From: Thermoanaerobaculia bacterium
GTDB taxonomy: Bacteria > Acidobacteriota > Thermoanaerobaculia > Multivoradales > J023
Reading direction: 5' to 3'
Assembly (NCBI GenBank): GCA_030431255.1
Contig: JAUIJL010000011.1
Span: forward strand, 124,001 to 188,000
Length of the DNA: 64,000 nucleotides
Under the pieces are notes generated by a model. It worked only from the letters and a program-made list of their open reading frames with translations. It was not told the origin of the DNA and searched no databases. The position numbers and the translations under genes are program-made. Below, one piece after another: positions 1-64,000 of the stretch (its first letter is position 1; each line of letters starts with the position of its first letter).

Positions 1-1
1 A

Positions 2-409
2 ATGTTCTGCCGCGAGCAAGTCGCGCAGTTGCGTGACATCAACCCTCAAATTGAAGCCGCGGGCGCCGAGCTGACCGTGATCGGCAACGGCAATAAAAAG
101 CAAGCCGCCTCGTTCGCTGCGGAGCGAGACCTCAAATTTAGATTGCTCACCGACCCGGGTCTGCGCAGCTACAAGGCCGCGGACCTCAAGCGCTCGGTGA
201 CGTCGACCTTCCGACCCAGCTTGGTGGCGAACGGCGCCCGGGCGATGAAGGCCGGATTCCGCCAGGGCATGGTCCAGGGTGACGCCTTCCAACAAGGGGG
301 CGCGTTTGTCGTCGCCAAGGGCGGTGAGCTGCTCTTCGAGCAACGCAGCGACGTGGCCGGCGATCACGTGGAGACGGACGCGCTTCTGGCGGCTCTGGAC
401 GTTGGATAG
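2..409 (+). CDS. Peroxiredoxin-like (AhpC/TSA, PRXL2-type) protein, 5' end missing
   Basis: The visible 135 residues are the C-terminal part of a thioredoxin-fold peroxiredoxin-like protein. The sequence opens with MFCREQVAQL. In this family the segment is normally preceded by about 50 residues and an F/G-C-P motif, so the ATG at position 2 is probably an internal Met and the true start lies outside the window. The order then fits the fold: a strand (AELTVIGNG), a helix, a strand (RLLTDP), and a late strand of the type GGAFVVAKGGELLFEQRS. Family members are thought to reduce peroxides with a Cys near the N-terminal helix; the C in FCRE corresponds to the second position of a CxxC-like site. 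Family call good, exact substrate unknown. Confidence 0.75.
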   Translation: MFCREQVAQLRDINPQIEAAGAELTVIGNGNKKQAASFAAERDLKFRLLTDPGLRSYKAADLKRSVTSTFRPSLVANGARAMKAGFRQGMVQGDAFQQGGAFVVAKGGELLFEQRSDVAGDHVETDALLAALDVG

Positions 410-427
410 CGGTCAATAAAAAGCCAC

Positions 428-688
428 TCAGTCCAGCTCGAAAGGCTCCCATCCCTCCGAGGTCGACAGCCGCGGAGGGATATTCTCGAACTGCCGTATG
501 TTCAAAAGCTCGTCGATGCGGGGCAATAGATTCTCGCCGGGTTGCTCGCGGAGCTTTCGTTGCATACGAACGTCTTCTTCCGTCGTCGGAATGTCCCGTT
601 CCGGATCAAAGAGCTCAGAGAGTTCGCTGGATCTCGTCGTATCGGTCGAGGAGGCCGTGTTTTTCGAATTGGTGGCGTATTTCGTCAT
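428..688 (-). CDS. Small hypothetical protein overlapping the nucleotidyltransferase gene
   Basis: Encodes 86 residues. The ATG at 688 is chosen because AGGAG sits six bases upstream (minus strand), whereas an upstream in-frame ATG at 730 has no such site. The start lies inside the 3' end of the preceding gene (615-1145), a 74-base overlap that implies co-transcription and probably coupled translation. The N-terminal 25 residues are Ser/Thr-rich and probably disordered. The middle is charged (DPERDIPTTEEDVRMQRKL) and the end predicts a short helix followed by an acidic tail. I recognise no family. Its position after a nucleotidyltransferase-fold gene suggests an antitoxin or accessory partner, but this is inference from context only. 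Confidence 0.6.
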   Translation of the reverse strand: MTKYATNSKNTASSTDTTRSSELSELFDPERDIPTTEEDVRMQRKLREQPGENLLPRIDELLNIRQFENIPPRLSTSEGWEPFELD

Positions 689-1145
689 GGTCGACTCCTG
701 GTAGGGAAGCGAGGTAACGGATGTCGGCAAGATCTTGGAATGTGCGGCCCGGGTCGCTTTTGATCGCGAGAACTTTCATCGCAATGAGGTGCTCCGGCTT
801 CGGCACCATCACGGGAATACCACGTGGCCCTGTTCGTATTTCGGCCTTATCGAAGATCTGATCGCGGGTTGAACCTCGAACGTAGAGAAAATCGATCCGT
901 CCACGGATAGGATTCTGGTGTAGGTGATTGGAATAGGCCGCCGAGCAGTGAAGGGTCTCGAATCCCAGCTCTTCCAAAAAGCTCACAATATCTTCTTGGG
1001 CGTTGATATCGACGACTAAGTCCAGGTCCAAAGTCGTGCGTGCGAAGCCGTACGCGGCCAAGGCCACGCCCCCAATCAACGCCCAGGAGTGCTGCCGGGC
1101 ATCAAGGAAGTCTTTGAGATCTTGTAGGTTGCGGCCGAAGTCCAT
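615..1145 (-). CDS. Nucleotidyltransferase-fold protein (AbiEii/AbiGii or DUF6036-like)
   Basis: A 176-residue protein with the minimal nucleotidyltransferase signature: GGVALAAYGFAR (GG-x-AL-x4-R), then T-x-DLDLVVD carrying the two metal-binding acids, and a later FLYVRGS strand with a preceding Asp. Families of this type are often toxins of toxin-antitoxin or abortive-infection pairs (AbiE, MenT) that transfer nucleotides to RNA or protein; some are simple nucleotidyltransferases of unknown role. At 176 residues it is shorter than AbiEii (about 300), closer to the compact stand-alone forms. The gene overlaps the start of the 86-residue gene by 74 bases. No convincing AbiEi-type antitoxin is visible next to it. 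Fold call is good; toxin role is a guess. Confidence 0.75.
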   Translation of the reverse strand: MDFGRNLQDLKDFLDARQHSWALIGGVALAAYGFARTTLDLDLVVDINAQEDIVSFLEELGFETLHCSAAYSNHLHQNPIRGRIDFLYVRGSTRDQIFDKAEIRTGPRGIPVMVPKPEHLIAMKVLAIKSDPGRTFQDLADIRYLASLPGVDHDEIRHQFEKHGLLDRYDEIQRTL

Positions 1146-1557
1146 CCTATGCTTTCAATCGGTTCGACTATCACCGGTGTATCGGCCTATTTTAAGCGGC
1201 CGAATGAAAATTCGGCATACCCGGCCGGCTACCGTTTGAGCTTACTGGCTCTCGGATCGGCCCGCAATGAAGAGATCCTAGGAAGCCGCCTAAGGTCAAG
1301 CACGTAGGAACCCGCCAGAGATGTGCAACCAGCTCAGTCCCAGCTCATTCAAAGACCAAAGAAATTTGGCAGAGCTCTTGAAAATGAGTCGGTAGGTCCC
1401 ACAAAAATGCCGCCGGTCCCCTTGAGACAAGAAGAGCCGGCGGCTTAGGAGCGACCCACGAGGGGGGCGCGCAATCCGGGCTCGGGGTTTGGGCTCCGAG
1501 CCGAAGAAGGAATCGAGGCCGAACGAGGCTTCCCGTGCCGTCACGGGAAGCGTTCGA
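1146..1557. other. Gene-free stretch of about 410 bases
   Basis: No coding potential with a usable start. The upstream part (about 1146-1250) would carry the promoter of the leftward nucleotidyltransferase gene; a small CCGAAT-gaaa-ATTCGG hairpin lies at 1200-1215. An 82-codon leftward frame at 1296-1544 has no ribosome site and an atypical composition, so I do not call it. The right end holds the hairpin at 1528-1551. Confidence 0.5.
1528..1551 (-). terminator. Hairpin just downstream of the propeller/DUF11 gene
   Basis: A perfect 10-bp inverted repeat (GCTTCCCGTG / CACGGGAAGC) with a 4-base loop starts seven bases after the stop codon of the leftward gene ending at 1558. There is no strong T-run after it, so termination is likely but not certain. 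Confidence 0.6.
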
Positions 1558-4500
1558 TCAGGGGGTCGTCGACGACCACCGCGAGGTGTCGCCCGTCTCG
1601 AAGCCGTCCTCGAAGATGAGGTCGGTCAACACTAGGTCGTCCACCAGGATGGTGATCTCAGCGGCGGAATTGGCCAAGCTGAGATCCAGGCTGCACAGAG
1701 CCGAGACCGTGCCGGCCGGCGCCTCGAAGGTCCAGGTCGGCAAGGGCTGCCAGCCGCCGTTGACCGCGGTGAACACCTCGTCGTTGGTTTCCGTCATGGT
1801 CGCAGCGCCGGTGCAGTCCGCCTGGGCGTAGAGCTCACACGTCCGGCCGACGGTGACGTCGGTTTCCAGATCCCGAATCCACACCTCGGCCCCGAGCTCG
1901 TAGCCGCCCACGCGGTCCATGGCCACGCATTGGCCGAGGGAGTAGTCCGTGTTGGCCAGGTCGTTGTTGTAGAAGACCGCCGCGCCGGAGACCCGGGCGC
2001 TGTCGACGTCGAACGCCGTGTAGGTGATGTCGAGGATCGAGTTGGAGACCCGCTGCCACTCGTCGAGGTCGCAGTCGAAGTGGCCCTCGGTGAAGAGGTT
2101 CCTCGTGTCGACCCGGAAGTAGCGGCGGAAATCCACCCCGGCGGTGGCGTCTTCATCACCGTCGAGGGCGTTGCTGGCCGCGTCGGTCACGCCGTCACAG
2201 ACCAGCAGGCGGTAGGGACCGTCCGGCAAGGCTCCACCGACGGTGAGCGCGGCGGTCAGCGTGCCCGTATCGTAGGTCACCGCCGCGAGGTTGTAGACCA
2301 CGTCGTCTCCCTCCAGGGTGTCGCATTGCTTGGTGTCCACGTCTCGGTCGGCGCCGGCGGCGATCAACCGATAGCTGCCGGGGTCGGCGGCCAGGGTTTC
2401 GTCCATGGCTTCGCTGAAGGTCACCCGCAGCTCGCTCACCTCCACCCGCGCTTCCTCGCACAGGTCCAGGCTGCCGTCGCCCGTGTCGCCCACCGTATTC
2501 ACCAGGGTGACCGTGGGCGGCACGGCGTCGATCTCCGTGACGTGGGTCGCGTCGTTGTCCAACGGGTCCGGATCGCTCGCGTCGGAGGAACCGGTCGCGT
2601 CGATTTGCACGGAGCCCGTGGCCCCGGCGTTGACCGGCACCGACACGGTGACCACGGTGGACGCCCCGGAGGCCAGGGTTCCCAGGGTGCAGGTGGGCAC
2701 GCCGTTGGGATCCTCGGCGCAGCCGGTGGTGACGGCGACGCCCGCCGGACCGGTGACCGCCAGGGTCAAGGTCGCGTTGGTGGCGTCGTCCGTTCCCAGG
2801 TTGGTGACCGTGATCTCGTAGTCGGCGGTGCCTCCGGGCGCGGCGGTGTCGTCTCCGGCGCTGAAGGTCACCGACAGATCCGCCACCGCCGTGGCTTCCA
2901 CGGCTGTGGATTCCATGTCGGTGTTGTTGGCCGGGGTTGGATCCTGGGTGTCCGAATCCACGGACACTTCCATGGCCAAGGGACCCGTGGCCTGGACGTC
3001 CACCGGCACGGTGAGGGTGAAGATCACCGGCAAGCCGGGGTTGAGGTCGCCCAGGCTGCAGGACGCGCCGCCCGCGGGATCCTCGGCGCAGCCCGCGCTG
3101 ACGGCGGCTCCCACGCCGGCCGGCAGCACGCTCGCCACGGTGACGTTCGACGCCACGTGGGGTCCGAGGTTCACCACCTGCACTGTGTAGACCAGATTGT
3201 CGCCGGCGGTGACCGGATCCACCCCGTCTTCCACCGACACCAGCAGATCCGCTTCACCCGGGGAGCCGACGACCGTGGTGGTTTCGGTGGCCGAGTTGTT
3301 GGAGGTGTCGGGATCCGGATTGGCGGCGACCACGGAGACCGAGTTGCTCATGGTGTCGCCGGCGCCGGGGATCTCGAGCACCGTGCCGGTGATGGTCACG
3401 GTTTTGACCTCTCCGGGAGCGATCGAGCCGAGCTCGCAGACAGGCAGGGCTCCGCCCTCGCAGCCCATGGCGACGGGGGCGAAGAAGTTGTCCGGCAGCA
3501 CGTCCGTCAACACCACGTCTTGGGCCGTGGACGGACCGTAGTTGCCCACCAGGATGGTGTAGGTCATCTGGGTTTCCATGTCCACGGGATCCGCGGAGTC
3601 CAGTTGGATCACCCACACGTCCGCCTCGCCGGCCGCCGCCACGGAGGTGGACTCCGTGGTGGTGTTGTTGCCGAGGTTGGGGTCGTCGGCGTCGGACGCC
3701 ACGGTGGCCTGGGCGATCAAGGGATCGAAGACCGCCGCGTCGGTGGTGACGCTGACCGTGAAGGTCTCGAAAGTGCCCGGATCGATGTCCGGCAGAGTGC
3801 AAGTGGGAATCCCGTTGGGATCCTCCGCGCAGCCCACGGTAGAGGGCAGGGTGACGCTACCCGGTAGGGTGATCGTCACGGTGACGCCCGTGGCCGTATC
3901 GCCGGCGAGGTTCGCCACCTCCACGGTGTAGGTGAGCAAGTCGCCGGCGGTGACCGGATCCACGTCGTCGTCCATGGAGATCACGAGATCCGCGGTACCG
4001 GCGCCCACGGTGGTCGATTCCGTGGCCGTGTTGTTGGCGAAGTTGGGATCCTCGGTGTCGCTGCTCACCGTGGCGGTATTGTTCAAAGTGGTGCCGGCGG
4101 CGGCGTCCACGGTGACGGTCACGGTCACGCTCTTCGACGTGCCGGCCTCCACCGTGCCCAGGCTACAGCCCGCCACTCCGGCCGGTGATTCGGCGCAGCC
4201 GGTGGTCGTCGCGCTGCTCACTCCGGCGGGCAGGGTGTCGATCAAGACCACGTTCAGGGCGTCGTCCGGACCGTTGTTGAGCACGTCTAGGCTGTAGGTC
4301 AGGGTGGCGCCGGGGGCGATGGGATCCGCGGAGTCGGTCTTGAGCAGGGAGATGTCGGCCATGCCGCCACCGCCGCCGCTCACCGCGGTCGACTCGACGG
4401 CGGTGTTGTTGAGCAGGCTCGGGTCGACGGTGCTCGAGGTCACTGTGGCCTCGAGGGTCAAGCTGCCGGAGGCCATGGCGTCCACGGGGCGGGTGAGGGT

Positions 4501-6666
4501 GAATTGCACCGAGTCGCCTGCGGCGATCGTGCCTAGGGAGCAGGACCCGAAGCCGTTGGGATCCTCGCCGCAGCCCGCGGAGGTGGTGCCGGCGCCGACG
4601 TCGGGGCCGGTGACCGTGCTCACCACCACGTTTTCCGCGTCGTCCGTGCCGTTGTTGGTCACGGTCACGGTGTAGGTCACCGAGCCGCCCGGGGCTACCG
4701 GGTCCGGCGTGGACGAGACGCTCACCGAGAGGTCCGCCAAGGGCTTGAGCCCGAAGACGTAGGCGGAGCCGGAGATCGACTCACCAAAGGCGCCCACCAC
4801 GAAGGTGTCGTCGTCGAGGGCCACGGAATAGCCGAAGTAGTCGGCCACGGCGGCGTCCGTGGCCACGAAACGCTCCACCTCGCCCCAATTGTCGACCCCA
4901 CCCTCGTCGCGACGGAAGAGGTAGACCGAGCCGGAGTTGAGGGGCGGGCCATCGAGGTGGGCACCGACAAGGATCACGTCCTCACCGACCGCCACGGAGC
5001 GACCGAAGTGGTCACCGATGCTGCCGTCCGAGGCGGTCAGCTTCTTGGTTTGGCCCCAGTTGCCCGCGCCGCCGGCATCGCGCTCGAAAATGTAGGCGGC
5101 GCCGGAGTCGAGGGCCGGAGCATTGGCCCAATCGGCACCCACCACCAGCACGTCGCCGCGGATGTCGACGTCGAATCCGAAGAGGTCGCTGAGGGCGCCG
5201 TCGTCGGCATCGAGGGACGCGGCGAGGCCCCAGGAATCCGCTCCCCCGAGGTCCCGCTCGAAGACGTAGACCGCGCCGTCGTCGATGCTGTCCACGTCCC
5301 GGAACCGCGAGCCCACGGCCAAGGTGTCGCCGTCGATGGTCACCGCACGGCCGAAGTAAGAGAGATTCTGGGCCGGCAGGGGCGGGGTGAGGGTTGCCAC
5401 CAGACCCCAATTGTCGGCCCCGCCTTCGTCGCGCCGGAACACATAGGCCTCACCGGTATCGATCGTGCCCGCCTGCTCGGCGAAGTTGGCTCCCACCACC
5501 ACGGTGTCGCCGGAGATGTCTACCGACCAGCCGAAGTGGTCGGCGAAGGCCGGGGTGGGATTGTCGATGCTTTTGACGTGGCCCCAATTGTCGGCCCCAC
5601 CGGTGTTGCGCTCGTAGATGAAGACGCGGCCCGTGCCCAAGAGCAGAGGTCCGGTGTTGTCGGCGCGGAAGGCACCGACGGCCAGGTAGTCGCCGTCGAT
5701 GGCCACGGAGTGCCCGAAGCGATCGGCGAGCACGGGCGCGGGGGAGACGACTTCCTTGAGCAATCCCCAATTGTCGGCGCCTCCCAAGTTGCGTTGAAAG
5801 AGGTAGACCTTGCCCGCGCCGGCGTGAATGCCGACGTTGGCGAAGTGGGCGCTCACCGCGGCCACGTCGCCGCTGATGTCGACCCGCCAGCCGGCCAGCT
5901 CGATCAGGCTCGAGGTGGGCAGCAGCTTGGCGATTTGATCCACGTTCATCAACATGGAGATGGGATAGGACGCGGCAAAGGCGTCGACCCGCAGCTGGAT
6001 GCCGTCGTCGGTGACCTTCACCCGGGTGGCGAGCGGTCGGCCCTCAGCGTCGACGGCGGTGAAATCTTTGTAGGCGAAGACGGTGCGGCCGTGGCGCAGG
6101 ACCACAGACTCGCCGTCCTGCCCGCGCTCGGCGACGAAATCGCCGGAAAGCGCCAGGTTCAACACCAGGTCCCCGGAGCCGGCGTCGAGGCTGCCGTCGG
6201 CGTTGACGCGGAACGGGGGCTGGTCGAGCACGAAACCGCGGGTCAGCCGGCCGCCGGACCCCACGATCCATTCTCGAACGCCTTGGTGATCCACCTCGGC
6301 GCGGTAGGCGTCCGTGCGCGACAGCCGGGATTGGGTCGCTTTAACGGCGCCCCGGCGGCCGAAGGAGGCGAGGCGCAAGCTCATCGCCCACGGCTCCTCA
6401 TCGGTGGCACCGGTGATTTCGAGGCCGTCGGCTCCGAAGGTGCTCGTGGCGGAGGGAGAGAAAGCGGTCCGCCAAGTTTGGCCGGCTGCTTCCTGGGCCT
6501 TGGCGACGAGGCTCGCCCGCAAGTCGGGATCCGCGCCGGCGGGCTCGTCGGCGGCGAGATGGCCGGTCAGCACGAGGGCCGCGCAGGCGAAGACGAGAGC
6601 CGCGCGTGCGAAGACATTGAGATTCCGGGCGCGCGGCGGCGCGCCACAAAGGGAAGGTCGAGACAT
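1558..6666 (-). CDS. Large secreted protein: seven FG-GAP-type blades, six DUF11-type repeats, C-terminal tag
   Basis: Encodes 1702 residues. The ATG at 6666 is chosen over an upstream in-frame ATG because AGGAG precedes it by seven bases and it begins a Sec signal peptide (hydrophobic stretch FARAALVFACAALVLTG, cleavage near AADEPAG). An N-terminal region of about 230 residues is followed by seven repeats of the type FGxSVxIxGDxxVVGAxx with NWG between them, enough for one seven-bladed FG-GAP-like propeller. Next come six DUF11-type Ig-like repeats (each opening with AD-L/I-x-V and carrying DP-x4-G-x3-TYT-V), then an SbsA-like Ig region and a C-terminal domain. The last residues, DGFETGDTSRWSSTTP, match the tail of the protein ending at 25503. 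The role is probably cell-surface or secreted adhesion/display; no enzyme domain is seen. Confidence 0.85.
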   Translation of the reverse strand: MSRPSLCGAPPRARNLNVFARAALVFACAALVLTGHLAADEPAGADPDLRASLVAKAQEAAGQTWRTAFSPSATSTFGADGLEITGATDEEPWAMSLRLASFGRRGAVKATQSRLSRTDAYRAEVDHQGVREWIVGSGGRLTRGFVLDQPPFRVNADGSLDAGSGDLVLNLALSGDFVAERGQDGESVVLRHGRTVFAYKDFTAVDAEGRPLATRVKVTDDGIQLRVDAFAASYPISMLMNVDQIAKLLPTSSLIELAGWRVDISGDVAAVSAHFANVGIHAGAGKVYLFQRNLGGADNWGLLKEVVSPAPVLADRFGHSVAIDGDYLAVGAFRADNTGPLLLGTGRVFIYERNTGGADNWGHVKSIDNPTPAFADHFGWSVDISGDTVVVGANFAEQAGTIDTGEAYVFRRDEGGADNWGLVATLTPPLPAQNLSYFGRAVTIDGDTLAVGSRFRDVDSIDDGAVYVFERDLGGADSWGLAASLDADDGALSDLFGFDVDIRGDVLVVGADWANAPALDSGAAYIFERDAGGAGNWGQTKKLTASDGSIGDHFGRSVAVGEDVILVGAHLDGPPLNSGSVYLFRRDEGGVDNWGEVERFVATDAAVADYFGYSVALDDDTFVVGAFGESISGSAYVFGLKPLADLSVSVSSTPDPVAPGGSVTYTVTVTNNGTDDAENVVVSTVTGPDVGAGTTSAGCGEDPNGFGSCSLGTIAAGDSVQFTLTRPVDAMASGSLTLEATVTSSTVDPSLLNNTAVESTAVSGGGGGMADISLLKTDSADPIAPGATLTYSLDVLNNGPDDALNVVLIDTLPAGVSSATTTGCAESPAGVAGCSLGTVEAGTSKSVTVTVTVDAAAGTTLNNTATVSSDTEDPNFANNTATESTTVGAGTADLVISMDDDVDPVTAGDLLTYTVEVANLAGDTATGVTVTITLPGSVTLPSTVGCAEDPNGIPTCTLPDIDPGTFETFTVSVTTDAAVFDPLIAQATVASDADDPNLGNNTTTESTSVAAAGEADVWVIQLDSADPVDMETQMTYTILVGNYGPSTAQDVVLTDVLPDNFFAPVAMGCEGGALPVCELGSIAPGEVKTVTITGTVLEIPGAGDTMSNSVSVVAANPDPDTSNNSATETTTVVGSPGEADLLVSVEDGVDPVTAGDNLVYTVQVVNLGPHVASNVTVASVLPAGVGAAVSAGCAEDPAGGASCSLGDLNPGLPVIFTLTVPVDVQATGPLAMEVSVDSDTQDPTPANNTDMESTAVEATAVADLSVTFSAGDDTAAPGGTADYEITVTNLGTDDATNATLTLAVTGPAGVAVTTGCAEDPNGVPTCTLGTLASGASTVVTVSVPVNAGATGSVQIDATGSSDASDPDPLDNDATHVTEIDAVPPTVTLVNTVGDTGDGSLDLCEEARVEVSELRVTFSEAMDETLAADPGSYRLIAAGADRDVDTKQCDTLEGDDVVYNLAAVTYDTGTLTAALTVGGALPDGPYRLLVCDGVTDAASNALDGDEDATAGVDFRRYFRVDTRNLFTEGHFDCDLDEWQRVSNSILDITYTAFDVDSARVSGAAVFYNNDLANTDYSLGQCVAMDRVGGYELGAEVWIRDLETDVTVGRTCELYAQADCTGAATMTETNDEVFTAVNGGWQPLPTWTFEAPAGTVSALCSLDLSLANSAAEITILVDDLVLTDLIFEDGFETGDTSRWSSTTP

Positions 6667-6989
6667 GGGGTAGCTCCTAAATGTCGATCGAAGAGATAGA
6701 TAGAATCGGCACGCGGTCGAGCGGTAGACCGTTTCGTGCGCATGCCGCAGCCTTCGATGAGCAAGGGGCATACCAACCGAAAAACACCCGGAATATCGGC
6801 GATTCAGCGGCTTTCGACCGTCTCGGATCGGTCCTCGATCGTTTCGAAGCAATGCCCGACCGTCTGGAGACAGTCGTGGTGAATTTTTTCGGCCTCCAAC
6901 CCATGACCGAGGCCGGCTCGAAGCTTGCTTAGCTCCATCCCCAGAGAGTCCTCCCGCAACCATCCGAAAACATCCGAGGAGAGTCATCC
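6667..6989. promoter_or_regulatory. Divergent intergenic region upstream of the propeller gene and the 6990 gene
   Basis: About 320 bases between two outward-facing starts, so it should contain both promoters. An imperfect inverted repeat, GACCGTCT-gg-AGACAGTC (one mismatch), lies at 6858-6875 and is a possible operator. The sequence CATCCGA is repeated closely at 6961-6977. I cannot assign -10/-35 boxes with confidence. Confidence 0.35.
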
Positions 6990-7460
6990 GTGTCGCAGAA
7001 TGAGAGTTTCAATCGATGGAGAATTCGTATCACCGGCGCATCGACCCATGAGTGGGACGCCTACGACGGCAGCGGATGGAAGCCGATCACGACCCTGCCC
7101 GTGCACCTCGACAAGAACAGCACAGAGGGTTTCGTGTTGTTGGATGAGAATTGGCTGAGCCAGATGGGCTCCTCGCCGGAGGCGCTCACCATGTATCTCA
7201 AACCCCGGGCTTCCCAGCCCGCGGGATCGAATCCGTTCGGCGCCGGCCAGGAGCTCTCGATGGCTCCGGCGTCTCCTCCCGCGGGTCTGGAGGCCACGGG
7301 CCCCCGTTGGCATATCGTGGGCTCCGGCAGCTCCCATCCCAACGGCTTTCCGAGCAACACGGGCGGTGCGACCTGGAAGTTCTTTCTCGAATACGGGGAC
7401 GAGCAGGTGGATCCCGAGATGGTGGTGGAGGATCCCAACAATCCACCCGACGACGATTGA
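6990..7460 (+). CDS. Hypothetical protein, 156 residues
   Basis: Starts with GTG at 6990; AGGAGAG seven to eight bases upstream supports it. There is no signal peptide or membrane segment. The N-terminal half reads as a small beta-rich domain (WRIRITGAST, EGFVLLDENWL, LTMYLKPR). The middle is Pro/Ser/Gly-rich and the end is acidic (ends PPDDD). I do not recognise the family. It is transcribed divergently from the large surface protein and followed by a repeat-rich intergenic stretch, so it appears to be a single-gene unit. The codon bias is like its neighbours, supporting a real gene. Confidence 0.6.
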   Translation: MSQNESFNRWRIRITGASTHEWDAYDGSGWKPITTLPVHLDKNSTEGFVLLDENWLSQMGSSPEALTMYLKPRASQPAGSNPFGAGQELSMAPASPPAGLEATGPRWHIVGSGSSHPNGFPSNTGGATWKFFLEYGDEQVDPEMVVEDPNNPPDDD

Positions 7461-7573
7461 AGGGAGAACGGTCCTGGGGTAGCTGCGCAACCCCAGGCTG
7501 GGGACAAGAACGCCTTCGGCGTACGGCGGAAACGGATCTTTCTGCTAGCCCGAAGGGCTTGTTGCCAAAAGCC

Positions 7574-7601
7574 CGGGGTTGCGCTTGCGCTACCCCGGGA
7601 C
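7574..7601. repeat. REP-like GC-rich hairpin
   Basis: CCCGGGGTTGCGC and GCGCTACCCCGGG are near-perfect inverted arms (one mismatch) around a TT loop. A degenerate relative, GGGGTAGCTGCGCAACCCC, lies about 100 bases upstream (around 7473-7491). These look like dispersed extragenic palindromes between convergent genes; a role in transcription termination is possible. Confidence 0.6.
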
Positions 7602-7628
7602 GGCCGGTGTAGGGGAGGGCAAGCTCTG

Positions 7629-7684
7629 GGCGCGTAGCCCGGGGCGCGTAGCCCGGGGCGCGTAGCCCGGGGCGCGTAGCCCCG
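7629..7684. repeat. Four tandem copies of a 14-bp unit
   Basis: The unit GGCGCGTAGCCCGG occurs four times head to tail, the last copy with one change. It continues the vocabulary of the nearby GTAGC..CCCGGG palindromes, so it probably arose by slippage inside a REP-type element. It ends only a few bases from the stop codon of the leftward kinase gene. Confidence 0.8.
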
Positions 7685-7687
7685 CCA

Positions 7688-10054
7688 CTACGTCGGAGGA
7701 TCCTCTCCGCGCCGGCGCAAGATCATCTCGTGGAATCGCACGTCCTGGCGTAGGTCCAACAGCTCCGGGTCCCTCTGTATCTCCTCCGAGGAGAAGCGGG
7801 CTTCGAGGGCCGCGTCGAGGGCTTGAAGGGCGGGCTCTCGGTGGCCGCAGACCTCCCGCACGACCGCCAAGCGATACCAGGCGCCGCCGTTCGATTCCGC
7901 CTGCTCGGCGAGACCATCCGCCTCGGCGAGGGCCCGATCGCAATCACCGCGCTTGGCCCGGTAGAGGGTCGAGCGGGTGCGTTCGGTGAGATGGAGGGTG
8001 TCGCGGCTTTCCAACAACTGGCCGGCCCGCAGGTAGGCGTCGCGGGAGGCTTCTCGGCGTCCGGGCGTCCAACGCAGGGCGTCTCCGAGGTTGCCCCACA
8101 TCAAGGGGTCGTTCGCCCGGCCGGTTTCGATCGCTTTCTGGTAGGCGTCGACCGCCTGGGCGTAAAGCCCCTGGGTGAAGTAGATCGTGCCGACGTTGGA
8201 GTAGAGGGTGGGATCGGGCTCGATCAGCAGGGCCTTCTGAAATTGGCTCGCCGCCTCGGAGAGACGCCCCTGCATGTAGTAAGTCGCCCCGAGGTTCGAC
8301 AGGGCGACGAAGGATTCCGGATCTTTCTCGAGGTGGGCGAGGAAAGCCTCGGCCGCCTCGTCGTAGCGACCGGCCCGATAGTAGATGCCGCCGAGAAAGC
8401 TCCGGTGTCGGCCGTCTTCTGGATCGACCTCGACGGCGCGTCGCAAAAAGGTCTCGGCCTGCCCCAGATCTCCTCGGATGCCGTGGATGCGGCCGAGGCC
8501 GGAGAGGGCTCCGGCATTGGCGGGCTCGAGCTCCAGGGCGCGCTTGAAGGCCACCGTGGCCTCGTCGAGCCGGCCCATCTCCTGGAGCACCTGACCGAGG
8601 GCCACTCGGGCCACGGCCAAGTGACCGTCCAGCTCGACCGCCTGCCGGGCGGCGGCGAGGGCCTGATCCAAACGCTGGGGATCCTTGCTGCCGCGATAAT
8701 GATCCATTTGATAAGCCCGGGCGAGGCCCGCGAGGGCTGGGGCGAAGCCGGGATCGAGTGCCAGGGCCGCCTGAAAATCGTGGGTCGCAGCGTCGATATC
8801 GGCCCGTCGGTCGGAGCGTGCCAAGGCCTCGACGCCGCGGTGATAGAGCTCGGTCTTGGTGAGCGCGTCGGCGGATTGCTCCGTCCGCTGCTCGACGATC
8901 GCGACTCCGATCGCCAGCGCCAGCGCCGCCGACACCAGCACCGCCGCGACGACGCGCTTCTTCTTCCATCGACCTCGGCTCAACCCGGTCGTCGCGGGCC
9001 GTTCGGCGCGGGGTTCGCGGACGGGCTCGGGAACCGGGTCCGGATTTGGATCGGAGGCCGGATCGGGAGTCGCCGACGGATCCGAGAGTTGATCGAGCTC
9101 TCCGGGATCGACCCGAGTCGTCCGTTGGTGCCTCTCGTTGCTGAGGCGATCGATTTCCCGGACCACCTCCTGGGCGCTTTCCGGACGACGGCTCGGGTCT
9201 TTTTCCAGCAGGCGAGCCACCAAGTCAGAAACCCTTCGGGGGATCGACGGATCGAGCCGATGCAGGGGCGCTTCGGGCACGTTGCAGATTCGGTTCAGGA
9301 TTTCGGGGGTGTTGCGTCCCGCAAAGGGGGAACGGCCGCTCAGGATCTCGTAGAGCAACACGCCGAGGGAGAAGAGGTCGGACCGGTGATCCACAGGTCG
9401 CCCCAGGGCTTGCTCCGGCGACATGGTGCTCGCCGTACCGAGAATCCGACCTTCGGCGGTGAGCGTGACGTCTTCCGTCGTCGGTCGCTCGTGATCGTCG
9501 CCCGAAGCTGCTTCCGGCACCGGTTTGGCCAGGCCGAAGTCGAGCACTTTGGCCGAGCCGCGTCGGGTCACCATCACGTTCGAGGTCTTGAGATCACGGT
9601 GCACGACGCCGGCCGAGTGGGCCTCAGCCAAACCGGACGCCACGTCTCGGGCCACCTCGAGGGCGCGCTCTACAGGCAAGGGCCCTTCCGCCACGAGCTC
9701 GTCCAGCGACCTGCCCTCGATCAGCTCCATGACCAGCCAACAATGCCCCGCCGATTCGACCCAGTCGTAGACCTGGACCACCGCCGGATGACTCAGCCGA
9801 GCCACCGCCTGGGCCTCCCGTCGAAAGCGGCGCGCGGCCTCTTCAGAGTCTCGGGACTCGGGGTGTACCCGCTTTAAAGCGACGGGACGGCCGAGCCGGT
9901 CGTCGTGGGCTCGCAGGACCTCGCCCATTCCTCCTTGCCCCAGCCGTCCGGTGACGCGGTAGGGGCCGATGGTTTCGGGGAATGAGCTTTTTGCCTTCAT
10001 CGGAGCAAATCTTACCTGGGAATCAACGCCACTCCCGGCGTCCGGAGACAGCAT
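7688..10054 (-). CDS. Ser/Thr protein kinase with transmembrane segment and TPR repeats
   Basis: A 788-residue Hanks-type kinase. Visible motifs: GQGGMGEV (nucleotide loop), VALKRV (Lys), HRDLKTSNV (catalytic loop), DFGLAKP (metal loop), SPEQALG (in place of APE). A Pro/Asp-rich linker leads to one membrane helix at about residues 363-385 (VVAAVLVSAALALAIGVAI). The rest is a run of about eight TPR units, giving the cytoplasmic-kinase/extracytoplasmic-TPR layout common in Acidobacteriota and Myxococcota. The ATG at 10054 begins 8 bases after the sigma-54 activator gene stops, so the two are probably one operon. An internal ATG at 10000 (MKAKSS) is an alternative start; neither has a strong ribosome site. 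Substrates unknown. Confidence 0.9.
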   Translation of the reverse strand: MLSPDAGSGVDSQVRFAPMKAKSSFPETIGPYRVTGRLGQGGMGEVLRAHDDRLGRPVALKRVHPESRDSEEAARRFRREAQAVARLSHPAVVQVYDWVESAGHCWLVMELIEGRSLDELVAEGPLPVERALEVARDVASGLAEAHSAGVVHRDLKTSNVMVTRRGSAKVLDFGLAKPVPEAASGDDHERPTTEDVTLTAEGRILGTASTMSPEQALGRPVDHRSDLFSLGVLLYEILSGRSPFAGRNTPEILNRICNVPEAPLHRLDPSIPRRVSDLVARLLEKDPSRRPESAQEVVREIDRLSNERHQRTTRVDPGELDQLSDPSATPDPASDPNPDPVPEPVREPRAERPATTGLSRGRWKKKRVVAAVLVSAALALAIGVAIVEQRTEQSADALTKTELYHRGVEALARSDRRADIDAATHDFQAALALDPGFAPALAGLARAYQMDHYRGSKDPQRLDQALAAARQAVELDGHLAVARVALGQVLQEMGRLDEATVAFKRALELEPANAGALSGLGRIHGIRGDLGQAETFLRRAVEVDPEDGRHRSFLGGIYYRAGRYDEAAEAFLAHLEKDPESFVALSNLGATYYMQGRLSEAASQFQKALLIEPDPTLYSNVGTIYFTQGLYAQAVDAYQKAIETGRANDPLMWGNLGDALRWTPGRREASRDAYLRAGQLLESRDTLHLTERTRSTLYRAKRGDCDRALAEADGLAEQAESNGGAWYRLAVVREVCGHREPALQALDAALEARFSSEEIQRDPELLDLRQDVRFHEMILRRRGEDPPT

Positions 10055-10062
10055 CGTCTCTG

Positions 10063-11697
10063 TCAGCGCAGGCCCAGGGCATGCATGCGCAAGCGCAGTC
10101 CGTGGAGCGATACCTCGAGGGATTGGGCGGCGGTGGCCTCGTCCGGGTGGTCGGCGAGGGCGCGTTCGATGTCCTCACGGTCCAGGTCCGACGCTTTGCG
10201 CACCCGAGGGCACTCGTCGATCAGCTTGTACAGCACCGTGCGCGAGACGCCGAGGGCCTCGGCGGCCGGGGCGAGGCGAAAGCGAGCCGCCCGCAGAGCC
10301 CGCAGCAGCTCTTCCTCGTCCACGTCCGAAGCCTGCCGAAAGACCGGCCGCCAACGGCCCGTGGGCGAGCCGGGATCGGCTGGTCGCTTGTGGGACGGTT
10401 GCACCTCAGGCGGTCCGCTCACGGCCCTCGGCTCGGGATCGGCCGCCGGGCTCGGGACGCCCTCGGAGGGCTCGTGGAGCCATGAGCGCAGGGCGTCGAG
10501 CTCGATCTCACGGCCGGCTCGTAGGGCGAGGGCCAGCCGGCGCGCGACGTTGGCCAGCTGGCGAACGTTGCCCGGCCAGGAATAGGCGGCGAGGGCCGCC
10601 ACCACGGGTGCCGGAGGCCATGGACGCTCCTCGGCGGCGTCGGCGGCCTCCGCCAGGGGCCTGAGACCGCCGAGCTCTCGCTCCAGGAAATGGATCAGCA
10701 GACACCCGATGTCGTCACGTCGCTCGGCCAGGGTCGGCAGGCGGATCTCGAAGCCGGCCAGGCGGTGCAAGAGCGGTGTGCGGAATCGCCCGTCAGCGAT
10801 TCGGGTCTCCAGATCGACGTCGGTGGCGGCGATCACCCTGACGTCGACTCGACGACTCTGGGCGCCGCCCACGGGTTGCACCTCGCCGTTTTCCAACGCC
10901 CTCAGCAGCAGCGGCTGGACCTCGGCCGGGGTGTCACCGATTTCGTCGAGAAAGAGTGTGCCTCCGTGGGCGGCGCCGAAATAACCTGGTCGTTCGCGGT
11001 CGGCGCCCGTAAACGCTCCTCGCTGGGAGCCGAAAAGCTCGGCGGCGGCCAGAGACGGGGGAACCGCCGCCATGTTGACGGCGACCCACGGCCCCTTGCG
11101 GCGCGCCCCGGCCTCGTGCACGGCCCGGGCTACCAGCTCCTTGCCGGTTCCCGAAGCCCCCCGCAGCAACACGGAGACGTCGTCGCCGGCGGCGAGGGCG
11201 ATTTCACGGCGCAGCTTCTCGACCGCTGCGGAAGCACCTACGAGGCCAAAGTGCGGGCCTTTCTCGGGGACCGCCGGGCAGTGGTGGAAGAGCAGCACCA
11301 CCCGACGCCCGAGCTCGATGACCACCCCCCGGCGCACCTCGTCGAGGGAGAGGGTCACGCGTTGGTCGAGGGGCCGGCCGTCCACCTGGACCGGCGTCGA
11401 GCTGTCGGCTCGCTCGAGCAAGAAATCCGACGGCGAGGAAGTCAGCCGAAGTGGCTTGCGACTGATGAAGGAAATGCCGAGGCCGCGAGGCCGCCCTCCC
11501 TCGGGCTGGGCGAAGAGAGGCTCATTGCGGGACAGCTCCACGACCTCGCCGATAGTGAGCCGAGGCAGAGGAACGCGCGCTCCCACCCGGTGGACGTCGG
11601 GGTGAGAGAGCACGGTCAACGCGGGTATGGCCTCGGTGGACGGTCGCTCGCGAAAGCTCTCCGAAAAACGGGTGTCTGTGGTGGATCGAAACGGCAT
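10063..11697 (-). CDS. Sigma-54-dependent transcription activator with FHA-like N-terminus
   Basis: 544 residues. The first 150 form a divergent FHA-like domain (ISFISRKPLRL resembles the SR-x-HLRL phosphopeptide loop). The AAA+ domain follows: Walker A GASGTGKE near residue 177, the sigma-54 contact loop GAFTGAD near 229, and Walker B GGTLFLDEIG. The C-terminus carries two Fis-like helix-turn-helix stretches in a row (LAPAAEALGVSRTVLYKLID and ATAAQSLEVSLHGLRLRM). It would open sigma-54 RNA-polymerase complexes at target promoters. The adjacent downstream kinase and the FHA domain suggest that phosphorylation controls the regulator: FHA domains bind phosphothreonine. That coupling is inference. 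Confidence 0.88.
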   Translation of the reverse strand: MPFRSTTDTRFSESFRERPSTEAIPALTVLSHPDVHRVGARVPLPRLTIGEVVELSRNEPLFAQPEGGRPRGLGISFISRKPLRLTSSPSDFLLERADSSTPVQVDGRPLDQRVTLSLDEVRRGVVIELGRRVVLLFHHCPAVPEKGPHFGLVGASAAVEKLRREIALAAGDDVSVLLRGASGTGKELVARAVHEAGARRKGPWVAVNMAAVPPSLAAAELFGSQRGAFTGADRERPGYFGAAHGGTLFLDEIGDTPAEVQPLLLRALENGEVQPVGGAQSRRVDVRVIAATDVDLETRIADGRFRTPLLHRLAGFEIRLPTLAERRDDIGCLLIHFLERELGGLRPLAEAADAAEERPWPPAPVVAALAAYSWPGNVRQLANVARRLALALRAGREIELDALRSWLHEPSEGVPSPAADPEPRAVSGPPEVQPSHKRPADPGSPTGRWRPVFRQASDVDEEELLRALRAARFRLAPAAEALGVSRTVLYKLIDECPRVRKASDLDREDIERALADHPDEATAAQSLEVSLHGLRLRMHALGLR

Positions 11698-12170
11698 GGC
11701 TCCAAGACCGGCTGATGGACGGCAAGGGGTGAATCGGCTCTATTCTCTCCGGTGTTGGATGTTCTTGGAAGGTACGCTGAAAGCGTAACCTACGCTCTGA
11801 TCGCTGAGCGGCTCAAGGACGGGATCAGCCCGATCATGCCCTCTTACGCCTGAGACCCGGAACCTAGAAGCAGCCCCAAGATGGAGCGCCATGGTTGCTC
11901 CGAGAGGGCCGCTCCATACTCACGGCATGGATAACACACGCGGAGGCGGAGAACACGGTTTCCTGCCGCCGCGGTCAGCCCACCGCCGAGAAACCGGCGA
12001 CTCCGAGAAGCTCCGTGGAAACGCAGCCTGGGCGAAGCGCTCCTGCGCCCATCGCCGCCGGCTGGACGCATTTCCTGGACTTGGTGAATGTCACCAAACA
12101 GGTCGATCGACCCGCGTCTCGAGTCGGCTCGAAGCTCGACAACAATGACTTCAGAAAGGAAATGAACATC
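11698..12170. promoter_or_regulatory. Divergent intergenic region between the sigma-54 activator and the caspase-like gene
   Basis: About 470 bases. It must hold the promoter of the leftward activator-kinase pair and the promoter of the caspase-like gene. An inverted repeat with a one-base bulge (GGTACGCT-gaa-AGCGTAACC) lies at 11771-11790 and is an operator candidate. I could not find a convincing sigma-54 -24/-12 pair by eye. The frame of the caspase-like gene stays open upstream to 11895, but that extension has low-complexity translation and no ribosome site. Confidence 0.35.
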
Positions 12171-12887
12171 ATGGCCGCGAAAATCCTGGTCTTCAAGTGC
12201 ACCGACGTCACTGGCCTGCAGCAGACTATCAAGGGCGCTCATACGATCACCTATGGCGCACATGCGACGTCGATTCCGGTGACCGGTCTTCCCAAGACGA
12301 TGCGTGGAGAGGTCGACGGGATCGTCTTCTACGGCAGCCACGGGAATTTCGCCAACGGCGCCCCAACCCAATTGAACGGGGTCACCGAGGGTGTGACGAG
12401 GGCCCTGGTTTCCGACCTCGTGAAAATGGGAGTCAAGACCCACACCATTGTTCTGGATTGCTGTTTCAGCGCCGGTTTCATCCCGCTCTTCCGCCAGCTA
12501 CTGGTGACCGGTAGAACGAAACCGGGAACGATCGTCTGCCACTACGGCAGCGCTTCCGGCACCATGGCGGGATTGGTGGATACCTCGAAGTCGTTGCCGC
12601 TGCGGACCGCGACCCTCGGGAAATTCGAGAGTCTTCAGGACTTGGGCTTCGATTTCGTCTCCCTGGGAATCTATGTCGACGGAAAGAGCGCTAAGAACTA
12701 TACGGTCCAGAGAGTCAGCGATCTCGATTCGGCGAGCCGAGATTACATCGACGCAATCGCCGGCGGGGCGAGCGAGGCCGACGACGTGCGAGGGCTCAAG
12801 AGCTTCCTGGGCACCTCAGGTGTCAACGTCGTCGAAGAGAGCTCCAAGATCGTTTCCTCGGTCATGACGAACGCGATGATCGGCTGA
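12171..12887 (+). CDS. Stand-alone caspase-like peptidase (C14-type fold)
   Basis: 238 residues. The ATG at 12171 has AAAGGA ten bases upstream; a Met at 12162 is too close to that site. The fold order fits a caspase p20 core: strand (KILVFKC), strand (DGIVFYGSHGNF, catalytic His57), then strand and Cys loop (TIVLDCCFSAGF, with Cys98 in the position of the metacaspase DSCHSG nucleophile). A C-terminal helical tail of about 70 residues carries no known domain. There is no signal peptide, so it is cytoplasmic. Such proteins cleave after basic or acidic residues and often serve as effectors in bacterial conflict systems. Here it has no obvious sensor partner; the gene stops 3 bases before the convergent sulfatase-fold gene stops. 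An inactive or divergent peptidase cannot be excluded. Confidence 0.7.
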   Translation: MAAKILVFKCTDVTGLQQTIKGAHTITYGAHATSIPVTGLPKTMRGEVDGIVFYGSHGNFANGAPTQLNGVTEGVTRALVSDLVKMGVKTHTIVLDCCFSAGFIPLFRQLLVTGRTKPGTIVCHYGSASGTMAGLVDTSKSLPLRTATLGKFESLQDLGFDFVSLGIYVDGKSAKNYTVQRVSDLDSASRDYIDAIAGGASEADDVRGLKSFLGTSGVNVVEESSKIVSSVMTNAMIG

Positions 12888-12890
12888 GCC

Positions 12891-15332
12891 TTAGGGGACG
12901 GCCCAAGACAGGACCCCGGCGTGCTGCTCGCTGACGGCGATGACCCTGAGCCGGGCTCGATCTTTGGCCGCGATATTCGGTAAGGGGAGACGAAAACCCG
13001 AAAACTTGAGGTTTTCGTGCTCCAGCTGCGGCGTGCCCAGCTCGACCCGGGTGGAGGCGATCATCTGCGGACCGTCGAAGACCAGGATCCGTTGGGCCGA
13101 TCGGCCGGCGCGGCGGTCGGCGGCCCAGCCTTCGAGACCCAAGTCGTTCGACCATACGGTGCCGATCATGGCGTCGGGGCTGAGGGGTCGCGGTCGGCCC
13201 GCCGGGTCGATCAGACGGTCGCCGTCGAGACGGTATGCCTGGGGCTCGGCAAGGGCCGCGCGGTAGAGCTGTGGCGGACGTTGATCACCGGCCTCGCGAA
13301 TCACGACGATGTCGATTCGGTGACGGCCAGGGCTCAGGGCGGCGTCCGGCAACATGGCGGTGAAGGTATGTCGGCCGTCGAGTCTTAGGCTCCGAGTGGT
13401 GGCTCGGATCGTTCCGTCGACCGCGACGGCCAGGAGCTCCGGGTCGGCATCTGCCGGCAGATGACCCTGTATCCGCGCGGGTAGGAAGCCTGTGGCCGGG
13501 ACGTCCTGGTAGCGCCAAAGCTGGTCGACCTCCACCTCCAGACCGACGTGGTCGAGCCTGTCGATCGGGGCTCCCTCTAGCTCGCTATGGATCCCGGGGA
13601 AATACAGCCCGCTCAGATCTCGACCGAAGAGCTCGACGTTGCGACGGGCGACCTCGAAGAGCTGGGGCATCTCCGGCTCGAGGGGGAACGCCCTTTCGTG
13701 GCCCGGATCGATGGCCAGCTTTCGGGGGCGGGGCTCGAATTCCGCGGCCAGGGCGTTGCCGCCGTCGAAGGTCCAGGTGGGGCTCAGCCCCAAGATTCCC
13801 GCGACCGTGGGCAGGATGTCGATCAGCTCCACGTTTTGGTCGTGAATTTGCCCTTGGGTTTGGCCCGGCTCCTTGATCAGCAGCGGCACGGGCAGGATCT
13901 CAAAATAGTTTTTCGGCGATAGCCGGCGACGGGAGTCGCCGTGCCGGAAGGCGGAGCCGTGGTCGGCGGTGACGACGATGAGGGATCGTTCGAAGAGCTC
14001 GTTCCGCTTCAGCCGATCGATGATTTGGCCGAGCACGCGATCGGTGTAAGCCAGCTGAATCAGGTGCTGCTGTTGACCGAGTCGGGTCAGCCACGGATCG
14101 AGGCTCCACACCTCGTCCACCGTGCCCTCCGGATGCTCGCGGGTCAAGGGCGCGTATTGACGACCGCTGGGGGTGTAGATCCACGGCATGTGGGGCAGCA
14201 GGCTGTGCAGGAAAAAAAGGCCGGGCCGCCCGGGAGCGGTGGGCGAATCGAGACTTTCGAGGAATTGGGCCAGACCCGTGGCGACCCGGGTCGGTGGCAG
14301 CTCCACTTTCCAAAGATCCGTCTCACGGGCAGGCGGCTCGCCGAAATCCCGCCATGCGGAGGTGATCTCCGGCACTCCGAGGCCGTCTGCCACCGCTTTC
14401 GGCAGCACGATGCGCTGATAAATCACCCATAGATCGCCGGCCAACCCTCGGAGGCTTTCCCGACGGGACTCTGACGTCCGGCTTTGTGGACACAAATCCG
14501 GCGGGCACAGCCGGCTGATGACCTCCTCGGCGACGATCCGGTGGCTGGAGCCGAGCAAGGTGAAGAGGTTGTTGGGATAGTCCGCGGCGCTCGGCAGCTT
14601 CGAGCCGCGGGGATGGATCCCGGCGAGGATCGGCGGCAAGGCGTATTGGGTGTCGTCGGCGACGGCGGTGGCGTTGCGGAACCAATGGCTCTGGGCGGCC
14701 AAGTCGGCAAAGGATGGATAGCGGCCTTCGAGCATCCGACCTTGGCCGTCGATCAGCGACGCGAGGGGCAGCTCGTCGAAAACGATGAAGACCACCGGCG
14801 GCATTGGGGCCCGAGTCGTTGGATCCGACGGAGCACCGGTTTTTGGGGAGTCGTCCGGACCGAAGGCTAGCCCACGGATGGACGGCCGGCTCAAGAAACC
14901 GGCGGGAACCAGGAGGATGGCGATGGCCAGCACGGACAGAAAGAGGCGCAGACCCTCCCGTCGTGGATAGAGGTGAATCACCAGACCGGCGAGCACGACC
15001 GCGGAACCCATGGACAGCCAAGCCGAGCCGCCATCGAGCAGCTTTTGGGCCATGGACAACCAAAGCAGCGCGATGAGTGCGCCGACCCAAGCCCGCTGAT
15101 AACCGTCGCCGAGAGCCGGGTGGAGGCGTCGTAGGATTTCGCCGACTAGGGCGAGGGCCGCGGGCAGAGCCAGGACGAGAAAAGCGGTCAGGCCGAGCAC
15201 CTCTGAAGGTCCGACCCGGTGGGCGACCAAAAAGGTGGATTGGCGCGCCAGTAGCTCGAAAAGGGGCTGAGCCACCGCCAGGGCGGTCAGACCGAAAAGG
15301 TGTAGGGCGCGGGATCGGGGAGTGATGTCCAA
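12891..15332 (-). CDS. Membrane-anchored sulfatase/phosphoglycerol-transferase-fold protein
   Basis: 813 residues. Five hydrophobic helices in the first 165 residues precede an alkaline-phosphatase-superfamily catalytic domain. Metal-site motifs: PVVFIVFDELP (first Asp), a presumed Thr nucleophile in ADDTQYALPPILAG, and VVTADHGSAFRHGD (Asp-His-Gly plus a later His). The family transfers or hydrolyses phosphate or sulfate esters of envelope glycans and lipids; no Cys/Ser sulfatase signature (C/S-x-P-x-R) is present, so a transferase or phosphodiesterase role is more likely than sulfatase. A C-terminal domain of about 250 residues is unrecognised. The start is a TTG at 15332; no ATG lies upstream in frame and the ribosome site is weak, so the exact start is uncertain. 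Confidence 0.8.
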   Translation of the reverse strand: MDITPRSRALHLFGLTALAVAQPLFELLARQSTFLVAHRVGPSEVLGLTAFLVLALPAALALVGEILRRLHPALGDGYQRAWVGALIALLWLSMAQKLLDGGSAWLSMGSAVVLAGLVIHLYPRREGLRLFLSVLAIAILLVPAGFLSRPSIRGLAFGPDDSPKTGAPSDPTTRAPMPPVVFIVFDELPLASLIDGQGRMLEGRYPSFADLAAQSHWFRNATAVADDTQYALPPILAGIHPRGSKLPSAADYPNNLFTLLGSSHRIVAEEVISRLCPPDLCPQSRTSESRRESLRGLAGDLWVIYQRIVLPKAVADGLGVPEITSAWRDFGEPPARETDLWKVELPPTRVATGLAQFLESLDSPTAPGRPGLFFLHSLLPHMPWIYTPSGRQYAPLTREHPEGTVDEVWSLDPWLTRLGQQQHLIQLAYTDRVLGQIIDRLKRNELFERSLIVVTADHGSAFRHGDSRRRLSPKNYFEILPVPLLIKEPGQTQGQIHDQNVELIDILPTVAGILGLSPTWTFDGGNALAAEFEPRPRKLAIDPGHERAFPLEPEMPQLFEVARRNVELFGRDLSGLYFPGIHSELEGAPIDRLDHVGLEVEVDQLWRYQDVPATGFLPARIQGHLPADADPELLAVAVDGTIRATTRSLRLDGRHTFTAMLPDAALSPGRHRIDIVVIREAGDQRPPQLYRAALAEPQAYRLDGDRLIDPAGRPRPLSPDAMIGTVWSNDLGLEGWAADRRAGRSAQRILVFDGPQMIASTRVELGTPQLEHENLKFSGFRLPLPNIAAKDRARLRVIAVSEQHAGVLSWAVP

Positions 15333-15485
15333 GGGTGGCTCTGGCCGGTTGTGTCGGGCCGATGAAGAAAGGTCGGTGAAGCTCGTGGGTGCGAGGCGAG
15401 CGAGGCCGCGACGGCGTGGCCTCGACTTTTGGATTATTCCATACGGCCCGATCCGACCCGGATGTCGGCGACCCCCGCCGAGGGC

Positions 15486-16733
15486 TCAGCCCGGCTCCTT
15501 CGACCGTCGCTTGAGCGCTGCTTCGATCACCCGGCGGACCCGCTCCGCACGATCCGCAGTGAATCCCACCTGGGCGTGCAGCACCTTGCCGTCAGGATCG
15601 AGCACCACCACCGCGGGCTGACCGGTGATGCCGAACGCCGACGCTACCTCGTCGGCTCCGGGCACCATGCGATGGGCCCAGCCGTATTTCTTCCAGTAGG
15701 CGGCCGGGTCTCCCTGCTCCCAAATGTTGAGCGCCAGGAAGGTGACCAGCGGCGCGGGCTCCCGGCTTTGGAGCTCCGTGGCCAATTCGGAGAGCTGGGG
15801 CAAGGCGTTATGGCAGAGGTAGCAGGTGGTATTCCAAAAATCGAGCACCACCACGTGTCCTTGCAAGTCGGCGGATCGGACGCTCCGACCGTCGGCGTCT
15901 TTGAGCGACCACGCAGGGGCCTTCTCTCCCAAGCGGACGCCTTCGGCTTCGGAGGCGACGACCAACGCGCCCTCCGGCGCCTCGGGAGAGAAGGTCGAAT
16001 CCTCGAGGGCGAGGTCGGTTTTCAGATCGTGAATGGTGTAGGGCATCTCCATCCGTCGGCCCCCTTGCTCCGCCCACCAGAGCAGGCCGCGGGGGAGTCG
16101 GTCGGTGCGGGCGAGATACCAATCTTGATGCACTATGCCGTAGGCGCCCTTGAGGGTGGTGCTCACCACGTCGCAGAGCACGCCGCCGACCTCCTTAGTG
16201 CCGGCCACTTCCAAACCGACCGCCAAATCGAGCTCTTTCCACAGGGGCTCGGCCTCGATGAATTCCGGCAAGAAGCCGAAGGAGCCGTTGGTCGCCAGAT
16301 TGCCGGCGGTGTTGGGGTCCGCTTCGAGGGACGCCACGACCATCTTGTCTTGGTCGCTTCGCCACTCGGCGGCGGACCGGAAGTCGCGGGTGAATCGGAA
16401 GTCAAACCCCGGACGGTCGAAAGCGGGTTGGGGTCTGAAGGTGCCGTCGACCCGGATCCTGCCGCGATTGCCGTCCTGTTCGGCAGACTTTCGGGGATCG
16501 CGGGCCATGGTGACGTGGCCTTCCACCCAGCCGAAGGGCGCTTCGCCATGACCGTTGACGAATCGAAAGCTCACGGAGCTCACCGTCAACAAGGCGGCGC
16601 GGGATAGCTCGAGCAGCTCGACGGCCTTCGGATCACGCACCGGTGATTCCGGCGCTTGAGTTTCGGCCAGGGCGATCGCGGGCGAAAGAGCCAAAGCCGT
16701 GAGCAGAACGGTTGAAGTCACATATTTCATCAT
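15486..16733 (-). CDS. Secreted TlpA/ResA-like thioredoxin with N-terminal outer domain
   Basis: 415 residues from the ATG at 16733, which has CCAGGAGA seven bases upstream. A signal peptide (YVTSTVLLTALALSPAIALA) sends it out of the cytoplasm. Residues about 30-265 form a domain of the type seen in periplasmic DUF2092-like proteins (conserved Asp/Trp/Tyr, beta-rich). The C-terminal 140 residues are a TlpA-family thioredoxin: GEKAPAWSLKDADG, then VVVLDFWNTTCYLC with the redox pair C-Y-L-C, and the cis-Pro loop ITGQPAVVVLDPDG. It probably reduces disulfides of exported proteins or of haem/copper maturation partners. It is divergent from the regulator at 17022, which may control it. Confidence 0.85.
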   Translation of the reverse strand: MMKYVTSTVLLTALALSPAIALAETQAPESPVRDPKAVELLELSRAALLTVSSVSFRFVNGHGEAPFGWVEGHVTMARDPRKSAEQDGNRGRIRVDGTFRPQPAFDRPGFDFRFTRDFRSAAEWRSDQDKMVVASLEADPNTAGNLATNGSFGFLPEFIEAEPLWKELDLAVGLEVAGTKEVGGVLCDVVSTTLKGAYGIVHQDWYLARTDRLPRGLLWWAEQGGRRMEMPYTIHDLKTDLALEDSTFSPEAPEGALVVASEAEGVRLGEKAPAWSLKDADGRSVRSADLQGHVVVLDFWNTTCYLCHNALPQLSELATELQSREPAPLVTFLALNIWEQGDPAAYWKKYGWAHRMVPGADEVASAFGITGQPAVVVLDPDGKVLHAQVGFTADRAERVRRVIEAALKRRSKEPG

Positions 16734-16804
16734 CGTGGGGTCTCCTGGTGTCTGGTTGGGGCGTGCCCTGTCCGTCTCGAATTCCTTCGCCCGCAAAATC
16801 TGAC

Positions 16805-16833
16805 GTAGGGGCGGGGCTTGCCCCCGCCCGTCC
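16805..16833. repeat. Dispersed GC-rich palindromic repeat, copy 1
   Basis: GTAGGGGCGGGGCTTGCCCC followed by CGCCC forms a stem of about 8 bp around a CTTG loop. A closely similar element lies at 50225-50252, so this is a dispersed REP-like family member. It is in the divergent intergenic region between the thioredoxin gene and the winged-helix regulator. Confidence 0.7.
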
Positions 16834-17021
16834 GAATTCCGTTGATTTCCGGGAGCGCGGGAGGGCACACGGCCTCCCCAACGTTGGACTTCCAAAGTGT
16901 GCTTGCCGACCGCGGCTTCGGCAATGAGGAGGGTGTCGGTGGTGAGTGAGGAGAATGTGAGGACCGCTGAGAAAGGGGCTCGGCAGCGATCGGGCTTGGT
17001 ACCATGGCAGTGGAGAGAACG

Positions 17022-18425
17022 ATGCAAGGACTACCTCCCAAAGCCATGCTCAGATTCAACGGTTTCGAGCTCGATCCTTCCACCGGCGAGCTGCACCGAG
17101 ACGGTGAGGTAATTCGTCTTCAGCCCCAGCCGTCGAAGGTGCTGATCCGGCTGGTGGCCGCCGCCGGGGAGGTGGTCACTCGCGACGCGCTCTACCGCCT
17201 GCTGTGGCCGGAGGGACGCCACGTGGACGCGGAACGTGGCCTGAACTTTTGCATCAAGGAGCTTCGTCGCTCCCTGGGCGACGATGCGCGATCACCCCAC
17301 TTCATCGAGACTTTGCCGCGTCGGGGTTATCGATTCGTCGCCGAGGTGACGGCGGTGTCCCGACCTCGTTCGGCGGGATGGCTGCGGGCCGTCAGGTCGG
17401 ACGAGATCGCGGATCGATCGGGCTCGGCTCGGTGGAGTCTGACCTCCCGCTGGTCCCGGCTGTCGGCGGCGATGGCGCTTCTGGTGGTGTCGGCGATAGG
17501 CGTCGGGGCCTTCATGGCACGCTCCAACTCCGCTTCCGGGTCGGCTCCCGGCCAGGAGAGCCCGCCACCCGAAGCCTATTTACAGGGAAAGTTTCTGGTC
17601 GCCGCCGGCACCGTCGATGGTCTCGACCGGGGTCTCGAAGCGTTTCGACAGGCCGTGGAGCAAGATCCCGACCACGCGGCGTCGTGGACCGCCCTCTCGG
17701 AGATTCACTTGATGCGGGCTCGATGGGTGGGCAACGATCTGCAAGAAGCCCTGGACTCGGCCCTGCAAACCGCCCGAAGAGCCGTGGAGCTCGATCCGGA
17801 GTCGCCGTCGGCCCACATCGCCCTATCGCGGGCGGTCCTCTATCGAGATCTGGACTGGCGGCGGTCTGAATCGGCGGTCGGCCGTGCCTTGGAGCTGGAT
17901 CCCCAAGCCGCTGCCGCCTACTCCCATCGCGCGTTCCTGCGGGCGGGGCAGGGGAGATTCGCTCAGGCGCTGGCCGATGCCCGTCTAGCCCGTCGACTCC
18001 AACCCGAAGACCCTTCGATCCAGCTGGACCTTGGTTGGTATTACTACCTGGCGCGGGATTACCAGCAAGCGGCGGCGGCTTGCCGCGGGGCGTTGGACCT
18101 GGATCCCAGCTTCCAGCCCGCGAAGGATTGCTTGCTCTCCGTGCAGCTGGTGGAACGACCGGAGCTTGATGCCACGACGAGGTCGGACCGTCGCAGGGTG
18201 GTGCAGTCCTTGCGGGAGAGCGCCGAGGCCAGCCGATGCGCGGCCGTGCCCTTGGCCACGGAGCTGACCACCCTCGGGGATTTCGACGCGGCCTTTGATT
18301 GGTTGGAAGTCGCCTACGAGACTCGATCCAGCTGGTTGCCCTTGGTGGCGGTCGAGCCGCGCTTGCAGCCCTTGCACCGAGATCCACGCTGGAGCTCCTT
18401 AATCGACCGCCTGGGCCTGAGCTGA
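17022..18425 (+). CDS. Winged-helix DNA-binding / transmembrane / TPR regulator (CadC/ToxR layout)
   Basis: 467 residues from the ATG at 17022 (GGAGA five bases before it); an ATG at 17004 is possible but has no site. An OmpR/PhoB-type winged helix fills residues about 7-100: LRFNGFELDPSTGELHRDG, then RDALYRLLWPEGRHVDAERGL, ending in TLPRRGYRFVAEV, a diagnostic C-terminal strand. One membrane helix (AAMALLVVSAIGVGAFMA) follows, then about six TPR units outside the membrane. No receiver domain is present, so DNA binding is probably controlled directly from the membrane, as in CadC/ToxR. The divergent TlpA-like gene is a natural target. Confidence 0.88.
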   Translation: MQGLPPKAMLRFNGFELDPSTGELHRDGEVIRLQPQPSKVLIRLVAAAGEVVTRDALYRLLWPEGRHVDAERGLNFCIKELRRSLGDDARSPHFIETLPRRGYRFVAEVTAVSRPRSAGWLRAVRSDEIADRSGSARWSLTSRWSRLSAAMALLVVSAIGVGAFMARSNSASGSAPGQESPPPEAYLQGKFLVAAGTVDGLDRGLEAFRQAVEQDPDHAASWTALSEIHLMRARWVGNDLQEALDSALQTARRAVELDPESPSAHIALSRAVLYRDLDWRRSESAVGRALELDPQAAAAYSHRAFLRAGQGRFAQALADARLARRLQPEDPSIQLDLGWYYYLARDYQQAAAACRGALDLDPSFQPAKDCLLSVQLVERPELDATTRSDRRRVVQSLRESAEASRCAAVPLATELTTLGDFDAAFDWLEVAYETRSSWLPLVAVEPRLQPLHRDPRWSSLIDRLGLS

Positions 18426-18564
18426 CGTTTGAGACTGTGACCGGTCAGGTTCCCCTCCCTCTGCCTCAAAAGAAATCTGACAAGGTTTTTCCGGATGTTT
18501 CGCTTAAGGAAATAGGAGCAATCGAGCTCCGGATCCGGCTATAAGATAGCCCAAAGGAGCGGTC

Positions 18565-21500
18565 ATGCGGTTTTCCAGGCGTCGGTTTCTCAGCTTCCAT
18601 TCCCTTCAATCCTCGAGACATCTCCGTCATTCAGCTTCCTTACAGCCGAGTCAACCTTCTGGCCCCCCCTCTCCCGTCCGCGGGAGAGGGGGCTGGGGGG
18701 TGAGGGTGTCTGGTTCTCCCGCACGCGGGAGAGGGGGCTGGGGGGTGAGGGTGCTCTCCGGCTCCTTGAGCCTCGCGACGTTGCTCGCCCTCCTCTTTGG
18801 ATTCTCGATGCCGGCCGGCGCTGAGCAAGCCCCTGGTTTTGACCAGCTGGTGGATGCTTGGATGCAAGTGGAAGGGTTGCGCGACGGGGATCGACGATCC
18901 GAAGGCGTGGGCGCGACGGGGCCGGCGGCTGCCGTCTTTGAGAAGCGCTACGGGCGAGCGGTCTTCGAGCGACAGGCCGAGGAAAATCTGTTGAAGGCGG
19001 CCTTGTTGGAGCAACGATGGGGCGTCACGATCTCTGACGCCGAGCTGCAACAGGAGCTCGACCGCATGGCACGCCGGACCCGTCGGCCGGAGCGACTCAG
19101 GCGGCTCTTCGCGACTCTGGGCAACGACCCCGCGTTGATCGCGGAGGTCTTGGTGCGTCCCCATTTGGTGGACCGTCGGTTGAGGTCCATCTACCAACAC
19201 GACAGTGAAAAGGGCGGCGCCGAGCCGTTCGAGACCTGGGTGGAGCAGCGATCAGAGCTGCTTGATGAGCAAGCCCCGGCCAAGGCCGCCGAGGTTCGAT
19301 TGCCGAAGATCTTGGGCAGCGGTAGCGACCAACCCGACTCGTGGACCCGTGAGCTGCCGGAAGGTCCCCAAGCGAAGATGGGACAGTCGGCGATTTGGAC
19401 CGGCTCGGAGCTGATCGTCTGGGGCGGTGCCGTGCCCGGCAAGCTGAGCGACGGCTTATGGACCAACGCCGGCTTCTCCTACGATCCCACTGCCGATGTG
19501 TGGACCCCCATTCGGTTGGACGACTCGACCCCCGAGCCGCGGGCCTTCCATAGCGCGGTGTGGACCGGCGCCAAGATGATCGTGTGGGGTGGGGAAGCCT
19601 GGAGCGAGGAGACGTCGCCCCCCTACTTCATCGCTCTCAACAGCGGCGGTGTCTACGACCCGGTGGAAGACCGATGGGTGGCCACGCCTGTCTCCGGCGC
19701 GCCGAGCGCCCGAACCGAGCATTCCGCGGTGTGGACGGGCACGGAAATGGTGGTTTGGGGTGGCTTGGAGCCGAGCACCGGCGGCGTGGATCCGCCACCC
19801 CTCATTCCCGACTACAGCCCATTGAGCGACGGCGCGCGCTTCGACCCCAGCTTCAGCGGTTGGACCGCCATGGGCGGCACGCCACCGACGGCCCGGGGCC
19901 GGGCGGCGGCGGTGTGGACCGGGGACGAGATGCTGGTGGTCGGTGGTTTCGACGGCTCGTCGTGGATCGACCCGGACAGCGATTCCACCGCCTTTTCATC
20001 CTACGATCCGGTCACCGATCTCTGGGACACCTCGCTGCCGCAACCCTCAGGGGGAGGCGCCATGTCGCCACCCTTCGAGGCGCCGAGGGCCCTGTGGACC
20101 GGTGAGAGCCTGTGGGTCGCCCAGCCGGCCACCGGCAGATTGGTCACCCGCTACTCCGCCGGCGTTTGGACCCAGCCCACGCCGCCGCCGATCACCGGAG
20201 ATCGGCGCTATTCGAGCCTGGTGTGGACCGGTCGAAGATTGATGCTGTGGGGTGGCATCACCGGCATGCCGGGCGCTTTGACGGCTAGGCGGAACGGTTT
20301 GATCTACGACACCCTCGATGCCACGTGGTCCACCATTCCGGTGGATCCGAGCGCTCCGTCGGCCCGATTCGGTCATTTCGGCGTGTGGACGGGCTCGGAA
20401 ATGATCATCTGGGGCGGGGCCCAGGACGTGCCGCCCTCGGGCTCACCCTCCCGGCCCACGGACGTGGCGTCCACGGGCAAACGCATGCAGCCGGATTGGG
20501 ATACCCCCGGCTCGAGTGTGTGGGTCGACATGCCCGAGCCGCCGTTCGTGGCCGGTCGCGGTCACTCGGCGGTGTGGACGGGCACGGAATTGATCGTTTG
20601 GGGCGGCGAGAGCTACGCCACGGAGAATCGCGGGGTGGTTTACGACCCCTTGCTCGACCGCTGGTCGTCGACCCGGAGGGCCAATGCCCCGGATGCGAGA
20701 AGCGGTCACACGGCGGTGTGGACGGGCACGGAGATGATCGTCTGGGGCGGTGTGGACGAGGCCGGCATGCCCTTCGACACCGGGGGTCTCTACGATCCGG
20801 CCTTGGACAGCTGGACCGACACGGGGGGAAGCCCGCCGGCGGCCCGAACGGACCACACGGCGGTGTGGACGGGCACGGAGATGATCGTCTGGGGTGGGCT
20901 CGGAGATCCCGACACCTTGTCGTCCGGCTCCTCCTACGATCCGGCCCTCGACCAGTGGACGGCCACCGGCGGCACCCCTCCCACAGCCCGTGGCAAGCAC
21001 ACGGCGGTGTGGACGGGCTCGGAGATGGTGGTTTTCGGCGGCTTGGCGGGCTGCCCGAGCGCCTGTGAGCCGCTCAACGACGCCGCGATTTACGATCCCG
21101 CGCTGGACACCTGGTCCGCGCCCTTCGAGCCCGCCGGGGACGCCGGGGCGAGGTGGAATCATTCCGCGGTGTGGACCGGCGATCGCATGATCAATTGGGG
21201 CGGCACCGACACCTACCTCGACGCCAACCTGTGTTTGTCCGACGGCGTTGAGATCGACCCCAGCGTGCCGTCGGCGACGATGATGACAGCCCACGGCGAC
21301 CCGCGCTGCCACCATTCCGCGGTTTGGAACGGCGTGGAAATGATCGTCTGGGGCGGGGCGGATCGCCTCAACATCAGCAACGAGACCGGGTTGGTGCCCG
21401 AGCTGTCGACCCGCAGCGGGGCGCGTCTCGAGGTGGCGTCGGGCACGTGGTCCGCCACCTTAGACGACGACTCCACGCCGCCGGGCACCCAACGCCACCG

Positions 21501-24500
21501 CGCCGTCTGGACCGGTGAGGAGATGTTGATTTGGGGCGGTCGACCGGAAATCTCGGGATCCCTCGGGGTCTACTACACCGACACCCGACCGACCGCGAGC
21601 CCGGACCTCCAGGTGGATGGCCAGGCCGAGAGCGAGGTCTTGCTCGGCGGGCCGGACGAGAGCATCGAGCTGAGCCACACCCTACCGTCGGCGTTTTTCG
21701 ACGACGTCGAGGGGGTGGAGCAATGGTCGGCTGGGGCGCTTCGCTCTCAGGTCGGTGAGGCCCGGGTCGGCGGCAGCCAGCCTTGGAATGTGTCGGTGGC
21801 CGGAGCCTGCTCGGACGGGGGGGATTACAGCTCGCCGCTGAGCGCTTGGCGTTTCGGTGAGCCGGGCACCTGCCACTACCAGGGAGACGACGGCACCTTT
21901 ACGTTGACCGCGAATCAGAGCTTTACGTTCGACGATCAAACCTTGCTGCAATTGCGTTACCTGCTCGGCACCGACCAGGTGGGCAACCCCGCGGAGCTGG
22001 ATTCCGCCCGGATCGAGCTGTCCGACGACGACGGCGTCACCTGGGTGACGGCGGCGATCGATCTGCAGACCCAGGACTCCGGCAGCGAGCCGAACGCCAT
22101 GCCCCTCGACGACACCGGCACGGTGTGGCGGGGGCTGGTGATACCCGTGGCGGAATACGTGGCGGCGACCAGCCAAGGTCGGGTCCGCTTCGTCTTCGAG
22201 CGCCAAGGCTCCCTCGACAACGGTGTGGGTTGGTTGATCGACGATATCTCGATCGGCGAGCCGGCCGGGGACGGGCGTTTGTCGGCGGGCTCGTTGCCGG
22301 CCTCCGACGGCAGCGTCGCCCAACATCGGGTGGCGGCCCACGATCGTTGGGATCGCCCCTCCTTTGCCTGGGATCTCGACGGCGACGGCTCCGCGGACAA
22401 CCTCGATTCGAGCTCGCCCTATTTCCAGATCTCGGAATCGGATCTGGCGGATTACGGGCTCGATGTGCCGGGCTCCTATCCCCTGCAATTGACCGTGACC
22501 GACCTCAACGGGCAGCAGGCTTCCGCCAGTGTGACCCTCGACGTGGTCGACGGCGACCCGCCGGTGGTCGAGGTGCTGGCGCCCAACGGCGGTGAGGCGT
22601 GGCCGTCCGGCTCGACCCAGGTCATCACATGGTCGGCGTCGGACAACATCGGTTTGGCGGGTTTCGACGTGGCCTATGTCAACGACGAAACCGGCGACGG
22701 ACCCGTCGCCATCACCTGTGCCGAGGTGCTCGACGGCGATTCGCGGGCTTGTACTTGGACCTTGCCGGACCTGACGTCGACGGCGTTTCGCGTGGAGGTG
22801 ACGGCCCGGGATGAGCGTCCCGCGCCCGACGGTCCCAACACCGCCGGCGACGACTCGGATCGGCCGTTCTACGTCATCCAAGCCGGATCCGACGAGATCC
22901 GTACCCTGATCGTTTGGCATCGGGATCGGCTGGAGGCCCGTTTCGGCACCCCCGACGCCGACGCCATGGCCGCGGCGTTGGTGAGCTTCGCCTCCCACGT
23001 CAAGATCGACGGTCAGGTCTTGGATCTGGCCAATGTGCCGGCTCTCGATCCGCTCTACGCCGCTTGGGACGGCACCGCGTGGTCACCGGCGAATACCGCC
23101 GATGCGGACGACAACATCCAGCAGGCGATCACCCTAGCGGGCGGTATCCAGACCTATCTCTTCGAGCAGATCTCCCAGAGCTTCACGGGCTTGGAGTATT
23201 TGGTCCTGGTGGGCGGCGACTCTTCGATTCCGTTCTGGCGTTTGGCCGAGGATCTGCCGCGCTATCCGGAATCGAATTACATCGAGGAGCTACAGGGCTT
23301 CGGCCTGCTCGACGACGCGTCATCGCCGGCGGCGTTCTGCGCCGAAACCGAAAGCCCGATGATGGCGGCGGTCTGCCGGGATCACTACCTGGCGGACACC
23401 CCCTACGGCGCGTCTCAAACCGCCGATGTGCCGGGTAGCTCCTTCACCTGGTGGATCCCCGATCTCGCGGTCGGCCGCATGGTGGAAACCCCGGATCAAA
23501 TCCTCGGCCTGATCGATGTCTTCATCGCCCAAGACGGGGTCACGGTGGTCGATCGTGCCCTGACCACCGGCTACGACTTCCTGACCGACGGCGGCGACGC
23601 GGTGCATGGTCTCTTGCAGTCGAGCCTGGATCTGGGCTCGACCGAGCTCGATCGCCTGAGCCAAAGCATCGCGCCGTGGAGCGACGTCGATTTGCTCGAT
23701 CGTCTCTTCGGCGTGCCACCCACCGAGCCGGCGGACCTCGCTTTCGTCAGCGGCCACGCCGACCATCGAGCCGAGGGCGCCGCCCAAACCGGGGACGCGG
23801 GGGTTTTGACCACCGAGGAGATGGACGCGGCCCTGGTGGACAATCGCGGCGGCATTTTGGTGGGCGTCGGCTGCCACAGCGGATTCTCCGTGGAAGCCGT
23901 CGGCGGCGCGTCGGACGAAACCGATCCCGCCTTCCTGCTCGACCTACCCGAGCTGTTGGCGGAGAAGTCGTTCCCGGCCATGGTCGGCCACGGCGGTTAC
24001 GGTTGGGGATTCTCCGAAGGCGTGGGCCTCGGTGAGCAATTGGTGCTGATGGTGGCCGAAGAGATGACCCGCGCCGGTCAGATCTCCGTGGGCGAGGCCC
24101 TGCGCCTGGCCAAGCAGGAATATTTCCTGCGCCAGAGCCGACTCGACTCCTTCGACCATAAGGTGATCCACGAGGCCATGGTCTTCGGCATCCCCAACTA
24201 CGAGGTGCGTTTGATCACCGCCGTGGACGAGCCGGAGACCCGGGCCGTTCGGCTCGGCGACGCGGCCTGGACAGAGCACCACATCGCGCCGAATCGTCTC
24301 GTGCGCCAATCGCCGGTGGTCAGGGCCGGGGTGGATGCCGCCGCCCCGGAGCAGGGATCGCCAAAGGGCGCCTCGAGCCTGCGCATCCTCGATTTCGTTT
24401 TCCAAGCCTACGAAGAGGGTCAAGACACGGACAACGATCCCGGCACCGAGGATTGGCAGGAGGCTTATGTGCAATTCGATTGGTGCACGGACATCGACGG

Positions 24501-25503
24501 TGAGTCGGTGTTGTGCACGGGTGACAAGGGAGAGGAGCCCGTGGGCACGTATTTCACCCTGGATCGATTGGCCAGCGTCGAAGCGGGGCAGCCCATCCAA
24601 CCCATGATCTCCTTCGATTCCCGTCTCTTCGGCACCGAGCTACACGGCGTGTTGATCCGCGGCGGCGAGCTGATCCAGCCCGACGCCATCAATCCCATGG
24701 ATCCTTCCCGCTGCACCGACGAGCAAGGCACCGTGCACCCGTGCTTCAACCCGGTGATCGGCAATCCCGAGACCGAGGTCGACGAGTCCGAGGGTCCGGC
24801 GCCGACGCCGTTCATCAACATCGATACGCCGACGCCGTTCATCAACATCGACACCCCGACCTCCGTGGGTTTCCTGGCGGCCGGATCCGGGGGTGGTCGA
24901 TTCGACACCATGAACGCGCCCATGGGCGTAGCGGTGCGTCGCGGAGTGCGGGAGCCGACACCGGGAGATCGCGAGGAGATCTTCAGCCAATGGCTCTATC
25001 GCACCCGGGAATTCACCAACTTCTACTCCAACTCGTCAGATTGGCAAGCGCCTGTGCTCGGTGCGTTCACCGCCGATTGTGAGGCGGAGCTGCTGGGGGA
25101 CGATTGCTTCCACCAGCTCAACGGCCAGACCGCCACCTTCGACGTGCCGGTGACCGACGCCGGCGACGGCATCTATCGGGTCTACCTGACCTTTGCCCAG
25201 GACGTGGACGAGCAAGGCCGCGGAGCCTGGCAGTCGGTGGAGATGACCCCCACGGGTCCCGGCCGTTTCGGCGCCGATCTGCAAGTGGAAAGGACCACGT
25301 ACTACTTCGTGCAGGCGGTGGATTGGGCCGGTAATATCGGAGTGGTTTCGGTGTCCGGCGACGACGTCGACAGCGACGGTGAGCCGATCGGCTCGTCGTT
25401 CGATGCGGCGCGGCTGTTCACCATTTCCTTGGCCGAGGACGTGCTCTTCGGCGATGGATTCGAGGCCGGCGATACCGCGGCCTGGTCCAGCACCAGCCCC
25501 TAG
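18565..25503 (+). CDS. Giant secreted protein: SurA-N-like domain, 14 kelch-like repeats, C25 gingipain-like protease, C-terminal tag
   Basis: 2312 residues. The ATG at 18565 follows AAAGGAG by five bases and gives SRRRFLS, a twin-arginine-type motif. The hydrophobic core (LSLATLLALLFGFSMPAGA) comes only at residues 64-86 because two REP-derived segments lie between. Residues about 90-240 are helical and resemble the N-terminal domain of SurA/PpiC foldases. Fourteen repeats of the type WTGxEMIVWGG follow (about 270-1010), enough for two seven-bladed propellers. Then come a jelly-roll/PKD-like part and a C25 peptidase domain (about 1435-1890) with LVLVGGDSSIPFW, SGHADH (His1731), GVGCHSG (Cys1770) and MVGHGGYGWG. 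The tail ends DGFEAGDTAAWSSTSP. Probably a surface protease secreted as a zymogen. Confidence 0.88.
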   Translation: MRFSRRRFLSFHSLQSSRHLRHSASLQPSQPSGPPSPVRGRGGWGVRVSGSPARGRGGWGVRVLSGSLSLATLLALLFGFSMPAGAEQAPGFDQLVDAWMQVEGLRDGDRRSEGVGATGPAAAVFEKRYGRAVFERQAEENLLKAALLEQRWGVTISDAELQQELDRMARRTRRPERLRRLFATLGNDPALIAEVLVRPHLVDRRLRSIYQHDSEKGGAEPFETWVEQRSELLDEQAPAKAAEVRLPKILGSGSDQPDSWTRELPEGPQAKMGQSAIWTGSELIVWGGAVPGKLSDGLWTNAGFSYDPTADVWTPIRLDDSTPEPRAFHSAVWTGAKMIVWGGEAWSEETSPPYFIALNSGGVYDPVEDRWVATPVSGAPSARTEHSAVWTGTEMVVWGGLEPSTGGVDPPPLIPDYSPLSDGARFDPSFSGWTAMGGTPPTARGRAAAVWTGDEMLVVGGFDGSSWIDPDSDSTAFSSYDPVTDLWDTSLPQPSGGGAMSPPFEAPRALWTGESLWVAQPATGRLVTRYSAGVWTQPTPPPITGDRRYSSLVWTGRRLMLWGGITGMPGALTARRNGLIYDTLDATWSTIPVDPSAPSARFGHFGVWTGSEMIIWGGAQDVPPSGSPSRPTDVASTGKRMQPDWDTPGSSVWVDMPEPPFVAGRGHSAVWTGTELIVWGGESYATENRGVVYDPLLDRWSSTRRANAPDARSGHTAVWTGTEMIVWGGVDEAGMPFDTGGLYDPALDSWTDTGGSPPAARTDHTAVWTGTEMIVWGGLGDPDTLSSGSSYDPALDQWTATGGTPPTARGKHTAVWTGSEMVVFGGLAGCPSACEPLNDAAIYDPALDTWSAPFEPAGDAGARWNHSAVWTGDRMINWGGTDTYLDANLCLSDGVEIDPSVPSATMMTAHGDPRCHHSAVWNGVEMIVWGGADRLNISNETGLVPELSTRSGARLEVASGTWSATLDDDSTPPGTQRHRAVWTGEEMLIWGGRPEISGSLGVYYTDTRPTASPDLQVDGQAESEVLLGGPDESIELSHTLPSAFFDDVEGVEQWSAGALRSQVGEARVGGSQPWNVSVAGACSDGGDYSSPLSAWRFGEPGTCHYQGDDGTFTLTANQSFTFDDQTLLQLRYLLGTDQVGNPAELDSARIELSDDDGVTWVTAAIDLQTQDSGSEPNAMPLDDTGTVWRGLVIPVAEYVAATSQGRVRFVFERQGSLDNGVGWLIDDISIGEPAGDGRLSAGSLPASDGSVAQHRVAAHDRWDRPSFAWDLDGDGSADNLDSSSPYFQISESDLADYGLDVPGSYPLQLTVTDLNGQQASASVTLDVVDGDPPVVEVLAPNGGEAWPSGSTQVITWSASDNIGLAGFDVAYVNDETGDGPVAITCAEVLDGDSRACTWTLPDLTSTAFRVEVTARDERPAPDGPNTAGDDSDRPFYVIQAGSDEIRTLIVWHRDRLEARFGTPDADAMAAALVSFASHVKIDGQVLDLANVPALDPLYAAWDGTAWSPANTADADDNIQQAITLAGGIQTYLFEQISQSFTGLEYLVLVGGDSSIPFWRLAEDLPRYPESNYIEELQGFGLLDDASSPAAFCAETESPMMAAVCRDHYLADTPYGASQTADVPGSSFTWWIPDLAVGRMVETPDQILGLIDVFIAQDGVTVVDRALTTGYDFLTDGGDAVHGLLQSSLDLGSTELDRLSQSIAPWSDVDLLDRLFGVPPTEPADLAFVSGHADHRAEGAAQTGDAGVLTTEEMDAALVDNRGGILVGVGCHSGFSVEAVGGASDETDPAFLLDLPELLAEKSFPAMVGHGGYGWGFSEGVGLGEQLVLMVAEEMTRAGQISVGEALRLAKQEYFLRQSRLDSFDHKVIHEAMVFGIPNYEVRLITAVDEPETRAVRLGDAAWTEHHIAPNRLVRQSPVVRAGVDAAAPEQGSPKGASSLRILDFVFQAYEEGQDTDNDPGTEDWQEAYVQFDWCTDIDGESVLCTGDKGEEPVGTYFTLDRLASVEAGQPIQPMISFDSRLFGTELHGVLIRGGELIQPDAINPMDPSRCTDEQGTVHPCFNPVIGNPETEVDESEGPAPTPFINIDTPTPFINIDTPTSVGFLAAGSGGGRFDTMNAPMGVAVRRGVREPTPGDREEIFSQWLYRTREFTNFYSNSSDWQAPVLGAFTADCEAELLGDDCFHQLNGQTATFDVPVTDAGDGIYRVYLTFAQDVDEQGRGAWQSVEMTPTGPGRFGADLQVERTTYYFVQAVDWAGNIGVVSVSGDDVDSDGEPIGSSFDAARLFTISLAEDVLFGDGFEAGDTAAWSSTSP
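18664..18753. repeat. REP-like element duplicated in frame inside the signal-peptide region
   Basis: A 30-bp sequence (starting CGCGGGAGAGGGGGCTGGGG) occurs at 18679-18708 and again, identical, at 18724-18753. The offset is 45 bases, exactly 15 codons, and gives the peptide RGRGGWGVRV twice. The left copy also has the opposite arm CCCCCCTCTCCCG (18664-18676), so it can fold as a hairpin. The same element stands free at 50369-50412, which shows it is mobile or copied repeat DNA and not original coding sequence. Confidence 0.9.
24801..24854 (+). repeat. 27-bp tandem duplication inside the C25 protease gene
   Basis: Two adjacent 27-base copies differ by one base and encode PTPFINIDT twice in a linker downstream of the protease domain. 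The duplication keeps the reading frame. Confidence 0.85.
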
Positions 25504-25535
25504 CCGCCTAGGTTGGGGTCCAACGAGGAGCCGGA

Positions 25536-28112
25536 GTGAGCCGGGACGAGCGAGATAAACGGATCGATGGGCAAGACACGGCTCCGCCGCCCGAGGAGCG
25601 GCGGGCGCCGTGGCGTCCGCCGACCCCGGCCGAGGCCGAGACCCTGGCCGACTCGGATGCCCCGACAGTGATCGACGGGGAAGATGCGACCGAGCTCCAA
25701 GGGGCGGCTCGAGCCCAGGCCGGTCGGCAAGACCCCGCCCGGCACATGCCGGATCGCATCGGCCCCTATCGAGTGCTGACGGTGCTCGGAGAGGGCGGCA
25801 TGGGCTGTGTTTATCTGGCCGAGCAGCGGGAGCCCGTCCAGAGATACGTGGCGATCAAGCTGATCCGCGCCAGCCTCACCAGCCCGGCGTCCCTCGCCCG
25901 CTTCAACGCCGAGCGCCAAGCCATGGCTCGGCTTTCCCATCCCGGGATCGCACAGATCTTCGAAGCGGGCACCACCGAAGACGGTTTTCCGTATTTCGTG
26001 ATGGAGAACGTGCCGGGCAAGCCCTTGACCCGATTCTGCGATCTGCGTCGCTCCAGCCTGGAGGAGCGATTGGAGCTGATGATTCGGATCTGCCGAGGAG
26101 TGGAGCACGCCCATCGCAAAGGCATCCTGCATCGGGATCTCAAACCGTCGAATGTGTTGGTGGTCGCCGACGGGGCCGAGGTGACGCCGAAAATTATCGA
26201 CTTCGGCATCGCCAAGGCCATGGACCAGCCCTTGACCGAGGAAACCCTGCTGACCCGATTCGGTATCGGCACACCCTCCTACATGAGCCCGGAGGCCTTC
26301 GACGTCACCCCGGAGACCGGCACCGACGTGGACACCCGCACCGACGTCTATTCCCTCGGGGTCATGCTCTACGAGCTGTTGGTGGGCTCGTCGCCGTTCG
26401 AGACCCGAGGCTCCAGCCTGGCGGAGATCGTGCGTCAAATCACCCACGAGCCCGCGGATCTGCCCAGCCGCCGGTTCAACAACCTGGCACCGGAAGAGCA
26501 AGAGCGCACCGCCGCCGGTCGCGGCCTGGAGCCGGACGTTCTGGCCCGTCGGCTGCGAGGTGATCTGGATTGGATCGTCGGCAAGGCGATGGCCAAAGAG
26601 CGGGATCGTCGGTACGGCTCGGCCACGGAGCTGGCCGCGGATCTGCAACGGCATCTCGATCTCGAGCCGGTGTCGGCCGGTCCGCCGAGCCTGAGCTATC
26701 GATCGGGACGCTTCGTGCGTCGGCACAAAGCGGCGGTGGCCGGAGCCGGCTTGGCGGTGCTGGCCATGCTGCTCGGCATCTTCGGCACCACTTACGCCAT
26801 GGTGCGGGCCAATCGAGAGGCGAATCGGGCCAACCAAGAAGCGGCAAAGACCCGCGAAGCGTTGCTCGACGCTGAAGCGGTCACGGGTTTTCTGGTCAAT
26901 CTCTTTGAGATCACCGATCCCAGGGAGGCGGGGGGCGAATCGGTGACGGCCCGCCAAGTGCTCGATCGCGGCGCGTCGGTCATCGAGAGCCGGCTCACCG
27001 ACCAGCCCCTGCGTCGTGCCCGGTTGATGCACACCATCGGCACCATCTACAACCAGCTCCAAGTCCCCCAAGAAGCTCAGCGTCTGGTGAGCTCGGCGCT
27101 CGACCTGAGACGTCGGCACCTTGCGGCGGATCACGTCGACGTCGCGGAGAGCCTCTATCGGTTGGCGGTCATTTCGCGGGAGCTGGCCAATTACAAAGAC
27201 GCCGAAGCCTTTGCCGTCAAAGTGCTCAGGATCCGCCGGGCCGCCTTCGGGTTGGACCATCCCGCGGTGGGGGAGATCGAGCGCGAGCTGGGAGTGATCC
27301 TTTTTCGCGCCGGGAGGCACGAGCAAGCCGAAGAGCATATTCGGCAGGCCCTGGCGATTGCCGAGCAAGGGAACGAGCCCGAGAGTGAGGCGGCGTCGAG
27401 AGAAGCCCTCGGCAACCTGCTCAAGACCCGTGGCCGCTGCGACGAGGCCACACCCCACCTGCGCAAATCCCTGGAGATTCGCGAGCGCCGGCTGGAGCCC
27501 TCGGACCCGCGTCTGGCCTATTCCCTCAACAACCTGTCGTCCTGCCTGGGGGAAGCCAAGCAATTCCGCGAAGCCAAAGAGCTGCTGGAACGGGCCCTTG
27601 AGATCCAAACACAAACCCTGGGCCCCGAGGCCACCACCGTGGCCATGGGACGATCGAATCTCGGCATCCTCTACCGCGAGCTGGAAGAGTTTGCGTCCGC
27701 CGAAGCCGCCTTCATCGATGCGAGGGATTCCTTCATCAAAGCGTTAGGTCCGGAGCACCCGGTGGTGGCCAACCCCATGGCCGAGCTCGGAGTGTTGTAT
27801 TGGCAAATGGGTCGCATGGCCGACGCCGAGGCCCAGCTCCAACCGGCCCTGGATCTCTGGCAGCGCAAGCTGGGCGCCGATCACCTCCTGACCGCCTGGG
27901 CCCAATGGGGATCGGCCAACGTGCTGCGGGACGTCGATCGGCTCGACGAGGCCGAGGCGCTGTACCTCAGCTCCATCCAAACCCGAGAGACCCAGCTGCC
28001 CGAAGGCCATCCCGATCTGCGCCAAGTCCTGACCGATTATTCCCAGCTGCTGCGTCGGGCCGGCCGAGTCGAGGACCTCAGGGCCGTCGAGGAAAAGCTT
28101 CAAGCCTTCTGA
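25536..28112 (+). CDS. Ser/Thr protein kinase with transmembrane segment and kinesin-light-chain-like TPRs
   Basis: 858 residues. The GTG at 25536 is preceded by GAGGAG at five bases. A Pro/Glu/Asp-rich N-terminal leader of about 75 residues is followed by a complete Hanks kinase: GEGGMGCV, VAIKLI, HRDLKPSNV, DFGIAKA and YMSPEAF. One membrane helix (AVAGAGLAVLAMLLGIF) lies near residue 408. The C-terminal 390 residues are about nine 42-residue TPRs of the kinesin-light-chain type (for example RRAAFGLDHPAVGEIERELG). The gene begins 32 bases after the giant protease gene stops, so the two may be co-transcribed. Unlike the kinase at 7688-10054, the catalytic loop is fully canonical. Target unknown. 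Confidence 0.92.
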   Translation: MSRDERDKRIDGQDTAPPPEERRAPWRPPTPAEAETLADSDAPTVIDGEDATELQGAARAQAGRQDPARHMPDRIGPYRVLTVLGEGGMGCVYLAEQREPVQRYVAIKLIRASLTSPASLARFNAERQAMARLSHPGIAQIFEAGTTEDGFPYFVMENVPGKPLTRFCDLRRSSLEERLELMIRICRGVEHAHRKGILHRDLKPSNVLVVADGAEVTPKIIDFGIAKAMDQPLTEETLLTRFGIGTPSYMSPEAFDVTPETGTDVDTRTDVYSLGVMLYELLVGSSPFETRGSSLAEIVRQITHEPADLPSRRFNNLAPEEQERTAAGRGLEPDVLARRLRGDLDWIVGKAMAKERDRRYGSATELAADLQRHLDLEPVSAGPPSLSYRSGRFVRRHKAAVAGAGLAVLAMLLGIFGTTYAMVRANREANRANQEAAKTREALLDAEAVTGFLVNLFEITDPREAGGESVTARQVLDRGASVIESRLTDQPLRRARLMHTIGTIYNQLQVPQEAQRLVSSALDLRRRHLAADHVDVAESLYRLAVISRELANYKDAEAFAVKVLRIRRAAFGLDHPAVGEIERELGVILFRAGRHEQAEEHIRQALAIAEQGNEPESEAASREALGNLLKTRGRCDEATPHLRKSLEIRERRLEPSDPRLAYSLNNLSSCLGEAKQFREAKELLERALEIQTQTLGPEATTVAMGRSNLGILYRELEEFASAEAAFIDARDSFIKALGPEHPVVANPMAELGVLYWQMGRMADAEAQLQPALDLWQRKLGADHLLTAWAQWGSANVLRDVDRLDEAEALYLSSIQTRETQLPEGHPDLRQVLTDYSQLLRRAGRVEDLRAVEEKLQAF

Positions 28113-28136
28113 GGGGCGAATCCAAGATTCGTCCCC
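28113..28136 (+). terminator. Hairpin directly after the kinase stop codon
   Basis: GGGGCGAATC and GATTCGTCCCC pair across a CAA loop, with a one-base bulge. The hairpin begins right after the TGA of the kinase gene. No T-run follows, so intrinsic termination is only possible. Confidence 0.4.
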
Positions 28137-28177
28137 ACGGAATTCGTGATCCGGCGAGATGCCGTTTCTGGATGGAA

Positions 28178-28235
28178 CCCGGTTCATCTCACCCGGTTCA
28201 TCTCACCCGGTTCATCTCATCCCCGGTTCATCCAC
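28178..28235. repeat. 14-bp tandem repeat (three perfect copies and one partial)
   Basis: CCCGGTTCATCTCA is repeated at 28178, 28192 and 28206, followed by a degenerate copy near 28222. It lies in the gap before the glycosyltransferase gene. Short unit, no spacers: this is a slippage repeat, not a CRISPR array. Copy number probably varies between strains. Confidence 0.85.
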
Positions 28236-28362
28236 CCTTCACATATCACCGCTAATTTTTCACCAGCCGCCGGGGTGTCCGTGCGGATGGATGGACCGAG
28301 CCCAAACGACGGCCCGCACACGGGCAGGACGGCCCGATCTGCCGGGCGAGCCCTGGAAAATC

Positions 28363-29532
28363 ATGCGAATTTCACTCGTCACCGAAACGTTTCCGCCGGA
28401 GGTCAACGGCGTCGCCCGCACCCTGCGTCAGCTGGCCCAAGGTTTGGTGAGCCGGGGCCATGATTTGCAGCTGGTCCGACCCCGCCAAGATGAGGATCAG
28501 GACTCCCCTGCCCTGTGGCGCCAGCTGCTCACTCCGGGGGTGCCGATTCCTTTCTACCCCGGCCTGCGTTTCGGCTTGCCCAGCTACATTCGGTTGATAC
28601 GGTCGTGGCGTGAGACCCGTCCCGACGTGGTGCATATCGCAACTGAGGGTCCGTTGGGGTTGGCGGCTCTGTGGGCCGCCGCCCGGCTCGGCGTGCCGGT
28701 GATGTCGAGCTTCCACACGAATTTCCACCAATACGGCAAGCATTACGGCTACGGCATGCGCTTGGCCATCGGTGGTTTGCGCTGGTTTCACAACCGCACC
28801 CGACGCACCCTGGTGCCGTCGCCGGACGTGCGCGATATGTTGTCGGCAGACGGCTTCGAGCGCTTGGATTTGCTCGGTCGTGGTGTCGACGGCGAGCTCT
28901 TCCATCCCAGTCGTCGGAGCACGGAGCTGCGGGAACAATGGGGGGCGACAGATCAAACCCCGGTCGCCCTCTACGTCGGTCGTCTGGCGGAAGAAAAGAA
29001 TCCGGCCCTATGCATTCGGGCATTCGAAGCCTTTCGTCGCGCCCGGCCCGACGCCTTGACCGTGGTGGTCGGTGACGGCCCGGCGGCGGCGGCGATGCGG
29101 ACCCAAGATCCCATGACCATCTACTGTGGCATGCGCCGGGAGGAGGATCTCGCGGCCCACTACGCCTCGGCAGACGTGCTCATTTCACCCAGCCTCACGG
29201 AGACTTTCGGCAACGTGGTGCTCGAAGCCATGTCGTCGGGCCTGCCGGTTCTTTCCTTCGACTACGCGGCCGGCCGCCGCTTGGTGTGCTCCGGTGAAAA
29301 CGGCATGTTGGTGCCGTTCGGCGAGACCGGCAAATTCGTGGAGCACGCCGCGAGTCTAGCCACGGTCGGTACCGATCGTCTGCGCGAGATGGGAAAAAGG
29401 GCGCGGGTCACCGCCGAGGAGCAGAGCTGGGACGGCATTGTCGGTCGGTTCGAGGCCATCCTCGACGAGGTGCGCAGCGAGGAAGCACCGTCTGAGCAAG
29501 GAAGACCGTCCGGGGTCGTTTCCGCTCAGTAG
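28363..29532 (+). CDS. GT4-family glycosyltransferase
   Basis: 389 residues with start ATG at 28363, where the typical GT4 opening MRISLVTETFPPEVNGVART begins; upstream in-frame codons translate the tandem repeats and are not conserved-looking. The N-terminal Rossmann domain has HIATEGPLG and SSFHTNFHQY, and the C-terminal domain has LYVGRLAEEKN, then FVSPS-type donor loop LISPSLTETFGNVVLEAM with the conserved E-x7-E. This is closest in look to the alpha-mannosyltransferases of the MgtA/PimB type that act on membrane lipids with GDP- or other nucleotide sugars. Cytoplasmic, peripheral. The ribosome site is weak (GGAAAA). Product and acceptor not known. Confidence 0.88.
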   Translation: MRISLVTETFPPEVNGVARTLRQLAQGLVSRGHDLQLVRPRQDEDQDSPALWRQLLTPGVPIPFYPGLRFGLPSYIRLIRSWRETRPDVVHIATEGPLGLAALWAAARLGVPVMSSFHTNFHQYGKHYGYGMRLAIGGLRWFHNRTRRTLVPSPDVRDMLSADGFERLDLLGRGVDGELFHPSRRSTELREQWGATDQTPVALYVGRLAEEKNPALCIRAFEAFRRARPDALTVVVGDGPAAAAMRTQDPMTIYCGMRREEDLAAHYASADVLISPSLTETFGNVVLEAMSSGLPVLSFDYAAGRRLVCSGENGMLVPFGETGKFVEHAASLATVGTDRLREMGKRARVTAEEQSWDGIVGRFEAILDEVRSEEAPSEQGRPSGVVSAQ

Positions 29533-29741
29533 CCTCGGGCCGGCCTCCGCGCGTTCGCTATTGCACCTCCTCAAAGCATCAGCACAAAACCCTCCAGTGG
29601 GCGGATCGTAGGTAATCGTAGGTAGAGGTATCATCCACTCCGACGGTCGACCGCTCGCCCCCTTCGCTGGGGCAGACGGCGGCCTACGATCGTCCGCCGC
29701 GTTACCCGCGCTCCCTTTTTCCGCAGCTCGCTGGAGGTCCT

Positions 29742-31265
29742 ATGAAATCCGCTGCTCGCTCGACATGGTCCGTCTTATTCGCGCTGATCCTCGGCTCTGC
29801 TTCCGTCTTCGCGGAGGAGCCGGCCGCCGAGCCCAAGGCCGTTCCCGAAGCGGCAGCTTCGGTGACCCGGCACGAGGTAAAAATCGAGGGCGAAACGGTA
29901 GCTTATGAGGCCACCGCCGGGTATTTGATCGTTAGGAACGCCGAGGAGAAGCCGGCGGCGCAATTCGGCTACACGGCCTATGTCCGCCAAGGCGTCAAAG
30001 ATCTCGCCGCTCGCCCCTTGCTTTTCGCCTTCAACGGCGGTCCCGGCTCGGCGTCCATTTGGCTCCACTTGGGGGTGCTCGGCCCGCGTCGTGTGGACCT
30101 CGTGGACGCGGATTTCACCGCCCCGACCTTCCGCCTGGTCGACAACGAGCAAAGCATTCTCGACGTGGCGGATTTGGTGATGATCGACCCCGTGGGCACG
30201 GGTTTCAGCCGCCCGGTGGGCGAGGCGACGAATAAGGATTTCTGGGGGGTCGATCAAGATATCGACTCCGTGTCGCGATTCATCAAGGCCTATGTCACTG
30301 AAAACGGTCGATGGGCTTCGCCGAAGATTTTGTTGGGTGAAAGCTACGGCGGCATGCGGGCCGGTGGCGTGACGCTCGACCTCCTACAAAAGCACGGTTT
30401 GGCCTTCCACGGCGTGGTCTTGGTCTCGCCGTTCATGAGCTGGGATTCGGGATCCGACGGCATCGGCATCGATCTTCCCCACGTGCTCTACCTGCCGACC
30501 CTCGCCGCCACCGCCTGGTACCACGAAGCCCTCGAGAATCGACCGGCGGACGTGGCGGCCTTCATCGATGAGGTCAAGGCCTTCGCCTACGACGAATACG
30601 CTCCGGCCCTGCTCAAGGGTAGCCGTCTCGGCGAAGCGGAACGCAAAAAGGTGCTGGCCAAGCTCGCCGCCTACACCGGCGTGTCGGAAACCTATTGGGA
30701 TCGCGGCAACCTTCGGGTCAGCCACGGCCAATTCCTGCAAGAGCTGCTGCGGGATCGGGGCCAAACCACGGGACGGATCGATTCCCGCTACCTCGGTCGG
30801 AGCTTCAATCGCTTGGGCGAAGAGATGGATTACGACCCCATGTTCGCCGCCATCGGCCCCAACTTCACCGCCGCCTTCCTCAACTACTACCACTCCGAGC
30901 TCGATTTCGGGCAGGACATGGATTACAAGATCATGGGCGGTATTTGGATGGAGTGGGATTGGAGCCACGCCCAACCCGGCACACCCTTCAAGCTACCGCA
31001 TCCCAACACCGCCAACGACCTGGCCATGGCCATGGGCCTGAACCCGCACATGGGCCTGTTGGTGCAACAGGGCTACTACGACCTAGCAACTCCGCAAGTG
31101 GCGACGGAATACGCCATCGAGCACATGGACCTCACCCCCGAGCAACGCAAACGGATCGTCATGGCCTACTATGAAGCGGGTCACATGATGTACCTACATC
31201 CACCGTCGCTCAAAAAGTATAAGGACGACCTGGCCGCGTTCATCATCGAGACGACAGCTCGGTAG
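29742..31265 (+). CDS. Secreted serine carboxypeptidase-like protein (peptidase S10)
   Basis: 507 residues; GGAGG seven bases before the ATG. The signal peptide is WSVLFALILGSASVFA. All S10 hallmarks are present: oxyanion-hole motif FNGGPGSAS near residue 97, nucleophile LLGESYGGMR with Ser201, Asp near 447 in GYYDLATP, and His near 481 in EAGHMMYLH. The enzyme should remove C-terminal residues from peptides in the periplasm or outside the cell; bacterial members are known but their substrates are mostly uncharacterised. It stands alone between the glycosyltransferase and the convergent lipoxygenase operon, whose last gene stops only 4 bases away. Confidence 0.93.
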   Translation: MKSAARSTWSVLFALILGSASVFAEEPAAEPKAVPEAAASVTRHEVKIEGETVAYEATAGYLIVRNAEEKPAAQFGYTAYVRQGVKDLAARPLLFAFNGGPGSASIWLHLGVLGPRRVDLVDADFTAPTFRLVDNEQSILDVADLVMIDPVGTGFSRPVGEATNKDFWGVDQDIDSVSRFIKAYVTENGRWASPKILLGESYGGMRAGGVTLDLLQKHGLAFHGVVLVSPFMSWDSGSDGIGIDLPHVLYLPTLAATAWYHEALENRPADVAAFIDEVKAFAYDEYAPALLKGSRLGEAERKKVLAKLAAYTGVSETYWDRGNLRVSHGQFLQELLRDRGQTTGRIDSRYLGRSFNRLGEEMDYDPMFAAIGPNFTAAFLNYYHSELDFGQDMDYKIMGGIWMEWDWSHAQPGTPFKLPHPNTANDLAMAMGLNPHMGLLVQQGYYDLATPQVATEYAIEHMDLTPEQRKRIVMAYYEAGHMMYLHPPSLKKYKDDLAAFIIETTAR

Positions 31266-31269
31266 GCTC

Positions 31270-31689
31270 TCAGTCCTCAGCCAGCTTGTGGAAAAACAGG
31301 CTGACGATGAGCACCAACACGAATACGATCGAAACCGGTATCAACCTGGCACCGGATCGATCCAAAGTCACGATGGTGCTCAAGAGCGCCGCGAGGGTTC
31401 CGAGGGTGACCAGCCTCAGGGGCCAGGCGACATCGCGATCGGCGCCTCGGTAGACCTCGACCATCAGGGTGGTGATCACCGACGCGATCACCACCATCAA
31501 GAAACCGATGTAGCGCAGGAAGACCACGAAGAGGTGATCCAGCTCGGGGGGCACGTCGCCCAGGCCGGCGACCCAGGGAGCGTCGAATTGGTGGATGGAG
31601 GTCCGCCCGATGTCGTCCAAGGCGGCCATCACGAAGACGACCACCGCCAAGCCGAACGGCGCGAGCAACATGATCTTCTTCTTTTTCAA
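31270..31689 (-). CDS. Small four-helix membrane protein
   Basis: 139 residues with four predicted membrane helices (LLAPFGLAVVVFVMAAL, VFLRYIGFLMVVIASVITTL, LVTLGTLAALLSTIVTL, IPVSIVFVLVLIVSLFF) and a Lys-rich N-terminus. The start is probably the TTG at 31689, with AGGAGG six bases upstream; GTG at 31692 is an alternative, spaced three bases. It begins about 10 bases after the lipoxygenase stop, so it is the last gene of the P450-lipoxygenase operon. I recognise no family. A lipid-handling or anchoring role for the operon's enzymes is a guess. Confidence 0.75.
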   Translation of the reverse strand: MKKKKIMLLAPFGLAVVVFVMAALDDIGRTSIHQFDAPWVAGLGDVPPELDHLFVVFLRYIGFLMVVIASVITTLMVEVYRGADRDVAWPLRLVTLGTLAALLSTIVTLDRSGARLIPVSIVFVLVLIVSLFFHKLAED

Positions 31690-31700
31690 CACGGACCTCC

Positions 31701-33443
31701 TCAGATGTTGATGCTCTGGGGGATGCCGTTGGGCAATAGAGTGTTGTAGGGCCGCCGCTTCAGATTGCGGGTCTCGATGGTTTGGCCCACCTCTTTCAGC
31801 GCGCTTTGGAAGGTGGCCAGGGGGCCTTTCTCCAGCTGTTGGCTGAAGTAGCCGTCGTTGTACTCGCCCAGTTGGGTGTAGTGCAAGGTGCCCAATTGGT
31901 AGAACAACCATTGTTGGAGCTGGGCCTTGTTGAGGGGCGGCAGGCAATCCAAATAATGCTGAGCGTCGGCGCCGGTGCGGAACGGCTGGTAGATCGACAA
32001 GGGCAGATTGGGGCAGTAGCTCATCAAATCGAATTGGGGAAAGTTCACCGCCGCGTGCTGCACGCTCGAGGTGAAGATGATCATGGTCAGGGCCTGGCTC
32101 AGGTAGCGCTTGGTGCTGATCGCTCCCAGCTCTCCGAAGTCTCGGATGCGACCGCCGTCGACGCTGACCAAATCCGCGTGCCATTTCTGCAACGCCATAT
32201 CGGATGCCACCGCCTCGTCCGACGCGTAGGCGTCGTCGACGTAGGCTTTGGCCCAGTCGTGGATGGCCTTCCAATACAGCAAGGAGTCGTCGCGATAGGG
32301 GTAGTCCTTGAGATTTTCCACCCGACGAGTGACGAAGGTTTTGGGCAGGAAGGAGCCGTTGAACGGATACCCGCTCACGTCCTTGCCGGTCAACGCCAGC
32401 ATGGAATCTAGGGTGGCGTTGTGCAGCTGCTCCACCAAACCTCCGGGGCTGATCAACGCCACCCGGGCGGAGAAGTTGATGAAGAGGGTGCCCTCGAAGT
32501 GGGGCCAGAGCAATCTGGCGATCGGGTGATCCAAGGGCAGATTGCGACCCGTGGCGACCACGAACGGCTCCATGTAGAGATGGGTGCGACCCAAGTGGCT
32601 GACCAGCTCGTGGAAATTGCCGTCGGCGTTTTCGATGATGGTCTTGGCGATCAGCCAATCGTAGCTGCCGTCGGCGATGCAGATCGGGTTGTCGGGACCG
32701 GGTTTTTGTTGGGTCTGAATGGCCACCGGCGTAAGGGTCCGGGTGTCCTTGGTCTCGGCGAAGAGGGCGATCGGCGCGTAGGGATATTTGGTCGGCTCGG
32801 TGGTCGGCTGCTCGAAGCCGTCCAACGCTTGGTAATCGCAAACATAGAGCCGATGCTCGGCCATGGCGGCTTCCATGGTGTCCTCGTCGCCCATCACCGC
32901 GCGGTAGTGGGCCTCGGTCACCGGGAAGTTGGGGATGGGCTCGGTCATCAGCTCGATCATCAGCGGGTTCGGACCCGCCACGCGCATCATGGCGAAGGTG
33001 CTGTCGAGGTTGTAGTCGCTCGCCACCGCCGGCAGCTGAATCGTGCGGAAGAGCTCGGCGTAGTCCTCGATCGATTCCGGACGCTCGTCGTTGTCCTTCA
33101 ACCGACCGAATTGCACCGTATCGGCGACCACGGCCTTTAGGGTTTTGAAGCTCAGCTCTTTTCGCTCCAACAGCTCCTTGAGATCCTTGGCTTTCTCCTT
33201 GAACTCTTGCATTTCCTTGGAGCTTGCCTCCACCTCGATGGCGTTGACCAAAGAATTGAGCAGGCGTTCCGCCACCATCAAGCCCCATTTCAGGGTCGGC
33301 AGGTTGCTGGGCGGCGGAAACTCGGCCATGGCCAACGGGCTGACGTAGCTGTGATTCCAGCGATAGAGCCAAGCGGGGGAGTCGGGCTCGCCGCCCTCTT
33401 CATGGAAGCTGATCTTGTCGAAAAGTGGGATGAAACCGCTCAT
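31701..33443 (-). CDS. Iron lipoxygenase
   Basis: 580 residues from the ATG at 33443 (GGAGG at six bases). The complete lipoxygenase signature is present with exact spacing: His278-x4-His283-x4-His288-x17-His306-x8-His315. Iron ligands by analogy with plant enzymes are His283, His288, His463, Asn467 (QHAAVN) and the C-terminal Ile580 (PQSINI). The residue at the stereo-control site before Arg327 is Ala326, which in known enzymes goes with S hydroperoxides. No N-terminal PLAT/C2 domain and no signal peptide, so it is a catalytic-domain-only bacterial form. It oxygenates polyunsaturated fatty acids to hydroperoxides. The P450 gene lies 14 bases upstream, so the hydroperoxide is probably its substrate. 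Confidence 0.95.
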   Translation of the reverse strand: MSGFIPLFDKISFHEEGGEPDSPAWLYRWNHSYVSPLAMAEFPPPSNLPTLKWGLMVAERLLNSLVNAIEVEASSKEMQEFKEKAKDLKELLERKELSFKTLKAVVADTVQFGRLKDNDERPESIEDYAELFRTIQLPAVASDYNLDSTFAMMRVAGPNPLMIELMTEPIPNFPVTEAHYRAVMGDEDTMEAAMAEHRLYVCDYQALDGFEQPTTEPTKYPYAPIALFAETKDTRTLTPVAIQTQQKPGPDNPICIADGSYDWLIAKTIIENADGNFHELVSHLGRTHLYMEPFVVATGRNLPLDHPIARLLWPHFEGTLFINFSARVALISPGGLVEQLHNATLDSMLALTGKDVSGYPFNGSFLPKTFVTRRVENLKDYPYRDDSLLYWKAIHDWAKAYVDDAYASDEAVASDMALQKWHADLVSVDGGRIRDFGELGAISTKRYLSQALTMIIFTSSVQHAAVNFPQFDLMSYCPNLPLSIYQPFRTGADAQHYLDCLPPLNKAQLQQWLFYQLGTLHYTQLGEYNDGYFSQQLEKGPLATFQSALKEVGQTIETRNLKRRPYNTLLPNGIPQSINI

Positions 33444-33457
33444 GGTAGTCCTCCGCC

Positions 33458-34653
33458 TCAGAAAGTAATGTTGAAGATTTTCAAGGTGCTGAGATCCGTG
33501 TGCTCGGCCATGGCGTCGAGCATGACGATGCTCACTAAAATCGAGATTTCCTTGCCCGGGCAGCCGTGGGGTCCCTTGGACCAACTGAGGACTTTCTCGT
33601 ATTCCTCCGCTGGTCGATCCAGATCCATTTTGTCCGGATGGCTGAAGTGCTTGGGATCGCGGTTGGTGCAAATAAACGGATAGTCGATCTCGTCGCCCAC
33701 GGTGAGCTGAAGATCCTTACCGCTCACTCGAACCACCTCGTCGTCTTCGAGCATCCGATGCACGGAGGTCACCGTGGGCCAGAGGCGAACGGCTTCGTAA
33801 ATAAAATTGCGTTTGTGCTGATAGTCGAGATTTTTATAATCGATGTTGTTTTCTTGAATGAATTCCACCGCCTGGATGACCAAGGTGCCGATGCTGAACA
33901 TGGCGGCGAAGAGGGTCATGTCGATGGTGCCGACATCGATGTTGTATTTATTCTTGAGAATGTAATAGGCGTCCTTGCGCACGTGCTTGCGGGTGCCGAG
34001 CAGGCCGTTGACCCAGGGCAGATAGCCGTTGAACATGGACAGCTCGCCGAAACGACGGATGTAGTTTTGGGTCACCGACAGGCTGTCGTCGTAGCTGATG
34101 GTGGTGCCGGCCAGGATCCTGAAGAAGATGCGGGTCGCCGCGCTGCGCAGGGGATACATGTGGGTCATCTTGGGGTCCTTGCCCCATTCCTCCACGATCT
34201 CCTGGGTTTGCTCGCGCACCTTGTCGATATCCAAGGCGCGGACACTTTCGGTGAAGATGGTTTTGTCGATGCCTTCCCGGAAGTAGTCTCTCAAGGGCGG
34301 GTTCTGGTTCAGGCTGCCGGAATTCAAAGCGAAGGCGTTGTTGCTGGCGGAAACGATATTCACGCCCATGAAGTTGTTGCCCTTCATCAGCGGCTTGGGC
34401 AGGGCTTCGGCGGCGGAGTCGTAGTCGACCACATGACCGCCTTGCCGAAGATGAAGTTGCCCTTGAAGACCTTCCAATTGAGCATCATCGAGTTGTTTTG
34501 GATGTTGAAGAAAATCGACAGCCAATCGATGAAGGTGGTGATCTCGAGGATGATCGACCGGATGATGCCGAAGCGGGTTCGGTAGGCGTAGATCTTGAAG
34601 GGCTTCATGATCGCGAACACGACATAGAAGAGGGCATGGATCAGCTTGCGCAT
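33458..34653 (-). pseudogene. Cytochrome P450 (possible fatty-acid hydroperoxide-metabolising type), one apparent frameshift
   Basis: About 398 residues in two frames. The start at 34653 has AGGAGA eight bases upstream and opens MRKLIHALFYVVFAIMKPF. That frame runs to GKAVM near 34432, after which P450 sequence continues in the next frame (VVDYDSAAEALPKPLM). One missing base in ATGTGG would restore it, so either a real mutation, a sequencing error or programmed slippage. The haem loop is WSKGPHGCPGKEIS with the Cys codon at 33560-33562, and the ExxR motif is YEAVRLW. The I-helix segment (TLFAAMFSIGTLVIQ) lacks the usual A/G-G-x-D/E-T oxygen-activating pair, as in CYP74 allene-oxide synthases and hydroperoxide lyases. 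This and the adjacent lipoxygenase make an oxylipin role likely. It is visibly AT-richer than its neighbours. Confidence 0.8.
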
Positions 34654-34982
34654 CGGCGGCTATCTCCTGGTAGGGCGGCTTCAGACCTCGGTCCGACCCG
34701 CTGAACGGCACAAGCAGCCCCGACGAGCCCGTACGGCTCACCTAGGTGTCGCGTCGAAATGGCGATCCGGCTGACCGAAATGTCCGGCCGACCGAAGAAG
34801 TCGGAAATCACGAATTTTGTGTTTGGATCATAACACAGGAGAAAGCCCCCAGCTGGTTGAAGACGAGTTGGTCTCTGGCTCGATGCCGTGGGATAAGATT
34901 CGTGGGCTCAAAGATTTTGAATCGGCTGGGTGTCGAGGGAGTGAAGCTGAAGATGAGCCGTCTGGAACGGGTGGGTTGAGGC
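34654..34982. promoter_or_regulatory. Divergent region between the P450-lipoxygenase operon and the NACHT gene
   Basis: About 330 bases with no credible gene; a rightward 77-codon frame at 34746-34979 lacks a ribosome site. An inverted repeat TGTGTT-N8-AACACA at 34818-34837 is a candidate operator placed to affect either direction. The promoters of both flanking units should be here. Confidence 0.4.
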
Positions 34983-37900
34983 ATGGTCGAGGTTCGCATC
35001 GGCGATGGTGCCCGCTACGTGGCTGCGGGCGAAAACGTGGTGCAACAGCTGGTCTTTCGGCAAACCCATGCCCAGCGGCTGGGCCTTTGGCGCGGGTTGA
35101 CCCTACCCTTCTGGCAGCATCGGGCCTGGCGGCAATATTGCCTCGGTCTGGCGGAGACCTTACGTCGAGAGGAAGGGGTCGACCACGAGTTCACCGAGCT
35201 GCGAGCCCTCTTTTCGCCGGCGAATCTGCCGGTGGTGATCGAGAAAGTCGAGCGGCGCCTGGGTGAGATCTTGGATCAATATCGATTGCGCCGGGTCATT
35301 GTGCTGGGCGAGCCCGGCAGCGGCAAAACCACCTCCCTGCGACACCTGGCGATGCTGCAAGCGCGAGCGGCGGCTTCCTCCCGTCGGGCGCGGATCCCCA
35401 TGTTCGTATCTTTGGGCAGCTACACCGGTGAGGATCCGGTGGAATTCCTGCAGGACAAAGTGTTGGGCAGCGGTCGCTGGGAGCTGGCGGTTCTGCTGCC
35501 CAAGATGCTGGCCCAGGGGCGCATGATCCTCTTCCTCGACGCCCTGAACGAAATGCCCGGCACCAATTACGACGGCAATATCCGGCTTTTGCGGGGGTGG
35601 ATGGAGAGCTACTCCCAGAATCGATTCGTCTTCTCTTGTCGCACCGAGCATTACCGCGGCGAGCTGGGCATCCGTCAGGCCACGGTCCAGCGGCTGACCG
35701 ACGCCATGATCCGTGATTTTGCCGTGCGCTATCGGCCCGAAGACGGCCTCCAGCTTTTCGACACCTTGCGTCGGGACGATCTGCTGGAGATGGTGCGCAA
35801 TCCGTTGATTCTGTGGATGGTGCTCAAGACGGGGATCACGTCGTCGAATCGCGGTTTGTTGATCGAAGGATTCGTGAAGACCCTCTTGGTTCGAGAGGAG
35901 GCTAAGCGTGACGTCCACCGTGAGTATCGTCGCGCGCCGTCGGAGGAGCTGTCCCGGGCGTTGGAGCACCTGGCGTTCCAATCCCAATCCAGGTATCGGT
36001 CGACCATGTTGCCTCTGGCGGAGGCGAAGACCTTGCTGGACGAAGGTCGAGAGGGCTCGGGCGCGGCTTACGATTTTGTGGAGCAGGGTTGCGACGCCCT
36101 GCTCTTGAGGTTTACGGATCCCCGTCGGCGCAATCTCGCCTTCTGGCATCAGATCTTGCAGGAGTATTTGACCGCCGCCTATTTGGAGCGCCACTTGGTC
36201 CGGCTCGACGATGAGGAGCTGCGACGCTTGGCTTCGGACCCTTGGTGGTGGGAGACCTTGGTGCTGCTCAGCGGTTTGGTGGAAGACGGTCCGGCCTTGA
36301 TCGATCGATTGGTGGACGAAGAGTCGTCGGTGGAGGCGCTGCTCTTGGCGTCGGCGCTCGCGGCCAATACCCGGGACGAGTACTCAGATCTGTCCTCGGG
36401 TCTAATCGCTCGGCTGGTGGAGAAGCTGGAGCAGGGTCTCGACGAAGCCACTCGGGTGGCGGCCACGGAGCTGGCGAGCGTGGCCGGCAGCAGATTCCTC
36501 ATCGAGCTGGCAGATCGGGCGGTGGAAGGTGGGGATGCCTGCCTGATGGAAGCGGCGTCCCTGATGGTTCAGCTCGGAGACCGGGCGGCCATCGATTGGT
36601 TGTTGGATCAATTCGAAGAGCTCTTGGACAGACGTGTCGAATGGAGCTTCGATCTGTACAGCCTGCCAGAACGCGAGCGCGAGTCCGTCCGGTTGAAAGC
36701 TCTGCGAAGTCACTTTAGATCTGAGCTACCGAGGCTGGGCGGTCCCTTGGCCCAAGGCTTGTTGAGCCGCCTGGAAACGCGATCGGTGTTGGTGGGTGAG
36801 GCGGCGGATCTCTTGACCTCGGTGGGAGAGCCGGCGGTCCAAGTCCTGATCGACTACTTGCATTCCGACGCCCCCAAGCGGCTGCGGCTTCGAGCTCTGG
36901 AGTGGTTGGGCGATATCCGCGGCTCCGAGCTCGCCATCGACGGGGTCATGGACTACCTGGCCGACGAAGATTCCGACATCCATTGGGCGGCGGTCAAGGC
37001 GTTGGTGCGGCTGGGACAGGCGGAGCAGGAATGGGGAGTCGTGCTCAAGCTCACGGACAAAATGGGGTCCAAGAACTGGTTGGAACGTCTGGCGGTGGTG
37101 GAAGTCGCGGGCGGGCTGGGCTCCGACGCCGCCGGCGATTTTTTGGAGGCGGCAACTCGGGATCGGCACCCGGAGGTGCGCGCGGCCGCGTCGACCCATT
37201 TGCGCGCTCGAGAATCCGGGAGCCAAGGATTGCTGTTTTCCACCGGAACGAACCCGGGGGATTTGCAGGCGGGCATCGGCTTGGGCTTCGATTTCAGAAC
37301 GTTGTTGTCGGGCTCGACGGAGGACATCGCCCACGACGAAGCCGAGCCATTGGAAACCATGGGCCTATGGGACCACATCGAAGAGCTCCGGCTTCGTCTG
37401 GTCAGCTCGGTTTCGAGTTTCTTAGTGGCATTGGGCCTGGGGTTAGGGGTATTCGTGATGCGCTCGGAGCGGGTGACCGAGTGGGTGACCGGCGGGGCGC
37501 ATCATGGTCCCATGCGCTTGTGGTCCGTGGGGTTGCCCCTCGCTTGCACCTTGGCGGCGGGTATCGCCGTCTTGTGGTCGTTGCGCCAAGCCTTGCACTT
37601 CATCTTGCCGGCTCTCTACCTCAAAGAGCGAAAGGTCGCCCGCCGCCTCTATGTCGCCCTGATGATTCTTCTTCCGTCTACGACTTTTGCATACGGAGCT
37701 TTGAGCTATTGGGCGATTTCGTGGTTGGGAATCGAAGAGCCCCTGTTGGTGGTCTTCGAGCGCTTGCCCGTGGTGTTGCTGCTTTTGACCCTGGCGACGG
37801 GTCTGTTGCTCTTGGTGAGGGTAGTGGCTCGAAGGTTACCCCTGCTCTACGACCAAGTGCTCTTCTTCAGTGCTCTGATGTTGGGACCCCTAGTTTCTGT

Positions 37901-38843
37901 GCTCGGACCTAATCGCATACGGGCTTTGAAGCTTCGGGTGAGGCATCAAAGGTTGTTGGAGCTGTCGGGCTCGAACATCAAACCCATGGGCATGCTGCTG
38001 CTGATGGTCGTTCTCGGCGTCGCCCTCCCTCTTTATTCGATTCTGCCCTTCCTGGCATTGACCGCGTTGTGGCTGCTGACCGCGGCGCGGGCTTCGGAGC
38101 TTCCGGCGATCTTCCGAGAGCTCGGCGAGCTCGGCAAACCGCTGAGGTCCCTCGGTCCGACCTTGGATCGGGAAATTCAAGCGGAATGGATACACGATAC
38201 GATTCGATCGGCAACGACCGCGGCGACTGCGGAGAGCGGGGACACCGAAGAGACCTTGCCCACCATGAGCTTGTTGAATCATTTTCGCGAGGCTCGCCAG
38301 AGATTGATTCAAGCAACCCTCCTGCCGCCGGCGGTCGCATCCGGGCTTTGGGGTCTCGGGAAATTGGAGCTCCTACGTCTGGGTGAGCTTTCTTTTTGGG
38401 ATCTATATTTGTGGATCGCGTGGCCGACTCTGATGTTCCAAGCTTGGAGATTCGTCGCTCCGGGGCTGTACCGGAATGAGCGCCGGTTCGCTGGGACGGT
38501 ATTTCTTTTGATCGGCTCGTTGCCGGTTCTGATGGTGGGGCTGGGAGCGCTTCTTAGGCCTTGGTGGGTCGGCTCTGCGGTGGAATTGCCCAATGACGCT
38601 CATTTGAGAGTCGCGCTTTTGGCGTGGTTGAGCCTCGCGGCCTTCTTCTTGTTCTACCTCTCGTTCTTCTCCGTCTTTCGGCGTTTCTTCCGGATCGGGG
38701 CGTCGGGTTTGGTGTGGGTCGGCGGTGCGGCGGCGGTGCTCTGGCCGGTCCGGTTGGTGCCTTGGATGATCGTGGTGACGGTGGCTCTCATGGCGATCAT
38801 TCTGGCGCTGCTGTTGCGCAGGAAAGAACGCGGCTTTTTTTGA
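34983..38843 (+). CDS. NACHT NTPase with HEAT-like repeats and two tandem TatC-like membrane modules
   Basis: 1286 residues. Residues 2-23 are a short tag (IGDGARYVAAGENVVQ) shared with the gene at 38952. NACHT domain: Walker A GEPGSGKTT at 109-117, Walker B MILFLDALNEMP at 181-192, sensor FVFSCRTEHY. HEAT-like repeats span about 490-740. The C-terminal half is membrane-embedded and looks like TatC twice. Module 1 has H798-x2-E801-x-R803-x-RL, then F873-ILPALYLK-E882-R; module 2 has H1100-x2-E1103-x-R1105-x-RL, then W1155-R-F1157-VAPGLYRN-E1166-R. In E. coli TatC these positions (E15, R17, F94, E103) form the twin-arginine signal site, and the 9-residue F-to-E spacing is kept in both. Each module has about six helices. 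A STAND sensor with a membrane effector is the natural reading. The start ATG has only GAGG at short distance, so translation may be weak. Confidence 0.85.
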   Translation: MVEVRIGDGARYVAAGENVVQQLVFRQTHAQRLGLWRGLTLPFWQHRAWRQYCLGLAETLRREEGVDHEFTELRALFSPANLPVVIEKVERRLGEILDQYRLRRVIVLGEPGSGKTTSLRHLAMLQARAAASSRRARIPMFVSLGSYTGEDPVEFLQDKVLGSGRWELAVLLPKMLAQGRMILFLDALNEMPGTNYDGNIRLLRGWMESYSQNRFVFSCRTEHYRGELGIRQATVQRLTDAMIRDFAVRYRPEDGLQLFDTLRRDDLLEMVRNPLILWMVLKTGITSSNRGLLIEGFVKTLLVREEAKRDVHREYRRAPSEELSRALEHLAFQSQSRYRSTMLPLAEAKTLLDEGREGSGAAYDFVEQGCDALLLRFTDPRRRNLAFWHQILQEYLTAAYLERHLVRLDDEELRRLASDPWWWETLVLLSGLVEDGPALIDRLVDEESSVEALLLASALAANTRDEYSDLSSGLIARLVEKLEQGLDEATRVAATELASVAGSRFLIELADRAVEGGDACLMEAASLMVQLGDRAAIDWLLDQFEELLDRRVEWSFDLYSLPERERESVRLKALRSHFRSELPRLGGPLAQGLLSRLETRSVLVGEAADLLTSVGEPAVQVLIDYLHSDAPKRLRLRALEWLGDIRGSELAIDGVMDYLADEDSDIHWAAVKALVRLGQAEQEWGVVLKLTDKMGSKNWLERLAVVEVAGGLGSDAAGDFLEAATRDRHPEVRAAASTHLRARESGSQGLLFSTGTNPGDLQAGIGLGFDFRTLLSGSTEDIAHDEAEPLETMGLWDHIEELRLRLVSSVSSFLVALGLGLGVFVMRSERVTEWVTGGAHHGPMRLWSVGLPLACTLAAGIAVLWSLRQALHFILPALYLKERKVARRLYVALMILLPSTTFAYGALSYWAISWLGIEEPLLVVFERLPVVLLLLTLATGLLLLVRVVARRLPLLYDQVLFFSALMLGPLVSVLGPNRIRALKLRVRHQRLLELSGSNIKPMGMLLLMVVLGVALPLYSILPFLALTALWLLTAARASELPAIFRELGELGKPLRSLGPTLDREIQAEWIHDTIRSATTAATAESGDTEETLPTMSLLNHFREARQRLIQATLLPPAVASGLWGLGKLELLRLGELSFWDLYLWIAWPTLMFQAWRFVAPGLYRNERRFAGTVFLLIGSLPVLMVGLGALLRPWWVGSAVELPNDAHLRVALLAWLSLAAFFLFYLSFFSVFRRFFRIGASGLVWVGGAAAVLWPVRLVPWMIVVTVALMAIILALLLRRKERGFF

Positions 38844-38883
38844 CGGTGTTTTTTGACGGTGTTTTTTGACTGTGTTTTTTGAC
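38836..38883 (+). repeat. 13-bp T-rich tandem repeat spanning the NACHT stop codon
   Basis: TTTTTTGACGGTG occurs twice exactly, then TTTTTTGACTGTG, then a partial TTTTTTGAC. The NACHT stop codon (38841-38843) lies in the first unit. Every unit carries a T-run and a TGA. The unit is not a multiple of three, so loss or gain of units does not alter the protein but would shift readthrough frames. Confidence 0.9.
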
Positions 38884-38951
38884 CTCCAAGATTCGAGCTC
38901 GCGGACGATCGCAGGGTCGGCGGGAATTCATGATCACGGGTGATGCAAACC

Positions 38952-39296
38952 ATGAGCGATTCCAAGAAGTCCCCTGAAGCTTCCGCCGGTGACTCCGTCT
39001 CGGTCACCATCGGTGACCATGCGCGACAAGTGGCCGCCGGCAAGAACGTGGTGCAGACCCTCGATCAACGGGCCGACTCCGCATCCGGAGCCTCGGCCCC
39101 CAGCCCCGCGAAGCACGGATCCAAAATCGCCGTGGGTTTCATCCTGGCGGCGGTGTTGGCGTTGGCGACCAATCTCCTGGCCTCGTACCTGGAGCAGGAG
39201 CTGCAAGTGCTGTCGACGGAGCTTCGGTGGTCGGTGGTGGTCGGGGTCTTCCTCGGCTCGCTGGCCCTGAGCATCTGGATGGCTGGGCGTGACTAG
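38952..39296 (+). CDS. Small two-helix membrane protein sharing the NACHT protein's N-terminal tag
   Basis: 114 residues from the ATG at 38952 (an in-frame ATG at 38943 and a GTG at 38940 are alternatives; no strong ribosome site). Residues 16-37 contain IGDHARQVAAGKNVVQTL, which matches residues 2-23 of the NACHT protein at 16 of 22 positions. A short Ala/Ser/Pro linker follows, then two membrane helices (IAVGFILAAVLALATNLLASYL and WSVVVGVFLGSLALSIWMAG) with a short loop. The tag would lie in the cytoplasm if both ends do. It does not resemble TatA/TatB, which have one helix followed by an amphipathic helix. It is probably the partner or effector of the NACHT protein. Confidence 0.75.
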   Translation: MSDSKKSPEASAGDSVSVTIGDHARQVAAGKNVVQTLDQRADSASGASAPSPAKHGSKIAVGFILAAVLALATNLLASYLEQELQVLSTELRWSVVVGVFLGSLALSIWMAGRD

Positions 39297-39551
39297 CTCG
39301 ATCCTCCCGAGCATGAGTTGGCGTATACTGAGGGCAAGCTAACTGCTTTTATTTAAAGTGCTGGGCTCGACGGGTCTGTCTGGCCCTTGCGATCTCGCCG
39401 GCTTCGCGGTCTCGCGGGTCGGCCCCGATCTGCCTGCTCGATACCGCGGCCGGGTCTGAGCCCGAGCCGAGAAATTGGGTGGCGCGGGTGTGGGTATTTG
39501 GAGGGTCGGTGTGCCGCTGAAGTGAAGAACATTCACCTGAGGAGGAGATCC

Positions 39552-42545
39552 ATGTTCAAAAGTGTGCGATTCATTGTCTGCGTGGCCGGGCTTGCCTTGG
39601 CCGGCACTGCTCAGCTGCGGGCCGACAAACCGGGTTGCGAATACCAGCCCGTCGACGTTGAAAAATACGGCGGGCAGCTGCTGCGTCTACCGCCGGAGAT
39701 CCGATCCGTCGATCGCGAGCTCGACGCCCGGCTGACCCTCGCTTACAGCATGCAGCCGATCGCCGGTTGTGAAACCCACCTGAGACTCTACGATGGTCTC
39801 TTGACCGGTCCGACCCTAGAGGTCTCTCCCGGCGATACCCTCAACGTGGACGTCGTCAACAATCTGCCGCCGGATCCTCCTCCGCCTTCGGACAACATCA
39901 ACGATCCCCACGGCTTCAATCGCACCAATTTGCACACCCACGGCCTACACGTCTCGCCGGCGGGCAACGCCGACAACGTGTTGTTGGAGGTGCAGCCGGG
40001 TCGGCGCTTCCAAAATGAGATCAAGATCCCCCGAGATCATCCCCCAGGCACGTTTTGGTACCACCCTCACGTCCACGGCTCGACCGCCATCCAAGTGGGC
40101 AGCGGCATGGCCGGCGCGCTGATCGTTCGCGGTGGCATCGATTACCTGCCGCAAATTGAGCGCATGACCGAGCAGATCTTCGTGTTCCAACAAATTCCTT
40201 ACGATAAAAACGGCGAGGTCGAGGACTTCGACGAGTCCTTTGGCCCCGGGGTGTGGGACACCTCCCACCGTCAAACGACCATCAACGGTCAAATTTTTCC
40301 GGTGATTCACATGCGGCCGGGCGAGATCCAACGGTGGCGCATGATCCACGGCGGAGTTCGCGAATCCTTGGAGCTGGTTCTGGACGGCCATCAGCTCAAC
40401 GAAATCGCCGTCGACGGCTTGGTGACGGGACGCATCGACAGCTGGAACCGCCTGGAGCTCCAACCGGGTTATCGCAGCGATGTGTTGATCCGAGCTCGGG
40501 CGTTGCCGGCGGGCCGACAGCGGGCCGAATTCATTCTCTACGACGGCGAAACCCCGGCATCCCGATCCTTGTTGGCGGTGGACGAAGACCGTCAGGCCCT
40601 GGCGAAAGTCGTCGTCGAGGGGCCGCCGATGTCCATGCAAATGCCCAGTGAGGCGGCGCTTCAGCGATTCGTGCCGTTCGCGCCGATCGAGCGAATCGAT
40701 GGTTATCAAGAGGCGGTCTTCAACATCAGCGGCGGCCAGTTCACGGTCAACGGTCGAGAGTTCAGCCCCGACCATCGGCGGGTCTTGGAGCTCGGCAAGG
40801 CCGAGGAATGGACGCTGAATTCTCTGCGGGTCAACCACCCCTTTCACATCCACGTGAATCCTTTCGAGCACGAGCGCATCGGCCCCGACGGCCGACCGCA
40901 GCGGGTGTGGCGTGACACCTTGTTGGTGCGTCAGGACACACCGATCAAGATCCGAACCCGCTACACCAAATACATCGGCACCTTCGTGCTGCATTGCCAC
41001 ATTCTCGACCACGAGGATCAGGGCATGATGGAGTTGGTGGAAGTGCGTCTGCCGGGCTCGCCTCCGGACGGTCGGCACGCTCATATGAGCCATGAGCACG
41101 TGGCCATGGCCGATGAGGCCGGGCACGGGCACGGGAGCTCCGCGCGAATGGCGGCAGGCGACGCCGAGGAGTCGGAGGAGGCCTACGAGCCGCCCTCGCG
41201 GGTGCGCAAAAGCATCGACGACCTGGAGCCCGAGGAGTTGGAGAATTACCTCCATGCGGTGCGTCGTCTGAAGGAAATTTCCGACCAGGACCCCACCAGC
41301 AAGGATGGTTACGATTACTTCGCCGCCCTCCACAACAGCGGGTCCGTGGGACCCTGCGAGCATGCGCGGGATTCCTTCCTGCCGTGGCATCGAGCCCATT
41401 TGGTCGAATACGAAAACGCGCTGCGTCGGTCGGATCCGCCGCGCACCTCGGAGGTGACGGTGCCCTATTGGGATTGGACCCGGATTCCTTCAGGATCCCG
41501 CTATCCGACGATCATCGAGGACCCGAATTCCGTGCTCTACCACCGGGGACGACGGACCACGGAGATCTGCCGACCGGGTCAGACGAACGGTTGCGAGCCC
41601 TTGCCGTTCCCGTGGACAGTGATCGACGAAACCCTGGACGACGCACCGGGCTGGCAGGGGGAGGGTCCCTACTTCTTCGGCGGTGAGTCGAATGAGGATC
41701 CCGTCTGTCGTGACCGACAAGATCAGGCCTACGGCGCGCTGGAATCCCCCTCCCACAACGACATGCACAGCCGCTACATCGGTGGCGCCATGCGCAGCCC
41801 GACGACCGCCGCGGAGGATCCTATTTTCTGGAGCTTCCATGCCTTCATCGACTTGCTGTGGGACCACTGGCAGGCCCGATCCACCAGCTCGAAGGTGGAT
41901 AGCTGCCTGGATTGCCAATTGTGTGGTCTGTTCAAGGATCCCCAAAACAACGTCGATCCGTGGACGGTGAAAGACACCGTCAGCACGGCGGCCCTGGACT
42001 ACCGCTACGAGTTCACGCCGGACGAGGTCGCACCCGCGGCGGCGCGCGTGGCCGCCTTCCGTGCCGTGCCGTTCGACAGCCACCCGGCGGCGGGCATGGT
42101 GAGCGCTCTGGCACCGCAAGCGGCCGGCAGCCAAGATCTGCTGGTGCCGACACGGGTCGATCAAACGGTGAGCCTGCGCTTGAGCTCGGTGCCCCGTCCG
42201 GCCGACGTCAGCTATCGCGGTGAGGTCTACCTGCATCCCGCCACCGAGAGCTTCCGGCCCGGGGATCCGGAATTCCGCAAGCTCTATCTCTTCGACCTCT
42301 ATTCCATTTGGCGCGGGCACGGCGACCACGCCCGCCCGGACGTCGATGTGGTGATCGATCTCACCAAAGAAGTGGAGGCCCTTTCGGTCTTCCACGCCGG
42401 TGAGCTGTGGAAAGTGTCCGTGGCGGTGGTGCCGTCGGAGGAGCCGACGGCAGACGGCGAGCGAGCAGCCGCTCCGGCCCCGGACGCCTTGATGTTCGAC
42501 GCCGCCCGCCTACAGGGTCTGGGCCAACCATCCGAAAACCGATAG
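39552..42545 (+). CDS. Secreted multicopper oxidase-tyrosinase fusion
   Basis: 997 residues. The ATG at 39552 has AGGAGGAG upstream and a Sec signal peptide (FIVCVAGLALAGTAQLRA). The N-terminal half is a laccase-type multicopper oxidase with all four copper motifs: HTHG (128-131), HPHVHG (171-176), HPFHIH (429-434), and HCHILDHEDQGM (481-492), with Met492 as the axial type-1 copper residue. A His-rich linker (around 510-530) leads to a tyrosinase domain: copper A near His594, His604 and His613 (FLPWHRAH), copper B at His735, His739 (SHNDMH) and His763 (FWSFHAFIDLLW). A C-terminal beta domain resembles the tyrosinase tail. Both halves oxidise phenols, one by four-electron O2 reduction and one via a di-copper peroxo site. 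Confidence 0.92.
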   Translation: MFKSVRFIVCVAGLALAGTAQLRADKPGCEYQPVDVEKYGGQLLRLPPEIRSVDRELDARLTLAYSMQPIAGCETHLRLYDGLLTGPTLEVSPGDTLNVDVVNNLPPDPPPPSDNINDPHGFNRTNLHTHGLHVSPAGNADNVLLEVQPGRRFQNEIKIPRDHPPGTFWYHPHVHGSTAIQVGSGMAGALIVRGGIDYLPQIERMTEQIFVFQQIPYDKNGEVEDFDESFGPGVWDTSHRQTTINGQIFPVIHMRPGEIQRWRMIHGGVRESLELVLDGHQLNEIAVDGLVTGRIDSWNRLELQPGYRSDVLIRARALPAGRQRAEFILYDGETPASRSLLAVDEDRQALAKVVVEGPPMSMQMPSEAALQRFVPFAPIERIDGYQEAVFNISGGQFTVNGREFSPDHRRVLELGKAEEWTLNSLRVNHPFHIHVNPFEHERIGPDGRPQRVWRDTLLVRQDTPIKIRTRYTKYIGTFVLHCHILDHEDQGMMELVEVRLPGSPPDGRHAHMSHEHVAMADEAGHGHGSSARMAAGDAEESEEAYEPPSRVRKSIDDLEPEELENYLHAVRRLKEISDQDPTSKDGYDYFAALHNSGSVGPCEHARDSFLPWHRAHLVEYENALRRSDPPRTSEVTVPYWDWTRIPSGSRYPTIIEDPNSVLYHRGRRTTEICRPGQTNGCEPLPFPWTVIDETLDDAPGWQGEGPYFFGGESNEDPVCRDRQDQAYGALESPSHNDMHSRYIGGAMRSPTTAAEDPIFWSFHAFIDLLWDHWQARSTSSKVDSCLDCQLCGLFKDPQNNVDPWTVKDTVSTAALDYRYEFTPDEVAPAAARVAAFRAVPFDSHPAAGMVSALAPQAAGSQDLLVPTRVDQTVSLRLSSVPRPADVSYRGEVYLHPATESFRPGDPEFRKLYLFDLYSIWRGHGDHARPDVDVVIDLTKEVEALSVFHAGELWKVSVAVVPSEEPTADGERAAAPAPDALMFDAARLQGLGQPSENR

Positions 42546-42557
42546 TCGGAGCGAACC

Positions 42558-43103
42558 ATGCCCAACGAAAATGGAAACCATCGCGAGCCGGTTTGGGAGC
42601 TGCATATTCGTCCCATGTTCCGCCTGATCGACCACGAGCATATGTCGTGGCTCGACCTGTGGGATTACGACACGGTTTGGGCCAAGCGGGAGGCCATCCT
42701 GGGCCGGGTGTCCGACAAATCGGCGCCCATGCCCAGCTATCCCACCGGCGGGCCCTGGCCCGACGAATGGGTGTCGATCTTTCGCCGGTGGATCGACAAC
42801 GGCGGCCACAAGCTCGACCTCGGAAGCCCGGATTCAGCGGGTTATGAGGTCAAGAAAACCTTCGACGGCATCCGGATCAGCGCTTGGGTGCAGGTGCCCG
42901 GGGAGGGGTATCGGGCTTGGCTCGATATCGAGTCCGTCGGCGCCACCACCCGTCACTACAGCTTGGTGGTGGAAGCACCCCTCGACGATCCGGGGGGGCC
43001 GTCCACCGAGCTCGAGGTGCGCGACGAGTTCAAGGCCGGCTCGGTGGAGAAGCTGATCGTGGTCGACGCCGACGGACGCCACGAGCTCGACGTACCGACC
43101 TAG
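42558..43103 (+). CDS. Hypothetical protein with a FRxxDxxxM-type N-terminal motif, downstream of the oxidase fusion
   Basis: 181 residues, starting 12 bases after the fusion gene, so co-transcribed. Residues 15-80 (IRPMFRLIDHEHMSW, then LDLWDYDTVWAKREAILGRV and WVSIFRRWIDNG) match a small domain often found beside oxidoreductases and c-type cytochrome-like proteins but without a haem motif here. The C-terminal 100 residues are beta-rich (GIRISAWVQVPG, TELEVRDEF). There is no signal peptide and no metal-binding cluster. Function unknown; genomic position suggests a helper of the copper oxidase. Confidence 0.7.
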   Translation: MPNENGNHREPVWELHIRPMFRLIDHEHMSWLDLWDYDTVWAKREAILGRVSDKSAPMPSYPTGGPWPDEWVSIFRRWIDNGGHKLDLGSPDSAGYEVKKTFDGIRISAWVQVPGEGYRAWLDIESVGATTRHYSLVVEAPLDDPGGPSTELEVRDEFKAGSVEKLIVVDADGRHELDVPT

Positions 43104-43141
43104 GACCTGTCGCGTCTAGTGATCTAGGAGAGCACAAGCAA

Positions 43142-43168
43142 GCGGCCCGGGAGCAGATCCCGGGCCGC
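43142..43168. terminator. Bidirectional terminator between convergent genes
   Basis: A perfect 10-bp inverted repeat (GCGGCCCGGG / CCCGGGCCGC) with a 7-base loop stands between the stop at 43103 and the stop at 43201. A short T-rich stretch follows on the rightward side. Confidence 0.7.
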
Positions 43169-43200
43169 GTTGGTTTCAGTCGATTTGCGCCGAGCCTCCG

Positions 43201-44040
43201 TCAGGGCGTTCCCACGGACGAGAGGTCGGAGCCCGGTCTTGCTTGGGGCAGGAGCCGTCGCAGACCCATGCGGCCCCGGGCGATCAGAATCCGGCCCAGG
43301 TTGCCGGGGAATCGCAGGCGCCAATCCAAGGGTCTCGGCGGAGCGAGGCGCTCGCTGATCATCAGAATCGTGACGGCGGCCATGGCGACGAGGTGTCCCG
43401 CCGACATCACCATCGGCAGCATCATCAGCGCCCAGCACGACCCCACACACCACCACCCGTGGTCGAGGCCGAATCGGAGGGCGTCCATATCCGCCCTCCG
43501 GCCGAACGCCGCCAGCTCACGATGATTGTGGTTGCGGTTCAGGCAGCGCTGCTTGGCGGGCGAGCATTGCCAGATGAAGGCGATCAGGCCGATCCCCAGG
43601 GCCGGCAAGAGCCCCGGAGCCGGCATCGCCGATGCGGCTCGACCGATCCACAGGATCGCCGCCGTCAGCACCATGCCGACCGGCATCCAAATCGCCGCAT
43701 AACCCACCACGAAGAGCAGGATCGACCGGGCGCGCCGGCGTTTGAAGCTGCGGTCGAGAATGTGGTGGATCGGCGAGATCAGCGTCGGCAACATCATCGC
43801 CACCAACATCAGGGCCCAACCCGCCGCCCAGTCCAGGGCGCCAGTGACGGCCGGGTGGTTTGCGGAATGGGCCTGCATGTCCGCGTGCAGGTGCCCGTCG
43901 ACCACGGCCGACGGGGCCGCTGCGCCGTGGCCGGCGTGGCCCGTCATCAGCTGGGGGGCGGCCAACATGAGGACCCACGCCGTGGCGCTCAACAGCAGCA
44001 CGGCGTAGCTGGTCCTTCTGCGTGCCCGAGCGTTTTCCAC
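43201..44040 (-). CDS. DUF2182 polytopic membrane protein (predicted metal-binding)
   Basis: 279 residues with a His-rich segment near the N-terminus (MTGHAGHG, DGHLHADMQAHS) and about six membrane helices. The DUF2182 hallmarks are AGWALMLVAMMLPT, CLNRNHNHR and GWWCVGSCWALMMLPMVMSAGH. Members are predicted metal-binding membrane proteins, often named copper chaperones on the basis of neighbours. It starts 3 bases after the tyrosinase gene, so the two are an operon, which supports a copper-supply role for the tyrosinase. No experimental function can be read from the sequence. Confidence 0.85.
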   Translation of the reverse strand: MENARARRRTSYAVLLLSATAWVLMLAAPQLMTGHAGHGAAAPSAVVDGHLHADMQAHSANHPAVTGALDWAAGWALMLVAMMLPTLISPIHHILDRSFKRRRARSILLFVVGYAAIWMPVGMVLTAAILWIGRAASAMPAPGLLPALGIGLIAFIWQCSPAKQRCLNRNHNHRELAAFGRRADMDALRFGLDHGWWCVGSCWALMMLPMVMSAGHLVAMAAVTILMISERLAPPRPLDWRLRFPGNLGRILIARGRMGLRRLLPQARPGSDLSSVGTP

Positions 44041-44043
44041 CGC

Positions 44044-45561
44044 TTATTGCCCTTCGCGATAGACGCTGACCCGGCCGATGGTGAATTCGGCGTCGTCCGG
44101 CACGGCTTTGCTGGGCATCACCTTGACGTCCAAGGAGTCGGCATCCAGGCTCTCGTCGAGATGCAGGTTGTCGATGATGCCGGTGATGTCGAGCTCGAAG
44201 GTCAGACCTTCGCCGCCGTGCTGTCCATCCTTCTGGCTGGCTCGTCGGAGCCCGAAGGTCGCCACCGTGCCCGCCGCCTGCTCGTTGACGTAAACCGTCA
44301 GCTTGTGGGCGTCGCGGTTTCCGCGGACGTTTTCGAGTCGGAGATAAACCAAGTCCGGAAGACTTTTCCGAGATGCCATCCGCAGGCTGTCGGACACTTT
44401 TCTGCGCACGTTGGTGTCGAGCCTTACGGTGGCCCGAGCCCCCGAGCTCTTGATCTCCAAAGCACCGTCGTGGGCGCCGACCAGCTCTGAATCGTCTTGA
44501 TTTGCCATGGCATCTCCTGGGGCGGTGTCGGTCGGAGTGGCTCCGAGTCGGCTCAGCCTTTGGGCCAGCACGCGCTCCGCCGGTTGAGCCTGGACGGTCG
44601 ACAGATCGTCGTACGTATAGTCTAGCTGGCTGAGGCTGTTGACCTGGGACGGCGTGAACACCCAAGTGGTGCCGTCGGGCATCGGCATGACGAATTCCCG
44701 CTGCCCCGAGGCGGCCGGTCCGTCGAGCCAGGCGTCATCGGTGGGATTGCTGTTGCCTTTGGCGTTCCAGGCGGCCCACATGCGGTCGATATTGCAATGG
44801 TGGAGGTAGAAGATCGGATCCAGGGCAGCCAGACCCGGATCGGACATCAGGCCCCAGATCACGTTGTTGTCACCGCCGACGTCCACATGCACTTGATTGT
44901 GCGGGTTGCTCTCCAGATTGCCGGAACGACCTCCCCCATGCCAGAAGCCCGTTTGCGGACCGCCGTAGCCCGGACGAGGCGTGACGGGGCTGCTGCCGGT
45001 GTAGATGTCGTTGTTTTGGCAAGCTTGGGAGACCGGCGGGATGGGGATGAAGATATTGCCGTCGCCGTTGGGGCCGAAACGGGCGGTGACGAAGAGCGGA
45101 TTGGCTTCGCCGCCCGGTAGCTCTTCCTGGGCGAACGCGGGCGGCATGTCGAATTGGTCGTCGGGCCCGAAGTAATTCCAGTAGGGCAGGGCCCAACAGT
45201 CGGGGCCTCCGAGCCTCACCACCGCCGCGCGGACCTGTGCCTCCAGGGCCAGCAGATATCCGCGATGCCAGGGCGGGAAATACCAGCTTTGGTGCTGACA
45301 TTGATTCCAGAACTGATCTTTGACGCCCTGGGACGGCACCGGTGAGGTGGGCACTTGCGGGGGCCCCGGAATAGAGCCCCAACCCGGATAGTTGGCCACG
45401 CCGACGTACTCGCCGTGGATGGCCGCGAAGAACCACCAGCTATTCGGGTCGTTCAACTCTCGGGATTGCATCTCGCCGACGCCTCGGGCGTACCAGAGAA
45501 GATTTTCGTTGTCGAAAGTACCGCCTTGATTCCAAGCGTTGCTTCTCGTGTAAGTGGCCAT
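44044..45561 (-). CDS. Tyrosinase / polyphenol oxidase without signal peptide
   Basis: 505 residues; AAAGGAG lies six bases before the ATG at 45561. Copper A: His49 (AAIHGEYVG), His90 (CQHQSWYFPPWHRG) and His99. Copper B: His221 and His225 (PHNQVH) and His254/255 (DPIFYLHHCNIDRMW). The linker and C-terminal 170 residues form a separate beta domain (VYLRLENVRGNRDAH, LTVYVNEQAAGTV) of the type that caps plant polyphenol oxidases. Without a signal peptide it should be cytoplasmic or exported by another route. It o-hydroxylates and oxidises phenols such as tyrosine/DOPA. The gene is paired with the DUF2182 gene and divergent from the decarboxylase at 46008. Confidence 0.95.
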   Translation of the reverse strand: MATYTRSNAWNQGGTFDNENLLWYARGVGEMQSRELNDPNSWWFFAAIHGEYVGVANYPGWGSIPGPPQVPTSPVPSQGVKDQFWNQCQHQSWYFPPWHRGYLLALEAQVRAAVVRLGGPDCWALPYWNYFGPDDQFDMPPAFAQEELPGGEANPLFVTARFGPNGDGNIFIPIPPVSQACQNNDIYTGSSPVTPRPGYGGPQTGFWHGGGRSGNLESNPHNQVHVDVGGDNNVIWGLMSDPGLAALDPIFYLHHCNIDRMWAAWNAKGNSNPTDDAWLDGPAASGQREFVMPMPDGTTWVFTPSQVNSLSQLDYTYDDLSTVQAQPAERVLAQRLSRLGATPTDTAPGDAMANQDDSELVGAHDGALEIKSSGARATVRLDTNVRRKVSDSLRMASRKSLPDLVYLRLENVRGNRDAHKLTVYVNEQAAGTVATFGLRRASQKDGQHGGEGLTFELDITGIIDNLHLDESLDADSLDVKVMPSKAVPDDAEFTIGRVSVYREGQ

Positions 45562-46007
45562 TCCAGTCTCCTTTTGGTGTTCCGAGCTCTCGAGCAGGGT
45601 TTCTTAATGTTTTGCCGGAAATTCTTAATAAAACGTTCGGCAGCGGCCAGGGCCTTAGGAAGAGGAGCCCTTTCTCTCGGTTGAAGGCCGCGACGTTGAG
45701 CACGCCTTCTACAGCGTATTTCAGGTCGCAATATCCCCCATTCTTCAGCTTCGTCCGAGCTGTCTCTTTACAACCCGATCTTCACAACCCGATCTTTCAC
45801 CGAGGCATCTTCGGGCAACCGACGCCGACGACGAGTCCCTCGGCATGTCGTTTTCGCAGCTCGGGTTACCGTTGCAGCATGTCAGACGAATCTTGCTGGG
45901 AGTATAGATGAGAGGTTCCGGCCGTACAACCAACCGGGAAAGACACAGCCGAGAAATAGCTTCCATCTCGTAGCGCCGGCCCAGGCTTTCGATGATATTT
46001 TTCGCCC
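45562..46007. promoter_or_regulatory. Divergent region between the tyrosinase and decarboxylase genes
   Basis: About 445 bases, visibly less GC-rich than the genes. A 13-bp direct repeat, ACAACCCGATCTT, occurs at 45770-45782 and 45784-45796. No credible gene is present, and the shared region would allow joint control of the two enzymes. Promoter elements cannot be assigned by eye. Confidence 0.4.
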
Positions 46008-47480
46008 ATGCAAACCCGGTCTTCGTTCCCCGCATCTTCCCTTTCCACCAACTTTGAATCAGATCTCGAGGTCTCGGGTGACGAGCTGCGCGGCCTGATC
46101 GAGCAAACCACCGCCAGATTGGTGGAATTCCTCGACGCCTTGCCCGAGCGACCCATGGACGGCACCGCGAACGGTGTCGAGCTTGCGCGGGCTTGCTCGG
46201 AGCCGTTGCCGGAGGCCGGGGCTCCCTTCGAGCAGCTTTTGGGGCTGCTCTTCGACCGCGCCATACCGTGCACTTTCAACACCGCGAGCGGCGGCTACCT
46301 GGCGTACATCCCGGGGGGTGGTCTGCCCCAATCGGGCATCGCGGCGCTCATCGCCAATGTGGTCAATAGCTACATCACGGTGTGGGTGGCGTCCCCGGCC
46401 TTGGTGCAGCTGGAAAGCAACGTCATCTCGTGGTTTTGCTCCATGATCGGTCTGCCCGAGGGCTCGGGCGGTTACCTTTCCAGCGGCGGCTCCATGGCCA
46501 ATTTCAGCGCCCTGGCCACCGCCCGCTGCGAGCTTCTGCCGGAGGATTTCCTGCACGGCACCCTCTACGTGTCGGACCAGGTGCACCATTCCATGGTCAA
46601 AGCGGCCAAGCTGGCGGGCTTTCCGCCGCGCAACGTGCGCTCCATTCCCACCGACGACCGATTCCGCATGTCCCTCGACGCGTTGGTCCACAGCATCGAG
46701 CAGGATCGGTCGGCCGGTCTGCAACCCTTCTTCATCGTCGCCAACGCCGGCTCGACCAACACGGGGGCGGTGGATCCGTTGGCGGATCTGGCGGACCTGG
46801 CGGAGCGGGAAAAGCTCTGGTTACACGTCGACGCGGCTTACGGCGGTTTCTTTCAGCTCACGGAACGCGGGCGCCGAGCCATGAACGGCATGGAACGGGC
46901 CGACTCCATCACCTTGGATCCCCATAAGGGTCTCTTCTTGCCCTACGGCACGGGCTGTTTGCTGGTGAAGGATCAAGCCGCGCTGAAGCGGACCCACGGC
47001 ACCCAAGCGGATTACATGCCCGACCACGCCGACCCTGAATTCGTGGACTTCAGCGAGATATCTCCTGAGCTGTCGCGGGACATCCGGGGACTGCGGGTAT
47101 GGCTACCCCTCAAGATGTACGGGGTGGACGTCTTCCGCCGTCAGCTGGACGAAAAGTTGGACCTGGCCCATTGGGCCGCCGACCGGCTGCGCGCCCTACC
47201 CGATGTGGAGATCGTGGCCGAGCCCCAGCTGTCGTTGGTGGTCTTCCGCTACGCCCCGGAAGGTTTCGACAACCAAGAGCTCAACGCGCTGAATCGTCGG
47301 CTGATGGAGCTGGTGAATCAGCGCCAGCGGGTGATGCTGACCCCGACCCGGGTGTCGGGAGATCGATTCGTGTTGCGCATCTGTGTGTTGTCGTTCCGCA
47401 CTCATCTGCGACATATGGAGATGGCGCTGGAAGATCTTCAAGCGGGCATCCAGGAGCTTCAGCTCAGATCTGATTCCTGA
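46008..47480 (+). CDS. Aromatic-L-amino-acid-decarboxylase-like PLP enzyme (group II)
   Basis: 490 residues. The PLP lysine lies in LDPHKGLFLPYGTG; the Asp that pairs with the pyridine nitrogen is in HVDAAYGGFF; the substrate loop is HHSMVKAAKLAG. This order matches the group II decarboxylases of DOPA, tyrosine, tryptophan and glutamate. Aromatic-type features such as FNTASGGYLAYIPGGG fit DOPA/tyrosine decarboxylase better than glutamate decarboxylase, but substrate cannot be fixed by eye. Divergent from the tyrosinase, it could decarboxylate DOPA to dopamine. Its 3' end overlaps the convergent DUF523 gene by 17 bases. No strong ribosome site at the ATG. Confidence 0.85.
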   Translation: MQTRSSFPASSLSTNFESDLEVSGDELRGLIEQTTARLVEFLDALPERPMDGTANGVELARACSEPLPEAGAPFEQLLGLLFDRAIPCTFNTASGGYLAYIPGGGLPQSGIAALIANVVNSYITVWVASPALVQLESNVISWFCSMIGLPEGSGGYLSSGGSMANFSALATARCELLPEDFLHGTLYVSDQVHHSMVKAAKLAGFPPRNVRSIPTDDRFRMSLDALVHSIEQDRSAGLQPFFIVANAGSTNTGAVDPLADLADLAEREKLWLHVDAAYGGFFQLTERGRRAMNGMERADSITLDPHKGLFLPYGTGCLLVKDQAALKRTHGTQADYMPDHADPEFVDFSEISPELSRDIRGLRVWLPLKMYGVDVFRRQLDEKLDLAHWAADRLRALPDVEIVAEPQLSLVVFRYAPEGFDNQELNALNRRLMELVNQRQRVMLTPTRVSGDRFVLRICVLSFRTHLRHMEMALEDLQAGIQELQLRSDS

Positions 47481-48429
47481 GCATCAGCTCGCTGGGGTAG
47501 GGGTTGAGGTAGACCTGTCGGCTCAGCCAATCCGGGGTTTCGTGGCGTCGGAAATGATGCTTGAGCAGGGTGATCGGCACGATCAAGGGCAGGCGACCCA
47601 GGCGATATTCGTGGATGATGTCCACCAGCTCGGCTTTGTCGCCCCGGTCCAAGGCGCTTTTTAGAAAACCCATCAAATGCTGGAGCACGTTGGTGTGGCT
47701 CTTGGGGCCGGCGATTCGGCTCAGCACCTCCATCAGCTTGCGACCGTATTCGTCCATGAGCTGGTCGAGGGGGCGGTCGTGCCCTTCGGCCACCATGCGG
47801 CCGAGGTCCCGCTGGCCGGAGGGGGAGTGGGCCATGAGGGTCATTTTGAAGTCGGCCTGGAAATCCATCAATCCACCGAGGGTCGGCTCGGCCAGCAATT
47901 GACGCCAGCGTCGATGGGCGAAGATCCGCTCGATGAAGTTTTCCCGCAGCTGGGCGTCGTTGAGACGGCCTTCTTCTTCCACCGGCAAAAGGGGCATGGC
48001 TTGGGTCAAGGCGTGGGCGAAAAGGCCCCGGCCTTTGGCCATGGGGAAGTTGTTCTTGCCGTAAACCTTGACCCGAAAAAGGCCACAGCTGGGGCTGCCC
48101 TTTTTGAAAATGTAACCGTCGAGCTCTTGTTGTCGCAGGGCCTCGATCCGTGGGCCGGACCACTCGTTCATGGTCTCCGTGTGATCGTCACCGCTTTTGA
48201 TGCCCACCATGCGCGGTGCGTCGAGCTTGCCGACCAACCTGAGGGATTCCCGGGGAATGCCGAGGCCGATTTCCACCTCGGGGCAGACCATCACCCACTC
48301 CACCCACCGACCCAAGGTGTTGAGCATGAAATCGTTGCGCGTATGCCCGCCGTTGTAGCGGACTTTCTCGCCCAAAAGGCACGAGCTGACGCCGATACGC
48401 GGTGGATTGGTGGTTTCTGGCTCGGTCAT
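47464..48429 (-). CDS. DUF523-DUF1722 protein (YbgA-like)
   Basis: 321 residues from the ATG at 48429, where GGAG lies six bases upstream (an ATG at 48441 is possible). N-terminal DUF523 part: IGVSSCLLGEKVRYNGGH, then FKKGSPSCGLFRVKVYG, each with conserved Cys. C-terminal DUF1722 part: IERIFAHRRWRQLL and FKMTLMAHSP. The two-part layout is common in bacteria; the Cys residues in DUF523 suggest metal or sulfur chemistry, but the function remains unknown. Convergent with the decarboxylase gene. Confidence 0.9.
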   Translation of the reverse strand: MTEPETTNPPRIGVSSCLLGEKVRYNGGHTRNDFMLNTLGRWVEWVMVCPEVEIGLGIPRESLRLVGKLDAPRMVGIKSGDDHTETMNEWSGPRIEALRQQELDGYIFKKGSPSCGLFRVKVYGKNNFPMAKGRGLFAHALTQAMPLLPVEEEGRLNDAQLRENFIERIFAHRRWRQLLAEPTLGGLMDFQADFKMTLMAHSPSGQRDLGRMVAEGHDRPLDQLMDEYGRKLMEVLSRIAGPKSHTNVLQHLMGFLKSALDRGDKAELVDIIHEYRLGRLPLIVPITLLKHHFRRHETPDWLSRQVYLNPYPSELMLRNQI

Positions 48430-48707
48430 GCGGGGCTCCATAGAAGAAGGGGAACTGTGCAGGTCGTTTGCAAGACTAGACCATTCGAGGATCAGGAAGG
48501 CGCGGCGCACCGAGCACGGAAAGCGAAGCCTGTCTGAGCGGTTCAGCTGGCGAATCGGCATAAGCTCCACCACATCAGTAGCTTGCAACGACGCCTCAGC
48601 GGTGGCGCGAGCTCGTAGCGACGCGCGCAGGGCGCCGCGCCGCCCCATCAGGATTCCGTTTCTGGACGGAAATGAGGATGATAGCGCTTTGCGATAAAGT
48701 CACCGCC

Positions 48708-50186
48708 ATGCGACATGCTCTTCGTTGGTTCGGTGGTTCTTGGATTCTGCTTGTGTTCCTCGTTTTTTCCGGCGGCTGCCAGGCGCCGGAAAATCCCGAA
48801 GCCCAAGCCGATTCGGGTGGGCCGACCGAGGCGTCGGCGATCGGCCAGGATCCCCAACAACCACTCCTGATCACCGACGGTTGGGTGGTCACCATGGATG
48901 CCGACTCGAGGATCATCGAGAACGGCGCGGTGGCGGTGGTCGCAGATCGGATTGAGGCCATCGGCACCACAGCCGAGCTGAAGGCTCGATTTCCCCAGGC
49001 GCGGGTGCTGTCCGCCGAAGGTGGGGCGATTATTCCGGGGCTGATCAACACCCACACCCACGTGCCCATGACTATCTTCCGAGGCCTCGCGGACGACCTG
49101 CCGCTGATGCGTTGGTTGCGAGAGGTGATCTTTCCGGCGGAGGCCAAATACGTCGACGAGGACATGGTTCGGGTGGGCACTCGCCTGGCTTGCCTGGAGA
49201 TGATCCGAGGCGGCACCACGACTTTTGTCGACATGTATTACTTCGAGGACGCGATCGCCGAGGAAACCGCGAATTGCGGCCTGCGAGCCGTGCTCGGCGA
49301 GACCGTGATCGACTTTCCGGCACCGGACAATAAGACTTGGGACGACGCCTTGGCCTACGCGGAGACCTTCATCGAAACCTGGAAAGGCCATGCCCTGGTA
49401 ACACCGGCGATCGCGCCCCACGCGGTGTACACCGTGTCCGCCGAGCACCTAGCGCAATCCCACGCCATCGCCGCCAAACACGATGTTCCCGTGTTGATCC
49501 ATTTGGCGGAGCATCCCTCGGAAATGGAGAGTGTCGCCGAGCTACACGACAAAGGGCCGATCGATTTTCTCGACCAGCTCGGCTTGTTGGACGATCGGGT
49601 GCTCGCCGCCCATGTGGTCTTGCCGACCGATGCAGACATCGCCCGCATGGCCGAGGTAGGGGTCGGGGCCGCCCATTGCCCGCAATCGAATATGAAGCTG
49701 GGGGCAGGGGTGTCACCGGTGCCGAAGATGTTGGCGGCGGGCGTGGCCGTGGGCCTGGGCACCGACGGCCCGGCGTCCAACAACGATCTCAACATGTGGG
49801 AAGAGGTCGACACCGCCGCCAAGCTGCACAAGCTCGAGCTGTCGGATCCGACGGTGATCGATGCTCACACGGCGTTTCGCATGGCGACCCTCGGCGGCGC
49901 CGAAGCCATCGACCTGGATCACGAGATCGGGTCTCTGGAAGTGGGCAAACGGGCCGATGTGGTGATCGTCGCTTTGGATGGACCCCACCAACAGCCCCTC
50001 TACGACCTGATGTCGTCCCTGGTCTACGCCACCAAGGGCTCGGACGTCCGTTCGGTGGTGGTCAACGGCAAGATTTTGTTGGAAAACGGCAGCTTCCGCA
50101 CCCTCGACCGGGATCAGATCTACGAGCAGGCCCGGCGATTCGGCGAACGGCTGAGATCGTCCGAGGAGCCCCAGGCATCCCCATAA
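48708..50186 (+). CDS. Lipoprotein amidohydrolase (TRZ/ATZ, SAH/MTA deaminase-like)
   Basis: 492 residues if the ATG at 48708 is used; this gives a lipoprotein signal peptide (WILLVFLVFSGGC, cysteine lipobox). Upstream in-frame ATGs at 48672 and 48678 are possible. The enzyme part has the amidohydrolase metal motifs: LINTHTHVPM (HxH), HLAEH, HVVLPTD and GLGTDGPASNN with the catalytic Asp. The sequence is closest to the S-adenosylhomocysteine/methylthioadenosine deaminase and N-ethylammeline chlorohydrolase group. Those are normally cytoplasmic, whereas this one appears membrane-anchored outside the cytoplasm, so the physiological substrate is likely different. Confidence 0.88.
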   Translation: MRHALRWFGGSWILLVFLVFSGGCQAPENPEAQADSGGPTEASAIGQDPQQPLLITDGWVVTMDADSRIIENGAVAVVADRIEAIGTTAELKARFPQARVLSAEGGAIIPGLINTHTHVPMTIFRGLADDLPLMRWLREVIFPAEAKYVDEDMVRVGTRLACLEMIRGGTTTFVDMYYFEDAIAEETANCGLRAVLGETVIDFPAPDNKTWDDALAYAETFIETWKGHALVTPAIAPHAVYTVSAEHLAQSHAIAAKHDVPVLIHLAEHPSEMESVAELHDKGPIDFLDQLGLLDDRVLAAHVVLPTDADIARMAEVGVGAAHCPQSNMKLGAGVSPVPKMLAAGVAVGLGTDGPASNNDLNMWEEVDTAAKLHKLELSDPTVIDAHTAFRMATLGGAEAIDLDHEIGSLEVGKRADVVIVALDGPHQQPLYDLMSSLVYATKGSDVRSVVVNGKILLENGSFRTLDRDQIYEQARRFGERLRSSEEPQASP

Positions 50187-50224
50187 GCCGACCTGGGTTT
50201 TCATCCAGCCGCAACCGATCTGGT

Positions 50225-50252
50225 GTAGGGGCGAGGCTTGCCCCCCGCCCGC
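50225..50252. repeat. Dispersed GC-rich palindromic repeat, copy 2
   Basis: GTAGGGGCGAGGCTTGCCCC followed by CCGCCCGC resembles the copy at 16805-16833 with a few changes. Located in the gap after the amidohydrolase gene. Confidence 0.65.
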
Positions 50253-50368
50253 TTCGGAAGAGCGGGAGCCGGAAAGTCCGCCCAACTTGCTCGGTTTAGT
50301 GGGAGATTTTTCTACGCCCAGACGGCTCAAGGCCACCTTTAAATGCGAGCGCGAAGCAAGCAATCATT

Positions 50369-50412
50369 CCCCCCTCTCCCGTCCCGGGAGAGGGGGGTTA
50401 GGGGGGTGAGGG
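50369..50412. repeat. Free-standing copy of the REP-like element found inside the C25 protease gene
   Basis: CCCCCCTCTCCCG and CGGGAGAGGGGGG form a perfect 13-bp stem with a TCC loop (50369-50397), followed by TTAGGGGGGTGAGGG. The same core plus the same GGGGGGTGAGGG tail occurs at 18664-18753 within the giant protease gene. Confidence 0.85.
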
Positions 50413-50446
50413 TTGTTCAGTTTGATTCCTAACCCCGGTGAATCGG

Positions 50447-50623
50447 CTACTCGTCCTCGGGCTCGTCCGGAGGCTCCTTCCATCGGCCCGCCTCGACCAC
50501 CGCCCGTCGGAGCAGATATTCCATCTGCCCGTTGACGCTGCGCAGCTCGTCGGCGGACCACTTCTGGAGCATCCGATAGAGCTTGGGGTCGAGGCGTAGT
50601 GGAAAGGCCTTGCGTTTGGCCAA
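50447..50623 (-). CDS. Arc-type ribbon-helix-helix DNA-binding protein, TTG start
   Basis: 58 residues that begin [18 protein letters not shown] and continue [20 protein letters not shown], the classic Arc/CopG-like sequence: a beta strand (KAFPLRL), then two helices with the SVNGQ turn. It ends in an acidic tail. The start is a TTG at 50623 with AGGAG six bases upstream; an ATG-only search misses it. It sits 46 bases downstream of the SPFH gene, an association that recurs in other bacteria as I recall it. It should dimerise and bind DNA through the strand, perhaps the palindrome at 51652. Confidence 0.85.
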
Positions 50624-50669
50624 AGTCGGCTCCTGCGCGTGGGATCAGGTCTTCGAAAAAAAACCGGTG

Positions 50670-51539
50670 TCAGTGATTCAAGGTGCCCGCGTTGACCACG
50701 GGATGGGCGGCTCGGTCGGAGCACAGCACCACCAGGAGGTTGGAGACCATGGCGGCTCGGCTTTGCTCGTCCAATTCGATGATCTCGTCCTGGGCGAGCT
50801 GCTTGAGAGCCATCTCCACCATGCCCACGGCACCTTCGACGATTTTGGTTCGGGCGGCGACCACGGCGCTGGCCTGTTGACGTTGCAACATGGCGGCGGC
50901 GATTTCCGGGGCGTAGGCCAAGTGGCTGATGCGCGCTTCGATGACCTCCACACCGGCTTTCTCCAGGCGATCGCGGATGTGTATCTTGAGCTTCTCGGAG
51001 ATGTGCGAGGTGTGGCTGGCGAGGGCGATCTCACCGTCCTCATGGGCGTCGTAGGGGTAGTCGGTGGTCAAGTTGCGGAGGGCCGCCTCGCTCTGGACGC
51101 GCACGAAATGCTCGAAATCGTCCACCTCGAAGAGAGCCTCGGCGGTGTCGACCACCTTCCAAACCACCACCGACGCAATCTCCACGGGATTGCCGGTGGA
51201 GTCGTTGACCTTCAGCTTCTCGGTCTCGAAGTTGCGCACCCGAGAGGAGATCTTCACCTTCTGGAAGAAGGGATTGGCCCAGGCCAAGCCGGCTCGTTTG
51301 GCGGTGCCACGGTAGTCGCCGAACAACATCAACACCTTGGCCTCGTTGGGGTAGACCATGAAAAGGCCCGCATAACCGAGGATATTCAACATGAGAAGGA
51401 ATATCGTGGAGATGATGCCCGGTGGAAACTTCGCCTTGACGAAAAAGATGAACATCACGAGGATCGCCAGAGAAGCGACAATCAGCAGGGTCAGGGCCAA
51501 GAGTCCGCGGGCGGGCACGAATTCTTTTTCGCGAATCAT
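50670..51539 (-). CDS. SPFH/band-7 domain membrane protein
   Basis: 289 residues from the ATG at 51539 (AAGGAG at six bases). Two membrane helices at the N-terminus (LALTLLIVASLAILVMFIFFV and IISTIFLLMLNILGYAGLFMV) are followed by an SPFH domain: VYPNEAKVLMLFGDYRGTA, then VNDSTGNPVEIASVVVWKVVDTAEALFEVDDF, and the helical end RISHLAYAPEIAAAMLQRQQASAVVAAR. These proteins oligomerise into membrane cages or microdomains. The C-terminus is conserved with the neighbouring Arc-like gene (NLLVVLCSD). No peptidase partner is next to it. Probable operon with the ribbon-helix-helix gene. Confidence 0.9.
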   Translation of the reverse strand: MIREKEFVPARGLLALTLLIVASLAILVMFIFFVKAKFPPGIISTIFLLMLNILGYAGLFMVYPNEAKVLMLFGDYRGTAKRAGLAWANPFFQKVKISSRVRNFETEKLKVNDSTGNPVEIASVVVWKVVDTAEALFEVDDFEHFVRVQSEAALRNLTTDYPYDAHEDGEIALASHTSHISEKLKIHIRDRLEKAGVEVIEARISHLAYAPEIAAAMLQRQQASAVVAARTKIVEGAVGMVEMALKQLAQDEIIELDEQSRAAMVSNLLVVLCSDRAAHPVVNAGTLNH

Positions 51540-51641
51540 CGGTAGCTCCTTCGCCGAAGCCTGGAAGCTGCGGCAGGTCGAGGATCGGATTTCCGGCGCG
51601 TCGTCGAGTGGTCGGCCGGTGATGCCGTGATCGACATCGAT

Positions 51642-51663
51642 AGCATACCATAGTGATATCACT
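51642..51663 (-). promoter_or_regulatory. Candidate promoter with palindromic operator upstream of the SPFH gene
   Basis: On the minus strand a perfect 12-bp palindrome AGTGATATCACT (51652-51663) is followed directly by ATGGTATGCT, in which TGGTATGCT (51650-51642) fits an extended -10 element. The palindrome would then cover the -35/spacer zone, a typical repressor site. The start of the SPFH gene lies about 100 bases downstream. Candidate regulator: the ribbon-helix-helix protein of the same operon. Confidence 0.45.
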
Positions 51664-51727
51664 TTGATTTTATTCGACCCCCGAGCAGATTTCTTCGAAA
51701 AACCTCGCTGGGCGGAGTCTTGTCCGC

Positions 51728-54700
51728 TTACCGACGCTTGAGCACCAGGGCGGTGATGTCGTCGGTGGGAGGTTTTGAGCCGGCCCACGCTCGCTGAAGA
51801 TCGAGCAGGGCGTCGAGGATCTCTCGGGCGGAGCGATCGCCGTGGGTGGCGAGACATTCGGCGATGGCGTCGTAGCCCAGCATGGTTCCATGGGTGCCGA
51901 TGCGCTCGGGCAGGCCGTCGGAGATCTGCAGCAAGACGTCGCCACGGTGGAATTCGAGCACTTTGAGGCTGTATTTTGCCTGTTGCAGGGCACCGAGGGG
52001 TAGGCCGGGCAAAAGCACCTCCTCCACGCCGCGACCGGGTCGGTAGAGGTAGGACGGCGGCATGGCGGCCGAAGAGATGGCGATTTCGGTGTCGGTCAGA
52101 TAGGTCACGTTGAGCGCCATTTGCATGCGCTCTAATTTGACCGCCCTCAAGACCTGATTGAGCTGGTGCAGCAGAAGATGTGGGCTCTGCACGTCCAGGG
52201 CTTTGAGGGCCGACTTGGTCATCGACACCACCATGCCGGCGGAAATCCCGTGGCCCGTGGCGTCGCCGGTGACCACGTAGAGGGCGCCGTCGTCTTGCAC
52301 GAAGAAGTCGTAATAGTCGCCGCCGACCTCCGTGGCGGTTTCCATGTGGGCGGCGATGTCGAGGTACGGTAGATCCGGTGGATGTCTAGGAAGCAGGGAA
52401 AGCTGGATCATGCGCGCCTGCTCCAGCTCTTCGGTTTTGCGCCGATTCTCCGCTTCCATGGTGTGGGCCCGGGCCAAGCTCAGGTGGGTGCGCATGCGGG
52501 CCAATAGCTCGTTGCGGGAAAAAGGTTTGGTCAGGTAGTCGTTGGCGCCCGATTCCAGCCCCTTTTCCAGATCGCTGACCTGATTTTTCGCGGTGACCAA
52601 AAGGATCGGCAGGTCGTTGGCGGAATAGCGGTTCCGGACCTCGCGGGTGACCTCGAAACCGGTCATGCCCGGCATCATGACGTCGAGCAGGATGATGTCC
52701 GGCGAGGTGCCGCCGTCGAGCTGGGCCAGGCATTGCCGACCGTCGTGCGCCTGGGTGATGTTGAAGCCCTCCAGGGAGAGGATGTTGCGCATCACCTGAA
52801 GGTTGATGGGCTCGTCGTCGACGATCATGACTCCCGTGCCTTGTAGGCCGCGTCGTCCGTTTCCGTTGCCCGCGGGGGCGTCTGGCGTGCCGGAATCCTT
52901 GTGGGTGGAGTCGCCAAAAGTCTCCGCGACGCCGTCGAAGGTCAAGGGCTCCACGGGCTCCAGGTCCCGGATCTGGGCCAGGGTCGACGCGTTCATGGAC
53001 CCCGGCTCGCCATCCCAAGAGTCTCCGGCAGCGGTCCAGGATTCCGAGCAACAGGGCAAGCTGAAGTTGACCCGTGTGCCCTCACCCTCCACGGACTCCA
53101 AAGAGATCTTGCCCCCGTGCAGCTCCACTAGGCGACGGGTGATGGTTAAGCCGAGGCCGGTGCCGCCGTAGGTTCTGGCGGTGGAGCCGTCCGCTTGGGC
53201 AAAAGATTGAAAGACTCGATCGATTCGATCTGCCGGGATGCCGATGCCCGTGTCGGACACCGTGACCACGACATCATCCTCTCGGTGCTCCGCCGACACC
53301 ACGACCCGGCCGGCTTCGGTAAATTTGATCGCGTTGCCCACCACGTTGTGAAGGATCTGCTGGAGACGGTTGCTGTCCGCGTCGATCAAGGGCAGATCCT
53401 CAGAGACCGCGTTCTCCAGCTCGAGGTCCTTGGCCGCCACCAGGGGTCGCGACAACGCCAACACCTCGGCGACTAAGGCGCGCAGCTGGACCGCGCTCCG
53501 TCGCAGCTCGATTTCATGATTGCGCAGCTTGGAGAAATCCAGGATGTCGTCCACCAGATGGGCCAGTCGCCGGCCCGAGGACACCACCATGCCCAGATTC
53601 GTGCGCGTCGCTTGGGAGAGCTTGCCCGTGGCGCCGTCGAGCAGGCTTTGGGTAATGCCGATGATGCCGTTCAGCGGCGTTCGCAGCTCGTGGGACGTAT
53701 TCGCCAAGAGCTCGTCCTTCATGCGATCGATCTGCCGCAACCGCTCCGTCTCCCGACGCTCCCGCTGCACCGCCTCGAGATGCACCGCCGTCTTGTGACG
53801 TACGTAGGCCAGCACGCCGACGACCAGCGCCAGCGCGTAGAGGCAATAGGCCCACCAGGTCTTCCAAGGTGGGGTCGTGACGCGCACAGAGATCGACGCG
53901 TCTTGATCGCTCCACACCCCGTCGCTGTTGGTGCCCCGGACCCGGAAGACGTAAGTGCCGCCGTCGAGGTTGGTATAACCGGCGAAGCGTCGGGTTCCGG
54001 CCTGGATCCAATCTTCGTCGAATCCCTCCAGCTTGTAGGCATAAAGGTTTTTGTCCGGAGTGGAATAGTCGAGAGACGCGAATTCGAACGAGAAAAAGTT
54101 TTCTTTATAGGAGACCACCAGCTCGGCATCGTCCGTGGAGAGATCGAGCTTTTGGCGATGGCCGCTTTTGATCAACGAGGTGATCACCACCGGCGGTTTG
54201 TAGTCGGAGCTCTTGAGCTGGTCGGGGAAGAAGCTGTTGAGGCCGTTGACGCCGCCGAAGAAGAGCTCGCCGCTACGGCTGCGGAAGTAGGAGCGGTCAT
54301 TGAATTCGTTGGATTGCAGGCCGTCGTCCACGTCGTAAGTGGTCATCGCCAAGGTCTTCGGATCCAGCTCCACCAAGCCGCCGTTGCTGCTGATCCACAG
54401 GTGGCCTTGGTCGTCGGGCAAGATGCCGTAGAGGGCATCGCTGGGCAGGCCGTGCTTGGTGGTGATCACCTCGGACTTGCCCGTCTTGGGATCGAAGCGA
54501 TTGAGCCCGCCGCCGTAGGTGGTAATCCAGAAGATGCCGTCCGGGGTTTCGTAGAGCCCCATGATGTTCGGATGACTGATGCTGTGGGGGTCCCTCGGGT
54601 CGGCGTTGAAGTGGGTGAAGCTCTCCGCCTTCTCGTCGTAGCGCGACAGCCCTTGGCTGTGGGTAATCCAGAGCTCCCCATGCCGATCCTCGTGGATGAT

Positions 54701-56443
54701 GCGGACACCGTTCAAGGGCGACGGACCGGCGGCCTGGCGATCCCGCAAATAAACCTTAAATCGGCCCTCCTCGGGATCGAAAAGCGACCAACCCCCGGCG
54801 GCGATCCAGAGACGCCCGCGGCTGTCTTCAAACATCGTGTTGACGGTTCTCGACGGGATGCTGCTGTCGTCGTCCGGATTCGGAATGAAGCTCCGGATCA
54901 CCTCGCCCGTGTCTCGATCCAAAAGCAAGAGCCCGCTGCCGAAGGTGCCGACCCAAAAACGATTCCTTTGGTCCTCGAGCATGCACGACGGCCGTCCGAG
55001 CTCCGCGGAATCGAGATATTTCGCCACCACCTTGCGGCGTTTCGGACCGAAGCGATGGAGCGTTCCCCCCAGGGTGCCGACCCACAAAGTGCCTTCAGAA
55101 TCCTCGTAAATGGGGAAGATGGTGTTGCCGTCGAGGGTTTCCGGGTCCGCGGGGTCGTGTCGGTAGAGTCGGAATTTGTGTTTGTCGCGGCTGAAGCGGT
55201 CGATGCCGGCGCCGAACGTGCCGATCCAAAGGATGCCCGATTGGTCCTCGTAGAGCGCGCGAATGAAGTCGTTGCTCAAGCTGCCGGGGTCGGCCGGCTC
55301 GTGTCGGTAGACGATGAAAGCATCCGACTCCGGATCGTAGCGGTTGAGCCCGCCGCCGTCGGTGCCCATCCACACCACCCCGTGGCGATCTTCGAGAAAA
55401 TTGCGAAGACGACCGTTGCCGAGGCTGTGGGGATCCTGGGGATCGGGGCGATAATGCTTGGCTGCCAGGGTTTTTCGATCGAATCGAATCAAGCCGCTCT
55501 GGGTCGCGATCCACAGCATGCCGTCGCCGGTTTCCGCCATGGGACGTGCGAGACCGTCCACCGCGTCGTCTTTGAGCACGATCTGAATCTGACCGTCGGC
55601 GGGATCGAATCGGTAGAGACCGGCCCCGCGGCTTCCGAGCCAGAAGATGCCGTCGCTATCTTCCAATAGGTTGTTGAATGGACGGCTGTCGGGATCCAGG
55701 GACGGATCGCCGAGGGGGAATCGCTCGAATCGCTCGCGGCCGTCCACGGGCTCGAGGCGCCGGTGCAGGGCGGTTTGGGTGGCAATCCACAGGTCACCAC
55801 CCGCCGAGGCGACGATGCTCGCGATGCGGTCGTCGTCCAGGGAGCTGGGATCGTCGGGATCGTGACGAATGGCCGTCACCGCCAGGGTCTTCAGATCGAT
55901 CCGGGTCACACCCTGGTTGGGTGAGCCGAGCCAGCTGTAGCCGTCGTCGGTTCGATCCCCGCTGTTGATGAAGCTCAGGGGCAGAGAGTCCGGATCGTTA
56001 GGATCGTGCTGCAAACGCTGAAAGCGCTCGGTCTCCAGGTCGAGAATGCTGATCAGCCCGGGCTGATTGAAGAAAATCCACAGCCGTTTCTGGCCGTCTT
56101 CCACCAACCCGCTGACATAGTTGTCGGCCAGGGAGCTGGGGTCGTCGGGGTCGTGACGAAAGACCTCGATCTCATAACCGTCGAATCGATTGAGCCCGTC
56201 CTCGGTGCCGAACCACATGAAACCGCGGCTGTCTTGGAGGATCGAGTTGCCCGAAGCCTGGGAAAGGCCTTCGGAAATCGAGAGGTGATCGAAGCGAATC
56301 CGATGGTCCTGGCCTGCCACCGATTGGGCCGTCATCCACAGCAGCAAGCCGACACCGAGCCATGTTGTCCAACCACAAACACCGAAGGCGGCGGAGGGTG
56401 GCCGCGGAAGAGGAAGGCTCGTTGGGGTCCGTCGGTGATTCAT
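51728..56443 (-). CDS. Periplasmic-propeller hybrid histidine kinase fused to receiver and SpoIIE/PP2C phosphatase
   Basis: 1571 residues; the ATG at 56443 is chosen because it follows AAGGGA and gives a signal-peptide-like N-terminus (GLLLWMTAQSVAGQ). Residues about 50-740 are many Reg_prop repeats (for example GLxRFDxxT and DDxWIGT-type turns), forming one or two propellers; a Y_Y_Y domain lies near 775-850. One membrane helix (WWAYCLYALALVVGVLAYV) follows. Cytoplasmic part: HisKA with NTSHELRTPLNG near 912, HATPase (GNAIKFTEAG, DTGIGIP, GGTGLGL), a receiver near 1205 (VMIVDDEPINLQ, ILLDVMMPGMTG, TKPFSRNEL), then a SpoIIE/PP2C domain from about 1350 (GGDYYDFF, VTGDATGHG, SDGLPE). The gene links sensing, phosphorelay and Ser/Thr dephosphorylation in one chain. 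Partners unknown. Confidence 0.92.
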   Translation of the reverse strand: MNHRRTPTSLPLPRPPSAAFGVCGWTTWLGVGLLLWMTAQSVAGQDHRIRFDHLSISEGLSQASGNSILQDSRGFMWFGTEDGLNRFDGYEIEVFRHDPDDPSSLADNYVSGLVEDGQKRLWIFFNQPGLISILDLETERFQRLQHDPNDPDSLPLSFINSGDRTDDGYSWLGSPNQGVTRIDLKTLAVTAIRHDPDDPSSLDDDRIASIVASAGGDLWIATQTALHRRLEPVDGRERFERFPLGDPSLDPDSRPFNNLLEDSDGIFWLGSRGAGLYRFDPADGQIQIVLKDDAVDGLARPMAETGDGMLWIATQSGLIRFDRKTLAAKHYRPDPQDPHSLGNGRLRNFLEDRHGVVWMGTDGGGLNRYDPESDAFIVYRHEPADPGSLSNDFIRALYEDQSGILWIGTFGAGIDRFSRDKHKFRLYRHDPADPETLDGNTIFPIYEDSEGTLWVGTLGGTLHRFGPKRRKVVAKYLDSAELGRPSCMLEDQRNRFWVGTFGSGLLLLDRDTGEVIRSFIPNPDDDSSIPSRTVNTMFEDSRGRLWIAAGGWSLFDPEEGRFKVYLRDRQAAGPSPLNGVRIIHEDRHGELWITHSQGLSRYDEKAESFTHFNADPRDPHSISHPNIMGLYETPDGIFWITTYGGGLNRFDPKTGKSEVITTKHGLPSDALYGILPDDQGHLWISSNGGLVELDPKTLAMTTYDVDDGLQSNEFNDRSYFRSRSGELFFGGVNGLNSFFPDQLKSSDYKPPVVITSLIKSGHRQKLDLSTDDAELVVSYKENFFSFEFASLDYSTPDKNLYAYKLEGFDEDWIQAGTRRFAGYTNLDGGTYVFRVRGTNSDGVWSDQDASISVRVTTPPWKTWWAYCLYALALVVGVLAYVRHKTAVHLEAVQRERRETERLRQIDRMKDELLANTSHELRTPLNGIIGITQSLLDGATGKLSQATRTNLGMVVSSGRRLAHLVDDILDFSKLRNHEIELRRSAVQLRALVAEVLALSRPLVAAKDLELENAVSEDLPLIDADSNRLQQILHNVVGNAIKFTEAGRVVVSAEHREDDVVVTVSDTGIGIPADRIDRVFQSFAQADGSTARTYGGTGLGLTITRRLVELHGGKISLESVEGEGTRVNFSLPCCSESWTAAGDSWDGEPGSMNASTLAQIRDLEPVEPLTFDGVAETFGDSTHKDSGTPDAPAGNGNGRRGLQGTGVMIVDDEPINLQVMRNILSLEGFNITQAHDGRQCLAQLDGGTSPDIILLDVMMPGMTGFEVTREVRNRYSANDLPILLVTAKNQVSDLEKGLESGANDYLTKPFSRNELLARMRTHLSLARAHTMEAENRRKTEELEQARMIQLSLLPRHPPDLPYLDIAAHMETATEVGGDYYDFFVQDDGALYVVTGDATGHGISAGMVVSMTKSALKALDVQSPHLLLHQLNQVLRAVKLERMQMALNVTYLTDTEIAISSAAMPPSYLYRPGRGVEEVLLPGLPLGALQQAKYSLKVLEFHRGDVLLQISDGLPERIGTHGTMLGYDAIAECLATHGDRSAREILDALLDLQRAWAGSKPPTDDITALVLKRR

Positions 56444-56534
56444 GGTGTCCCTTGGTGCTGCTGCTTGGAGATACGTTGTCCACGAACCATGGTTCCCTCT
56501 GATGATAGAAGATCGCGCCTGCCGAAGCACGGCC

Positions 56535-57359
56535 CTAGCCGTCGGTCTGAAGGTGGCGAAAGATCAGAAAGGTGATCGCCGGAGTCAGCAAGCAACCCAG
56601 GAAGAGGACCGCGGCGACCGTCGGTAGGCCGACGCTCAAATAATCTCGGGCGATTTGGCTCAAGTCCATCCAATGGCCCCCGCCTTTGGCCATGCCGTAA
56701 GCGGCTCGGGCATCGATATCGAACATCAGGCCCCAAGACAGCTTCAGGTTTTGAAGCAAGATGAACACACTGCAGGCGGCGTAGAGGGGACGTTCGACGT
56801 CGTGGGTGATGGCTTGGCCGGAGAGCGCACGGTAGAGGAAGATTCCCGCGATGATCAATTCCATGGCGTGCCCCATGGCGAGGCGAATCACTTCCTGTGC
56901 CGGGCTGAAAGCGATCACGCTGTAGATCACCGCGCAGACCAAAACGACATTTCTGGGTCCGGGCCGGTCTCGCAGCTGGTAGATCAGAAAAGCCCACCCG
57001 ACGAACACCATGAGCATCACCATGGTGCTGCGGTTGCCGGTCACGGTGAGTCCGCCGCCGTAGCGCCAATCGAAGGCGGGCATCGCCGGATAGCCGAACC
57101 CCCAAGCGGCCACACTATGGCCGAGCTCGTGGGCCAAGGTATTCAAATAGCCGAAGACGAACCGCGCAAAAGGCACCAAAAAGACTGCAACACCGATGGT
57201 CGCGCCGATGGCCAGGCTTTTCCAGGCTTCCAGGGAAAGGCCGAGCCTGATGTCCGTGGATTGTGGATCGCGGTGCCGCCCGGTAGGCAGATGGCCTTCG
57301 GAGGGCTGCTCGTAGACATCCGGCAACGGATTGGGCGGCTCATAAACATCTCGGCTCAT
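56535..57359 (-). CDS. M50-like membrane zinc protease (HELGH motif)
   Basis: 274 residues. The N-terminal 40 residues are Pro-rich and repeat VYEPP/VYEQP. Seven or so membrane helices follow, with the zinc motif LAHELGHSVA near residue 80; a conserved Asp/Asn later in the chain (FSPAQEV or MFDID) could be the third ligand. The layout resembles M50B-type intramembrane peptidases, which cut transmembrane anchors in regulated proteolysis. It has no PDZ domain. It sits upstream of, and on the same strand as, the histidine kinase. Ribosome site poor (GGA next to the ATG). Confidence 0.75.
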   Translation of the reverse strand: MSRDVYEPPNPLPDVYEQPSEGHLPTGRHRDPQSTDIRLGLSLEAWKSLAIGATIGVAVFLVPFARFVFGYLNTLAHELGHSVAAWGFGYPAMPAFDWRYGGGLTVTGNRSTMVMLMVFVGWAFLIYQLRDRPGPRNVVLVCAVIYSVIAFSPAQEVIRLAMGHAMELIIAGIFLYRALSGQAITHDVERPLYAACSVFILLQNLKLSWGLMFDIDARAAYGMAKGGGHWMDLSQIARDYLSVGLPTVAAVLFLGCLLTPAITFLIFRHLQTDG

Positions 57360-57562
57360 TCCTGGAGGATACCAACCTTCGGCGGGCCGAGCTCACCGGA
57401 GGATCTTCGTCGCCTCGACCCGGGAATGGGTCGGTCGGGCACCAAGGGCTGGTGTGGAATGGCCACGTCACCTATGCTCAGGGCCTCCAATGCTCAGGGC
57501 CTCCAAGCTTGGGAATCAACGGGTCGCGACCAGGGCGACCCCCTCGACATAAAGGAACGACC

Positions 57563-58096
57563 ATGACGCCATCGACTTCCACCCGCTCCGCCGGACGCTC
57601 TCGGACTCCTTGGATCCTCTCGGCGACCTGCTCGGCCGTCTTGTTGGCCATGACCTTGCCGACCTTTGCCGCCGATGGGCCGCTACAGGCCAAGATCGAA
57701 GATCTGGCGTGGCTCACCGGCTGTTGGGCCAGCACCACGGGCGAGCCGGGCTCCGGGGAGCAATGGTCGGCACCCGCGGGAGGCTCCATGTTGGGCACGG
57801 GACGCACGATCAAAGACTCGAAAACCGTGGCCTACGAATTCTTGGTGATCCACGAAACGTCCGACGGCGGGGTGGTCTACATCGCGTCCCCGAACGGCGA
57901 GGGAAAAACCGCGTTCGGCTTGGTGTTCCTAGAAAAGCGCGCGGCCATCTTCGAAAATCCGAACCACGACTTCCCCCAGCGGTTGATCTACAAGCTGGAG
58001 CAAGACGGCACCTTGTCGGCGCGGATCGAAGGCAAAGTGAAGGACGAGCAGCGGGGCGTCGGCTTCGCGATGAAAAAGGTTTCTTGCGTGCCTTGA
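57563..58096 (+). CDS. Secreted DUF6265 protein
   Basis: 177 residues from the ATG at 57563 (AAAGGA at six bases). The signal peptide is LSATCSAVLLAMTLPTFAA. The domain shows LAWLTGCWAS, QWSAPAGGSMLGTGRTIK, YEFLVIHE, YIASPNGEGKTAF and FENPNHDFPQRLIYKL, the typical DUF6265 spacing. This is a lipocalin-like beta barrel of unknown ligand. Many paralogues are single-gene units. The downstream end is convergent with the sorting-tag protein at 58109. Confidence 0.88.
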   Translation: MTPSTSTRSAGRSRTPWILSATCSAVLLAMTLPTFAADGPLQAKIEDLAWLTGCWASTTGEPGSGEQWSAPAGGSMLGTGRTIKDSKTVAYEFLVIHETSDGGVVYIASPNGEGKTAFGLVFLEKRAAIFENPNHDFPQRLIYKLEQDGTLSARIEGKVKDEQRGVGFAMKKVSCVP

Positions 58097-58108
58097 CGCC
58101 CCGTCGGG

Positions 58109-58969
58109 TCAGATCGGGGTGGCTCGACGGGAGATCCAAAGGCCGGCGGTCGCCAACAACGCGGCCAGGAGACCCAGGGCCACGGTCGATGCGGTCGGCA
58201 CCTCCACAACCTGTGGACCGCCCAACAATCCGGCCTGACAATCCAGATATTCCTGCGCCAGGTCGGCATGGTAGGGGGGCTCTTCGTCGTCGACCAAGCT
58301 GACCTGGCCGCCGCCGACCTCGACCTTCGCCAGCCTCACCGGGCCGGAAGCCGGAAAGAGGACCACCCATTCCTCGAAAAAGTAGGTTCGTTTGCCGTCG
58401 TCGGTTTGGTAGAAGCAGCCGGCATCCCCCAAGATGAGGCTGACGTTGTATTCCGTGAACGAGACCCCGGGGATGCGCTCGTAAAAAGCGGCGACTTCTT
58501 CCATCTTGTAGTTGCCGTCGAATTCGAGCAGCACTGTTCTTTCGAGAAACTCGTACCATCGCGCAAAGTCCAGATCCAACCACTCATTCAAGCACTCGAA
58601 GTCTGGAATTTCACCGGCTTCGGCCAGATCACGGGTCGCCGCGTCCTCAAAGTGAACGAATAGAGTGTCGTTTTGGATATTGAAGTGGGCAGGAATCTCC
58701 GCGATCTCCGGATACTCCAAAGCGATTCTGTCGAGATCAGCGGCGATCGTGCTGTAGGTGCCCGAATCCGCCGCGAGGCCTCGGCCCGGCCGCAATGCCA
58801 ACAGCTCAGCGTTCTCGTTTTCACGGGGCGAAGCCTCCAGCTCCGCAATGGGGTCGAGGCTCGCCGCGTCGAAGCAAAGCTGGGTTTGGCCGTGGGCGGG
58901 CGCGGTCGCCGTCACGGCCGCTATCAACGGGATGGTTGTCAGAACTAGAAGGGCGCGGGTAGCTCTCAT
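58109..58969 (-). CDS. Secreted protein with C-terminal IPTL/PEP-CTERM-like sorting helix
   Basis: 286 residues. The ATG at 58969 has GAGGAAA upstream and a signal peptide (LLVLTTIPLIAAVTATAPAHG). The middle 200 residues are acidic and aromatic-rich (WLDLDFARWYEFLERTVLLEFDG) with no known family. The C-terminus is a short motif, VPTAST, then a hydrophobic stretch VALGLLAALLATAGLW and a basic end ISRRATPI. This tripartite pattern is typical of exosortase/rhombosortase-type sorting signals, although VPTA is not the classical PEP or IPTL. Probably anchored at the surface. Confidence 0.75.
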   Translation of the reverse strand: MRATRALLVLTTIPLIAAVTATAPAHGQTQLCFDAASLDPIAELEASPRENENAELLALRPGRGLAADSGTYSTIAADLDRIALEYPEIAEIPAHFNIQNDTLFVHFEDAATRDLAEAGEIPDFECLNEWLDLDFARWYEFLERTVLLEFDGNYKMEEVAAFYERIPGVSFTEYNVSLILGDAGCFYQTDDGKRTYFFEEWVVLFPASGPVRLAKVEVGGGQVSLVDDEEPPYHADLAQEYLDCQAGLLGGPQVVEVPTASTVALGLLAALLATAGLWISRRATPI

Positions 58970-59134
58970 GGTTTCCTCATCGTTGTGGATGCCTGCTCCT
59001 GAGGTCCTTCGGACCAGGCGAGGTAATATCATTGGCTGAATGTCACTGTAGCATATTTTTAGATAAATCACCCACGGTCTGATGCAGAAGCGCCTGAGCA
59101 TTGCTTTGCAGAGCTTTGCAGGACGTCCACAAAC

Positions 59135-59167
59135 AGAATTAGGCCGCGTGGGTCGCGGCCTAATTCT
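59135..59167 (-). terminator. Strong intrinsic terminator of the Gly-rich protein gene
   Basis: A perfect 14-bp inverted repeat (AGAATTAGGCCGCG / CGCGGCCTAATTCT) around a TGGGT loop lies 34 bases past the stop at 59201; the leftward transcript then reads TCTGTTTG. Confidence 0.75.
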
Positions 59168-59200
59168 CTGAAATGAATTTGCAGCTAAGCGGGATGGGAC

Positions 59201-60190
59201 CTACCGGCCGGCTCCTTCCGCGAGTCGGACGAGCGTCCAGACCTCGATCGGCTCTTGGGGTTCCGGTCGACCTCCGCTTCCGCGGCCCAAGCCGCCGCCA
59301 GACCGACCGCCACCAGCACCGCCAGGGCCCCCGAAACCACCGCTGCGACCTCCACCGAAGCCACCACCAAAGCCTCCACCCCTAGGACCACCGAAACCAC
59401 CTCCTCTACCGCTTTCACCATTGCCGGGGTTGCCGCCCTCGCCGTCGCGATCGCGCATTTCCGGGTCGAAACCCGGGATCTCAATGCCGAGGGACATCTG
59501 GCCGCCGGTCGCCGTCTTAATCCCCCAAGCCGGGACCACCACGTCAGCCTTCTCCTCGTCTTCGGTCTGCGCAGCAGTATCGGTGCCGGAGGCATGCATG
59601 GGGATCTTGTACTCCAAGACCCATCGATCCTCCAGACGATCCATGGCGACCTCGATGCCGTCGAGCTCGGCCACTTTCGATCGGTGGGTCACCTCTCCCA
59701 AGCCGCTCAAGATCTCGACTTCCTGCTCAATCTCCTGGATCCGTTGCCACATGGCGTCCGGCGAGCGTCGCCCCCTTCGTCCCCGTTCGGCACCCGGAGC
59801 TCGTGCTCCGTCCCCGCGACCCTGCTCTCGCAGCTGATCTCGGTACTCCCTCATGGGCAAGGGAAAACGAATGCCGAAGCTCTTGTTTTCGCCGGCTGCA
59901 TCGTCGAGCCACAGGACCAGCCCACCTCTAAGGATTTGCCGCTGAAGATCACCGTTCTTCGTGCTCAAGCTGACGTAGAAAAATTGATCGTCGTGGGCGG
60001 TCGCGGCCTTGAGCTTCGTGCCGCGAATCTTCCTTCCATCCCCCTTCCACTCGCCGCCCAGCCCGTCGACCACCACCTCCTTATCCAACCAAGGGCTTTC
60101 CATTGACTCTTCGCCGAAACTGACCTCGGCTCCAAGGGTTGATAATGCAAGGACAACGCCGAAAATCCATAGGGCTCGAGTTGATGGCAT
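59201..60190 (-). CDS. Secreted protein with Gly-rich C-terminal tail
   Basis: 329 residues with a signal peptide (WIFGVVLALSTLGAEVSFG). Residues 30-110 are a beta-rich fold resembling CBM9-like domains (VVVDGLGGEWKGDGRK, then FFYVSLSTKNGD and LVLWLDDAAGENKS). A helical segment follows (DAMWQRIQEIEQEVEILSGL). The last 90 residues are low complexity, dominated by GGGFGG-type repeats, and end in a strand TLVRLAEGAG. No catalytic residues visible. The Gly-rich tail may be a flexible linker or adhesive segment. Confidence 0.7.
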   Translation of the reverse strand: MPSTRALWIFGVVLALSTLGAEVSFGEESMESPWLDKEVVVDGLGGEWKGDGRKIRGTKLKAATAHDDQFFYVSLSTKNGDLQRQILRGGLVLWLDDAAGENKSFGIRFPLPMREYRDQLREQGRGDGARAPGAERGRRGRRSPDAMWQRIQEIEQEVEILSGLGEVTHRSKVAELDGIEVAMDRLEDRWVLEYKIPMHASGTDTAAQTEDEEKADVVVPAWGIKTATGGQMSLGIEIPGFDPEMRDRDGEGGNPGNGESGRGGGFGGPRGGGFGGGFGGGRSGGFGGPGGAGGGRSGGGLGRGSGGRPEPQEPIEVWTLVRLAEGAGR

Positions 60191-60502
60191 GATCTGATCC
60201 AGACCTGTTCTTAAAAGGGTGTTCTAGGAGATGAAAGCTTAAGAGTCGTATTCCCGCCCGGTGGAAATAGTGTAGGCCCGCCCGGAGCTCGAATCTTCAG
60301 AGCCAGGAAAGAGTTTTGTAAGGCTTGTAAATAGATGGACGGCAAGGCCGCTTCACGAGACGGGCAGATAGGTCGAGCGTGGTAATATTTAGCTCATTGC
60401 CTACGCTTCAAGCACAGCGCGTGATTGGTGGATCACCGAATCGATTGCTCAGCTGGTATGTGTTGTGGTCCGTCGACCAAATCATTTGTTTGTGGAGGGC
60501 CT
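60191..60502. other. Gene-free stretch of about 310 bases before the C-N hydrolase gene
   Basis: AT-richer than its surroundings. A TTG at 60425 keeps the C-N hydrolase frame open but has no ribosome site. The divergent promoters of the Gly-rich protein and the C-N hydrolase should lie here. No repeat or hairpin stands out. Confidence 0.4.
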
Positions 60503-62095
60503 GTGAAGACCGCGAACGATCGTTTTATTCCTCTTTACGTGGACTACCTCCGGCGCCACCGTAGCTTGGCGACGAAGGCGGATTCGAGCCCTCTTAAGCT
60601 CGCTGCCCATCTCTTTGCCGTGGCGTCTCAGCTGGTGGCCGACTTCCACGACTTGAGAGATCGGCCTGTGCTACCCGGGATGAGGGATCTCGAGGCCCTG
60701 GAAACACATCTGGGTGGGCTTGAGGAAAGTATCTCCGCCCTGGATCTGTATGCTCGCCTCCTCGACGCTCTCGATTTGGTTCAAGACCAGTGTGCTCAGA
60801 GACACGATGACGGCCGCCAAGGGGAGGTCGAAATCGAGGAAGTGGTTCTCGATGGAGATCGCCGCCTGGGTGGTCGGGTCATTTATTGGGTTCGACGGCC
60901 GCGAGTGTACCGATCCTGGCGGCGCCAGGTCTGGGACGACGCGCAAGGCAGTCGTCCGCCCGGCTGGGAGGAACGCCCGTCCAGGCACCTGGATCGACTT
61001 TTTTGTTTCTGGCAGCGGGGCAATCATCAGCCTCGATTGGAGCGCGCTCGACCCGCCCATGCCGACCCGTACGCGCCCTTGATGAACGAAGCCGGAATTG
61101 GGATCGACCGAGGCGAGCCCTGGCGTCTCGCCCTCTGCCCCTTGGTCGGTGATGCACAAACCTGCTTTGAGCTGGTGGGAGAGCGAGGGCGTGATTTTAG
61201 AGCCGGCACCGCGTGTCCGGTGACCGCGAAGGAAGGTCACTCCTTGCAGGAGCAAATAGAAACTGCCCTGAGGACCGCGGAAGAACAAGCGATACACCTG
61301 CTGGTTTTTCCTGAGCTGACGATCGATCTCGAAACCCGACACTGGTTGTGTGAGCGATTGAGGCACTCCGGCAGCAATCTCCCCTACGGCGTGGTCACCG
61401 GCAGCTTTCATATCGATCGCGACGAGCTGACGAGGCCGTACAACGAAAGTCTGTTGATCGACGACAAAGGGCGGACCCTGCTGGAGCATTGGAAGGCCGG
61501 GCGTTTTCGAATCACGGGAGAGCAGCTCGATGGCGCCGTGAAGGCGGGATTCTTTCCTGATGGCAAGCTCGCCGAGGTATTCGGGCTGGGTCCCCACGAC
61601 GAAATCCAAGAATTCATCGAGCCGGGCTCGAAGCTTCAGCTCTTGGAAACGGCCGGTGCACAAATCGCGGTGTTGATTTGCGCCGACGCCATCGATCGGA
61701 AGAATCGTCGACAGATGAGAGATCTGATCGTCGAGGTGTCGCCGGATTTGGTGCTCCTGCCTTCGATGTCCTTCGAGTCCGGTCCGTTTCGGGTCTTCGA
61801 GGAAGAGCTCCAAGAGCTCGAGGTGGGCACGCTTTTGGTCAATGCGCACTGCGTTTGCCAACCGGAAGAGACCCTGGCATCCGTCAGCTTGGGGCACTAT
61901 GAGCAAGCGGGTGGTCCTCCCGCCAGGGTCCGATGGCGCAGAGGACAAGCCGCAGCCGAGAAATGGAATCGTGGTCGCAAGGGCAATAAAGGTGAATGGG
62001 TGGAGTATTCCCCCGAAGAGGGAGATCCCTACGCCTGGATGCGCGACCCCGCGGGCGAGCGAATCGGCTTGATCGTCGATTTGGGCGGGTTCTAG
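60503..62095 (+). CDS. Carbon-nitrogen hydrolase (nitrilase superfamily) with novel N-terminal domain
   Basis: 530 residues. The start is a GTG at 60503 with GGAGG four bases upstream. The catalytic Glu-Lys-Cys triad of the superfamily is visible: LLVFPELTID (Glu), LLEHWKAGRF (Lys), AVLICADAID (Cys). The first 190 residues are an unrecognised alpha-helical domain (FIPLYVDYLRRHRSL, LYARLLDALDLV), unlike amidase, beta-ureidopropionase or NAD synthetase partners. It hydrolyses a C-N bond in a small molecule or peptide; substrate unknown. Same strand as the two following genes, with a 269-base gap before them. The extra helical domain may be an interaction module. Confidence 0.8.
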   Translation: MKTANDRFIPLYVDYLRRHRSLATKADSSPLKLAAHLFAVASQLVADFHDLRDRPVLPGMRDLEALETHLGGLEESISALDLYARLLDALDLVQDQCAQRHDDGRQGEVEIEEVVLDGDRRLGGRVIYWVRRPRVYRSWRRQVWDDAQGSRPPGWEERPSRHLDRLFCFWQRGNHQPRLERARPAHADPYAPLMNEAGIGIDRGEPWRLALCPLVGDAQTCFELVGERGRDFRAGTACPVTAKEGHSLQEQIETALRTAEEQAIHLLVFPELTIDLETRHWLCERLRHSGSNLPYGVVTGSFHIDRDELTRPYNESLLIDDKGRTLLEHWKAGRFRITGEQLDGAVKAGFFPDGKLAEVFGLGPHDEIQEFIEPGSKLQLLETAGAQIAVLICADAIDRKNRRQMRDLIVEVSPDLVLLPSMSFESGPFRVFEEELQELEVGTLLVNAHCVCQPEETLASVSLGHYEQAGGPPARVRWRRGQAAAEKWNRGRKGNKGEWVEYSPEEGDPYAWMRDPAGERIGLIVDLGGF

Positions 62096-62364
62096 AAGCT
62101 ATTTCTTGCTGAGGTCTAGACAGAGGTCAGTCTTTTCCCTATACTGAAAAATACTGAAAGCGATCTTGATGAGAAATCGCTGTAAGCAACTTGAAAAGAA
62201 GATGTAAGACAAAAAATAACTGCAAGAGATCAGGATATAGTCGAGCTTGGCTAGCGGCCGCCCTCCGTAGCTATTGGCTGAGTAGCTGCGGCTTTGAATC
62301 TCCTCACCTGACGCTCGGGTCGTGACCTCAGGCCGACATTTCAATTTCAGAGAAAGGCACGGCG
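62096..62364. promoter_or_regulatory. AT-rich leader before the winged-helix gene
   Basis: 269 bases, clearly AT-richer than the flanking genes, with the short direct repeat ATACTGAAA at about 62142-62160. It probably contains a separate promoter for the winged-helix/GAF gene pair. No gene. Confidence 0.4.
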
Positions 62365-63186
62365 ATGACCAGGGGACAGCGGCCTTCCGAAGATCTAAAA
62401 GCTCTGGGCTTCCAGCTCAGACAATCCCTCAAAACCATCGGCGAGAAGGAGACTCCCGACTCGACGGAATTCCGGAGGTTCCTTCGACGGATCATCTCCA
62501 TGGGCTGGCGGGCCGCCGCCGACTGCGATTCCTTGCGCATGCGCGAGGTCATCGAGCTGGTGCGCGACGCCCGGCCGTTGATCGACGACGCATTACCCCT
62601 GCTCGGCCCTCGAGAAACCGCGGCCGTGGAGCTTCAGCACATGTTGGGGGCGCTCTACGTCGGCGAGGACGAGCTGCGCGAGATGGAAATCGAGGCCCGC
62701 TTGTCCGACCAAGGGCGCCATCCCCTCGATCGGGAGATCTTGAGAATTTTGGGCGAGGCCGAGCAGCCGCTCAGACAAGGGCAAGTCGCGGACCTCCTGC
62801 CCGAAGAGGTTCGGGTCACGGCAGCCCGTGTAGGCCAGGTGCTGCGCGATTGGTACGACCACTCCATCGTTCGTCGACAGATGGGGAAAGGGCCTGGACG
62901 ATCAGAGGTCTCGCATTATCTGCTGGCGCCCCGTGGTTGGGCGCTTTTCCGTCAATTGGGATTGTCTCCACGGCCGGAGCCCAAACCCGAGCCGGCTCCG
63001 CCTCGCCTCACGAAGCAAGATCTGGAGGACCTGATCATCGGCAGGGTGATCAGAGCAGCGTATTCCAGCCGTGACGCTCGGAAAATCAATGTGGCCGAAA
63101 CACTGTGCAATCCCCAAGAGCACATGCTGGCTGCCCGTGAATTGGCTGCGAGGGGAGACGTCAGGCTAGTCGCATTGGACGGTTGA
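62365..63186 (+). CDS. Winged-helix domain protein of unknown function
   Basis: 273 residues; AGAAAGG is about seven bases before the ATG. The N-terminal 110 residues are helical (DLKALGFQLRQSLKTIG, FRRFLRRIISMGWRAAAD). A winged helix spans about 118-195: HPLDREILRILGEAEQPL, then VADLLPEEVRVTAARVGQVLRDW and SHYLLAPRGWALF. A Pro-rich linker and a charged C-terminal domain follow. DNA binding is likely but a protein-binding role is possible. The next gene starts 1 base after its stop, so they are translated together. Confidence 0.75.
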   Translation: MTRGQRPSEDLKALGFQLRQSLKTIGEKETPDSTEFRRFLRRIISMGWRAAADCDSLRMREVIELVRDARPLIDDALPLLGPRETAAVELQHMLGALYVGEDELREMEIEARLSDQGRHPLDREILRILGEAEQPLRQGQVADLLPEEVRVTAARVGQVLRDWYDHSIVRRQMGKGPGRSEVSHYLLAPRGWALFRQLGLSPRPEPKPEPAPPRLTKQDLEDLIIGRVIRAAYSSRDARKINVAETLCNPQEHMLAARELAARGDVRLVALDG

Positions 63187-63187
63187 G

Positions 63188-64000
63188 ATGATCTTTCGGC
63201 GATCCGGCGATTCGGGAGAGCGGCGCCTGCTGAAACGGCTTGCGGAGCTCACACGCAGGAAGGATAGACCCTTCTCGGAGGTGCTCGAGAGCCTCGCCGA
63301 AGCGTTGGTCGACCTGCCCGGAGCAGGTATTGGAGCGGCCCTGGCTGTCTTCGAGCGAGGCGAGACGTTCGCACGGCCCCCGTTGATCGCCGAGGGGCGA
63401 AGTCTTCTCGCGTTGGATCCAACCGATCCCAATCTGAAGAATTTGCCCGCTGGCCTACGCTCTGGTAACGGTGTGTGTGAGCTTCGTTCCGCCGGGGGCG
63501 ATAAGTCCGAGGCTCTCACGGCGCTGGAAATCGAATCCGAGGGCGACTGGCAAATAGCGGCTCTCCTGCCGGGGGATGAAGCGGCTACCCAGGAAGCCAG
63601 GGAGATCCTGAATCGCGTCGGTCCGTGGATCGCCATGATCATTCTCCAAGCTCTTTCGGCCCAGGCGGAACGCAGGATCGAGAAGCTTCATGATTTGGCT
63701 CGCCGGGAGCTCAGGAAGAAGGATCCGAGCCTGCCGAAGCTGGTTTCCGAGCTGAAAACGATTTTTGACGCGACGGTGGCGACGGTTCTCTTGGCGGAGA
63801 GCGCCTCCAAAACCCTGAGACTCAGCTGCAGCACAGACGGGCGCTTGGGGCGGGATCGGCCGGTGGTTTACCGTGAGAATCAAGGGTGGACCGGCTTCGT
63901 GTTTGGTAGCGGGAAGTCCCTGCGAATTGCCGACCTGGAAGATCGAAAGGCTATCGAAGAAAAGCACGGTTTGGATCCAGGGCATCCCTACCATGAAGAA
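63188..64000 (+). CDS. GAF-domain sensor protein, 3' end cut by the window
   Basis: 271 residues are visible in an open frame that runs off the right edge. The start is the ATG at 63188, one base after the winged-helix gene stop. Residues about 12-150 look like a first GAF-like sensor (helix FSEVLESLAEALV, strand AALAVFERG, strand QIAALLPGD). After a helical connector (ERRIEKLHDLARRELRKKD) a second GAF domain begins (FDATVATVLLAESASKTLRLS, GWTGFVFGSGKSLRIADLED). The missing C-terminus will decide whether it is a kinase, phosphatase, cyclase or STAND-type sensor. Context: co-expressed with the winged-helix gene and near the C-N hydrolase. Confidence 0.75.
   Translation, partial: MIFRRSGDSGERRLLKRLAELTRRKDRPFSEVLESLAEALVDLPGAGIGAALAVFERGETFARPPLIAEGRSLLALDPTDPNLKNLPAGLRSGNGVCELRSAGGDKSEALTALEIESEGDWQIAALLPGDEAATQEAREILNRVGPWIAMIILQALSAQAERRIEKLHDLARRELRKKDPSLPKLVSELKTIFDATVATVLLAESASKTLRLSCSTDGRLGRDRPVVYRENQGWTGFVFGSGKSLRIADLEDRKAIEEKHGLDPGHPYHEE

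What the first reader, a model, noticed from the sequence alone, without database searches (positions are those of the whole stretch)
39552..42545. Multicopper oxidase and tyrosinase fused in one secreted protein
One polypeptide carries all four laccase copper motifs and, after a His-rich linker, both tyrosinase copper sites. Type-1/2/3 copper and a binuclear tyrosinase centre in the same chain would give up to six coppers and two routes to oxidise phenols, possibly channelling quinones from one site to the other. The linker may itself bind copper.
Basis: seen in the sequence. Interest (0 to 1): 0.75.

Follow-up and report, generated by a model that had tools for sequence, protein, structure and literature searches.

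The report
Laccase-like oxidase fused to a tyrosinase
A bacterium carries one long, probably exported protein that joins two different copper enzymes for oxidising phenols, which some other bacteria make from two neighbouring genes; it looks like a natural fusion of a recurrent gene pair, and no second example was found in the collections searched.

Summary
39552-42545 (+) is one open 997-codon gene: a probably exported three-domain multicopper oxidase (MCO), a 49-residue His-rich linker, then a tyrosinase domain. All laccase-type ligands, six tyrosinase histidines and a CxH cysteine are present.

No other open frame carries both domains among 187 loci held, apart from four copies of the window's own gene. 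But the halves occur side by side elsewhere: in 7 of 22 genomes found with a tyrosinase motif blind to MCOs, an MCO gene lies just upstream on the same strand (in 3 of the 7 with no room for a gene between), the order of the fusion. The MCO half groups with three such paired MCOs; the tyrosinase half with tyrosinases from Alphaproteobacteria. A small gene behind the fusion (42558-43103) follows this tyrosinase clade in 5 of 6 members seen, and is an N-terminal domain in 6 of the 7 MCO-paired tyrosinases.

So this is probably a lineage-specific fusion of a recurrent gene pair. Two phenol-oxidising sites in one chain is well supported by sequence; quinone channelling is untested. The linker's His-rich start resembles tails of many unfused MCOs. 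An assembly or base error cannot be excluded without reads. New variant of a known kind.

The parts
39552..42545 (+). MCO-tyrosinase fusion gene, 997 aa
   Evidence: open frame; Pfam domains; only gene with both domains among 187 loci
39552..39626 (+). N-terminal Sec-type signal sequence, residues 1 to about 25
   Evidence: read by eye; no program run
39672..41051 (+). three-domain multicopper oxidase, residues 41-500; ligands H128 H130 H171 H173 H429 H432 H434 H481 C482 H483 H487 M492
41052..41198 (+). linker, residues 501-549, six His at 509-527, residues 508-548 with pLDDT under 50
   Evidence: compare MCO tails
41148..41150 (+). in-frame ATG (M533) with GGGAG 10 bases upstream: a possible internal start, not tested
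   Evidence: read by eye
41199..42041 (+). tyrosinase (type-3 copper) core, about residues 550-830; ligands H594 H604 H613 H735 H739 H763, CxH cysteine C602
   Evidence: PF00264 over residues 585-776
42042..42542 (+). C-terminal part of the tyrosinase half, residues 831-997, strands predicted at low confidence; possible lid over the active site (inference)
42558..43103 (+). 181-aa companion protein ('WELHIRPMF'), no Pfam match; its N-terminal part is an N-terminal domain of many tyrosinases and resembles the end of AsqI
43142..43168 (.). 11-pair GC-rich inverted repeat between the two convergent gene pairs, terminator-like (the region has no more such sites than shuffles)
43201..44040 (-). PpoB2/DUF2182-type copper chaperone (neighbour)
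   Evidence: PF09948, 2.2e-33
44044..45561 (-). second tyrosinase with DUF7868 domain, directly upstream of the chaperone gene (neighbour)
   Evidence: PF00264 2.5e-31, PF25271 5.1e-47

Best explanation
An exported bifunctional phenol oxidase made by an in-frame fusion of two genes that are neighbours in a number of bacteria: a laccase-like MCO gene and the tyrosinase gene downstream of it. SHOWN: one reading frame, complete ligand sets for four MCO coppers and two tyrosinase coppers, no stop and no signal peptide between the halves, and recurrence of the unfused pair, mostly in the same order. INFERRED: the protein leaves the cytoplasm by the MCO's Sec signal; the MCO half takes one-electron steps from phenols, diphenols or semiquinones; the tyrosinase half oxidises mono- or diphenols to o-quinones; together, at fixed 1:1 ratio, they drive oxidation and coupling of phenols outside the cytoplasm. 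Copper for the tyrosinase half may come from the neighbouring PpoB2-type chaperone. Direct channelling between the sites is possible but not needed.
For: Continuous frame; Pfam and residue-level evidence for both halves; MCO fold by Foldseek. Mesorhizobium AR10 has MCO, a 133-aa gene, tyrosinase with its own signal peptide (by eye) and the 181-aa gene's homologue in a row; the fusion's tyrosinase half starts at the same place (RVRKSIDD/RIRKNIDA) without one. MCO just upstream of tyrosinase, same strand, in 7 of 22 pattern-scan genomes, and in R. leguminosarum Vaf10 and R. lusitanum 629. The 133-aa protein recurs near such genes in ten genomes, Mesorhizobium included. MCO half groups with three MCOs of such pairs, 95/88. 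Third-position GC stays coding-like in the linker (0.83 against 0.77 and 0.78).
Against: Only one fused example, so no conservation supports a function of the fusion as such. The halves' nearest relatives come from different genomes: MCO nearest Fulvivirga/Ramlibacter, tyrosinase nearest Alphaproteobacteria, so they may have been brought together from two sources. In the Fulvivirga, Ramlibacter and Armatimonadetes pairs, and in the nearest tyrosinase of all (G505, near a contig end), the tyrosinase starts without a visible signal peptide, so in those the two enzymes may sit in different compartments. 15 of the 22 genomes show no MCO beside the tyrosinase, nor does G519 or G428's C25 locus. In 4 of the 7 pairs a further gene or open frame lies between. 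Two pairs have the reverse order: R. leguminosarum 9B and G025. The window lacks the 133-aa gene. Marinomonas PpoB2 is reported not to serve the laccase PpoA. No activity or copper data. The C-terminal part could keep the tyrosinase site closed.
Confidence: 0.6

Rival explanations
1. One half serves the other: the MCO half with its His-rich tail works mainly as a copper oxidase or copper store that loads and protects the tyrosinase site, an in-cis copper caddie. The catalyst that matters is the tyrosinase.
For: Six His right after the type-1 copper strand. Short tails with two or three His in many unfused MCOs, including that of Mesorhizobium near a tyrosinase. A bacterial tyrosinase is reported to depend on a helper protein for copper: PpoB2 in Marinomonas (passages of PMC2855505).
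Against: A PpoB2-type chaperone is already next door. The MCO keeps the complete laccase-type ligand set. Fulvivirga's MCO, the nearest to this one, has no His tail.
Confidence: 0.15
2. The tyrosinase half is not an active oxidase in the mature protein: latent under its C-terminal domain, or used for something other than phenol oxidation, as in the hemocyanin-like zinc enzyme AsqI.
For: A C-terminal part with predicted strands is present (low-confidence model). The half matches hemocyanin units as well as tyrosinases in the PDB. The companion gene's N-terminal domain resembles the end of AsqI (residues 660-747, E 1.5e-11), and AsqI is a hemocyanin-like zinc enzyme (PMC6053404, abstract and passages).
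Against: AsqI has lost metal site B (His346, Leu350, Tyr387), while here all six His are present and invariant with relatives. Single hemocyanin units score lower (best shown 53.8 bits) than oxidases such as 8b74 (67.8) or 4j6t (62.1, two stretches); the top rank of whole hemocyanin chains sums many units.
Confidence: 0.15
3. Artefact: an assembly or base error has removed a stop between two genes.
For: The fusion occurs in one genome only, not in the others of its genus or class that were searched. Unfused pairs exist, and in R. leguminosarum Vaf10 the two genes are even in the same frame, split by two stops. No reads were available. An in-frame ATG with a GGGAG ahead of it lies at 41148, and the nearest tyrosinase (G505) also has no visible signal peptide.
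Against: The linker has no non-coding stretch, the frame runs on for 1062 codons, and the tyrosinase half lacks the signal peptide that the Mesorhizobium, G519 and G428 relatives have by eye, so a lost stop alone would not explain the layout if the partner was a secreted one.
Confidence: 0.1

Closest known systems
Three-domain bacterial laccases (Thermus thermophilus laccase, PDB 2xu9/6w2k/9cpm)
   Same: the MCO half aligns over residues 47-498 (E 3e-46 to 5e-45); all copper ligands kept; best Foldseek matches
   Different: ends at the MCO; no tyrosinase domain
Bacterial tyrosinases, polyphenol oxidases and hemocyanin units (PF00264)
   Same: six His, PF00264 above cut-off, sequence matches to all three kinds; CxH cysteine as in hemocyanins and fungal/plant enzymes (recalled)
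   Different: carried C-terminal to an MCO; does not reach the cut-off of NCBIfam's MelC2 model (79.9 of 450 bits)
Unfused MCO + tyrosinase gene pairs (Mesorhizobium AR10, Fulvivirga marina, Ramlibacter WS9, Armatimonadetes MAG, Pseudomonas gingeri, Rhodobacteraceae HTCC2150, Pleurocapsa MAG)
   Same: same two enzyme families, same order; companion domain in cis in 6 of the 7 scan genomes, in trans in Mesorhizobium
   Different: two proteins; in three pairs checked by eye the tyrosinase has no visible signal peptide; a 133-aa gene absent from the window often lies nearby
Marinomonas mediterranea PpoA / PpoB1-PpoB2
   Same: one organism with a laccase-type and a tyrosinase-type oxidase and a COG5486 copper chaperone (passages of PMC2855505); window has tyrosinase + PpoB2 next to the fusion
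   Different: there the laccase and the tyrosinase are separate proteins
AsqI (Aspergillus nidulans cyclopenase)
   Same: hemocyanin-like protein whose end resembles the companion domain
   Different: metal site B lost, zinc enzyme; that it holds no MCO is recalled, not tested

Membership tests
Multicopper oxidase, three-domain laccase type | cupredoxin domains Cu-oxidase_3, Cu-oxidase and Cu-oxidase_2 | tested here: met
   all three Pfam models above cut-off; the 50 Foldseek matches listed are all MCOs
Multicopper oxidase, three-domain laccase type | ten His, one Cys, axial Met of the type 1/2/3 sites | tested here: met
   positions; aligned with Thermus laccase (which residue binds which copper is recalled)
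Multicopper oxidase, three-domain laccase type | oxidises phenols/ABTS, binds four coppers | not testable with these tools
   needs purified protein
CueO (NCBIfam NF008205) | score above the curated cut-off of 525 bits | tested here: not met
   103.1 bits
Tyrosinase / type-3 copper protein | PF00264 above cut-off with six copper-binding His | tested here: met
   101.4 bits against 22.6; H594 H604 H613 H735 H739 H763
Tyrosinase / type-3 copper protein | monophenolase and diphenolase activity | not testable with these tools
   sequence alone does not tell tyrosinase from catechol oxidase or hemocyanin
MelC2 tyrosinase (NCBIfam NF047834) | score above the curated cut-off of 450 bits | tested here: not met
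   79.9 bits
AsqI-type zinc hemocyanin-like enzymes | metal site B lost | tested here: not met
   all three site-B His present here; AsqI site B is His346/Leu350/Tyr387
PpoB1-PpoB2 pair (neighbouring genes, minus strand) | tyrosinase gene followed by a COG5486/DUF2182 chaperone gene | tested here: met
   44044-45561 then 43201-44040, minus strand; chaperone function not tested

The most novel reading that the evidence does not exclude
The MCO and this tyrosinase form a phenol-oxidising cassette spread over several phyla, with the companion domain and often the 133-aa protein as further, so far unnamed parts. The window's bacterium has welded the two oxidases into a six-copper enzyme in which diphenols or quinones made at the tyrosinase site are passed to the laccase site.
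Probability: 0.22. Interest if true: 0.72.

Novelty: new variant of a known kind. Interest (0 to 1): 0.5.

Why it matters
Laccases and tyrosinases are usually studied as alternative solutions to phenol oxidation (recalled). A natural fusion, with the unfused pair recurring mostly in the same order in several phyla, suggests that some bacteria use them together. That can be tested directly with one polypeptide and its separate halves. It also points to a companion domain, present in cis or in trans, as a likely further part. For phenol, melanin or humic chemistry, and for enzyme engineering, a ready-made six-copper oxidase would be a useful starting point.

Tried and rejected
AsqI-like zinc enzyme: rejected as the likeliest reading because all six His are kept. 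Second fusion in the same genome (C41, 1051 aa): rejected; it has a tyrosinase but no MCO match. Long tyrosinase ORFs in the phylum (up to 1222 aa): no MCO domain in the same ORF in any locus held; one, L082, carries VWA instead. Fusion in R. leguminosarum Vaf10, suggested by one tblastn piece spanning both domains: rejected, two in-frame stops separate the genes. A purpose-made copper linker: weakened, since 17 of 29 readable unfused MCOs have two or more His in the first 60 residues after the last MCO strand. Of those 17 one (L129) has them inside a further fused domain and several are near-duplicates; within the window's own MCO clade only Ramlibacter's has a His tail and Fulvivirga's has none. 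Three of the 33 rows (L014, L017, L021) could not be read, and one row is the window.

Weak or failed steps: genome-contig scan with A1 used poor patterns and confirmed nothing. The AlphaFold model of the fusion is of low to medium confidence (mean pLDDT 57), so no inter-site distance was taken from it, and the 50 Foldseek matches listed are MCOs, none a tyrosinase. The model of the companion protein is poor (55) and was not fold-searched. phmmer of the companion protein alone against the PDB gave nothing convincing (E 0.23); only the profile A4 found AsqI. Rfam: no match. Promoter scan: none found; the terminator count equals that of shuffles (5 against mean 5.0), so the hairpin at 43142 is only suggestive. 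First alignment for modelling was misaligned and redone with trimmed rows. One search scored at most four first-look candidates of each genome and at most eleven, so weak matches may be missing. Rows dropped before counts: the MCO tree took hits with E under 1e-20 and over 330 query residues and skipped duplicate loci by a typed list (33 rows); 14 of 65 tyrosinase rows were left out of the tyrosinase tree by a typed list of long, distant or duplicate rows. Further loci with both genes seen by the profile but not examined closely: G428 C86 and G417 (weak MCO matches), L164 and L185.
Full report
Observation. The open frame 39552-42545 on the plus strand encodes 997 residues with no internal stop. 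Pfam finds Cu-oxidase_3, Cu-oxidase and Cu-oxidase_2, then Tyrosinase over residues 585-776, all above the curated cut-offs. NCBIfam gives only scores far below its equivalog cut-offs (CueO 103 of 525 bits, MelC2 80 of 450), so neither half is a close member of a named subfamily. The MCO half aligns over residues 47-498 with Thermus thermophilus laccase (E 2.9e-46), with the copper-binding residues in register, and a model of the fusion has MCOs as all of its 50 listed PDB matches (no tyrosinase is among them). The tyrosinase half matches tyrosinases, polyphenol oxidases and hemocyanin units (whole hemocyanin chains rank first because many units add up). Ligand positions are H128, H130, H171, H173, H429, H432, H434, H481, C482, H483, H487, M492 and H594, C602, H604, H613, H735, H739, H763 (which residue binds which copper is recalled knowledge). 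In a 10-row alignment of tyrosinases the six His and the Cys never vary.

Setting. The window is G000:C32:124001-188000 of a 10.2-Mb, 54-contig genome. A same-class genome, G428, has a tyrosinase contig of 51,152 bases, the length of the contig of pattern-scan locus L106, titled 'Thermoanaerobaculia bacterium'. The organism is therefore probably an acidobacterium of that class (inference). Behind the fusion lies a 181-aa gene with no Pfam match (42558-43103). Facing it on the minus strand are a second tyrosinase with DUF7868 and a PpoB2/DUF2182 copper chaperone. In Marinomonas PpoB2 is in an operon with tyrosinase PpoB1 and is involved in copper transfer to it, but not to the laccase PpoA (passages of PMC2855505). 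R. leguminosarum 9B has a similar arrangement: a tyrosinase and an MCO gene on one strand, facing a DUF2182 gene and a tyrosinase fragment on the other.

Is the layout known? I searched P0001 in 59 genomes of relatives, own one included, PF00264 in 396 genomes of the phylum, in the 148 genomes served for the class and in 395 genomes of the phylum of Fulvivirga. The tyrosinase profile A1 was searched in the class and in 11 and 385 genomes around the nearest alphaproteobacterium. The full protein was searched in 72,556 plasmid records, where no single place reaches 80% of the query; the best, Mesorhizobium, prints as 80% over two separate genes, and I saw the best 30 of 902 records. Samples overlap. 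In all 187 loci that I held, 159 have a tyrosinase and 63 an MCO by profiles built here; only four open frames have both, and all four are the window's own gene (L002, L005, L006, L059). Loci are often cut at about 1.5 kb of flank, so an MCO further away could be missed, but a fused MCO should show at least in part. This is not a search of UniProt. Eight literature searches listed no title or abstract start describing a natural MCO-tyrosinase fusion; of 219 papers and 29 only 20 were listed. I read only passages of PMC2855505, PMC9454253 and PMC6053404.

Where the halves come from. A degenerate pattern for the tyrosinase motif PWHRA[HY]xxx[FY]EN, which says nothing about MCOs, found 22 loci in genome contigs. 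In 7 of the 22 genomes an MCO match lies just upstream of the tyrosinase on the same strand (G497, G498, G499, G502, G507, G508, G517); two of the seven are Pseudomonas gingeri strains. The gaps run from about 36 to 1106 bases. In three (G497, G499, G517) there is no room for another gene; in Fulvivirga (G508) a DJ-1/PfpI-type ORF lies between, in the two P. gingeri the 133-aa gene's homologue, and in Pleurocapsa (G498) a 346-codon open frame. By my arithmetic about 0.02 such neighbours would be expected if a handful of MCO genes lay at random. The other 15 show no such neighbour; one of them (G505) has its tyrosinase at a contig end. Mesorhizobium AR10 has MCO, a 133-aa gene, tyrosinase and the companion gene in a row. 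R. leguminosarum Vaf10 and R. lusitanum 629 have MCO then tyrosinase. Against this order stand R. leguminosarum 9B and G025, where the tyrosinase comes first. G519 and G428's C25 locus have tyrosinase and companion gene with no MCO within the stretch read.

The 133-aa protein of Mesorhizobium has matches in the loci of nine further genomes (G020, G1288, Fulvivirga, Armatimonadetes, two P. gingeri, R. leguminosarum 9B and Vaf10, R. lusitanum); all these loci had been fetched for a tyrosinase or MCO, so the association is suggestive, not unbiased. The window has no match to it (best E 0.31), and Pfam does not know it.

Trees. In the MCO tree the window groups with Fulvivirga, Ramlibacter and an Armatimonadetes MAG at 95/88, all three from such pairs. 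In the tyrosinase tree it groups with an alphaproteobacterial MAG and Mesorhizobium, and then G428 (98 and 96 by SH-aLRT in a quick tree). The two halves thus have nearest relatives in different genomes; a fusion after partner exchange, or thin sampling, would both explain it.

Why one gene and not two. The Mesorhizobium, G519 and G428 tyrosinases start with a signal peptide (by eye) and reach the conserved RxRKxxxxL start within a few residues. In the window the same start follows the linker without any such peptide. The nearest relative of all, in G505, also has no visible signal peptide, which weakens this argument. Third-position GC in the linker is 0.83, against 0.77 and 0.78 in the halves. 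One caution is an in-frame ATG at 41148 with GGGAG ten bases ahead, which could start a separate, non-exported tyrosinase. Reads were not available.

The linker. Residues 501-549 follow the last MCO strand; six His lie at 509-527. In 29 unfused MCOs with a readable end and motif, 17 have at least two His in the 60 residues after the last strand, many as short ends such as ASHH or HRH. The rule is not universal: Fulvivirga's MCO, the nearest, has none, and L129's lie inside a further domain. So the His-rich part may be an MCO tail kept in the fusion. In the model residues 508-548 are under pLDDT 50, consistent with a flexible link, but the whole model is only of medium to low confidence.

The companion gene. 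Homologues of the 181-aa protein follow the tyrosinase directly in Mesorhizobium, G428, G505 and G519 as in the window: 5 of 6 members of this clade that I saw, the window included; the sixth, G651 (L161), shows none in its short locus. In 17 of the 22 pattern-scan loci the N-terminal part of the tyrosinase matches this protein, and in one more, L093, it is the separate gene; of the seven MCO-paired tyrosinases, six have the domain and G497's shows none. A profile of it matches the end of the fungal hemocyanin-like enzyme AsqI, residues 660-747, E 1.5e-11. A domain that goes with tyrosinase-fold proteins in cis and in trans is probably a folding, copper-loading or gating partner (inference). 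It has no visible signal peptide, which fits action before export, or means that it acts elsewhere.

How it most likely works. Shown: the frame, the ligands, the neighbours. Inferred: export by the MCO's signal sequence; a four-copper laccase site and a two-copper tyrosinase site held together at fixed ratio; oxidation and coupling of phenols outside the cytoplasm. Two facts limit the idea of an old partnership in one compartment: the tyrosinases paired with MCOs in Fulvivirga, Ramlibacter and Armatimonadetes have no visible signal peptide, while their MCOs appear to have one (by eye); and one fusion carries no evidence of selection for fusion. I put the simple bifunctional oxidase at 0.6, a mainly copper-serving MCO half at 0.15, a silent or differently used tyrosinase half at 0.15 and an artefact at 0.1.

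Novelty. Both halves are members of well-known families; the combination and its companion are a new variant. Interest 0.5: it would surprise copper-enzyme specialists moderately, and is easy to test.

Noticed in passing
window 34983-38843 (+): One 1286-aa ORF with a NACHT NTPase, HEAT repeats and two TatC-like (PF00902) membrane stretches; the next small ORF, 38940-39296, shares a start like IGDxARxVAAGxNVVQxL with it (by eye).
   Followed up: no
L055 6641-7042 (+) and loci L056, L057, L058, L068, L095, L127, L129, L131, L163: A 133-aa protein family unknown to Pfam recurs beside these MCO and tyrosinase genes in ten genomes, sometimes between them; absent from the window.
   Followed up: partly
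L129 5649-8117 (-), Armatimonadetes MAG: The MCO of this pair is itself fused to an AhpC-TSA/thioredoxin-like domain at its C-terminus: the MCO end seems a place where other redox domains are joined.
   Followed up: partly
L076 4609-6282 (+), Acaryochloris plasmid: A ferritin-like (PF12902) protein carries a domain like the 181-aa companion at its end, close to a tyrosinase gene.
   Followed up: no
L081 4521-7673 (+), G000 contig 41: A third tyrosinase of the same genome, 1051 aa, with long non-tyrosinase extensions and no MCO match.
   Followed up: partly
L082 4703-7903 (+), G428: Tyrosinase fused to a von Willebrand A domain, next to a gene with weak MCO similarity.
   Followed up: no
window 46008-47480 (+): PLP-dependent decarboxylase next to the tyrosinases (best NCBIfam match, diaminobutyrate decarboxylase, is far below its cut-off); an amine or aromatic amino acid substrate would fit but is untested.
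   Followed up: no
window 33458-34741 (-): Cytochrome P450-like C-terminal part (PF00067, 3e-7) in a 427-aa ORF whose first part looks non-coding or frameshifted by eye.
   Followed up: no
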